Below, piece after piece: positions 1 to 64,000 of a DNA stretch of 64,000 nt. The notes under the pieces are model-generated. The model saw nothing but the letters and a program-made list of their open reading frames with translations. It was not told where the DNA came from and made no database searches. Both the position numbers and the translations under genes were made by a program. Location: the NCBI RefSeq assembly GCF_947623445.1, contig NC_135241.1:1118501-1182500 (forward strand), in the 5' to 3' direction. The stretch is from Clavelina lepadiformis. Its lineage: Eukaryota > Chordata > Ascidiacea > Aplousobranchia > Clavelinidae. How positions within the stretch are numbered: the stretch's first letter is position 1; each line of letters opens with the position of its first letter.

Positions 1-3000
1 CAAAAAAGCAATAATTAGTTTAAGACAATTTGTGTGAGATCACTGGATAGAAAAATGACAATATTTCCACGAAGTTTTATGCATTTCAAATGAATAGAGA
101 AGTTTCATGATCGGTATTACAAGGCAAATAACAATCTATTAAGACTGCTTGTGAACTGCATTGATAGTACCTTGCTCGATGTGTCCGCTATTGTGGGAAC
201 ACTGTATTCATCTTTCTTGTTATTTTCACCCTCATTCAACCTCCCTAGAGCTCTTCCCCTTATCATCGCCATAGCGATCAGTGTGAAAACAAATCCACCG
301 CTCTGTGTTTCCACCACAAGGTTTTATTCAGTAGAAAATTTATTGCTTATTCTTAAATATCTTCAGCGCCCAACAAAACAATACGTTGCTAACTGCAAAG
401 GAAATTGTTTCAAAGCTACGACTTGATTGCTGCCCCATTAATAATTTAGAAGGTGCGTTATATTTGTCATTCCTTGGCTGTTTTTCATCTCTTTAAAAAC
501 AAAAACTCGCAACGCCCAAATAATCTTTCTTCTAAGTTCCTTTAACCACGTTAAAAATGGTTTCCTTCAAAATAAATTTGTAAAAGATTTTAAAATTTTC
601 TTTGCCTGCGTCATCTTTCTTTGGTTCCACTTTCAATTAAAATATTCTAAGTGAGTGAATATAAAATATAAAATATAAAATATTCTGAGTGGAAAAGTGC
701 AGCGAACGACAAGAGTTTGTCTGTCTGCGTTGACCAATTGCTTGTGTTTTGTAAACGCAACAACTTTTGATGTTTGCGCTAGAAGCTATATTCAAACTTC
801 CGGTGGATGTACAGATTGAAAGAAAGGTCTCTTTCGCAAATAACTTGACTTGCATAAGCAGGTATAAGGTAAAAGAACCTAAAGACAATAAATAACCTAC
901 AACGTTGCCCACATATAGTGATCCGAGCATCTGCACACACGAATCAAATGAATTCAAATAAGGGTAGCTTCTATAAACCAAACGAATAACCTTGAACGTC
1001 ACAGTGTCTCATACCTACAATGCAAGCTCGTTTGAACGGAAATCGCTGCAACTTCAAATAAGATCTTGTATCTATGAAATATTTATGCGAGATAGGAAAA
1101 TGCTGCTGGGAAATTTCCCAACATTTCTCCATATTGCGCCCCTTGGGGTCGGGCTTTGATCTGCGTTCAATTGTGTCTCGATTATCTGCAAACGCAATCA
1201 CAAAAAACACAAATTATTTTGCCATTTTCGACATAAGTTGTTTTTTGTGTTGGCGTTTAAAGCAACCAAATATTCATACCAAAGTATGACAATAAAAAGT
1301 ATATGGAGTGCATAACGAAAATGATTTTAAAAAGAAATTTTAAGATGAACTGAATATTTTATAAGGATTATTTCTATTCATATTGATCCAAGGCCAGGGG
1401 AAGTTGCCAGACCTAAATAAAACTGGGAAAAATCTTTTTCTTGATCGTTAACTCGATAAAATTTGGCACCGATGCCGACTCATTCCATTCACTAGATTTT
1501 TGTTAAAAACATGGATTTCTTTGCTTTCTAGTCACTTACATGGCAGCTTTTACCAATACCTCTCGATCAACGTACGCCAAGCCGTGTTAACTAGAATTTG
1601 AAATCACTCTCGGCCGCTACTATGTGCTGCTACCTCCCATCACGTAATCACCAAAAGAAAACATAAAAAGAAATAAAGTGTCACTGAGTTGCTGTAATTT
1701 TCCTGTAAGCTCATATGCTGTCATTCGACTCGATACCTCATCATTTCAAGGGCGAGAGCGAATAACGTTTTCCCTCACCACTACACGACTACAAACATGT
1801 TGAACAACATGACTTTCCCCTCTACTGTAATAAGAACGCTTCGTTATCCCACGAGACCAAGGTTGTTTCCTACTGCTTCGAAATAAAATGTAGCTGTAAT
1901 CGAAATCTGGTGCAGCAAAGGGTTCAGTTCACACAATAGCTAAGAGAGAGCGCTCTTGGATTCAAGTTGTTGAAACATGTAACAAAGACAGCCATGTTTG
2001 TACAATATCCTACCACAGCTTAATATTTCTTCACTGATGCTCTGAAAACGTGCGAGTGTTTACTTTTAATTTTCAGTTTATCTATCATTACAAAAAAGAC
2101 CCATTTAAGGTTTTTTGTTTGACTTAACGACATCAACTACCTGACTATATCAGACAATTCCACATGACGTTTGTTTATCCCATTGTTCCGTCAGACACAA
2201 TAGCAATGCAGAAGCTACCGCTCGTATTTTCTGCAAAGGAGGCTTTTTATTACGTCACATTCGGCTAAGTATTCAGTAGGTCTTACACTTTTAGCAGCTC
2301 GCAAAGAAATTATATTTCTTTCCCGCCAAATAGGGTTAGCGACGATTTCCGATATTGCCATAGCAACCCATTCTCTTCTAGGTCAGATTTCTTGGTTGCA
2401 ATATTTGTCACGGGGCAAGCTTATTACGTCATTATTTAACTGTGATATTGTTTGAAATTATTTTATAACGTTATTATCATGCGATTAAAAAACGTTTCGC
2501 AAAATTTATGACGTCAATAATTTCTGTGTGGTGGATGATGACGTTGCATAGGTGGTTATGAAATGAGCGTTGCGCTCAACCGCAAAGTTTATTTGTCGTG
2601 AAGTTCGAAAACTTGTGAAGTGAATTCAGAGTCTTAGCGATGAATCTTTAGACGCGGTGATATTTTCCACCCCAGGCTACAAAGATGACTTGGCTACAAA
2701 CGGAGCTCAATTAAGTGTTGAACAATTAGCAGTTACAACAACAAAAAGTGGCTGACTCTTAATTTATCTGAAATTGCACATTAAGAATACCAACAATATT
2801 TTCTTTCTCCGTTTTATAAATTCTACTATTACGTCACTATGTCCATCCCCCCACTTAAGGTACTTTCGAATGTCGACCTGCAATAAATCACTGACAGCAT
2901 TATTTTATGTTGAGGACCGAACGTAATGTTGAAGCCAGTTGGGAAAAAAGGTCAAAGTTGAAACGAAGCGAAAAGAAAAAGACCAAAAGAAGCTGATTTC

Positions 3001-4800
3001 GTCAAAAACAAATTATCAGTGGATCAATATTAACACTCAATAACCTCCACATCATACAATACCGCCGCTGGTTTAGTTTATGGTCAATGTGGTCAAGCCT
3101 ACTTCGTAGCGGATATCATGTTACTCCCACTGGGTTTCACATCCTCACGCGTTTTCCGGTGTTAGCTTGATTAGGATCATGACAAGAAATTTACAATCTC
3201 AAAAATGATGAAAAATCAATTCCACTTATCAATTATAATTCATTATCGTTTTTAGCGCTTAAGTAAAGCTTCGTGCTTCTTGATGGAGAAAACTCAAGTT
3301 GTGACGTATACAATTGAAGTGGGACGTTATTAATGTGTGAATATATTCACGGAATGAGATCAAGTTGTGCAGATAAATTATTGATATATTTTGCCAAAGA
3401 CGTTCCTGATTCAATTTACGCGCGACCCCTTAACCCTACATCTTTTTATGATTATTTGCCCATAATGTGAAGATTTTAAACTGTGTGGTTATCTCTCCAA
3501 ATTACAAGGAATAACGTTTTGGAAAATCGAAAGACTGTTTGTAAATAGACTCCATTCTGCCATCTAACGAGCTCGCTTTATAATTTCTTATAAGCAAATA
3601 ACTACAAACTTCACCAAAATTGAGCAGCAAGAAGTATGAAGAAAAACATTTATTGATGAATTTGAGATGGTAAATAGTTTTCTGTTCTTTTTTTAAAGTT
3701 ATTGGATTAAGAGTCAGCAACAAAATAGGCTGGATGTTCAAAATAAAAAAGGTTGGTTTCCTTCTGAAGAAACTTTAAAAATCGTAATTTAAGTTCAATT
3801 GATGTTTAATCTCTGCAGATAATCGGGTTGTTCGGTGACATAATGCCTCCGAACGAAGGTTAGGTTTACTGGAGCAACAAATGCAAACCGCGTGGTGGCG
3901 CAAGAGATCAAGTAAAAAGTACTGAAGTCTTTTCGAAGTCTTTGTTTAAGATCATTTTTATGAATGGCAAGATCACATCAAAACCGGGGAAGAACCTAAC
4001 TTATAACTTGCACTCTTTCATCTTTCTTTATCCGTTGATTGACTTCAGCCGGAAATGTGTTTGCCGTCAACGTCGTGAAAAAACATGATCAATAAAATCT
4101 ATTTTAGTTTAAGTTATTCATCATAATAGCTAGGTTCGATGTTAACAATGCATAAATTTTGTCCTAATAAGTTAATCCGCTTTGAATTTTTGAGGCTTTG
4201 CTAGAATTCCTATTCAGATTTTTAAAGGATCATGTCAAAATTTTCATTCGTCGAAAACCTTGGAAACGAAAGAAGCTGTTTATCTTGTGACGTATAAACC
4301 GAAAAAGTTATCTAGTAAAGCGGATATGACGTCATCACTCGCTTTTCATTTGTTTTCCGGTTTTACTATCCGGGAAGACAATTAATGTCGTATCTACACC
4401 AGAAATTTTTTCAAAATTTTCAAACGAATTTAAAAATATTTCGCGTCACAATAGACTTCGGTTTCGGATTTTGCGGGAACAGAAGATAAGAAATTCGATC
4501 TGGGGAAACGGGAAATCTTCTTTGCTTGATTTCTATTTTAACATCGTGCCAGATTAAAGAATAACAAATATTGTAGATTCTTTAAATCAATTTCTTGACA
4601 AACAAATCCGATAAGAGACAACCGCTACCGAAGTTAATTAATATTTAACTATTAAAGCCTTTTATGACGTTTATGATGCTAACTATAGGGTTTAATCCCA
4701 TATCCGCAGTTGTAATCCGGTTCGAAAAAAGTCTGATGAAATATTTCCTTCTTTAGATCAACATCTTATTATCACTTTCACTTCCGTAGACGATTTAAGA
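1..4800. other. Intergenic, no gene recognised
   Basis: No reading frame here has splice-site support or a recognisable domain; the short open frames look like chance in AT-rich DNA. The only notable content is several TGACGTCA-type palindromes and many ACGTCA half sites between 2.1 and 2.9 kb and near 4.3 kb, listed separately. The last few hundred bases are probably upstream control sequence for the cytokine-like gene at 5.1 kb. Confidence 0.5.
2509..2516. promoter_or_regulatory. CRE/ATF-type palindrome TGACGTCA
   Basis: Perfect 8-base TGACGTCA. The same palindrome occurs at 4327-4334 and 6779-6786, and ACGTCA/TGACGT half sites are frequent around 2160-2840. CREB/ATF proteins bind this sequence. 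Function here is inference only. Confidence 0.3.
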
Positions 4801-4842
4801 AAAATTATGAGCTCAAATTTTACTTTTCAAACACCCCCCTTC

Positions 4843-4853
4843 GGGAAATTTCC
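4843..4853. promoter_or_regulatory. NF-kB/Rel-type site GGGAAATTTCC
   Basis: Perfect 11-base palindrome that fits the Rel/NF-kB consensus. It lies about 150 bases upstream of a TATA box and 245 bases upstream of the start codon of the cytokine-like gene. It is followed directly by GGGATC, so TTTCCGGGAT also resembles a STAT half-palindrome. The sequence match is direct; regulation is inferred. Confidence 0.5.
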
Positions 4854-5000
4854 GGGATCATAAAATAGAAAGTTTTTAGATTTTTGTTTTGTTATTTTGT
4901 CGATCAGATTCTGTTACTACGAAACCGAAGATATTTTTCATCCGAAAAGATATTCTCGCAACAATGCGAACAAACAAAAGAGTAATGCCGGCAGGTTTGG

Positions 5001-5010
5001 TATATATAAA
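5001..5010 (+). promoter_or_regulatory. TATA box of the cytokine-like gene
   Basis: TATATATAAA lies 88 bases before the ATG at 5098. Transcription would start near 5030-5035 and leave a 5' leader of about 65 bases. Confidence 0.6.
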
Positions 5011-5097
5011 GCGTTTGGAGAAGACAGGTTTCACCACAAACACAAACAGCATCTTGGAAAGTGTCCAAACAATCCTGGAAATTATTTGAAAAAAAAG

Positions 5098-6255
5098 ATG
5101 AAGAGTTTGTTGATGATTTCATTCCTCCTGCTCGTCTGCCAAGTCCATGGCGGGAATCTGTGGTCCTGTGAGCACAGACCTCAACACATCAGGAACAGAT
5201 GGCTGGACAATCTAGCTTGCATCTTCATCAACCTAAGTCCAGATAAAGTGAATCAAGGTGTTATAAAGGTGAAAACTTTCAACTTATCTGTAATATGAGA
5301 ATCAACTTCTAGATAAAATTGCTAAACATTTAGCCATCAAAAATGTTGAAATTTAGCGATTAAAATGAGCTTAAATTTAAAGAAATAAAAATCAAATTTT
5401 CAGGATGTCGATGAAACTCAAATTGAAACTTTGTGGCTCAACGAAGACAAAAAGAATCAAGTTTATGCTGAATACGGGAGCGAAGGTGTTGTGGTGGCGG
5501 AATTCTCTCGCGTCTGCTCCTGGATAGAAAGAACTTTCAATCATTTAAATGTAAGTTGGATTAACAGAATCGGCTTCATTTTTATGCGCTCTTGATGGTG
5601 AACTAAATCTCTCTTCAACGCCAGTAGGAGCAAAATATATTAACCCAAAGCAAAATAAAAGCAAAATTATCACGATATTTTCGGCAATATATTCCAATAT
5701 AAAACGCCAAACACAATATCATGGTATCTTAATCCAATAAACGTTTGTGCTCGTTGTAAAGGGGACGGGTGAGGAAGAATGCATAAAACCACATTCCCAA
5801 TGGACACCCCAGCAACAACAGGTTGGGATCGTTTAAATAATTTGGCTCAGAAGTTTAGGAAGTATAAAGTAGAAATCATTTCTAAAACGTATCACATTTG
5901 ATGATGCGTCGACATCTTATAATTCAAAACTTTTCTTAAAACCAGGGCCGTTGTTCCCCACATCCCCTCAAGAGTCGTTGTCTGAGCAACATGAAAGGTC
6001 CATGCAGCAGATTTCTGTTGAAGAAACATGAGGTTAGATTTTTTCAATCGAGTTTAAATCAACTGTGACGTTTACTTTTAAATTTCTTATTTTAAACCAA
6101 TTAACAACTGCCACGTCATCATACTCTTATTTTTGCAGCATTTGCGAAACAAATTGAAAACTAAATTTCCCGACTTACTTCAACTGGACACTTTCCCGCA
6201 CCCTTGTGCTTTGTTTTCGCCTTACATTAGAAATCATATAATTAAGTTTTGGTAA
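5098..6255 (+). CDS. Small secreted protein, candidate helical cytokine
   Basis: Four exons: 5098-5268, 5404-5550, 5946-6032 and 6139-6255 (stop). All three introns have GT-AG ends and lie exactly between codons (phase 0). The product is 173 residues. Residues 1-19 form a strong signal peptide (MKSLLMISFLLLVCQVHGG), and the mature part is about 155 residues with seven cysteines. Each exon carries one plausible amphipathic segment; the last ends in CALFSPYIRNHIIKFW. Small secreted proteins of this size with one helix-sized segment per exon and only phase 0 introns match the known gene layout of class I and II helical cytokines (IL-2/IL-4, IL-6, interferon and IL-10 types). No family signature is clear: the last exon only faintly recalls the CAW-containing final helix of fish and mammal interferons. 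It is not IL-17 or TNF. An AATAAA lies at 6467. The gene model is fairly secure; the cytokine assignment is inference. Confidence 0.72.
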
Positions 6256-6466
6256 AATTTACTTGTCATTTTACGCATGACTGATCTTGCTGGAGGGACA
6301 GAAACCGTGCAAAGTCGCCTTTTTATATTGACCTTTTCCCGTCGTATCGATTGTTTATTTATTAACGTCATAATCGAATGATTTATACTGGTGCTGACTC
6401 ACCATGAGTGAGCATTTTATTTATTGTGTTTTGACTTTGGCGAAAACTTTAGGGTTTCCAAGAAAA

Positions 6467-6472
6467 AATAAA
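6467..6472 (+). terminator. Poly(A) signal of the cytokine-like gene
   Basis: AATAAA about 210 bases after the stop codon at 6255. Confidence 0.45.
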
Positions 6473-6837
6473 ACAAAAAAATCAGCATTTTTCGTGTGAT
6501 CTCTGTTCATCTGATACGAGTAGGTTTCGAAATTCTTGAATTTTTTTTGATCACACTTGCACATGTTAGAGTAATTTTGATTCAAACCAGCCAGAAGCAA
6601 ACAGGTAAGTTCGAGAAAGATTATTTCGCTCTTTATGGGATCTTTCCAGAATGAGCCTTATTTATTCAAAGAACTTTTTATTTTCCACCATCGCTACATT
6701 GTTAGATTGTGTTTATTTGATTATAAGGTGGTAATTTTTGAACTAGATAGTTTTCTCTGTAATCTTGCAATGACATGATGACGTCACTCAATATGAGTTC
6801 AACAGACTACGAAAAAAATTGCTCAAGATTTGAAAAG

Positions 6838-6843
6838 TTTATT
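6838..6843 (-). terminator. Poly(A) signal of the netrin-G-like gene
   Basis: AATAAA on the minus strand, about 70 bases past the stop codon of the netrin-G-like gene. Confidence 0.5.
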
Positions 6844-6913
6844 TAAATGCAAAAAAATACAAGTTCAAAGCGAAGCCGTTAAATTTTCAACAAGTGCGAT
6901 TGCATAAAAGAAC

Positions 6914-9900
6914 TCAAAAACTGGAAAAGGGAGAATTGAATAAAATTGTTTGGAGGGTTAACCACGTAACTAAAATCCAGGAAGACTTGAATGTGGACTC
7001 CATCCCTCCACCTGGCGGATCCAACGATGGGGTAATTTCGTTCTTCTGCCCTTTTGACGAAGTGTAGATAAAATTGTTTGAAAACTAGTTTTATAGAATT
7101 AGTTCAGTTAGCTAGTTTCCTCATATTTTACCCTAGGGCAGTGGTTTCCAAACTTTTAAGGTACGTTATGGTACGTCAGTAAAAATCCGCGGCATCCTAA
7201 ATAAAGTTTAAGTTTTTCCGAGTTTTTTTATGGGCACTGGTACTGTCAAAAAGATCCACCTCTTAAAGCAAAATAAAAAATTTAAAACAGTTTTTTAGGT
7301 GATTAAAAGACTACGCTGCAAATCCTGTGCTTTGCCATTAATCTATGGACACCTCTGTTGGGAAACACAACTCTATAGACAAGTGCCACGACAAGACGCT
7401 CTTTTATCATTCGGAAACGCAACGCATTGTGCAGCCACCTTAAAACTTATTACCCTCACTCAAGCATTCTTGTCTTTCGTTGCTATGGTAACCGTCCAAG
7501 CATCGATTGCACTTGCGTCCGGTGTAAGGAATCCTGCAGCGACATCTACCGCTCGGTTGACACCACAGTGAGCGGCTTCCCTGGGGGTGGCAGGAACAAG
7601 CTGAGTAAAGATCGACTTCTGGTTAATTATTTCGTAACAATATGGTCAGGTCGATAGTTAAAGCAGGAGCAGCATGCTGCTGACGAATGCGATAACGATT
7701 GTGTTGTGATATTTATGACAAGCAAAATATGAAAGCAAGAATGCTGATTTAACTTTTTAACATCATTCTAACTTTAGCACGTTGCTCTAGGTATTACACC
7801 GAACAAACTGCAGATAACTTTAATTGTGATGAAAAATTCAAAAATCGCCATATAAACTCAGTTTACCTTTGCAGATGTCCGGGTCATCGAGTGAGGTGTT
7901 AGGTCTTTTGTAGAACTCCTGTCGACAATAATAGCAGTTTCTTCCTTCTGTATTATGACGACAGTCAACGCACGTGTTTCCGAATCCTGTCAAGACTTCA
8001 CATCTCTCCGAATGACGATTACAATTGCAAGAGTAATTGAATGCGACCGCATGATGGCGCAAGTACAACGCTCTCCTCTCCGCGTACCTTTCCAGGATCC
8101 CTTCACCTAGAATGATTCTTACGTCACAATGCTTACAGGTGATCCTTTTACCTTATACCAGGAGACTTTATCATTTTATACACAAAAATTTAACTCGTAA
8201 GTCTAAGTTGGCTACATAGCAGGTCACTGCCCAATTTCCGGTATTTACGGATTTTTAACAACTCACACAGTGGAAATTATCTTCAGCCAACTCACATTTA
8301 TTCGCTTGGCCTGGATCGTTTCGATTGGATGAGAATTGACCCGGTTTCCATTTCCTCATCCAATACAATGTTTTACATTTTTCGCATTCAAGACCATCTG
8401 TATTGTGACGACATAGACAGTGATGTATGTCACCATTTTTCGCGTAGCTACCCGCGTGTCCATTGCATTCACATCTATTATGATGTAATAATTTTGTATA
8501 TAATAAACTCTTTTGTGACGTAATACTTAAATCGCGAATCAACCTTGCCGAAATGCGGATCGTGTCGATTCCGTAGTGTCTCGACCTATTCGCGATTTTT
8601 CTGGGCGTTCCGGGAACGCTGTTCAGGATAGGAGGTCGCAGAAGCCTAATTCGGAGGTTGGTGATGTGAAGGAAAGACTTGAGTGAGCTACTACTCCGCA
8701 TGAGGGCAGCGCAAAGCTCAGCCTGTCAAGACGGAAATAATTATAGGGGAATCACCTATTTGGTTACTTCAAGTTAAATTAATTTTCTGAAAATACAATG
8801 ATTGAAATTATCGTTTTAAAACGGACTTCTGACAAAAATAGCGAGAACAATCTCCTCGATATATCCACAGACGCCATCGAATCGAGTTGATCTCTATTCC
8901 TGCTGTACTCTTCGCTACAGATAGGCTGGAAGGCGTTCTTGCGCGGCAGAACATCCAGATTGTCGCTAAACATAAACGGTTGTTGATGAACTTGCTTCAT
9001 CTTAACTATATAGGGTGAAGTGCTGACCTATGTTCAAGTCCAAAGTCTTTTCTACAATCGTCTGAATAATATTCCATGACAGACCAACTCTTTCCGAAAT
9101 CTGACGACTTCTCGATCATCATTTTCTGAGGTCGTCCGTCAGAGAAAAATATTTGAATATCATCTGTGACGTAATAACACGTCATAAAGCGCCTGTATTT
9201 TTACGACTGCATATATGTGCTTCTGCAGAACGGCAGACGATGACGTAATAAAAATGGGAGTCTTCGAATAACGTACTGTAGCCTATATTTCCTACATTTG
9301 CTAACTTTTTTCTACAACATGCATTTAAATTTAAAATCATAAACGGTGATTGGACGTTAAGTCCAGACATCTGCACCAAAGAATCTGGTGCGATCCAGGC
9401 AGCTACGGCAGCCTATAACCAATAACCTACGGCAGCAACATCTAGCGCTGATGCGAAGCAGAATATCTCCGACAAAATAAATTTCAACAATACCTGTTAG
9501 TATGAAGAGTTTAGGAAGATTGATGGTGACGTTGATTTCTGGACTTTGATCATCGGCGAAGACGACGCTTTGCCACCATTTCCACTTCACCCCATTCACC
9601 ATGTGCTCGGTAGGATGGCTCAAGCTCCTCCTGCTAGCGTCGCAAGTACGACATCTTGTCGGGTTGTTCTACGAATGAAACTCAATCAGCACGCTACGTC
9701 ACAGACTGTCAATTATGACATCTCAAGTTAAGTACTTTATCAAAGCGACGAGAATTTGGGTATTAGAATAAATAACGAAATTTGGAGCACACGTTTACAT
9801 AAGCCTATACTGTTTTAAGAATTCTGGGTCTTTTATAATGTAATAATGCCAACCGTTGGCACGTGACCTAAGTGCGGGCCGAGCAGGCCTCAACCGCTAA

Positions 9901-10136
9901 TTTTGGAGGCAAATCATAAGACAACCAATCTGCTTTTTTGGTCATTTGCCAACAAAGTAACGTTGTCATTATTCGCTGTCTGTTAAAAGCCTAAATCCAG
10001 AGCCGACTCACTAAGTCACAAAACTTCTGGGGAGGATTTCCACAAGTTCCGCTCTGCGGTGAGATGTCTATAGTTCCCAGTACAGCCAGGTTCAGATTTT
10101 CGTTCCTCGGCTCGCATGGTACGGCAAGGTTCGTGC
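6914..10136 (-). CDS. NTNG: Netrin-G-like GPI-anchored protein (5' end unresolved)
   Basis: Nine exons in transcription order: 10012-10136, 9494-9668, 9028-9163, 8827-8965, 8544-8722, 8296-8474, 7867-8106, 7454-7600 and 6914-7050 (stop). Phases agree throughout, giving 484 visible residues. The first five exons form a laminin N-terminal domain with netrin-G hallmarks: SGTCGNPPQKFC, SDGRPQKMMIEKSSDFGKSW and ITNLRIRLLRP. Exons 6-8 code three laminin EGF domains (CECNGHA, CRHNTEG, CSCHPQGS). The last exon codes a polar stretch with PPGGG and then a hydrophobic end (SSWILVTWLTLQTILF), as a GPI-attachment signal would have. There is no NTR/C345C domain, which secreted netrins carry. Netrin-Gs act at the axon and synapse surface by binding NGL/LRRC4 proteins. 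The signal-peptide exon is not fixed; a cysteine-bearing stretch near 10216-10290 may belong. The donors used at 8543 and 8826 were chosen by phase and family alignment. Confidence 0.83.
7139..7215 (+). mobile_element. hAT-type element end in the last netrin-G intron
   Basis: CAGTGGTTTCCAAACTTTT is a typical hAT terminal inverted repeat and is followed by GGTACG repeats seen at other hAT ends. No partner end was found nearby, so this is a solo or decayed fragment. The right limit is approximate. Confidence 0.4.
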
Positions 10137-10139
10137 CTG

Positions 10140-12820
10140 AAAGTGTTATGATAAGACAACGATGTAGCCTGCCTACAATCAATGTAACAATCATCACTGA
10201 GAATGCTTAAACTCAAGGGTTGAAAGCAGCATAGCAAATTTCAACTTGCCATTCTTGAGAGTCAGCTGACATTCTTGAGCAAAACATTGAGGGAGTTCCC
10301 CTACGGCGAAAATAGAATGTTCCAAGATAATGCAGACCAATGAAATTGAAGTTGGTTGCCAAAGAAACCACTGAAAAAGAGAACTGAACTTTGATTTCAA
10401 TATAACTAGAAAATGATTCAAACTATCAAAGAAAAAAGCACTTTGCGGTTTACCTTTTCCATCGTTTTTAAGCCTGATAAAGTGCATGAACAGTGTTCAT
10501 TGAACACCAAATCAAACTTCCTGGCTTTGAATTGAAAAGGAAAGAAATCAAAAATTAAAGCTTTTCTTTTAGTGAAATTCTGTAAACCTTACAAGTGTCC
10601 CACTAACAAGATCTGTGCAAAAGTATGCCCACTCAGCTATAACTACCCGGCAATCTTTCTCTCTTTGGCTTAAAACAACATTGAAACTATTAATAACAAA
10701 CAAATCAAGTAATGGTTTTAGTTTTGTCATTGGTTCAGACAAAAACGGTGCCAGTTTCTACAATTCCCTGGAAATTGAGAAAGCGATAACTCATAAAGAC
10801 TTAAACGTGCGTGAAGTTGGTGATAGCTACCATATTGTAACTTGCTGATAATAACTGCATGGCCAACCTAACATGGCCTAACCTTACCAGCAACTTTGAT
10901 CCTAAAAATAGTGTAGTCAGCAAAATGTATTTAAGTCGAACACTGTTGTTCTAAAATAAAATAAAAAACAAGATATGGTTTTACACTCTGAAGGTTAACT
11001 TTATTTTTTATTTTTGTACACGAGCTTTCGCAAACATAAACTCGCTTTTTCTGGTGTACGAGGAAAATGATTGATAAAAACTGTTATTCCAACTGTCAAA
11101 TAAAATATTTTCTTGTATCTCTTGTTACCTTTCAACTTTCAACGGAACTTTGAGGTGAAGTTAAATTGACACTCAACCGGTTATGACGCAATAAAACCTC
11201 ATGACTAATTCAAACTGAACTTTCCCTTTTCTAATCTCGTTAAAGATAATCGCCGGAATATCTTCGTCTTCGCACCTTCTCTAAACAATCCTTTAATTTA
11301 GAAATAACTATTTCAAGCAGCCAAGCTTAATCCAATAAAGACCAAATATTCAAAACTACTGTAAAACTTGACTAGAAAGATATTTATGCAGAAGTGTTTT
11401 ACAATATTATATGACCTAAAGACAACATAATTTCAAATTTCTACAAACACAACAATTCCTGTGCTTAGTTGTTGTAACCAATTTCAGTAAACGCCCCCAA
11501 ACAAAGTGCCTTGGTTTTAATGAAATGAAATGCTTCTCCGCTCTCCCATAAATTATTCACGAAACTTAAAAGTATCGTCATAAACGCCTTTGTGATGTTT
11601 CTCGTGGAGATATCGCACGAATGACGCAGCGCAAGTCCAAAAATGTAGCTGACAATTTAAAGAAGAAAATTGAATGAAACGGGCAAGACAAAGGCATGGG
11701 GCGGCCAATTTCGCCGACGTTCTAATTCCCTGGACATTCAAGAATCTGTCTTAATCAAGCGATTGCCGTCATGGAACGGCTGGATACGACATCGAGCTTC
11801 AGCCATCGATTTTGTCGCATCGACACAACAAAGATTATATTTATAATTTTCTCCATTTGAGCCAATCACAAAAGCTTAACTGAGCGCGCCATTTTGAAGC
11901 AATCAAGAAAACTAGTTTTTCAATCCTTCTGCCTGACCCCGGCTGCTCGTGGTCAATTTGATTTTAACAACGTTGGTGGTCGCCTTAGTTTGGCTTTTCC
12001 AAACGTTCTTTTGATTGTTGCACTTAAGTTTTTCTGTCACTCCTGTTTGTTTCTTAATCTTTTATCCAACCCTTGTCCAAACCTGGCTGTCAAACTGGAA
12101 CACTCAAAGCAGTTTCAAAAATGCTCATTAGCTCATAAGAACTTAAGAAGTGAAGGCGGTTATAATGTGTCGCTGTAGTAATTAAGCAAAACTTATTCCC
12201 AGCCTTCTACCAACTTTAGATCGCTACAGAAATTTGAAACAACTTGACAGTTTTAAATTAGAAGACAGGAATCGGTTTTTATTTATAACAATAATGTTCC
12301 AGTGAGTTTAACAAGTAGGCTAACTAGGAAAAGTTTCTGACATACTTATATAGAATGTTTAAAAGTGGGCAATTTTTCCTGTGGAAAGTTGGTAAGTTAA
12401 TATCAATACGATGAGATGCTCCTCAAAGTACCAAGTTTCGAAGGTTCGTGACTAATTTGAATCTGGGCAGGTCTAGTTAGCGAGCAAATAGCTGATCAAG
12501 TATCTCGGTGAGTAAATTGCTGGAAAACAAGACATATCTTATGAGTGGATATGCAAAAAATGTTACAATATCTAGTTAGCGAGCAAATAGCTGATCAAGT
12601 ATCTCGGTGAGTAAATTGCTGGAAAACAAGACATAGTATTTATCCGGTTCGTCATCTAGCTCTAGCCCCTATTTGACCAAGGTAAACAATGACATGTTTT
12701 GCAAGCGCATACAATTGTGTCGATAAAAACAAGTCAGGAAAAAAACAGATTGCGACAAACACACGGACACTGAAAGAGTCGTTGAAATGCTTTTGCTACT
12801 TGAAAAAACATTTATTGCTA
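10140..12820. other. Intergenic, no gene recognised
   Basis: Apart from possible 5' exons of the netrin-G-like gene between 10.2 and 10.5 kb and the direct repeat at 12472-12635, nothing coding could be supported. A 94-codon open frame at 11894-12178 has no splice or domain support. Confidence 0.4.
12472..12635. repeat. 65-base direct repeat, two copies
   Basis: The 65 bases at 12472-12536 recur at 12571-12635, identical by eye, separated by 34 unique bases (period 99). This looks like a recent short tandem duplication. Confidence 0.85.
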
Positions 12821-13157
12821 ATTATTCCGGGAAGTACAACAACATGAAAAATTTTTCAACGAATTTTAACCAAACAAAAATTAATTCACAGTCGTACAGA
12901 AAAAACATGTTTTGGCTTTTAACTAAGCCTTGATTCCTCGACATGTTAGTGAGATACAAGATCAAGGCATAATGATGAATACCATGTCGATGAAAATGAG
13001 ATCTCCACATTTAATGTGGCTACATCACAATTCATATGGAATAAACCATATTACATGGAAAGATAAATGAATATACTGGATGTAAGTAATGATTGGCACC
13101 GAAAATATTAAAAATGCGACAGAAATAAGGCAGCTACACAGATAAATGTGCATTTAA

Positions 13158-15226
13158 CTAAATACAATCAGCATCTTCACCATCATACCACCAATTCTTG
13201 ATTGACTTCACTTTCATTTCTTTCATTGTCTTCATCACAATCACTTCATCATCTCCCTCATCCCGGCTGGAACCAGCATCCAGATAAATCGCTTGATGCG
13301 ACATCGGTCCAGTGTCAATGCCATGCAAATGTCGACACAACAGACAATGACCAGTCACATGGAGTTGGTGCTTGAGTAAGAAATCATCATCTTCAAGTAA
13401 TTTGTCTCTCCATGCAAAGTACTCTTTGTAGGCCGTGCCGTTTGAGTCCAAATAGTTTAAATAATCGACCAACGCTTTGGGGCTGTCGAAGTCGTCTGTG
13501 TGGATGAAGGAATGTGGAGGCGCAACCGCTTCGTAATTCTCTCGTCTTGGTCCGGTCACAACCGGTACGGTGCCAGCAGCCAACCCGTGACTGTAGAATT
13601 TTTCAGTGATATAATCTCGGCAGTGATAAGAGTTTTCAAATGAAAAGTAGAACTTGTATTTATGTAGCGTGCTTAAAAACGCATCAGTTCCTCGACGCAG
13701 AGTCATATCTCTGTGAAAGCATCTGTAACAAAATAGAACAATTTGTGGCTTGGAAAATAAGCGATGAAATGTCATTATATTATAGCTACCTCCCAGCCAC
13801 ATCGATTTTTAGTCCAGCCTTTGTCAAGTTTCGATACAAATCCATTCGTCGTTTCGCACCTGATGATCCACCACAGTTGCTGACAATCCAAACACCGAAA
13901 CGCGTTTTATTCTTCTTGTGAAGGTCTCTATACTTCATAATTTGTTTCTTAATCTGTTCGCTAGTAGTGTAGGGCTTGTAAAAGTCGGAGTCCCTCCTGA
14001 GAAACAGAATTGAAGTGAGCATAAACAACAAACCGATAAACCGCCGATGATTGTATTAATCTCGTGCAGACCTGTAAGTCTCAGTTGCATTGAAGTAGTT
14101 CTCCTCGAAGTCATCGAGTTCAACATTCTTGAGATTGTGGGTGTTTGGTGGCGATTCTGCGTTTCTCCAAATATAAAGTTGGTCAGGACGTCTATGAAGA
14201 ATAACAATAAATAAAGCATAACACAAGATAAACAAATCAGTCATGACGTCAGTTATTACCTTATATGGTCAGGGGGCATATTTGAACGCTGACCACAAGC
14301 TTTATTAAAAACAACTGCAGCAGTATCAGGATTCGATATCTGCGTGATACTTGCGTAAATAAGCCAAGTGTTGTTGATGTTCGCATGAAGTAAAATCTCG
14401 CAAATAATTTAGTAAGACAAGAGTCACACATTAAAAGCACAAGTACAAAAACTATTTTTAAAGACTCTTTATTTTTCTCAGCAAAGAATCAAACATACCA
14501 AAGATCTGTCATCTGTTACTTTACAGCTTCCACATCTTCTATCGGTAACTCCAGTAAGGGAACTCTTCGTCGGAGGGCACCACTCAAGAATGATCTACAG
14601 GAATCAGGTTAAAATATTTCAAAGTATATGGATAAATAAAATGTCAGAAGTTAAGCTCAGAGAAATTGACCTAATGGTTCATGCGCCCACTAACGGTCGG
14701 TTTTTAATCACGCTGCAGCCTACGTTTTGTTCTCAGAAAATTTCAGCATTAAAAATCGCCTGCGTTAGCTGGATTAAGTTAGCGTTAGCGTTTGCCTATG
14801 TTAGCTGGATTAAGTAAAGGTTAAACTGTGAGTAGAAGAGGAATTGACAAACCTGTTTTTAAAGTTAACCATAAAGCATTTACCGCATACAACAATAAGA
14901 TAACTTAACTATAGATGCACCGTATATGTAAACATATAACACCATAATATTTTTAAAGTAACCTTTCTTTTAAGAGAGGCGAAGTGTAATGCTTCACGTA
15001 AAGTCATTCTTCTTCCATCTTCTTCATGTTTGCCGACTGATGTGTTCTCCAGTGATTGTGCAAAGAATGGAAATGATGATGCATTGAACAGTTTTGTGGC
15101 AAAGTTTGTATTCGGTGAGAAAGTTCTCAGTATAGCATCGGTGCTTGCTTTAGAAATCCAAAGACCAGCGATAGAAAAACAACAGATTAAAGCAAAGCAC
15201 ACAGCAATGGATGATAATCGACGCAT
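13158..15226 (-). CDS. Alpha-1,3-fucosyltransferase, GT10, paralogue 1
   Basis: Six coding exons in transcription order: 14963-15226, 14499-14594, 14260-14339, 14072-14191, 13790-13996 and 13158-13722, giving 443 residues. An acceptor right before the ATG (exon from 15229) implies an upstream non-coding exon. Type II Golgi membrane layout: short tail MRR, membrane anchor over residues 4-24, then stem and GT10 catalytic domain. FGVWIVSNCGGSSGAKRR and YFSFENSYHCRDYITEKFY match the GDP-fucose-binding core of alpha-1,3-fucosyltransferases, followed by GTVPVVTGP and YFAWR. The enzyme should add fucose to N-acetylglucosamine of glycoproteins or glycolipids. Human family members carry an HHRD-like motif where this has AVVFNKACG. 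Exon 2 is the divergent part among the three paralogues: here ILEWC is followed by PPTKSSLTGVTD. It is inverted relative to the other two copies. Confidence 0.88.
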
Positions 15227-15249
15227 GCCCTGAAATAAAAGCAAAAACA

Positions 15250-15950
15250 CGGGATGTCATGAGAATCGTTAATGTCTGACTGAGGAAAGTCTTCACGTAC
15301 TGTATAACTTAAACTTAACGATGATTGCTCATCACTTGAGCTCCAGTTATTGAGCTAACGTCTGTGTCAGTTCCGATAGACACACGCACTTTTCATTTGT
15401 TTAGTTTCTTGTTTTTTTTTATCGCATTTACCCAATCTTAAACTGTTTACCAGGTCTACTGAACAGCTTCGTTCATGTATTGGCCAAGGACATAACGCCG
15501 GTATCGACAACGAGAATCGAGCAGTGATCGCATTATTTCGCGTTAGTGGCTCATTGTATCGTCGCCTGAAGTTTGTTGATAATTTAAATTTGCCGAGCTT
15601 AGGTGGCTCTTTCACTGCTTTACTTCCACGGATGTTTATGACGTACATATTGCTGCAATCTTAAAACTTTCTACTTTCAACATTCACGAATTTTTGTGAA
15701 ACATTATATAATGGATTATTATTTTTTGCTTTGACTTTACATACTTCTTGCACAATTCTTAAATAACTCAACGATATATAGATAGGCTATGCATTGCTGC
15801 GAAGTAATTCTGAAAATAAATATGTTAATATATTACATTACAATATTATATTACATTTACATTAAATCTAAAAACTAGATATACAAACGTATTAACGTTT
15901 ATTAATCTGTGTCGACTGGCAGTGCCTATAATTTGTAGATAGATTGTCCA
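15250..15950. other. Intergenic, no gene recognised
   Basis: Upstream of fucosyltransferase paralogue 1. Homology to the other copies stops around 15245, just outside the first coding exon. No promoter or gene was identified. Confidence 0.35.
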
Positions 15951-16421
15951 GCTACATAACTCTCATCGTAGTTAGTGCTTTAACCGCGTATTTTCTATAT
16001 TAGGCTGTCACTTAATCATTGACCCACCTAAGAAGTTGTTGTTGCAGCCAAATTGCATTAAGCAAACCAAACGAATACTCATCTGAGAAAATAAAAGCAC
16101 TCAAAAGCGATGCAATCAGTGGCGCTCTCAAAGTAGACTGTTCCGTGCGAAGCATAATGTGCTCTACGTAGCATCATTAATGGGGTTGTCAACTTACGCA
16201 ATCCGGAAATAATTGAAAAGTACAGAAAGCGCACTAAACGAGGCCAAATAATGAAAGTGACTATTTCACTGTAAGCAAGTGATGCAGCCCAGTGTAACAG
16301 TAAGCGGTTGGGTTTGGAAAATGGACAGCTTGCAAAAAAGTTATGTTTAACTACAGTAGTTATAGTTTAAAGTTAAAGTTAAATTTAGGTTAGAAGATCG
16401 AAAGATTTAAGTTAGGTTTAA

Positions 16422-16482
16422 GTCATTAGGGTTAGGGCTGGCTAGGGTTACGGCGAGGGTTAGAGTTAGGGTTTGGGTTGGC
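16422..16482 (+). repeat. Degenerate TTAGGG tract
   Basis: Imperfect TTAGGG/GTTAGAG units. An equivalent tract lies at about 24527-24597 in the duplicated copy; others are at 35445-35508 (+) and 45712-45795 (as CCCTAA). Confidence 0.75.
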
Positions 16483-17711
16483 CTATGACATAGCATGTTT
16501 TTAATAAAAACTCTACGAAAAGTAGCTTTGAACGCGCGATTTTTCCCGTGAAATATAGTGGCAGACCCAAATAATATTGTACAACGTTTAAGAATTAAGC
16601 ACATTACTGGCCGATGAAACCAACAAAATATTGGAAAAACACCAGGAATAATGACTTCCTTAGGGGCATTGAAAACACTGAAAGTAAACGTTGTCGTAGC
16701 AAACACTGACAATCTCAAAAATATTTTATGTCTTCACTCTTTAATCAAACAACTCAACAAAACGCTACTCTTCGCTTTCAAGCACTTTATTATGCTTCAT
16801 CAACCGGCTTGGATTGAATCGGTTTGTCACGGAGCAGCATCATTGTGTTTCTAGTAAAAGTTCCATAACGAAATTATGGGGGTTAATTTTGAGACGTTGT
16901 AATGCTTTAATAAGGAACATCGTTGCATCATGTTTGCATTAAGAACAACTGTAACCACAACTAAAACTCATAATTTCACTTTCAATTTTTCAAGAACTAT
17001 TGTGAAATACTGTGAGCAGAAAGTTTTAAGATTGCAGTTGTATGTACGTCAGAAATATCTGCGCAGATAAACAGAAGAAAGAACCAACCGGATTCGGTAA
17101 ATTTAAGCAACCAACAAACTTTAGGCGAGAATATGGCGAGACGCTCATGCGTGACGAAGACAATGGCCATTCTCAATGACAATACTTCGCCGATGTTTCA
17201 AATGAGAAAAATCGTTCGTGTATGGACATCTTTGGGGAAAATTCTCTCACTAAAACCGCGACTTGCTTTGCTAAATTTCTCTCGGATTATGTTTGATATG
17301 GCACTGCTTGAAATTAAACGCAAAATTTTTAATAAATTTTTCTCTTATTTAGTTAGTAATTTACAGTAAAAATGAATTTTTTGTCCCATTTTGGACAACT
17401 ATATATGGTAAATGTATTAAGATGGGAGAGTAATTAGAAACCTTTATCCGTAAAATCATGCCTCAACGAAGAAGTAATCGCGAAAAAATTTGCCTTCAAA
17501 ATAAAGTTGCTTCACTTAAAACAAGATGTGAATAGACTTTTGTCATGCATGTCAACCGAAAGAATGAATTGATTGATCGCACAAACAACCAAAGACGATC
17601 TTCTAAAAGTCTGTGTGACCATTTCTTTCCAGCATTCACAATTGTCGAACATAAAATGCTATTTCTTAGCAAATTATAGCACGCAAGTTTTGTTTAATTT
17701 TGCATGGTATA

Positions 17712-19027
17712 GGATATATATTATATATATATATAGCCTATATAACTGTAAGCTCATATGCAGATATGCAGTAATAAGATTCTGTCAAATACGACCGTAA
17801 TACAGGGAGCCTGCATCAAAAAATGTAAATGAAACCATGTATTTGAAAGTTAAAATTAGAAATTGCATTAGAAAGTTTGGCCATATTGAAAGGTGCCGTA
17901 CTATTAGACTTGCCAAAATTAAACTGAGGCTGCTGAATAAAACCAGTTTTGACGGGGCTATTTTTATTTATTCTTCTGTTGCAGCCCAGGTTACAAGCGA
18001 TAGAATAAATCTATTTATTCTATCGTATGGTGGGGCAACTGCTGTGCTACTCTATTGTGCGATTTGTTATAATCTTGTTTCTTGCTTGAAAAAAGTAAGT
18101 TATAAGGTACCTGTACCGAATAAGGCCCGGTCCCTAATAAGGCCCATTGGTCATATTTCGCAAACCCGTGCAAATAAATGAAAGATTTTGTCCCTATATA
18201 AAAACTAATATAAATTCATGATGGTTTACCAGATTTCATCCTTGTCACGTGATCAACCGATTCGCTAGAGCACAACAAAAATTTGATATTTGCAGTTAAG
18301 GTGGTTTTGTTAATTTAGAAAAACAGTAAGTGAGAATTTGGCCCGTTAAATGAACTGTTGTCAGCCGGCTGAAGTTTTCATGTAACAACTAACTTAGTAT
18401 TGAAAAGGATAATGCACTTTTTTTTGCTAAAATTTTTCTGATGATAAAAATGTGACATTTTTTTCGTGGATGCCACATGCGCCTAATAAGGCCCATACAA
18501 GATGCTTGGCTAATTGATGTCCAGACTTCAAGAGTGGTTCCAGTCATCAGTTGGCAAGTTGTTGCAGTTACTTTGATGCGCCTAGTGGAATCTTTTTAAA
18601 TGTTTGTACAACTTAAAATGTGAAATTTCTAATAATGTTATATGTTGTCTATTACTATGTTTTGAATCAAAATACTCACAAAATTGGTGGGCCTTATTAG
18701 GAGCCTATGCTCCTAATAAGGGCCATTTTTTAGAATTTTTAATTTCTTTATAAAAATTTTTTGGGGGGTTGTTAGGTATTGTGGTTTTAATATGTTGTAG
18801 TCATATACCCTCACTAATAGAATACGATGTTTCAGTCTATTCTCATTTATGGTTCTTGAGTTATTTTCAAAAAAGTGTTAGGTGGGCCTTATTCGGTACA
18901 GGTACCTTACTGTACAATCATCTCGTGGGCCGGAAATAGTTCAATGTATAAAATAACATTGCGGGCCAAGTTTTATTGAAAAGCGGGCCGGATGTGGCCC
19001 GCGGGCCGGGAGTTTGACACGTATGAA
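17712..19027. mobile_element. Composite transposon insertion in duplication copy A
   Basis: This stretch is missing from the matching place in copy B (near 25880), so it entered copy A after, or was lost from copy B since, the duplication. Its right end (about 18925-19022) has the GGCCCGCGGGCCGGGAGTTTG signature of hAT element ends. Inside lie the complete TIR element at 18105-18907 and a perfect palindrome at 17998-18025. A 114-codon frame at 17837-18181 crosses element borders and is not taken as a gene. Confidence 0.65.
18105..18907. mobile_element. Non-autonomous TIR element with TA target sites
   Basis: The ends are perfect inverted repeats of about 25 bases beginning AGGTACCTGTACCGAATAAG, flanked by TA on both sides (18103-18104 and 18908-18909). 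TA target duplication is typical of the Tc1/mariner superfamily. The element is 803 bases and has no transposase frame. Short copies of the AATAAGGCCC core recur inside, near both ends, in both orientations. Confidence 0.8.
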
Positions 19028-19496
19028 ATATAACAACAAAACATTTTGATTACGTTTCACAGATAGCCTAAAACCTCCGTAGCTTATCAGCTAATTCCCA
19101 AAAAGTGTCGGGCTACACAGTATTCGATGATGTTGATGCTACCAAAAAGCTTATTGCTTGTATACTGTCTTATTTCGATTAATATCTGTCCACTCTGTAT
19201 ATGATGATATTGAAAATATGGCAGGCTGGTGATTCTTTGCAGTTCAACAAATTTCCCATCAAAACTGTATTTAAATATTCCACACAACAGATGAAACTTC
19301 GTGTTTATTTTATACATGGTCCTACCTGCGTTTGTATATTTTTCCATTCGTATTATAATTAATAAATTGTGATAACTTTATCTTAAACTTCTTAGAAATA
19401 CAAACGCTTTGATCAAAACTAAGTTAAAAGTGAAAAAAATGCTAACAGCAGAAAAAATGCTAATAACATGCCATGTTTTTGCTTTTATTTCAGGGC

Positions 19497-21463
19497 ATGC
19501 GTCGATTATCATGCATTGCTGTGTGCTTTGCTTTAATCTGTTGTTTTTCTATCGTTAGTGTATGGATTTTTAAAGCAAGCACCGATGCTATACTGAGAAC
19601 TTTCTCACCGAATACAAACTTTGCTACAAAACTGTTCAATGCATCATCATTTCCATTCTTTGCACAATCACTGGAGAACACATCAGTCGGCAAACATGAG
19701 GAAGATGGAAGAAGAATGACTCTACGTGAAGCATTACACTTCGCTTCTCTTAAAACAAAGGTAGTTTTAGAATGATATTATATGATTAAAAAATTGATTT
19801 ATTTAAGTGACTTTCTTATTGTTATATATGCTTTATATACCATTATACTCATGGTAGCATACAAAGCGTGACTCTCCATGCTGGTCCCCCTCCCCACTAT
19901 CAAGTTTGTAGTCTGCAAAATGCATCAGGTCATCTGACAAAGATGTGTCATACATTTTGCTGAGTTTTATCAATTTAATGTTTCGCTTTACCGTATATAC
20001 TTTGAAAAATTTTAACTTGATTAAAACAGATTATTCTTGAATGGTGCCATCCGAAGGCTTCTCCCCATGGCGTTGATGAAAGAAGATGTGGAAGTTGCAA
20101 AGTAACAGATGACAGATCTTTGGTATGTTTGATTCTTTGCTGAGAAAAATAAAGAGTCGTTTAAAATAGTTTTTGTACTTGTGCTTTTAATGTGTGACTC
20201 TTGTCTTACTAAGTTATTTGCGAGATATTACTTCATGCGAACATCAACAACACTTGGCTTATTTACGAAAGTATCACGCAGATATCGAATCCTGATACTG
20301 CTGCAGTTGTTTTTAATAAAGCTTGTGGTCAGCGTTCAAATATGCCCCCTAACCATATAAGGTAAGAACTGACATCATGACTGATTTGTTTATCTTGCGT
20401 TATGTTTTATTTATTGTTATTCTTCATAGACGTCCTGACCAACTTTATATTTGGAAAAACGAGGAATCGCCATCAACCACCCACAATATCAAGAATGTTG
20501 AGCTCGATGACTTCGAGGAGAACTACTTCAATGCAACTGAGACTTACAGGTCTGCACGAGATTAATACAACCATCAGCGGTTTATCGGTTTGTTGTTTAT
20601 GCTCACTTCAATTCTGTTTCTTAGGAGGGACTCCAACTTTTATAGACCTTACTTGGCTAGTGCGCAGAATAAGAAACACATTATGATGTATAGAGGCCTT
20701 TACAAGAAGAATAAAACGCGTTTCGGTGTTTGGATTGTCAGCAACTGTGGTGGATCATCAGGTGCGAAACGACGAATGGATTTGTATCGAAACTTGACAA
20801 AGGCTGGACTAAAAATCGATGTGGCTGGGAGGTAGCTATAATATAATGACATTTCATCGCTTATTTTCCAAGCCACAAATTGTTCTATTTTATTACAGAT
20901 GCTTTCACAGAGATTTGACTCCGCGTCGAGGAACTGATGCGTTTTTAAGCACGCTACATAAATACAAATTCTACTTTTCATTTGAAAACTCTTATCACTG
21001 CCGAGATTATATCACGGAAAAATTCTACAGTCACGGGTTGGCTGCTGGCACTGTACCGGTTGTGACCGGACCAAGACGAGAGAATTACGAAGCGGTTGCG
21101 CCTCCACATTCCTTCATCCACACAGACGACTTCGACAGCCCCAAAGCGTTGGTCGATTATTTAAACTATTTGGACTCAAACGACACGGCCTACAAAGATT
21201 ACTTTGCATGGAGAGACAAATTACTTGAAGATGATGATTTATTACTCAAGCACCAACTCCATGTGACTGGTCATTGTCTGTTGTGTCGGCATTTGCATGG
21301 CATTGACACGGGACCGATGTCGCATCAGGCGATTTATCTGGATGCTGGTTCCAGCCGGGATGAGGGAGATGATGAAGTGATTGTGATGAAGACAATGAAA
21401 GAAATGAAAGTGAAGTCAATCAAGGATTGGTGGTATGATGGTGAAGATGCTGATTGTATTTAG
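19497..21463 (+). CDS. Alpha-1,3-fucosyltransferase, GT10, paralogue 2
   Basis: Six coding exons: 19497-19760, 20030-20122, 20282-20361, 20430-20549, 20625-20831 and 20899-21463, giving 442 residues. Intron positions and phases (0, 0, 2, 2, 2) are the same as in paralogues 1 and 3. An acceptor at 19492-19493 shows that a non-coding first exon lies upstream. Residues 1-27 are a short cytoplasmic tail plus membrane anchor, and the rest is the luminal GT10 domain with the SFENSYHCRDYITEKFY core and a DDE-rich tail ending DADCI. Expected role: Golgi transfer of fucose from GDP-fucose. Exon 2 reads ILEWCHPKASPHGVDERRCG, differing in length and sequence from the other copies while exon 6 is almost the same. 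All exons are open, so the gene looks functional. Confidence 0.9.
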
Positions 21464-22070
21464 TTAAATGCACATTTATCTGTGTAGCTGCCTTATTTCT
21501 GTCGCGTTTTTAATATTTTTGGTGCCAATCATTACTTATCTCCAGTATATTCATTTATCTTTCCATGCAATATGGTTTATTCTACATGCATTGTGATGTA
21601 GCCACATTAAAAGTGGAAATTTTTTTTTTATCGGCATAGTAATCATCATTATGCCTTGACCTTGTATCCCATTAACATGTCGAGGAATCAAGGCTTAGTT
21701 AAAAGCCAAAACGTGTTTTTTCTGTACAACTGTAAATTAATTTTTATTCGGTTAAATTTCGTTGAAAAATTTTTCATGTTGTTGTACTTCCCGGAACAAT
21801 TAGCAATGTTTATATGATGTTTATGGTCACAAGGCCTTGGACAAATTTGACAGCCGGTTTAGTGTCAAAACCTGTCCCCTCATTGTGACGTCATAAATTC
21901 CTTTTTAATTATATGTTTGAATCAGCAGAAAACGAGTGCTAGTACAGTTGGAATATTAAACACTGACATATTGAATATGGAGCCAAATTGAGAATTAAAG
22001 TTAAAATTCTAGATAACGTCCTCATAATAACTGCGTAAGCGGTCAAGTTTACACTCAGCTGTCAGATAAT

Positions 22071-22080
22071 TATAAATAAG
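22071..22080 (+). promoter_or_regulatory. TATA box of the small 22.2 kb gene
   Basis: TATAAATAAG lies 79 bases before the ATG at 22150, a normal TATA-to-start spacing for a short leader. Confidence 0.35.
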
Positions 22081-22149
22081 GTTAAAACTAACAAACAACT
22101 ATATTTTACTCAGCAGTCAATCGCATTTATTCTCACTACAACTCTTGTC

Positions 22150-22365
22150 ATGTTAGAAGAACTGTCGAGATCTAAGGCCTTCGAAGAAATTGAGGACGAA
22201 GTGTTCAATATCCCAACTCGGCCAATTGAGTTAGCCGCTAGTCAGGGGTCATCCTGTGATCTTCTTGCGAACGATCGTACGAAGGCTCCCGATCAAGCAT
22301 TACTATTACGCGGCGTTTTTTTAACTTTCGTGTTATTAGCTCATGTTTCCTTTATTGTGGTGTGA
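22150..22365 (+). CDS. Possible small tail-anchored membrane protein (71 aa)
   Basis: A single open frame of 71 codons with a TATA-like box upstream and ATTAAA about 30 bases past the stop. The first 45 residues are acidic and polar (MLEELSRSKAFEEIEDEVFN) and the last 22 are a hydrophobic segment (LLLRGVFLTFVLLAHVSFIV) ending at the C terminus. That is the layout of a tail-anchored or single-span protein. No family is recognised. It lies between two fucosyltransferase copies outside the duplicated block. It could be a chance frame; composition and promoter spacing make it worth listing. Confidence 0.35.
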   Translation: MLEELSRSKAFEEIEDEVFNIPTRPIELAASQGSSCDLLANDRTKAPDQALLLRGVFLTFVLLAHVSFIVV

Positions 22366-22369
22366 GGAA

Positions 22370-24070
22370 AACTGATTTGTAGAAATAGTCCGCATTAAAA
22401 ACAGTAAGTCCGAGGTTGCTTCAAATTCCTAAGTTATTGCTGTTTAGGAAACTGCTAGGAATTATTTATGGATTCCCACTTCGCAGACCTCACCGCCCCA
22501 AACGCTTTTGGATCGCATTCTTTCGCCTGCAAGCTGCTTGAACTGACGACGACCTGCTGGTGACCCGTTTGCAAAAGACACGTTCACAATGGGATGCGAC
22601 GTCTGGACTAATTGTTGACTTTTAATAGTCATAAGCTTACAATAAGTTCGGTGATGTTCGCTCTTATCGTTACATTCAAGCATATGACAGCTTTACATTA
22701 TTACAGCGATTCACACTTTAGTTCACGTTTACTTCATGGTGTGTAAACGTTATACAACAATTGAGATATAGATTGGTGGAATTAGTATTTGACTACAGCT
22801 TGGATTATCCGGTATGAGATGAAACTTATTAAAAGTTAATGAGATACCAGATACTTTCACAATTTAAGCTTATTGAAATAATTACACAAAAAAGAACGCA
22901 CAATTTCTCACAGTACATTTTTAAACCACAAATAACATAAAAAATACAAAAAAAAACACAAAATTTTCTAAGCAAGTTTCAGTTTCCCAGTCCAGGGAGA
23001 CCTACAGGTGCTACACCTTGCCCAAGGTGACCTGGGGGCAACGACAGCTAAGAGATAACTCCATTTCGTCTCAAAGTAAAGTTCTGTCGCCGGATGCAGT
23101 TTGAAGCCATACCCAGGACTACAATACAAACACAAAAATGAAACGCAACTAAAAACTAAATATGAAATACGAAATACAATTATACACACCAACTAGTGTA
23201 TATCAAATTACTTTTAATATGTTCTTCTGTCTAGAATTGCATCAACTACTAACTAACAAAAATAAAACGCAACTAAAAAATAAATATTACCATATTCAAG
23301 TAAAATTAGTTCTCGTTCATGATTTGTTTAACATTGCACCAACTACTAACATCGTTTGCAGTAAATAGATTTGGAGTCATTATACATCATGGAAAATATT
23401 TGTTTCTCGTTTTTAATATTACAGCGAAATGCGTTACTACGCAACAGCACAAAACACTTTTACACAATTTTTGTATTATTTTTAATATTTTTGGTACAAA
23501 GATCATTTTTTGTAATTATTTATGTAATTTTATCAAATTTGCACAATTTTTATGTTGCTAGTTTGCAACAATTGTTTACCCATCTTCTTTATGCATTGAC
23601 ATTAGAAAGTTTAAATGCAATATTTTTATGGGGGTTAAGAAAACAAAATATTTGCTTCAACTTTCGCATTTTTAATATTATCTGAAAAAAATTATTGAAA
23701 GTTTAAATATTGGGAGTTCATAAGATATTTAATTATGGTAAATTTCATTCACTTGTATTATTGGAGCACTTTTAAGCTGATGGAAAATTATTACTTTTAT
23801 TAATTTTTGCAGGTATTAGCAATTTTTCTTTGGGGTTTTAACTGTTGTGACAGGGATTAAAACATATTGGACACCGGGCATCTGCACTTGTGCAACTCCT
23901 GCCTTTAGAATGGATATTTGGTGCAGCAGTTATTAGTTAAAGCTCAACTTTAGAACATCTATGTCCAACAGAAATGTTTTATTCAGTGGTGGATTACCAT
24001 AGGGGTAACTGGGACACGTGCCACAAGCTTCTGAGAGCTAAATTTGCCGAGTTTAGGTGTTTAATTAATT
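22370..24070. other. Spacer between the duplicated fucosyltransferase blocks
   Basis: No gene could be supported. A stretch at about 22970-23290 looks like a retroposon 3' end: a GC-rich part with a frame ending GKLKLA on the minus strand, next to repeated A-rich units. The remainder to 23.8 kb is very AT-rich. Confidence 0.3.
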
Positions 24071-26355
24071 TAATTTAACTCTCATCTTAGTTAGTGCTTT
24101 AACCGCGTATTTTCTATACCAAGCTGTCACTTAGTCATTAACCCACCTAAGAAGTTGTTGTTGCAGCCAAATCGCATTGAGCAAACCAAACGAATACTCA
24201 TCTGAGAAAACACAACCATACAAAAGCGTTGCAATCAGTGGCGCTCTCAAAGTAGACTGTTCCGTGCGAAGCATAATGTGCTCTACGTAGCATCATTAAT
24301 GGGGTTGTCAACTTACGCAATCCGGAAATAATTGAAAAGTACAGAAAGCGCACTAAACGAGGCCAAATAATGAAAGTGACTATTTCACTGTAAGCAAGTG
24401 ATGCAGCCCAGTGTAACAGTAAGCGGTTGGGTCTGGAAAATGGGCAGCATCCAAAAAAGTTATGTTTAACTAGTTAGAGTTTGAAATGACAGTTAAATTT
24501 AGGTTAGAAGATCGACAGATTTAAGTTATTAGGGTTAGGGCTGGCTAGGGTTAGAGTTAGGTTTAGAGTTAGGGTTAGGGTTAGGGTTTAGGTTGGCCTA
24601 TGATATAGCATGTTTTTAATAAAAAATCTGCGAAAAGTAGCTTTGAACGCGCGATTTTTCCCGTGAAATATATTGGCAGACACAAATAATATTGTACAGC
24701 ATTTGAGAATTAAGCCCATCACTGGCCGATGATAACAACAAAATATTGTCAGATCTACACGACAATACTATTAAGAATCAGAGCTTAATAAATGACAATC
24801 CGCATAAATCGAGATTACAACTTATGAAAAAGAAAACAATTGTTTCATCACAAGGAATAATGACTTCCATAACGGCATTGAAAACACTGAAAGTAAACGT
24901 TGTCGTAGCAAACACTGACAATCTCAAAAATATTTTATGTCTTCACTCTTTAATCAAACAACTCAACAAAACGCTACTCTTTGCTTTCAATTTTATTATG
25001 CTTTATCAACCGGCTTGGATTGAATCGGTTTGTCACGGAGCAGCATCATTGTGTTTCTAGTAAAAGTTCGATAACGAAATTATGGGGGTTAATTTTGAGA
25101 CGTTATAATGCTTTAATAAGGAACATCGTAGCATCGTGTTTGCATTAAGAACAACTGTAACCACAACTAAAACTCATAATTTCACTTTCAATTTTTCAAG
25201 AACTATTGTGAAATACTGTGAGCAGAAAGTTTTAAGATTGCAGTTGTATGTACGTCAGAAATATCTGTGCAGATAAACAGAAGAAAGAACCAACCGGATT
25301 CGGTAAATTTAAGCAACCAACAAACTTTAGGCAAGAATATGGCGAGACACTCATCCGTGACGAAGACAATGGCCATTCTCAATGATAATACTTCGCCGAT
25401 GTTTCAAATGAGAAAAATTCTTTGTGTATTTACATCTTTGGGGAAAATGCTCTCACTAAAATCGCGACTTGCTTTCGCTAAATTTTTTTCGGATTATGTT
25501 TGATATGGCACTGCTTGAAATTAAACGCAAAATTTTTGATAAATTTTTCTGTTATTTAGTTAGTAATTTACAGTAAAAATGAATTTTTTGTCCCATTTTG
25601 TCCCATATATGGTAAATCTATTAAGATGGGAGAGTAATTAGAAACCTTTATCCGTAAAATCATGCTTCAACGAAGAAGTAATCGCGAAAAAAGATGCCTT
25701 CAAAATAAAGTTGCTTAACTTAAAACAAGATGTGAATAGAGTTTTGTCATGCATGTCAACAGAAAGAATGAATTGATTGATTGCACAAACAAACAAAGAC
25801 GATCTTCTAAAAGTCTGTGTGACCATTTCTTTCCAGCATTCACAATTGTCGAACATAAAATGCTATTAATCTTGCATGGTATAGGCTATATAACAACAAA
25901 GCATTTTGATTACGTTTCACATATGGCCTAAAACCTCCGTAGCTTATCAACTAATTCCCAAAAAGTGTCGGGCTACACAGTATTTGATGATGCTGATGCT
26001 ACCAAAGAGCTTATTGATTGCATACTGTCTTATTTTGATTAATATCTGTCCACTCTATATGATGATTTTAAACATATAGTGAGGCTGGTGATTCTTTGCA
26101 GTTCAACAAATTTCCCATCAAAACTGTATTTAAATATTCCACACAACAGATGAAACTTCGTGTTTATTTTATACATGGTCCTACCATGCGTTTGTATATT
26201 TTTCCATTCGTAATGGAATTAATAAATTGTGATAACTTTGTATTAAACTTCTTAGAAATAAAAACGCTTTGATCAAAACTAAGTCAAAAGTGGAAAAATG
26301 CTAACAGCAGAAAAAATGCTAATAACATGCCATGTTTTTGCTTTTATTTCAGGGC

Positions 26356-28351
26356 ATGCGTCCATTATCATGCATTGCTGTGTGTTTTGCTTTGCTCTTT
26401 TGCTTTTCTATCGCTGGTCTTTGGATTTCTAAAGCAAGCACCGATGCTATACTGAGAACTTTCTCACCGAATACAAACTTTGCTACAAAACTGTTCAATG
26501 CATCATCATTTCCATTCTTTGCACAATCACTGGAGAACACATCAGTCGGCAAACATGAGGAAGATGGAAGAAGAATGACTCTACGTGAAGCATTACACTT
26601 CGCTTCTCTTAAAACAAAGGTAGTTTTAGAATGATATTATATGATTAAAAAATTGATTTATTTATGTTATATTGAATATATATATTTCCTATAGTTTTAT
26701 ATGCTTTACATACCATTATACTCATGGTAGCATACAAAACGTGACACTCCATGCAGTCTCCTGCCCCGCCATCAAGTTTGTAAGTCACCATCATTAAATT
26801 GACAAAACTCAGCAAAATGCATCAGGTCATCTGACAAAGATGTGTCATACATTTTGCTGAGTTTTATCAATTTAATGTTTCGTTTTACCGTATATACTTT
26901 TATAAATTTTAACTTGATTAAAACAGATCATTCTTGAATGGTGCAGTTCGAAGGCTTCCCCGAATGAAAGAAGATGTGGAAGTTGCAAAGTAACAGATGA
27001 CAGATCCTTGGTATGTTTGATTCTCTGCTGAGAAAAATGAAGAGTCATTTGAAATAGTTTTTGTACTTGTTCTTTTATTGTGTGACTCTTGTCTTAACAA
27101 GTTAATTGCGAGATATTACTTCATGCGAACATCAACAACACTTGGCTTATTTACGCAAGTATCACGCAGATATCGAATCCTGATACTGCTGCAGTTGTTT
27201 TTAATAAAGCTTGTGGTCAGCGTTCAAATATGCCCCCTGACCATATAAGGTAAGAACTGACATCATGACTGATTTGTTTATCTTGTGTTATGTTTTATTA
27301 ATTGTTATTCTTCATAGACGTCCTGACCAACTTTATATTTGGAGAAACGCAGAATCGCCACCAAACACCCACAACTTCAAGAATATTGAACTCGATGACT
27401 TCGAGGAGAACTACTTCAATGCAACTGAGACTTACAGGTCTGCACGAGATTAATACAATCATCGGCGGTTTATCGGTTTGTTGTTTATGGTCACTTCGAT
27501 TCTGTTTCTCAGGAGGGACTCCGACTTTTATAAACCATATTCGGCTAGTCGGCAGATTAAGAAACAAATTATGAAGTATAGAGACCTTCACAAGAAGAAT
27601 AAAACGAGTTTCGGTGTTTGGATTGTCAGCAACTGTGGTGGATCATCAGGTGCGAAACGACGAATGGATTTGTATCGAAACTTGACAAAGGCTGGACTAA
27701 AAATCGATGTGGCTGGGAGGTAGCTATAATATAATGACATTTCATCACTTATTTTCCAAGCCACAAATTGTTCTATTTTATTACAGATGCTTTCACAGAG
27801 ATTTGACTCCGCGTCGAGGAACTGATGCGTTTTTAAGCACGCTACATAAATACAAATTCTACTTTTCATTTGAAAACTCTTATCACTGCCGAGATTATAT
27901 CACGGAAAAATTCTACAGTCACGGGTTGGCTGCTGGCACTGTACCGGTTGTGACCGGACCAAGACGAGAGAATTACGAAGCGGTTGCGCCTCCACATTCC
28001 TTCATCCACACAGACGACTTCGACAGCCCCAAAGCTTTGGTCGATTATTTAAACTATTTAGACTCAAACGACACAGCCTACAAAGAGTACTTTGCATGGA
28101 GAGACAAATTACTTGAAGATGATGATTTATTACTCAAGCACCAACTCCATGTGACTGGTCATTGTCTGTTGTGTCGGCATTTGCATGGCATTGACACGGG
28201 ACCGATGTCGCATCAGGCGATTTATCTGGATGCTGGTTCCAGTCGAGATGAGGGAGACGATGAAGTGATTGTGATGAAGACAATGAAAGAAATGAAAGTA
28301 AAGTCAATCAAGAATTGGTGGTATGATGGTGAAGATGCTGATTGTATTTAG
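26356..28351 (+). CDS. Alpha-1,3-fucosyltransferase, GT10, paralogue 3
   Basis: Six coding exons: 26356-26619, 26927-27010, 27170-27249, 27318-27437, 27513-27719 and 27787-28351, giving 439 residues. Same intron phases as paralogues 1 and 2. The protein has an N-terminal membrane anchor and a complete GT10 domain. Its last exon differs from that of paralogue 2 by two residues by eye (D/E and D/N). Exon 2 is three codons shorter than in paralogue 2 (ILEWCSSKASPNERRCG). The first intron contains a hairpin at 26792-26877 that is truncated in paralogue 2. Expected role is Golgi fucosylation, perhaps with different acceptor preference. All exons are open. Confidence 0.9.
26792..26877. repeat. Hairpin element in fucosyltransferase 3 intron 1
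   Basis: Arms of 28 bases (26792-26819 and 26850-26877) are inverted repeats with one mismatch around a 30-base loop. In paralogue 2 only the right arm and loop remain (near 19915-19985). It could be a tiny foldback element or a hairpin RNA source. Confidence 0.6.
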
Positions 28352-28765
28352 TTAAATGCACATTTATCCGTGTAGCTGCCTTATTTCTGTCGCGTTTTTA
28401 ATATTTTTGGTGCCAATCATTACTTATCTCCAGTATATTCATTTATCTTTCCATGCAATATGGTTTATTCTACATGCATTGTGATGTAGCCACATTAAAA
28501 GTGGAAATTGTATTTTTATCGGCATAGTAATCATCATTATGCCTTGATCTTGTATCCCATTAACAAGTCGAGGAATCAAGGCTTAGTTAGAAGCCAAAAC
28601 GTGTTTTTTATTTACGACTGTAAATTAACTTTTATTCGGTTAAAATCCGTTGAAAAAATTTTCATGTTGTTTTACTTTCCAAAACAATTAGCAATGTTCA
28701 TATGATATTTATGGTCACAACGCCTTGGACAAATTTGACAGCCGGTATAGTGCCAAAACCTGTCC

Positions 28766-28790
28766 TGGTGGTGGTGGTGGTGGTGGTGGT
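28766..28790 (+). repeat. (TGG)8 microsatellite
   Basis: Eight TGG units at the right edge of duplication copy B. Copy A lacks it at the equivalent place. Confidence 0.9.
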
Positions 28791-28833
28791 GATGACTGGT
28801 TTGTCTCCTTACTATTGACAAAAAAATACAGCA

Positions 28834-29461
28834 TCAAACTAAAATTGACCATTCGTAAGTCGGTCTATTGCAGTCTTCTAGGCCGGAAATACATTCAGGC
28901 AAATTAGCCATTTGCCTCCGCAATTTCTCTGAAAGTATAACGCATAATGTTGTTAGTGTCAAGCTAAGCTTCACTATCACTTACAGCTTGGCGGTATTGC
29001 CGCACAGTTCCTTCTAATTCCGCGATGCGCCCAAGAAGGCGGGTGTTATGATTTTTTAGTTCCCTATTTTTGCCCTGTTGATAATGTAACAACGTTTAGC
29101 GCTGCACAAGGACGTTAGAAGACAAATATCGGCTTACAAAAGTAACCTTCAGATATGTAAGAACGGACTGGACCACGGCCATAGCAGTTTCATAGTTCTC
29201 ATGCCGAACCTCTACTAACGGACACATCTTCTTGCCACGATCATCTGCTTCTTTGTACCTGCAAGAAAAAGAGTTAGAAGTGGGAAGAGGGAAAATTGGG
29301 GTCCCAGAGGTTAAGGAGCCGTTCGAGGAAGAAGGTCGGGAAATTCCCGGGAGCCAGTGAGAAGTTGAGGGTTGGCTAGAGGACGCCGGTGGGGAGGTTG
29401 AGGGTCGGCCAGAGGTTGCAGGTGGGGAGGTAGGTTTTTGAGAAGACATTGAGCTAGACAT
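28834..29461 (-). CDS. Pro/Ser-rich coiled-coil protein, unknown
   Basis: Exons in transcription order: up to 29147, then 28985-29074 and 28834-28926 (stop). Donors at 29146 and 28984 (GTAAGT) and acceptors before 29074 and 28926 keep frame. From the ATG at 29461 the product would be 165 residues. The N-terminal 65 are Ser/Pro/Thr-rich low-complexity sequence with repeated SPPA units. Then comes a charged segment (KEADDRGKKMCPLVEVRH), a heptad-like helix (RELKNHNTRLLGRIAELEG) and a short tail. TCTTTTTCTTGCAG before 29258 is a good acceptor, so the Ser/Pro part may instead be intron and the true 5' exon may lie upstream. The last acceptor has two options two bases apart; the one that keeps frame was taken. 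No family recognised. Confidence 0.5.
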
Positions 29462-29499
29462 ATTGAATTGAATTAAAGTTTGCATGAGAATACAGAAAC

Positions 29500-32280
29500 C
29501 CGAACAAAAATAAATCAGTTAAAAACTTATTATCAAACAGGCGGCGCAATAAAAACATTCATCTAATAAAACAGCACTTTTTTTATTGCATTTATGAATG
29601 TAAAGCCCTCTTCAAAGTTAACTAAATGTTTGTTTCACTGGCAAATTCCCTTGATTGACGATAGCAATTCGAAGCAAATGAAGTCACCGTTATACCGTTA
29701 GGGTTATAGTTTAGTTAATCATACGCGATAATGTTAGATTAGGCCTTAAAGCAAGTATAAGCATCAAAGGTGTGACTTTCGCCGGTGAAACAAACACTTA
29801 TTTGCTGACAGATTTTATTATTTCAAGCGATTTTATCAAACGATTTAAGTTGCTAATGTGCTCATGCCAACAGCGCATTGTCTATCTTTAGTCTCGCTGT
29901 CTACCGAGAATTACGCGATAAATCATCTGCGAAAAATTACATTTTTGAGGTTTAGTTCTACTGCACTGGCCTTGATGCACGAAATCAAGGTTTGGTCTCT
30001 GAGTAGATTGATTGACTACAAAATACAGTGATAAGGAACGTTACGTTTGAGAAAACCTCTCCACTACAAACATCCACGATCAGTCGCCAAACACGTGTCA
30101 CAAAAAGCGCATCTAACTCAGCTCTATGCGACTAAACATGTTTCTAGCTTATGACCACGTCCTTTCCAACATCTTGGAAGCTGACTGACTAAAGACTTTG
30201 GAGTTTGAGATACACGGGAGTCGAGCGCACGTGAGACGTGGAATGTTAATCACCTTCAAAAACGTTGATAACTTTCGAAAAGGCGCCTGTTAAAGGTGAA
30301 TGCTCCAAACTTGTGGAATGCGTTTTGAACCCAAGAGTCCGAAATACATCAAGACCCAACAGAAGCGGTGCTTGCCAATGTCGAAAATACATGCGTGATA
30401 ATTGCAGATTTTGTTATTTGACTATGGCCTTGTGTTGAGGACATGTTATGACTTACGTTTATAAACTATGAATTTGACAAATAGTAGATATACGACTGCG
30501 GCTCACTTTGATTTTATTTCTTTAAATGTTTAAGCGTTGTTATTTGCACAATAATAAGTAATCTAATAACTTACAGATTAGTTCTAATTTTTTCGAATTA
30601 AAATGCGATAGGCAGCTATCTATGATAAAAATTTCAATAGATATAAGACTACATTCAATCATTCATTTTATTTTTCGTCAAAAGTACGATGGGGACGAAA
30701 AAACAAACCAATTGCTACTCGCTTAAAACGCACCAATGAACGGGGAAAAGTGACACAATCAAAAAGGATTAGGACATGGTTAAAAATATTTAAAGTGATA
30801 ATTGCTGGTAACAACTAGCACGGCCACTAAACACATAATTAGTTGAATCTCTAAAACATAAGTTGAAAAAGCGAAGTTAAGCAGACAAGCAAGTGGTTTG
30901 TTTAAGCAACAGATGATTGAAAATTACTTCAATGCTGTACATCAGAAGAGGGGGAAAGAAAATCCACCATAAAGAAGACAAGAGCCCGGGTTCCGGCGGC
31001 CATAGCGCTAATGAAGGGCGTTGTTGATGAACCTGAGTGTATGCAGCTGAATGCACGCCAATGATTGTCTTTGGAAGATGTGAATGAAATTACTGCTCGT
31101 TGCAAGATGGAATTTTCCCTGGTACATTGACAGTGATGTACGGAGCCAATGCTGTCCAATAGATGTTGGTGCTGAAAGGACTTTAGACAGGACCTCTCTT
31201 ATTCCAAAGCTCAAAACTTGGGTGGCGCTGGTGGTGACGTCTCAATCCAGTAACTGGTTCCAGTCTTTAATCTTGAAATATATAAAAGCAGTCTGCAGTA
31301 AATATCCAAGATAGTTATGAAATGAGTGTTGAAAATTCACAAATTATTTAATAAATAATAAATAAGGAGTGTTAAAGTTATTTGCTTATAACTTACAAAC
31401 AACGAATTGAGCATCGATGTATAAACAACCGATATCGATGTACATCGGTTTCAATCATCACTGAATCCATGGAATTTCTAAGTATATGTAAGTTCAATAA
31501 GAATGTTAAAATTGTTCTTATAATTTTAATGTATGACAACTTAGCAGGAGCGCTAGTTGTTAGCTAACACTTCGCACAGACTGCCAGGGGCAACAAGAAT
31601 TGGATGGCATCAAGTGGTACGAGCTGCATGGAAGTATATTCGGGTTTGTGCGAAACCGAATAATTAATTATCAAGTATAGGTCGAAACAAACGAATCCCG
31701 AATATTTTCGTATTAGCATCAAACTTTAAGTCCAAAAAATTCTAAAGAATGTTTCCGCAACTGTACCTTACCCATTGTTACGTGATAGATGCATCATTGT
31801 TTTGCAAAGATACGATTAAAGCAACATCCGGTGAACGTAGGGTAAATGTCTGGCAATTACAGTATAACAACATGCTACTAGCTACTTGATTGCTGCTTGC
31901 GGTTTATTGCAACACAAGCCTTACAAAGCGGAAGTACAGTATAATAGTGCTTCGGGTGATAGTTATTGGACGGAAATCCCTTTTATGACATCATTAAGCC
32001 CAGTTCGCACAATGGGAAGGAAAAAATTCAATGTTTAAACGTTTTTCGCTTAATACGTCGACGTCATAAAACGTGACAATAGTATAACGTGCGACAGATG
32101 ACGACGGTCGCCGTTTCAGTGACTTGCACTAAGAATGAGGCCGGTGTGAAATCATAATATGATTTTATATCGGAAGTTAGAGCTAAGGTAGACTTAACAA
32201 GCTGTGGCAGTCAGGACTGATCGTGTTGAAACTTTCTAACCAGACAATTTTTCTTTCGTTTAGCGAAATTCCCAAGTTTA
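29500..32280. other. Intergenic, no gene recognised
   Basis: No supported gene. A hydrophobic minus-strand frame near 30929-31030 and overlapping plus-strand frames to 31314 could not be tied to neighbouring exons. A 50-base motif at about 30655-30705 recurs at about 48194-48245. Confidence 0.35.
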
Positions 32281-32291
32281 CAGATAGAAAT

Positions 32292-35200
32292 ATGAATTTT
32301 GGTGTCTGCTTAAACTTGATTGTAATTTTTGGATTTATTTTTGGGTTTCAATGCGCGAGTGCTCGGGTGTTAGAGACCTACACTTTCACAGGTTTGTTCC
32401 AAACAAAGTCATATGATGTCGTTATTTCGCTGAAGCTTGCACCAGCTCTATTATATATTAACATTAAACTTTATTTTTTTCAAAGACTGATTTTATAGAA
32501 ACATGGCTAGAGGTAACACTCGAACCTCAAACACTTATTAAGTATTATTCCAGAAAACAAATTGCATGACTCAGATGATCATAAACACTTGTCAAACTAC
32601 AACAAGTATATTCAGACATACGCAGGGAATGAATGGAGCTGGAAAATGTTATAGAACAGCATTAGTAGAGAGCTACGTGAACGAAAGCATCGTCAAAACA
32701 ATATTTTCCGCAAAACATTAATTTCACCCAAACGGAATTAAACCAGAAAAATTTCTGTTTGTCTTGTTAAAATCATGGCATGGGTTTTGCGTGACAATGC
32801 ACATAGAGCAGGAAGTACGCGTGATGCCAAATTTGTCTTTACCAAAGCTGTTTATTTAGCTTCTATAAAATTTAACGCTTTCATTGAAATGTCAACGAGA
32901 TGAATTTAGAAATAAACGTTTTTGTGCAGATTCGATTCGAACAGCGGTGGTGGACGCGCATAACTTGGCGAGGCGCTCAGTCAGTCCACCGGCACAGAAC
33001 ATGAGAATAATGAGCTGGGACAACCAACTGGCCAGGCTTGCCTCTCAATATTCAAGGAGATGTTTATTTGAGCATAATGAGGTAATGACGTGACATAATC
33101 GTGAGGTCCAATTTCCATTTAAGGGCTCAGCTGAACGCATTTCGATCACGTGCTTTTCCTCGCAATAAGAGCACGAGATCGGTTCGGCGTTGGTTGCAGT
33201 TTGCTTCCGTCATGTTCTCACGCAACGTTTTGTCTTTTATGTTACAAGCAACGGTCGCACAGTCGCTTCAAACCACCCGGAGAAAATATATTCGTCTCCC
33301 GCGGACTTACTTTCAACCGAGACTACGCAGTGAGATCGGTGGTGGACTGGGACGCCGAAAAAGCGTACTACAGCCTTGACAATGGCTGCCAGGATAACCA
33401 AATATGCGGCCACTACACACAAGTATACTTAACTGCAAACAGTCATGTTTTAAAGCTTTTCCGACTATGATAATTTGAGCACTGTTAAGTGCAATCATGT
33501 TACGACGTGTTATATAACAATTACATCCCAGGTGGTGTGGAGTGATACTTTCAAAGTCGGCTGTGGCGCCTCAAAATGTACTAGCATTAACGTACGCGGC
33601 CAGGAATGGAGGGATGCCACTGTATTAATCTGCAACTACGGCCCCAGTGGCAATGTAGTGGGCAGGTCGGTTCTTGTGATTATGAAAATCTTTCATGCCT
33701 GCACAGCATCATCATGTTAACCTATACAGCAAATAGTGACATGAGAGTGGTTTTATATTCACTCGGTTTAGGCTTCCTTACGTTGAGGGTCAATCCTGTG
33801 AAGCATGTCATTCGTCTGATCGTTGTGAAAATAAACTCTGCACAAATCCGATGCGAGAAGCCTCAGTGCCACCGAGTAAGATTATGTAGAAAGAATTAAA
33901 GCACTGAAGTTTACGTCTTGACGTTAATGCTTTTGTTTCAAGCACGTTCATGTATCAAAAACAAAACGATCGTAATATAACATCGCGGCATACTTCAAAC
34001 CTATCTACTGCCCTGATGCTAAGATAAACGCACAACAACACAAGATGTCTTTGTTCCCGTTAAAATCACAAATTTATTAACAGCTCCAACATGGACGGAA
34101 TGGGGCCAATGGACCGAGTGTTCGGCGACTTGTGGTAGAAATGGCGGATCTCGCACCAGAAGAAGATCTTGTAGCACGACCGTGATCTCAGACTGCACTG
34201 GCGCGTCCATAAATTACGACATCTTCACTTGCGTCCTCTTGCCTGACTGCCCGACTGGAGGTGGCCCCAGCGCAGGTAAGCCGACTAACGCGTGCATGTC
34301 GTCATACAGAGGATTGTGCCAAATATTTCTTAATGTACCAGCGAAAAAAACGTAAAGAAATAGAAAAATTAAGAAAAGAGTTTTGACGAACAAAAGGTGA
34401 ATGAAACAGACGGAAAATCAACCTAAAAAAACCTAAAAAGCATGAGTTTAACAAATGAAAGACAAACAAGAACAAGAACTCGCCTGAAAGCAGCAAACCT
34501 ACTCCCGTAATTTTGTCCATAGCCTGGAGCGCTTGGGGAAGATGGAGCGAATGTTCCAGATCTTGTGGAAGTGGAAGACAATCCAGGACGCGAAGTTGCT
34601 CGACAGGAAACGTCCGCGATTGTTCTGGAGATAATCGGATGAACTTGAGATGCAACACACAACCCTGTGTTACAGAGCCGGCGGGTACGTCATTCGAGCT
34701 TTCAGAAAAAGATCTCGCAAGTATTTGTGAGCATTAGGTTATGTTTGGTAAAGAATTTCACAACGAAGAATGCCCGTCATTACCAATACCGCCTCATACT
34801 GTAATTCAACATTGCTATGTGAAAAGTAAACGATTTATGCTGACTGGTGTAACTTATTGATTGCCCAATTTCAAGTTTGGCGAGCGTGGGGTAGATGGGG
34901 AGCTTGTTCTCAATCTTGTGGCGGAGGAAGACAATCTAGAACACGGACCTGTTCTACCGGAACTAATGGCGACTGCTCGGGGAGAAATCGAGGCTCAAGA
35001 GCATGTAACACACAAGTTTGTCCAAGTATGTGATCAATGAAGCACTCTGAGTTCAGTATCTTTTTAAGAACCAACTGCTGTGTTGCGTTCTAATACCGAT
35101 GCAATACGTTTCTATCAAGTTTCGTTGTTTGCAAATCTTTGAATTGTTGAAAAGCTACAAAACTTTAAACTTGTCACTGTGCGAAGGCTGGCGACCTTGG

Positions 35201-38200
35201 AGTGCGTGGAGTACATGTTCCAAGACATGTGGTACAGGACAGCAAGCAAGATCACGCACCTGCTCCACTGGAAACGATCGAGACTGCAATGGAAAAAATG
35301 AGATGACGTCACGATGCAACACCCAGGATTGTCCAAGTGAATAATCTAGGAAAACGTACAATATAGGCACAATACCTCCACTAATGAAACCAACCTATGA
35401 TTTACGTTTATTCGAATGGGCAGCGTATATACAGTAGTGGCTAGGGTTAGGGTTAGAGTTAGGGTTAGGGTTAGGATTAAGGTTAGAATTAGGACTAGGG
35501 TTAAAGCGTTGTGCTTGCAATGTCGCCTCCATTGTTCGATCACCATTGGCGTTCCCTTTAACAATGTAAACCAATTTTTTGCTCGTAACATACAGTATCA
35601 TCATAATTTAACAACCGTAAATACATATTGTTTTAAAGCATGGCTCCGTTGGAGTACTTGGAGCGATTGTTCCAGGTCTTGTGGAACTGGAGAGAGAAGC
35701 AGATCACGAAGTTGTTCAACAGGAAACAATCGCGATTGTGATGGAAGAAGTAAGGGGACAAAAGCATGCAACGTCCAGGATTGTCCGAGTAAGTAAAAAT
35801 CTCAAAATTGTGCAGAGCATTATAAATTACAACAACAAACCTGTTTTCGAAAAGTATTTGTCCTATTAAATTTTGTGGTCATTTCTTTTTAAGCATGGCT
35901 TAATTGGAACAACTGGAGCTCTTGCACGTCATCTTGCGGCGGTGGTAAAAGGACAAGGAGAAGAATATGTTCAAATCGACGCCGAAATGATTGCACAGGA
36001 AGTGATGAGGAGAGTGAAGCTTGTCAAACTTCACCTTGTCCAGGTAAAAGACATAACGCTCGTATTAGGTTTAGTTTTCAACCACATTCAGCAGAAAAAG
36101 TTTCTGATAATGAAAGACATCAAATATTTTATACTGAAATAAGACACAGACGCATGTTTGCAAAAAACCTCGTCTAATTTACTCACTTAACTGACTTAGC
36201 TTTAGTCTAATGTCTAATTTAGCTCGTTTTAAAAACGCAAATTGTCCAGCTTGTTGTCTTATATTGATGCAACGCATCTCGCACAATGTATTCATATAAC
36301 GTGGGATGCATTGAAACCACATAGACAACAGGACAATACATTACTAACAGGAAACACACAATAATATTCGCGTTCTATGAACAAATTAAGGACCTTCAGA
36401 CTGTTATGGTGTAATTTTATTGTTTGCAATGTTGGAGCAACTTTTTATTTTGCTTTTATTTCTAAAGATCTTCGCTTGACATTTGCATGATTTCAATTAT
36501 ATTAAGGTTCCTCGAGCCAAAATGGCGTCACAATCGCATTTGATGACGAAACAACGACAACAAAACCTGGATCATCAGGAATATGTTTTGAATGCAATCT
36601 TGCAATGCTCATGCTTTTAGTATTAATTTCTATAGTTGGAAATAAAGTAATTATTGCAACGTAATGCCAGCGCAAAGCAAGCCAACACTGCATAAGAATC
36701 TTGTATTTCTCTGTGCTTGTTTTCAAAGCAGGAGAAGTTTAAGTTTGATGGCGCAATTGCATGCATTTTCAAAAACCGAGCAACTATTTTTGAACATTTG
36801 AATTTTTATTTAATTGCACGAAAAACTTTTAGCAATTGTTTGTTGATCTAATTGTTCATTTGTTACCGAACCCTATTATTTTGACGTTGTATGTTTAGTT
36901 TCACATACTTGCAACTTTCAGTCTTGTAAAATACACTTGTATTTTTAGTTGAACTAGATAGATCTTTCACTGGTAATTCTGCACATCAATCAAGAGTTAT
37001 GGACGGTTGTGTTAAGGGCAGTCTAAGTTTTCACAATATAAACACAATCAAGATATAAATGGTACATTGTGACTCGGTTAAAAACTGATTAAACCGAGTT
37101 TTCGAGAAACAACTAAAACACGTAGACAGCGCTTTATAGTTGGCCGCACGAAAAAGTTTTTCTCTCTACAACAGGCTCTGGAAAGGATTGCTGATTACTA
37201 TACGTGGCCAAAGACAACAATCAAGTTTGGGGAAACTACCATTGTCGACTTACAGTTCAAAACCAGAAACCTCACACTATAATAGTTACGTCACTAATAC
37301 AAAAGATGTTTGTTGTCAGACTGGCTCCGTTGGAGTACTTGGAGCGATTGTTCCAAATCTTGTGGAAGTGGAGAGAGAAGCAGATCACGAAGTTGTTCAT
37401 CAGGAAACAATCGCGATTGTGATGGAAAAAGTGAGGTGACAAAAGCATGCAACACCCAGGATTGTCCAGGTGAAGAGCGTTGTAGAAAAATGTTTAATGT
37501 GAGAATTTTAATATTACCAATAATTTCAAGAATTATATAGGCCTAATCCATACTTTGGTCTTTTATAGCATGGCTTAACTGGAGCAACTGGAGCTCTTGC
37601 TCGGCATCTTGCGGCGGTGGTGTAAGGTTTAGGAGAAGAATGTGTTCAAATCGACGCAGAAATGATTGCACTGGAAATGATCAGGAGATTGAAGTTTGTC
37701 AAACTTCACCTTGTCCAGGTAAAAGACATGAGGATCATATTAAGTCACAACTCTATGTCAATAACTTTCATTTCACCAAGGAAAGATGGAGTAGTTTTGA
37801 CTGTAAAGTGCAGTTAAAGTCATGTACAGATATTGAAAAGGCAAATTCAGACATTCTACACATGTTACTTTATCATTTCTAGTACATTCTGGGTTTTTAC
37901 ATGGAAAAGGTGCTTCTAGATAACTCAGGTCTACTTGGATCTAAATTTTTTCTTGAGCTGTAGATTATCTGGGTTACTTGTTGCGTGAAATAGAACAGAG
38001 CCCATAGGTCAGGCAATGAACGGTGTCCTCGCGATTTAGCTTTCATAAAAAACTTTGCATCGTGGCGTTACTTTAAACGATCCGAATAAGACTTGACAGA
38101 TTGTAGAAACCTGATAAACAGATTTTAAACGCAAATGCAATTGTGTAGGAGTCAACTGTGGCACACAAATGTTAATTAAAGTTTTGCGGCTGTACTAAAT

Positions 38201-40475
38201 TAATTTTTTGGCTCTCCAAACCAGTCTGATAAAGTTTAGGCAACCTTATGAGAAAAGGATAGAATATAGAACAGAGATAAATTACTCCAACAATCTAATT
38301 CTAGAACTATCAAGCAAAATGATTTAACAATGTTGACGTTTATTGTCAGATTGGTTACGTTGGAGTACTTGGAGCGATTGTTCCAAATCTTGTGGAAGTG
38401 GAGAGAGAAGCAGATCACGAAGTTGTTCAACAGGAAACAATCGCGATTGTGATGGAAAAAGTGAGGTGACAAAAGCCTGCAACACCCAGGATTGTCCGAG
38501 TGAGTAAAAGAGTGTTTAAGAGTCAAATATTTTTTGAAGAAGTGTCTACATGTAGTTCATTGTAAACCTGAAGAATGCTTTGATACTTTCGTAACCACCC
38601 ATCCTCAATATCAGACCTTTTCATAGCATGGGAAGCATGGGGAGCTTGGGAGAGTTGTTCCCGGACTTGTGGTGGTGGAAGGAGGACTCGAACTCGTTCT
38701 TGTAGCACAGGATCAAGCAAGGATTGCACTGGGGATGCAGAAATTGTTGAAGATTGCAACACAAGCAAATGTCGTCCTAGTAAGAACAATTAATGACAGT
38801 GAGCAGTAAAAAGCGCTTTGTTTTGTGTTGTGTTTAACTTAAGCAAATGCCACGGTGTAAAATGTCTTTGTTGGGAGATTAAAAACCTTCAACAGGAATT
38901 TACGCAATAACAGGTTCAACGCCAAATTGGTTAGCTTGGGGTAGTTGGAGTGATTGTTCTCAGACTTGTGATGGTGGGGAGAGAAACAGATCACGAAGTT
39001 GTTCAACAGGAGACAATCGCGATTGTGATGGAAGAAGTCAGACAATATCAACATGCAACACACAAGACTGTCCGAGTAAGTAAAAATACACATAAGTAAT
39101 TATACTGTCGCTCGCAGGAAAGTAAGTTTGGCAGCTACAGTAACAATTAAAAACCAGAGCTATAATGTCAATTTATCTTCACAGAGTGGGAAAGCTGGGG
39201 CACATGGAGTACTTGTTCTATGTCTTGTGGAAAAAGTTTAAGACACAGAACGAGAACTTGTTCTACTTCAAATACAGCAGACTGCAGCGGAATAAATCGC
39301 GATCTAGAAATATGCAATACAATGCCTTGCCCAGGTACAACAAAATGTAACGTAGGAACTTTGTAATGTTATTAAGCTCACTTACATTCAAACAAAAAAT
39401 ATGTCTTTCAATGGCATAGTGAAAATTTACATCACTGTGTAAAGACTCGCTCGCCGCCACAACTTAAACGTTACAAAATACCACAAACGCAAAGTCTACG
39501 CAGCTCAGTCATCGTAAGAGCTCGCGGGCTATTTTGAAATACGTCTCGTGTCACATGTTGAGCAGCCCTGGCTTACGTTGGTTGGTTGGTTGGTTACACC
39601 GTTGGTTAGCTGACGCACGTCTTGGGTTGCATTATGACACAGTAAAATTTTATAGTATGGGAAACATGGGGAGCTTGGGAGAGTTGTTCCCGGACTTGTG
39701 GTGGTGGAAGCAGGGTTCGTACTCGTGCTTGTAGCACAGGATCAATCAAGGATTGTACTGGGGATGCAGAAATTGTTGAAAATTGCAATACGGAGAACTG
39801 TCTAATTCCTACTGGTAAGCTATAGCTAAGAACTGTAACAAATGGACTATTCTAATTGATGCTATCCCATGAACTGCAATGAGATAAAGTAGTGTATTGT
39901 AGGCTACACATTAATTAAGCTAACATTGTAGAAGCAGCATAAGATCCAATGCTGTTACTTTTACGGTGGAAATACTTTTTGCTTATTTGTCAGCGGGCGA
40001 AGGAATTGGAGGTTGGTCATCTTGGCAGATGTGGTCACAATGTTCCCAAAGTTGTGGACCTGGAACTCGAACAAGGTTAAGGTCTTGTACCAGGAAATCC
40101 TGCCAAGGCTTATCAAGCACGATTGAAAACTGCCATGAACAAGATTGCTTACCACAAGGTGCAATATTTCTTGTTTGCCTGCATAAATCTGAGGTTGACT
40201 TATGTCTATACCTTAGTCTTTACTTCTTTAATGTAGTTTAAATGTTCAATATTTTATGTTTAATATGTTTCAAAGATTCTCCTGCCGATGCTACTGTAAG
40301 ACCAATTCTTGATTCCAGTCAACAAAGTTGGTCTGCAAGCAACAACACAACCACAACTCACTATGAGCGAGATGCACGAGATGGTGGAGGTGGAGGTGGA
40401 GGAACTGACTGCATTCGGATGTCAATGGCATTACAAAGTGTCTTGTTGCTTCTTGTAGCTGTAGTGTTGCTTTAA
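32292..40475 (+). CDS. CAP domain plus 14 TSP1 repeats, GPI-type tail
   Basis: Twenty exons with agreeing phases, 3057 coding bases, 1018 residues. Exon 1 (32292-32391): signal peptide. Exons 2-5 (32930-33081, 33249-33422, 33532-33665, 33772-33875): a CAP/SCP domain with [24 protein letters not shown] and ICNYGPSGN, then a short Cys-rich part ([15 protein letters not shown]). Exons 6-19 each code one thrombospondin type 1 repeat, all with phase 1 borders: 34084-34275, 34523-34684, 34876-35025, 35187-35336, 35639-35788, 35894-36043, 37320-37469, 37569-37718, 38350-38499, 38627-38779, 38914-39075, 39185-39334, 39656-39814 and 39994-40158. Most show W..W..CS.SCG.G and C.TQ.CP. Exon 20 (40276-40475): T/S-rich stretch, Gly run, then a hydrophobic end ([16 protein letters not shown]), as for a GPI anchor. 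TSP1 repeats bind glycosaminoglycans and matrix and often carry C-mannose and O-fucose. Likely a surface adhesion or defence protein; function is inferred. Confidence 0.88.
34876..36043 (+). repeat. Inverted duplication partner of 44825-46358
   Basis: Exons 8-11 of the CAP-TSP1 gene, their introns and a TTAGGG-like tract (about 35445-35508) recur in inverted order at 44825-46358. Weaker inverted similarity continues in the flanks: a block near 36500-36690 matches one near 43230-43390. Confidence 0.85.
36044..37319 (+). other. Long intron of the CAP-TSP1 gene
   Basis: No extra TSP1 exon is visible in this 1.28-kb intron. It contains part of the sequence shared in inverted form with 43.2-43.4 kb. 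Confidence 0.5.
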
Positions 40476-40479
40476 AACT

Positions 40480-41160
40480 ATCCGGTCAAGTTAGATGAGC
40501 TCCCTGCAATATGTCTAAGACTTCAAATTATATCCTTGAAATGTGACGTGTATATAACAGAATAACAAAAGTAACTTTTCTCGTAATTAGTTGGTTGAAA
40601 ACAATCGATAATGAATCGAACTACAGTAATAGCGTGCTGTGCATAAATGAGTTGCATGTACAGGTACTACAAGCTTAAAACAAGTAGCTACTATTCAGCT
40701 GTAGTTGTAACTTGGCCGTTTGTGGCACAAATGATTCCAAATTTATTTTTTGTCTACATAAAATGTGTGTAACGCTGTAATATGCAAGAATATAGAAAAA
40801 TTAAAAAATGAAAGTTATGTTACAGGAAAGTTTTCCAATTCATTTCCGATATGCTGGCAAGCTACAAGCTGACTGATGAAAGCTTTAATTGTACTTTTAA
40901 TAGTCCCGAAACTCCACTCTAAGTTCCATCAATGCTAAAATTCAACATAAGGGACTGTATAGACGTCATAAAATAACTTTTTATTGGAGCACCTCAATTT
41001 AGCGCATACTGGTATATGGCAACTGATCAGTCACCTGCCATCGCTAAAGCAAAATAAAAACAAGAAATAAAGATCGTACCGGGATTGTTATATTTCTTTG
41101 AAGGTCACAGGTCACATTTCACGATTTGTATTCTGGAGGCTTTCAATTAAAAAGTAATCT
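40480..41160. other. 3' flank of the CAP-TSP1 gene
   Basis: No gene seen. Candidate poly(A) signals are ATTAAA near 40799 and AATAAA near 41054. Confidence 0.35.
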
Positions 41161-41168
41161 AAAAGTTA

Positions 41169-41264
41169 TCCTTCGAACCGGATTCGAACTAGTGATCAAT
41201 GAATTTCCGAGAACTCTTTACAATAGCCTACAGTCAACCGTTCTACCAAATGAGCTGTCGAAGG
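41169..41264 (-). pseudogene. tRNA-Tyr-like relic with intron
   Basis: On the minus strand the ends pair as CCTTCGA/TCGAAGG, as in animal tRNA-Tyr. GGTAGAAC in the D arm, CTGTAG at the anticodon, an intron-like insert and GTTCGAATCC in the T arm are recognisable. The anticodon stem and part of the T stem do not pair, so it is probably decayed. A similar, more degenerate stretch lies at about 42434-42527. Confidence 0.55.
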
Positions 41265-41581
41265 GATGAAAACCGAAATGTTAATGATGAATTTTAACTT
41301 ACGTTTTATCTTACTAGAACTGTTTGGTTTGCATAGTTGAAAGCCAGTTATTGGATGTTCATTCTCAAATTTATGCTAAAAATCAAATTATTGGAACTTG
41401 GACAGATCTGAGCTTTATAACCAACATTTAGGCCTATTTCCTTTGAGAGCAGTTTAGGGATTGTAAAGAAATTGTGGATGGTGAAACGTTTCAAGCCTTT
41501 GTTTATAATCGATGTAGTTTCGGAATAAAATGTTCGCCTGAAATCATTCGGTTTTAATTTGGAAAGGAAAACGGAATTATC

Positions 41582-41653
41582 AGGTCCCACCGAGATTTGA
41601 ACTCGGATCGCAGGATTCAAAGTCCTGAGTGCTAACCGTTACACCATGGGGCC
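41582..41653 (-). tRNA. tRNA-Gln (UUG)
   Basis: A 72-base cloverleaf on the minus strand with anticodon loop CTTTGAA (anticodon TTG), GGTTAGCAC in the D arm, GAGTTCAAATCTC in the T arm and discriminator T. It agrees with animal tRNA-Gln except that acceptor position 3 is C opposite A70, where animals usually have a T-A pair. Confidence 0.93.
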
Positions 41654-41727
41654 GTGTCGGATACACGCGTTATTTCAGACAAGTTTTCCGCTGTATACTT
41701 ACATGTTAACCTTATTAATTTGGAATA

Positions 41728-42190
41728 CAGTCAGACCTCGTTAATCCGGACCACTTTGTTTAGTCATAAAATTTCGGTTTAGCGGGGTATCCGGATTATA
41801 GAAAAGCGACAAATCAATCAATCTTGCAAATGCAGCACCGTGTTCAAAAAACTGTATGCACCTTACTCCAATTCAAAGTATGAGTAATAGTTTAAAGAGT
41901 GAAACTGCAACATTGTTATGCGTAGATAATCGGCTATTCTGTTCGTCTGCAAACTACTGTATCTAGGACAATCGTGAATCATTTCTCTTCACTCTTAATA
42001 ATCCAGTTTATCAGATTTTATTGCTATTTGTTTAGCACATTTGTTCCAAAACTTTTCTGTCGGAGTCGGACAGCGGGGTTTCCGGATTAAAGGGGTAAAA
42101 TGCATAGGAAGAAATCCGTTCCCGGCAGTTTTGTGTCGGATAGCGGGGATTCCGGTTGTTCGGGTTCGGATTAACGAGGTTTCACTTTTC
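41728..42190. mobile_element. pogo/Tigger-like non-autonomous element
   Basis: The left end CAGTCAGACCTCGTTAATCC and the inverted right end both contain ACCTCGTTAATCCG. The element is flanked by TA (41726-41727 and 42191-42192). It is 463 bases with repeated AGCGGGG/TTCCGG motifs and no transposase frame. It sits between the two tRNA-Gln genes. Confidence 0.75.
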
Positions 42191-42326
42191 TAATCTTTGA
42201 CGCTACCGTAATATCATGAGACAAATTCAAAGAATATAATTAAATATCCGATGCCATATTTCTTATATTGTTTGTTTAATAAAAGTACCTACTTCAATAT
42301 AATGAAACAAAAAAAACAAAAATATC

Positions 42327-42398
42327 AGGTCCCACCGAGATTTGAACTCGGATCGCAGGATTCAGAGTCCTGAGTGCTAACCGTTACACCATGGGGCC
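42327..42398 (-). tRNA. tRNA-Gln (CUG)
   Basis: Same 72-base tRNA as at 41582 except for the anticodon loop CTCTGAA (anticodon CTG). It carries the same C3 opposite A70 and the same discriminator. Together the pair decodes both Gln codons. Confidence 0.93.
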
Positions 42399-42433
42399 GT
42401 GGCGCATGTCTTTCTATTGTAAAGTAATCTAAA

Positions 42434-42527
42434 ACTGCTCTTTGGAATTGTATTCGAACCAGTGACCTTTGGATAACTGAAACTTTTAAAAAACTCACAG
42501 CCCGCCGCTTTATACAAACTGGGCTAA
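42434..42527 (-). pseudogene. Degenerate tRNA-Tyr-like relic
   Basis: The minus strand keeps TAGCCCAGTTTGTA, GGGCTGTGAG and CACTGGTTCGAAT-like parts of tRNA-Tyr, but the acceptor stem does not pair. The plus-strand sequence AAAGTAATCTAAAA sits beside both Tyr relics, suggesting a duplicated unit. Confidence 0.35.
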
Positions 42528-42529
42528 TG

Positions 42530-44310
42530 CAGGGTACGAGATCTGCAAAGTTAAAAGTTACTTACTTTTTTGCATTTCTTCTGCTTGTTTATTACTGCTC
42601 GATGGTTAAATTAAAGTTCATCTGCTCTTACTATTCATTACATAATTTGCTTATTACATCATTTAATCTGCAAGATAAATTGGTAGAAAAGTTAAAAATC
42701 TGGTATAATGTTCACAAACGTTGAGTTAACGAAGTCATAATCAGAAGTTGTGTGTTCGTTTGTGAATCAATTGTTACATAACATGCAATAATAATTCAAT
42801 GCGTTCTTTGATAAAAAATTCAAAATGTCCTCTTCATAAATTGTTATGAAATGAAGTTTTTAAACAGAAAAACAATCAAGCACACGCAACACAAGCAACA
42901 CGCAAAAACGATTATCCCGTAATAGAAACTGCCAAACTTTCAAATTGGCAAATACCTGGACTGTTAACACAACTGTTTATACAAATTAAAGTATTACTCT
43001 TTTAAAAATGAAAATGTAACGGAAGAATTTAGTGGTTTTGCTGCAACATGTTAAAGGAATTGCCAAAACGTTTCAAAACAAAGAAAAAGTTGGTCGTTCA
43101 ATAAAATTTTTTGGCTTTTTGTTAATGCAAAGTATTCACACATTTGCAACTTTGTCTACTTTTGAAAGTAGCATAGAGAAATGAAGACGTGCATGCAATG
43201 CCGTGGACCTTACGCTGGTAGGCACCTGGCATTACGTAGCAATAATTATTCTATTTCCAACTATAGAAATTAAAACGAAAATCATAAGTAATGCATAATT
43301 GCATTCAAAACATATTCCTGATGATCCAGGTATTGCTGTCGTTGCTTCATCATAAAATGCGATTGTGACGCCATTTTGACTTGAGGAACCTTATAACAAA
43401 ATTGTAACCAACTGGTTTAAAACTAAAACGCATAACTGCTTCAATCAATACCTTACGTACAATGCAAGCGCTATGTCTTTTACCAGTTAGGCCTACCATA
43501 TTTTCATCGCCTAAAAAGAGGACAATTTCGCCAGCTAGTACAATGCATATAGAGTTTTACGTTTAAAGAATTTATCACATGTTTTTGGATAACTATACGC
43601 ATATGCACAAGTAATGCATTCAGCTTCAAAATCATTACGTCCTTTTCTGAAACAAGGATACTTTTGCCGCAGTTCATCAGAAAACACAGTATATTTCTTT
43701 GGCGTTATTGCTTAGCTTTATTTAGCTTTTATGGTTGTCTAAATCAAAACAATGATAACAAAAATGGTTAGATCTCATGCTGTCGCCGAAATGTCACTTG
43801 ACTTAGGCCTCATGCCAAAAAGTCGGGATCACGTCAATTGACCGTGAACAAATTCACCGGCGACAATTGGTCGTGGTCAACTGACCGGCAACAAATTGGC
43901 CGGCGACACAAATCAAACGCTACGCATTTTATTTTTATTTTTTACGCATATTAGCATTGTTGTTTATTCAAATTATATGATTAAAGTAATAATATGATTT
44001 AAGGTCAGTTGGTTCTAGGTAAATTTACGTCACGGTCAGTTGTCCCCCGGTCAGTTGTCCTCGGTCAGTTTGTTCGCGGTCAATTTCCCACGGTTAATTG
44101 TCGTGGAACCCAAAAAGTCACATAAAAATATAATTGTGTTGAAAATATAAGCAAGAAAGCACAAAATGCAAAAAAGAGGACATTTTGACATTTTTCAGTA
44201 GGCTATACTTTGAGCACAATTCATTTTTCTTTAGAAAAGAGGATATATGGTAGCCCTAAGTAACACTAATAGTAGGCTAGGCCTACAAAACTCACACCTT
44301 TGCTTTATTA
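42530..44310. other. Repeat-rich intergenic region
   Basis: No gene found. Around 43820-44110 there are many GGTCAGTTGTCC/GGTCAATT units with rough inverted symmetry. Pieces containing AAAAGAGGACA recur near 43515, 44170, 44710 and 44775 beside ACCATA or TATGGTAG, and look like ends of one short dispersed repeat family. Confidence 0.45.
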
Positions 44311-44312
44311 AT

Positions 44313-44515
44313 GGGCCTTGTTACATGTGAGGTTCTGTTGCAATTTTTCTGGCGCAAGTTTGAACTTAACAGACCCCAAGTTTGAACTTAACTCAACATG
44401 CGCGCATGTAAAACCACGAACTTGTCGAAACGACTAGCGGTACTTTCTTTACGGTCTGTTAAGTTCGAACTCGTGCCAGAAAAATTGCGACAGATCCTCG
44501 CATGTTAAAAGGCCC
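44313..44515. mobile_element. Foldback MITE with 63-base arms
   Basis: Left arm 44313-44375 and right arm 44453-44515 are imperfect inverted repeats (roughly 54 of 63 positions match), both with GGGCCTT at the outer end and AACTTAACAGACC at the inner end. The spacer is about 77 bases. No coding capacity. Confidence 0.75.
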
Positions 44516-44824
44516 AAATGTTACAGAGAACGTCGAACAATGTTTGCAATAACAATCAAGAAGGTAGGGCTGGTAGGGCAATTTGTTGGAAAAAATTTTT
44601 TAAACCAGCAATTCATCATGTTTCATGGCTACAGTAATTTTTTGGAAATAAATAGGCCTACAACGTCTCGCCTAAAAGTTTTGTTGAAAGTATAAGCAAC
44701 TAACTCGAAATGCGAAAAAAGAGGACATTTGGGCATTTTTGAGTGTCCTCGGAGGACCATTCACTTTTCTTGAAAAAAGAGGACAAATCCTCCTAAAAGA
44801 GGACGTATGGTAGGCCTATTTTAC

Positions 44825-47800
44825 CTGGACAAGGTGAAGTTTGACAAACTTCACTCTCCTCATCACTTCCTGTGCAGTCATTTCTGCGTCGATTTGAACA
44901 TCTTCTTCTCCTTGTACCACCGCCGCAAGATGCAGTGCAAGAGCTCCAGTTGTTCCAATTAAGCCATGCTGAAAATGACCACAAATTTTTATAGGACAAA
45001 TACTTTTTGAAAACAGGTTTGTTGTTGTAACTTATAATGCTCTGCACAATTTTGAGATGTTTGCTCACTTGGACACTCCTGGGTGTTGCATGCTTCTGTA
45101 GTCTGATTTGTTCCATCACAATCGCGATTGTTTCCTGTTGAACAATTTCTTGATCTGCTTCTCTCTCCACTTTCACAAGATTTGGAACAATCACTCCAAG
45201 TACTCCAAGGTCGCCATGCTTTAAATCAGTAAGTGTCTGCCTATATTACTTAGGCCTAATCATGATATAATATGAGCTAATAATTTGTTGCATTATTAAG
45301 GATTCAATGTTGGTCGCAATAGCTTTAGTTGCAAGACTGTCAAAGTCCTTACTCCCGAAATATATCATTTCAAAAAAGAATGAAACAGAACGTTATTACT
45401 CTTCAATATTTTTCACCTCAAACCACTAAATCACAAAAAAGCTTTCACAACATCTTATCTGTGCCTTCATCTTCCTGCAAAGTCTAAAAAGATTTCTTAA
45501 ATGGATATAAATTAAAAATTTCATTTAACGGCATGGATGGTCCCTTTCAAGTAGCGTTAATTTTTCTAGATATTTATTGACTTGGACAATCCTGGGCGTT
45601 GCATCTTGTCATTATTTTATTCCTTCCAAGCGATGTAAATGCAGTAGTCAATGCAACGGTAGCGCCAATGGTTATCGAACAAGGGAGGCGATATTGCCAG
45701 CACAACGTTTTAACCCTAGTCCTAATTCTAACCCTAACACTAACAATCAAACCCTAACCCTAACCCCAACCCCAACCTCAACCCTAACCCTAGCCACTAC
45801 TGTATATACGCTGCCCATTCGACTAAATGTAAATCATAGATGGGTTTCATTAGTGGAGTTATTGTGCCTATATTGTACGTTTTCCTAAATTATTCACTTG
45901 GACAATCCTGAGTGTTGCATCTTGACGTCATCTCATTTCTTCCACTGCAGTCTTGATCGTTTCCAGTGGAGCAGTTGCGTGATCTTGCTTGCTGTCCTGT
46001 ACCACATGTCTTGGAACATGTACTCCACGCACTCCAAGGTCGCCAGCCTTCGCACAGTGATAAGTTTAAAGTTTTGTAGCTTTTCAACAATTGAAAGATT
46101 CGCAAACAACGAAGCTTGATAGAAACGTATTGCATCGGTATTAGAACGCAACACAGCAGTTGGTTTTTTAAAACACACTGAACTCAGAGTGCTTCATTGA
46201 TCACATACTTGGACAAACTTGTGTGTTACATGCACTTGAACTTTGGTTTGTTCCGGAGCAGTCGCCATTAGTTCCTGTTGAACAGGTCCGTGTTCTAGAT
46301 TGTCTTCCTCCGCCACAAGATTGAGAACAAGCTCCCCATGCGCTCCAGGCTACCCAAACTTAAAAGTGAACAATTGATAAGTTACACCAGTCAGCATAAA
46401 TCGTGTTGCTATTCATATAACAATGCTGAATTATGAGGTGGTGTTTTAAATGAAAGGCATTGTTTATTGCGTATGTGTTTTTCCTGGCATAACCTTTTGT
46501 AATTTGCTCATCACTCCGAAATAATCACAAGTGAGTCGATACACAAGTTTTAATGTTAATTATACAAAATTCAATTTAATTATAAAAATTATCTTATAAA
46601 CAAGATATTTATTTTTCTACTTACCGGGACAGGATTGAGTGTTGCAAATTGTAATCTCTGACTCAGCACCATCGCAATCGCGGTTGTCTCCCGACGAACA
46701 ACTCCGTCTTCTGCTTTGAGTTCCTCGTCCACAAGATAGAGAGCACTCAGTCCAATTACTCCAAGTGCTCCATTCTGATCAGTAAATAGAATCAAGAAGT
46801 GCCAGGTTACATTAAATGTATTAACAGTGGTTCCAGGTCAATTCAACCCGCGGACAATTAAACCGATTAAACGATTAAACCCAGGACCAACGTAATTAAA
46901 CCAACGTCTGTTGGTTGGATAAACCTGGGGTAAATCGTTCGATAGTTAAATTGACCGATCGTCGTTAACAGTGCACCTGATTATCCTTATATATAAGAAT
47001 AGAAGGTTACAGACCCGTTTAATACGCTGTTAAATTCGATCTCAATTAAATTTGTTCGAAAAGCAGTTGCAGAATTATTGAGATACAAAGTTATTCAATC
47101 CCGGTTGAACTCTACGGATGTAACGAACTTCGTTACTCACCTATCATTCATTATTGTATTGTGTGTTTGCAACGTTTTATCAATTAGCACCAGCTTTTAA
47201 CGTTTGTTCTTGTTCTATTTTTATCTCTTTGTTTGGCAGCTTTGGTGAATACAAACTTTGCGCATGAATTCTTCGAGGGGGTGAAACAAAGCTTCAAACC
47301 TTGAAATTGAGCCTGGTTTTATAGACGAGAGAACTCTCGTCACACTGATGTCTAACTTAATTAATTGACAATATCTCAAAAACATCAACATCATAGTGTC
47401 GGCACAAAGAGAAGAAACACAAACGTTGACCCTGGTGCCAAACAGCTTTTTGTGCGATTACTTAGATCTGTTCAATCTCACCTGCACAGGGTTGTGTGTT
47501 GCAACTTGTGGTCTCAGTATCAGCTTCACAATTGGAATGATTTCCTGTTGAACAACTTCGTGATCTGCTTCTCTCTCCAGTTCCACAAGATTTGGAACAA
47601 TCACTCCAAGGACTCCATTCTTTAAGTCAGTCAATAGAATCAAAAAGTGTCCAATTATGTTAGGCAAATTGCATATATGCATGATGTTATGGCGTTTGTG
47701 CGCGAACATATGCCCGCCTTTAAACAAACGAAGGCGAAAAAAACCTACTCAAGCGTTACAATGACTTAAAAATAATAAAAATAGTTAACAAGGAAAGCGC

Positions 47801-48064
47801 TTCGACTATCTCTGCCAATCTATTCGTTTTTTTGCTCACTGCTGCTAAGAATGAATAATGGCAACAATTTGTTTTAAAAGTCTCATTGCAAATGTTATCT
47901 GTTTCTGTGTAAAATCTTTATAAAAATTAGATAAGATAAACTACTTGTCTGTACAACAAACCTGTAGAAGCATTTCTTAGTTGCACTCGGGCGCTCGTCC
48001 ACTGAATGGTGGAAGCAAAAATGAAAATTGCAACTAAAATTAAATCGCTAGCCTTCACATTCAT
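44825..48064 (-). CDS. Signal peptide plus TSP1 repeats, CAP-less paralogue
   Basis: Exons in transcription order: 47962-48064 (signal peptide, [16 protein letters not shown]), then TSP1 exons 47482-47619, 46625-46774, 46209-46358, 45898-46047, 45069-45218 and 44825-44968. All have phase 1 borders, so they join in frame to about 328 residues. The signal exon resembles exon 1 of the CAP-TSP1 gene (both end ...SAR plus about ten residues, with a phase 1 donor), but no CAP exons follow it. Between 45218 and 45898 a 3' half TSP1 exon remains at about 45581-45629. The last TSP1 exon ends in a good donor (GTAAAA), yet no further TSP1 or GPI exon is visible below 44.8 kb. If that donor is not used, the frame ends ten codons later. 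It is a truncated but possibly expressed secreted TSP1 protein, or a decaying duplicate. Confidence 0.72.
45581..45629 (-). pseudogene. Half TSP1 exon relic
   Basis: The minus strand reads as the C-terminal part of a TSP1 repeat (TRCNAQDCP) with the first half missing and a weak GTCAAT donor. It lies in the inverted duplicate between intact TSP1 exons. Confidence 0.65.
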
Positions 48065-48291
48065 GCTTCGATTAATATATTCTGATAAATGTTCATTTGC
48101 TTTCTTATGTTTCATGTTTAACATTTTTCATGATAGGCCTATTAATAAGTGCTCTCACTATAAGCTGAATTTTTGTTTTGCCAGTTAAAATTTCAATCAT
48201 TCAATCATTTTATTTTTCGCCAAAAGCGCGGTGGGGACGAAAAATCAAGCTAGTTGTTATTTGAATTGATTTTTCGATTTCCTGTTTTATC

Positions 48292-48714
48292 ATGGCCATA
48301 GCAAATGCGCCTCTACCAAATTCTGACCGATTTCCTTTATCTTTTGATGATTCTCACGGTTCCCATGCGAATTATATTCATAGAACGAGTATGAGCGTGG
48401 TGAATAATCGTTGTTACATAAATTTGAATGCTGTTAGAGGTAAAGGAATGATTTCTCAGTCTTCCGGTTCACCGCATTGTTTGTTTTACATTGAATTAGG
48501 ATGTTTGAATAAAGCAATTCGGGTCATCCTATTGTCTTTGTTTTATAAACTCGATCCCAAATCATTTATAAGCACCATACTCTGCTTTGCATGTGTAAAT
48601 ATTTTCCACATTATTTTTAGTTTACTGTATGAGAGTTGCACGCAATATAAAATATCCTTTATACAGCATATTTTCAGTAAGTTAATCAATACTTGCAATT
48701 ATAAATATGTTTAG
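48292..48714 (+). CDS. Uncharacterised 140-codon frame
   Basis: Open frame from ATG with a polar first half (NSDRFPLSFDDSHGSHANYI) and a hydrophobic, Cys/Phe/Ile-rich second half that looks like translated AT-rich DNA. It lies just downstream of the repeated 48194 motif, so it may be part of a repeat. No splice sites or homology recognised. Confidence 0.15.
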   Translation: MAIANAPLPNSDRFPLSFDDSHGSHANYIHRTSMSVVNNRCYINLNAVRGKGMISQSSGSPHCLFYIELGCLNKAIRVILLSLFYKLDPKSFISTILCFACVNIFHIIFSLLYESCTQYKISFIQHIFSKLINTCNYKYV

Positions 48715-50064
48715 AAAAAGAGATGGCTATTGAGCAATTCTCAGATATCACCATTATTATCGGAAAGTTGCGAAAGTAATCATTAAAAGTCTTAAGTATC
48801 AATTGCATCATTGAAAATTATTTTCTGTTCAACTCTTGAAAGTATTAAAAAAATACTTCACAGTATTTTTGTTTTTTTCTGATTTTTAACAAACCGACCC
48901 ACTCCGTGCAGATACAGCCCCACACCAGCTTTCCGATTGTCCACAAAGAAAAACTTTAAAAAAGTTGTCTGAAATTGTTAAAGCAGAGGAGTTTTTGTTT
49001 TAAAAATTTTTATTACCGTACGCAATTGTTGATTATAAAGATAGTAATAAATATAATAAAAAAGAAGATAAGTGCAATAGACTTAAACTTTTTAGACCTG
49101 TTTTTTATTAGAAATGTGCCACTTTAATGTGATGTCTATGTTGGAGTTCGTCACGTTCTTCACATTGTTTTCTCTGCAAACAAGTTTCACCAAACTTCTT
49201 CAAACGAGGAAGTTTCATTGCGGAGACCATTTTTTCAAAATATTTCAATGTTCGTAGATGGACTTTTAAACATTATTTGAGGAATGTGTGTAGTTTCGTG
49301 TGGTAAGGTTTATACAAAAATTCACTTTTCGGTGTTTATGCGAGCCGCAGGATAGCCTAGCTTCGCGGTGGCGGGCTGACGGCGGCTTTTTTCATTTTTC
49401 AGTTTATTTGTGCCATTTTGTTGCAGAAGTATGGCCTGTAAAGCCCGAACGTCAAATAATAGACTAAATAATAAACAAATAAAAATAATAGTTTTATAAT
49501 AATTAAAAGTAATAGTAAATAATAAATACAATATATCGGATGAATAATAATTGAAGTTGTGCGCTGGACATAAAAGCATTTAGGCTAAACAAAGGCAAAC
49601 CCGATCACCAGATACTTGTATCCCAGATCGGAAAGTTTGCTGTTTTTGGGTAAGAAATCTCCCATGCAACAAGATGAAACAATAGCCATTATACATAATT
49701 TGATTAATATTAATCTCCGGGCTCACTTAACAAACTTCCCAATCTGGCCCATACTGGTATCGTATATCAATTTTAGCTTTTTATTGTTACCACTGTTGTC
49801 CATACTGCAGAGGTTGGCATAGGCGCTTTCAATACTACTTCAGTATCGCGCCACGTTTTTTATCGCAATTTATTTTTATCAGTTCATATTTATATCAATT
49901 TACGGAATTTATATATAACTCACCTGAGCGAAATCTTCACAATCCAGTGTCCAGAATGCCTGTAAGTTAAAAAGAATTTTTCATTGTTAAGTATAAACGG
50001 TTGGAAAAATCTTGCCACCCGAAAAAAGGCGGCGATAACTTGGAAAGGATCTGTTACTTTATTG

Positions 50065-50167
50065 CAGCGGTTCCCAAACTTTTTGAGTGACCTAAGTCTG
50101 AGTTTGGTGAACATTTTGCGACCCAAGAGTCAAACAGCATATTTAACACATACTTCGAGAACCACTG
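50065..50167. mobile_element. Short hAT-type MITE
   Basis: It begins CAGCGGTTCCCAAACT and ends with AGAACCACTG, which inverts to CAGTGGTTCT. It is 103 bases with CTTTATTG and CTCCATTG as a degenerate 8-base target duplication. Confidence 0.6.
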
Positions 50168-50503
50168 CTCCATTGGATATAGATGTTTTTTCTTGAAAAC
50201 AAGAGATTAAAATCAGTCGACTCATTAAATAGATTGCCTATCTATAAGCCAGATGTTACATTTTTTTCAGTGGATTTTTCTGGTTGTTCGTTGTAATTTT
50301 ATTTATCTACATTAGCTGTTAAAGGTTGACTACTGTCATCGCTTTTCTCTGCTGACTAATTAGTACTGCTAAGGATTGATTGTCCAGTCTAGCTTATTCA
50401 ACTCAGGCACTGTATCAGCAAAACTCCATCCTTGTATAAAACGTGGGAGTACTGAATATAATTTTATCTTAACCCGAAGACAAAAGGCTACAACTTTATC
50501 TAC

Positions 50504-52213
50504 ATGGATAACTGGGGTAATGCTAATGAAGAACATAAGCTAAATTTCATGCTCTTCTTAACTTTGCTTCTGTCTTGACACCAAGCTTTGAGAAATGCAG
50601 CTGTGTTTTATGTGTCTTCTATTGCATTTAAAGATTTACATGCATAGTTTGTTTCTGAAATAGTTCTCATGCTAAGTGGAGCATTTTAAGAATTCTATTC
50701 AATTATATACTTTAAATACAGACGATGATGGTTTCGAACCCGCAGCTCCAAAAGTAGGAGTAACTGACAAATGGGAAGGAGAAGATGAGGAAGAAGATTT
50801 AAAAGACAACTGGGATGATGAAGATGAGGAAGAGACACCAAAGCCAGGTGATTATCAACTTGAACTTTTTGTTTTAGCCAAAGTTAGAAAAGATTTTGAT
50901 GTCCTAATTTATATATTGTGAAAGGTGGCACTTGTAGCTTGTTCGTCACTGATGAACTTCTTATAGCATTCTATGTATTTATTGCAATGTGGAAAAATGT
51001 CTTTCCCAGAAGAGATAGAAACAATAAGGTTGTAAATACTTGTACTGGTTACATACCAGAAATTAGACCCATAATATCTGTTACTTTAATAAGATCAGTT
51101 ATGTATTAATGTGGAAAGGTCTCTTTTCTTAATTTTTATTTTGCTTGTTAGCATAATTTAAGTAATTTAACTGTGGGCGTGGTCATGTAATTGAGACCTT
51201 GAACGAAGTTGTGGAATAATACTCATTAATATATAATAATTGTCTCCGATACGTTGCATCTATTACCATTTTTACTGTGTTGTCAAAAGTTGAAGCTCCT
51301 GCGCCAGAACCCAAGAAAGGAGGAAAGCGATATCTCCAACAGAAACTTAAGGAAAAGGAACTTGAGAGGCAGAAACTTGCTGAGAAACGAATGGAAGAAG
51401 AAATGAACAAAACACCAGAAGAAAAGATGCAGGAACAACTCCTTGCTCAGAAGCTAGCTGAAGAATCTGACTTGGCCGTCACACAGGAAATGTTTAGTAA
51501 GATGAATTGATAGCGAAAATTTTCTTTTGGCTTTTTGTTAATATCTCTGTGATGTAAATAATTGTCATCTGCTAGTGTAGTTATTGTTTTGTGCTTCACC
51601 ATCGGCACTACATTTTTAGGCGCGCAAGAACTTGATCCTGAAAAACTTACGCTTGACAACTTCAAACCACGAACGAAAGAAAATTTCATTGAGTTCACCA
51701 AACTTCTCAATGAAAAACTCACCACAGTCGAAGACTCTCCTCATTATATGTACCTGATGGAAAAAGTTATTGAATCTGCGACTGTGAATTGTAAGTTACC
51801 TTGACCTGTTTGGTGTCGTTCAGCTGAAGGCAGCTGAACAATTTATATGTGCTTATTTTGCTAGAAAAATTTACTTTTAAATCAACTTTTTTGTGTCTAT
51901 GTTTTTGCAGTGGAGCCTGAGCAGTTGAAAAAACTTGCTACTTCTTTAAATGCAATCGCTACTGAAAAGATTAAACAAGGAAAGGTATGTATTGTTAAAA
52001 ACTTTCCTAACTTCTATAATAATTAGTTCAAAATTAGTTTTCTATGAGTAGCCGACATATTCCAATCTTCGGATAATGCTGTATCTTTTCTAATAGAATA
52101 AAAAAGGAGCAAAGAAAGGCCAAAAAGTCAAACTCGGCGGAGGAATGAAAGCAACCCGTAATGACGCGATGGACGATTTCTCACAATATAATGACTTTGA
52201 TGATTTTATATAA
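50504..52213 (+). CDS. EIF3J: Translation initiation factor eIF3 subunit J
   Basis: Six exons: 50504-50516, 50722-50847, 51290-51496, 51620-51790, 51911-51984 and 52097-52213, giving 235 residues in good phase. The first coding exon is only 13 bases (MDNW plus one base) and completes the conserved acidic N terminus. KWEGEDEEEDLKDNWDDEDE matches the eIF3j acidic motif. A Lys/Glu-rich helical middle follows (QQKLKEKELERQKLAEK), then LAEESDLAVTQEMF, a helical eIF3j core, a basic stretch (KKGAKKGQKVKLGGGMKAT) and an acidic Phe-rich C terminus ending DFDDFI. eIF3j is a loosely bound eIF3 subunit that places the complex in the 40S decoding centre and aids recycling. The human protein is slightly longer (about 258 residues). 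An AATAAA lies at 52697. Confidence 0.93.
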
Positions 52214-52219
52214 TTGGAA

Positions 52220-53220
52220 ATTAAGTCACCACCTTTACATATCTTTATTTAAAAATGTTCCCGAAGTGTTCAATATTGAGTAGGTGACAACTGGTTTGCA
52301 GAGTGTGCTTGTTTTCGCAAATGAATTGTGGGTTGTTAGTTAGTACTCTTTCGATTGGCATGGATGTCAAGTATGGTGCCCAAGTAACTGATAATATGTC
52401 ATAAGCGCCCCATCGCTGTGAAATTAGTGAACTTTTATTTGTTCCTTATGGGATATGCAATGTGTAGTAAGACTTGCAGTAGTGCTGGTGGCAAGATACA
52501 AAAACAAAGATTATTTTGCTTTCATCTGTTTTTAATCACACGCTTTTATATCTCGTTGCGTAATCCTGCCTGCCAGTGGACTTTCCTTGCATATTCATAT
52601 CGTTACTTGTGTACTATCAGGTCTGTTTTGTTAGCACCGTGTGTAAGCATTTGCAGAATCGAGCAATACTTGTCAGGTTGTGACGTCTAGTGAAGAAATA
52701 AATAGTCTTGTAAATTAAAGCGGTGTACTGGTGATCTTACAAACAGATACATAAATGATTTGCTTGGAAGATTAATTTGCAACCGTTAGATGGCGCCACT
52801 CTGTCAACAGACTGCTGTTACAATAGCACAGTTTCACTAAACTGGTTAAGATCCTCATTGATATTATTCCGCTTAATATCGTCATGATAACTGCTGGTGT
52901 TCTTAAGCAACCGACAGATGTACACTTAGGAACTTCATTACCAGAATTGGTGAGAACCTGTGGATCGAAGACGTATGGCAGGATCGGAAAAATTGAAGCT
53001 GTTGTCTTGTTTGATGTTAAATTATAGTTCGGAAGAGCAAACACAAGCACCCGAAATAGCTAGCTGGCATCAATAAGTGAAAACTACAACTAAACCGTCG
53101 AGATATATTTTTGGATAATGAGAAAGCACATCTGGCCAACCTAATGCGCCATTGTTTGAAATAAAGTCAAAATAACGCTCGTGTCGTTCTCCCAAGCCGG
53201 CAGTTTCTCCATTCGACAGC
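52220..53220. other. EIF3J 3' flank and protease 1 upstream region
   Basis: No gene recognised between the eIF3j stop and the TATA box at 53228. Confidence 0.4.
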
Positions 53221-53227
53221 TCTATAG

Positions 53228-53233
53228 TATAAA
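53228..53233 (+). promoter_or_regulatory. TATA box of aspartic protease 1
   Basis: TATAAA 53 bases before the ATG at 53281, giving a leader of only about 20-25 bases. Confidence 0.6.
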
Positions 53234-53280
53234 GGCAATCCCGGCGGCAGAGTCGCCAATTTGGAACTTTCTGTCTCATC

Positions 53281-56718
<3,438 letters not shown>

Positions 56719-59700
56719 GAATTATCCCGCGAAAGTATTGCGACTTCGCTGAAATAAAATTACGAAAAACTCAACTACTATTAGTTATTGTCCAATAGTT
56801 TTCGTGTGATCCTACGTATAAGCTATGTATGTATGCAGGCATACGCAAATCGATGAGGGGCCAGAATAGTGAAGTCTTTGTATGATACAAAATTCATTTT
56901 TAGTCTAGTTTAGCCATCTTAGCTCAGCATTAATAGTTATAAGAACGTGTCAAGTTCTGTTCATTCGAGATACTTGAAGTAATTACACTAAGACTGGGAC
57001 GCAATTGTCGATGTCGCGGTGTGGGTGTTTATTTAACTAACTTCATTCAACGTGTTGGAAGTTTAGCTTTTAGTTGCTATATAGCTATAACATGCTATTT
57101 GGTTGCCACGTACCAGCTGGACAAATGAATTTGTTACTTAAGCTAGTAGCTTGAGTTCCTTTTTATGGTCTCCAGCAGGCATAGCGATTTTGCAGTCGTG
57201 CAAAAATGCATTCAATTCCATTTTCCGCCTTATATAGTCAACACACAATAGCTTAGGCAGCAACTATAGGTCTTGTGACTATCCCGGAATCTCGTTAACT
57301 GGCATTAGCACACATGACGCAATCCTAAAAATTGTGTGTCCCGAAACAATCCCACATTTATGCAGTGTAGGCTATATGGTTGGAGTTGTTTGCAAATCTT
57401 TCTTTTACAAAATATCTCATCACTAAAAACGTAAATTATTTGATTACAAAAGCTACAGTTTAAATCAAGTTTCCTTTTTTTGCATAACATGGCGTTTTTG
57501 CGAGAAAGTAGATAGCAGATAATTATTGAAATATTTCCCGTTTTTGCTTCTTGATACTTTCACAATAAATTAATGGTCGGAAAAGATGGCAAAGTATAGC
57601 TAATTATTATTAACAAAGATTTTGGTTGTGTAAGGAATGTATAAGCTACGACCCTTATAAGGAAAAAAGAAACCAGACTACTTTCCAAAAAGAGTACAGG
57701 TAAGACATTTTTAGAGGGGTTCTAGTCTAGGGTTAAGAGATCTGATATTTCGGTTTTTGCTTTTTTGACCTCGCAAAGCATCACGAAATGTTTCTGTGGA
57801 AACCACTAACTATTTCAGGATATTGCTTTGTTCACAAGGACATATTTTCAAGAGGGTCGGAAAATACATGTCACCCTCAACGTTTTGAGGTCTGATAAGT
57901 GCTTATCGTTGTCTTATGCAAATACCACCCTTGAAGTGTTATTGTCTATGCTTCGTGCCGCAACTTTACTTTACTTTACCTGAAGAAAATTTAAATAGGT
58001 TAAATTCACAGACCTAATTCTGTCAGTGTTTATATCTGTGACACAGTGACAGGATTCTACCTCTTTCGTTGTATTCTGATGTAACAAACACATATATACG
58101 TCAGACACACTCTTTTTTAACATGGGCTTACGAGTCTTTTGTTTTTTATTTTGACGGATTTCATTTATCCAAATTTCTTAAAAGTCTATTGGTGAAAAAT
58201 GTATTGGCTTTATGTATGGGCTGGCGTGGTTACATCGTTATCGACAACAAAATTTGACATGACCATCGCACTGAAGCTTTTCTATTGGGCGGTGGTAAAG
58301 AATACTGCAACGCAAGTTCGATTCCCTATGTGAGCTACGCTTCCCGGCCTTTGTCAGCTTCAGCTGTTGCAGTTAAGGGTCCTGATGAAACAATTTCCGC
58401 CACTAGGCCCAACGCAAAGTGGATATTTGTAGGTCTAACCTTAACCTAACCTGTTTGCTGCAACTATGTGTCCTATGCCTTTGTCGTGGAAAATGTCGAA
58501 GTTACGCGATGCAGTGGCCTAATTTTCTCCTGATAAGTACCGGTTATTCTGTGCAAATGGCGAGTGATCTTATCATGGTCTCAAATTAGGCCAAACTAGT
58601 AAGATTACGAAACTTGCAGAGAAAAGTTTGAATTCATGCTGTAGGCTAATAGGCTGTGACATAGAAACTTGTCTAGGTAGCTTTTGTAAATTGCATTTCG
58701 TTGCTTTTTTACCGACCGTTTAAGATTATGTTAAAAACATTTCGCTTGTTAAGCATTTTCCTGATTAATAGCAATTGACACAGGCAAGATTTCGTAATAG
58801 TGTCAAGCTGGTGGCAATCGGAATGGCCTCCAAACAGCCTACGCTTCCGGTCACATGCAAACGAAACGTAAGCTAATAAGTTTCGTAAAATTGGTTACTT
58901 TCGTGAAATTTTCATCACGTTTTGTTCGAAAGTAACCCTAAGCCTACGCCATGCCGGCCCATGTTGCACGTTCCGATTGGACAACACAAAAACCCAGTGA
59001 GTCTTCTGGTGAAATTGCGTCACTTTGCGTTGACTGGTCGCTCATATGGATATAAGCGTGAGGCGCACATTATGAATAAGCATTGAACAAAGTAAGATTT
59101 GTAAAACACTTTTTGCGAAATAAATCCACGAAAATCATTTAATAACGAAAAATTGTAATTATAACATCTTGTGGCTTGCACGATTTAAGTGTTTTCGTGT
59201 TTTGTCCATGTTAATGACACATTATCTGCGGACAACTTGTAGTATCTGGTTTGTTGTATGCCTGCAGCTGCTAAAGAATACCGCGTGGTAATACAGTCGC
59301 TTTGATCATGCATGCTGTTCGTCTAAAGTCAGAACGTTCTTTTATTACGGCTTACATCAATGACGTGGACTGCCACAGCAGTTTGCAAAGCGACAAAATT
59401 GAGACGCAGTCTATTAACTTTCTCCTATATCTTTTGTCATTTCCATCCACCGACCAATGGCAAGTTTCTTCACTATTCTATGTTATTTCTATGGGGTACC
59501 TTATCTGCCAGGTCGAAATACAAAATTTTCCATAAATCTTAAAGTTATTGACAAATTTTAATATTTTTACTGACACCTCTGGTGTGTGATGTCTGGTGTG
59601 TACTGGGCAGTGGCGTTGTTCGGTGTAAATGTACAGTTACGTTTATTCTTTTATGCATGATGGAATCATGAAATCCATTCAATATTATAGTTACTGTTAG

Positions 59701-60638
59701 CATGCATTCGTGCAATATGTGAAGGGCGTATCTTTGTAATGTCCGCGCTAACCAACCATTCGCAGCACCAGTTTAATGACTACTGTCTCAGTGTCTTGCA
59801 CGTTTTAAGCCTTACGGCGTTGCCACGTTTCTGCTGTTCACTCATTGTTGTCTTTCTGCACGTAATTAGCTGGCACCTTTTTAAACCCTGCAGTGAATGA
59901 CAAAATGTAAATCAATACGAAATGTTCAGTTGTCCGCCAGTAAAGTTCACAGCAGCTTCGCAAATAAAACAGTACTAGTTTCAATTTGACGTTTTTCTAT
60001 TTTGTAAAGGTCAATCGGGTTCCATGTCACCAACCTGGTAAAATCATGATAAACATTTTCGAAAGAAGTTCAGAGAAAAAAGAAGATCCCGTGATGTTAA
60101 GTAGGACATGCTCACGTGCCCGATCAGATGTAGCCAATCAGAAGCCACCAAAGTGCAAACCATTGCGTCTTGACTGCGGCTGTTGTGATTTTCGTCGTTT
60201 TTCTTGCTGTGTCGTCCAAGTTAGGAATAAAAGCAGGCGGCCGTTTTGCAGAATTCACAGTTATGAAGACGAGCAGTTGCTGACAATTGCGTGATGCGTC
60301 CTAGTTTACAGTAACTGTTAATTAGCTTGGTTGAATGCAGATCCCATTTTACTCATTTCCTATTGTGCTTCACTGTTATGTAAATAGATTTCCGCTTGCG
60401 TCTCTGTATTAGGTTATGCTTAAAATATGCAGCACCTATGCTTTGATACCAGGATGCTGTTATAAATTTGTTGGTGGTGTGATAAAATTGTTCAAATAAA
60501 CGAACTATGCTTAGGCCTAATTGCTTTTACTGCAAATGTTTTACAACTGTTGCCATTTTTATTGAAATTTCTTTTTTATTCAAGGTAGCTGCTTTATTTT
60601 GGAAATTTTTAGGCTGGGTATTTGTTTTTGTTTAAATC
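56719..60638. other. Spacer between the two aspartic proteases
   Basis: No conserved gene was recognised in 3.9 kb. A plus-strand frame of 102 codons at 59986-60294 overlaps a possible distant promoter of protease 2: AATAAAAGCAGGCGGCC near 60225 resembles TATAAAGGCAATCCCGGC of protease 1. An acceptor-like TTTTTAG at 60611 suggests protease 2 has a non-coding first exon. Confidence 0.35.
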
Positions 60639-63896
<3,258 letters not shown>

Positions 63897-64000
63897 GTGA
63901 GAATACTCAAAAGCTGTAATTCTTTGCAGTTTTGCTGATGCTCAAACTAATTTAATTTCCTTCTGGTTACCGGTTCCACGGCAACCCAACCTCTGTTAAA

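Follow-up and report, generated by a model that had tools for sequence, protein, structure and literature searches.

A candidate gene for a small, secreted, predicted helical protein in the ascidian Clavelina lepadiformis, and a class II cytokine receptor gene on the same chromosome

The window – the 64,000-nucleotide stretch of DNA analysed here, C2:1118501-1182500 of a genome of 209,060,895 bases in 95 contigs – contains at positions 5098-6255 a candidate gene of four exons and three introns on the plus strand. An earlier note on this DNA had described four exons separated by introns of phase 0, and the gene model bears this out: all three introns (3/3) are of the GT-AG type, and every exon length is divisible by three, from which it follows that all three lie in phase 0. 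Exon 1 (5098-5268; 57 codons) encodes the signal peptide and the first predicted helix (mature residues 11-26), while exon 2 (5404-5550; 49 codons) encodes a predicted acidic helix followed by a strongly amphipathic one (mature 65-88). Exon 3 (5946-6032; 29 codons) contributes three cysteines and the beginning of a predicted helix at mature 107-126, which exon 4 (6139-6255; 38 codons plus the stop) finishes before adding the last helix. The splice acceptors of exons 3 and 4, ACCAG and TTTTTGCAG, are good, and a polyadenylation signal, AATAAA (6467-6472, plus strand), lies after the exon 4 stop.

The next gene in the window (7440-9668, minus strand) is netrin/laminin-like, with laminin N-terminal and laminin-type EGF domains recognised by Pfam. 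Three near-identical frames for the C-terminal part of a family 10 fucosyltransferase (13158-13802, minus; 20819-21463, plus; 27707-28351, plus; Pfam was run on the first copy) are found in mixed orientation, an arrangement that suggests recent local duplication. Several thrombospondin type 1 repeat-like stretches, one of them tested by Pfam, occupy both strands between about 34000 and 45250.

The candidate gene encodes a precursor of 173 amino acids. Its hydrophobic N-terminus reads by inspection as a cleavable signal peptide, with cleavage at VHG|G, and this stretch is conserved in a decayed copy of the gene (below); the claim of the earlier note that the protein is secreted with a signal peptide is upheld to that extent, and the 155-residue mature chain with seven cysteines that it described is recovered from the translated exons. 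The chain has a mass of 18.3 kDa and a pI of 9.0, and its cysteines stand at mature positions 6, 23, 77, 91, 100, 108 and 140. Cysteine 95 of the precursor is tryptophan in the decayed copy; the remaining six could form three disulfides. A single N-glycosylation sequon is present, but is doubtful because a proline follows it. Lysine and arginine are concentrated in a stretch at mature 106-126, and elsewhere charge is not gathered in one helix. The suggestion that each exon carries an amphipathic segment survives in part: among 18-residue windows taken at every third position, exon 2 gives a helical moment of 0.58 (mature 70-87), whereas exons 1, 3 and 4 have maxima of about 0.35-0.37.

Structure prediction from the single sequence of the mature chain (AlphaFold2) places helices at 11-26, 30-33, 43-51, 53-63, 65-88, 107-126, 139-143 and 145-154, with zero strands, at low confidence (pLDDT 38.4 and 38.7 in two runs); prediction from the precursor was much like that from the mature chain. 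The confidence of this predicted model is too low for fold assignment, and searches with it (pLDDT ~38) using Foldseek and VIA-align gave no significant match. At the level of sequence, a Pfam scan of the protein returned zero families at E <= 10 (the HMMER filters discard most matches above about 0.1) and a search of PDB sequences likewise returned none at E <= 10; similarity to cytokines was found in neither.

How far the gene model can be trusted differs between its two halves. Measured against 119 stop-free non-coding stretches, the codon usage of exon 2 is coding-like, with one of the 119 scoring equally high; exon 1 gains weak support (22/119 equally high), and exons 3 and 4 are not coding-like, 99 and 102 of the 119, respectively, scoring as high or higher. 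These comparisons use a codon table trained on just 996 codons, and the exons are short. A second line of evidence comes from the genome itself. Searched twice by protein, the whole genome yielded this gene and one broken copy; given that such searches score the best candidates only, the candidate gene appears to be the one intact copy found. The broken copy (C2:4185860-4187918, plus strand; positions 4861-6919 of locus L007) lies on the same chromosome, 3.1 Mb from the gene, and has exons 1 and 2. It is without the GT after exon 1 and without the AG before exon 2, and carries about 1.2 kb of additional DNA in intron 1; it keeps the AG acceptor of exon 3, ends a few codons into that exon, and exon 4 was not found at the copy locus. 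The lost splice sites of intron 1, the extra DNA and the break in exon 3 indicate that the copy is probably dead now.

Comparison of gene and copy shows that DNA identity in the coding exons (144/168 in exon 1, 125/147 in exon 2) compares with 640/793 in the upstream DNA, 66/91 where intron 1 begins and 319/393 within intron 2. The pattern of insertions and deletions is more telling. Across 1,277 aligned non-coding bases there are 26 indels, 20 of them frame-breaking; the 315 coding bases contain a single indel, a 3-bp deletion, and hence no frame-breaking change where the flanks would predict 4.9 (P ~0.007), a comparison biased towards intact stretches because the copy came from a protein search. 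The absence of stops from the exons of the copy is not significant (P 0.09 under neutral drift). Over 105 codons, with one unmatched codon excluded, dN/dS is 0.54 (bootstrap range 0.26-1.15, with values of 1 or more in 5.4% of bootstraps); taken by part, it is 0.15 for the signal peptide, 0.64 for the remainder of exon 1 and 0.65 for exon 2. The ratio is thus not clearly below 1, and constraint in the mature part is weak. Taken together, exons 1 and 2, whose frame is preserved in the copy, are probably more than chance and the first half of the gene has reasonably good support; the second is defined by its splice sites, its open frame and the polyadenylation signal, and has no comparative support from the own-genome copy, which stops in exon 3.

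The flanks of the gene hold several elements of potential regulatory interest. A TATA box, TATATATAAAGC (5001-5012, plus strand), lies 97 bp upstream of the ATG, and the copy has TTATATAAAGC at the corresponding place. Some 245-255 bp upstream of the ATG is the word GGGAAATTTCC (4843-4853, plus strand), which we take to be kappaB-like and which is altered in the decayed copy; a second such word, GGGAAATTTCC(C), occurs about 4.0 kb upstream (1108-1119, strand unspecified). Counted by strand over the whole genome (209 Mb), the word is hit 135 times and a reversed control word 38 times, so that it is 3.6 times commoner. From its rate alone, the chance of a site at most 260 bp away is about 0.0002, a figure to be read in the knowledge that the word was picked post hoc. 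The 11-base GGGAAATTTCC was not found as a whole word in the open-licence papers searched. Matches to the standard 10-base kappaB pattern are confined in the window to 10291 and 29338, neither near the gene, and the 35 TTCNNNGAA sites counted across it do not clearly exceed the 26.7 expected by chance, that total being attained in 9 of 100 shuffles.

Downstream of the coding sequence, the 215-nt 3'UTR contains two AU-rich element nonamers, TTATTTATT, at 6355-6363 and 6417-6425 (both plus strand). Two UUAUUUAUU nonamers are found in 122 of 43,562 overlapping background stretches (0.28%) and in 74 of 22,348 stretches of the same length matched for G+C (0.33%); the pattern TTATTTAWW is itself enriched across the whole window (21 against 11.5 expected from shuffles). 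A third TTATTTATT nonamer, at 6658-6666, lies past AATAAA and so falls outside the 3'UTR as drawn. The combination of a TATA box, an upstream GGGAAATTTCC and two UUAUUUAUU nonamers hints at an inducible, short-lived message.

The genome encodes at least one cytokine receptor that would suit such a ligand. A class II cytokine receptor gene (C2:5375204-5377653, plus strand; positions 2705-5154 of locus L031) lies on the same chromosome as the candidate gene, 4.25 Mb away. Its joined exons match the Pfam families Tissue_fac (2.8e-12) and Interfer-bind (6.8e-9), and among proteins of solved structure it comes closest to IFNAR1 (3.9e-8) and IL-10 receptor beta (IL-10RB; 2.6e-7). The product has a signal peptide and domains D1 and D2, followed, by inspection, by a transmembrane-like segment and an extended tail; the tail exons and the exon that links D2 to the transmembrane part are less certain. 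Introns 1-4 have phases 1, 2, 1, 0, as is usual in class II receptor genes. When the genome was searched with the receptor ectodomain, that locus alone was returned at E <= 10. The genome also encodes a STAT.

The profile searches that bear on receptors and ligands gave a mixed return. The PF01108 profile hit seven places, of which three were looked at: two of these (C2:5375486 and 5375811) become the one class II receptor once exons are joined, and the best-scoring, C8:116532, was set aside, reading as a long fibronectin-repeat gene; class II receptors therefore number at least one. The PF09294 (Interfer-bind) search gave 12 places, seven of them above the cut-off; of eight loci whose open frames were inspected, four (L015, L016, L017 and L019) were rejected because they resemble standard fibronectin type III exons. 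At L015, the one put to Pfam, the fn3 family (7.4e-9) beats Interfer-bind (1.2e-4). The class I receptor profile PF09240 found nothing in the genome, a negative of little weight. On the ligand side, genome searches with the IL10 (PF00726) and Interferon (PF00143) profiles gave zero matches each, from which absence does not follow. With a class II receptor present and no match to either ligand profile, the genome holds a receptor without a recognised ligand.

Of the explanations that we have weighed, the likeliest – though a tentative one – is that a fast-evolving tunicate gene here encodes a small, secreted, alpha-helical protein whose role is that of an inducible, short-lived signal. According to this reading, the gene would be switched on in stimulated cells via its TATA promoter and upstream kappaB-like site, and the two AU-rich nonamers would shorten the life of the mRNA; expression and induction are inferred. 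The cysteine-bridged protein, perhaps folded as a helical bundle, would then bind a cytokine receptor coupled to JAK/STAT, for which the clear-cut class II receptor encoded here would be the natural first candidate partner. Several observations count against this reading: the promoter and 3'UTR words were spotted post hoc and are also present in genes that do not encode cytokines, TTATTTAWW being enriched across the whole window, and to these must be added the lack of cytokine similarity in the Pfam and PDB searches, the pLDDT of 38, a dN/dS interval that extends to 1.15 with weak constraint on the mature part, the non-significant absence of stops in the copy, the codon usage of exons 3 and 4, the presence of four and not five exons, and the 4.25 Mb that separate gene and receptor.

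Many of the same features would be expected of a lineage-specific secreted defence effector – cationic, cysteine-bridged and helical – which acts on microbes or host tissue and shares the same immune switches, with no cytokine receptor involved. The signal peptide, the seven cysteines, the pI of 9.0 and the rapid divergence between gene and copy all fit such a protein, and the kappaB-like word and AU-rich nonamers suit any inducible immune gene. Yet, except in the Lys/Arg-rich stretch at mature 106-126, charge is not gathered in one helix; no known family is matched in Pfam; and typical antimicrobial peptides are shorter than 155 residues. We regard a defence effector as possible but rather unlikely. 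The protein might instead have no immune role and be a secreted helical protein of another sort – a carrier, an inhibitor, or a protein of gametes or matrix – whose sequence has drifted past recognition. This explanation, which we place just behind the effector and also think unlikely, accords with the lack of a family match in Pfam and PDB and with nameable neighbours – laminin-like, fucosyltransferase and thrombospondin-repeat genes – none of which is immune; the run of three phase-0 introns carries little weight as a cytokine trait, such introns being common. Against it stand the pair of AU-rich nonamers in so short a 3'UTR and the rarity of the GGGAAATTTCC found upstream. Least probable of the three alternatives is that the second half of the model is wrong or the gene decaying, with exons 1 and 2 real and exons 3 and 4 chance open frames: the non-coding-like codon usage of the latter two (matched or beaten by 99/119 and 102/119 non-coding stretches) and a sole copy that breaks at exactly that point speak for it, but both exons have good acceptors and in-phase lengths, the exon 3 acceptor is retained in the copy, nonamers and AATAAA follow within 217 bases of the exon 4 stop, and the codon scores come from short exons and a table of 996 codons.

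Returning to the inducible signal, a bolder version would have the candidate serve as ligand to the class II receptor of tunicates, which would make it an interferon/IL-10-like cytokine from beyond the vertebrates. As a ligand for that receptor the protein is a reasonable, unproven candidate; the full claim we consider improbable. It would matter if true. Among the open-licence papers listed in literature searches, titles and abstract beginnings showed no described tunicate helical cytokine; extracts from published accounts report one class II cytokine receptor in Ciona (PMC3210801), state in a 2017 review that interferon genes were not observed in tunicates (PMC5298971) and, in one study, locate no IL-6 superfamily members in invertebrates (PMC8226699). 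Were the candidate the missing ligand, the interferon/IL-10 system would predate the vertebrates and could be tested in a sea squirt, and a working axis of helical cytokine, receptor and STAT would be placed in the ancestor that tunicates and vertebrates share. Should the ligand lie elsewhere, the receptor gene together with the promoter and 3'UTR criteria can still guide the search for it in this genome.

Comparison with known cytokine families yields likenesses and differences in each case. With the IL-10 family and interferons the candidate shares small size, secretion, predicted helices (at pLDDT 38) and introns that are all in phase 0 (3/3), and its genome encodes a class II receptor and a STAT. 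Among other helical cytokine genes, other exon numbers occur. Passages from one source give six IL-10 family genes and IFNL1 an identical five-exon structure, and note a five-exon form for the class I genes IL3 and IL21 (PMC2654155); the candidate has four. It differs from the IL-10 family and interferons also in its seven cysteines and in matching neither PF00726 nor PF00143; many true members escape such profiles, so the missing match merely lowers the claim to membership. Class I short-chain genes of the IL-2 and IL-4 type resemble the candidate in having four exons, all introns in phase 0 and a similar size. Their exons run in the order long, about 20, long and about 35 codons, whereas those of the candidate have 57, 49, 29 and 38 codons, the short exon being the third (29) and not the second, and Pfam gave no sequence match to these cytokines. 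Ligands of Dome/GP130-type class I receptors, such as Drosophila unpaired, also come into consideration: genomic searches of Ciona gave a GP130-like and a CLF-3-like receptor, both of class I (PMC1963337). The candidate is without sequence match to such ligands, and the PF09240 result for its own genome is given above.

The tunicate IL-17 proteins are likewise small secreted cytokines of the same genome, in which the profile PF06083 found 13 places, showing that small cytokines are detectable here. IL-17 is a beta-rich cystine-knot protein; the candidate has no PF06083 match in Pfam and no predicted strand. The IL-17 family itself is expanded here: its places form groups on C7, C9, C4 and C2, and a single one lies on C3.
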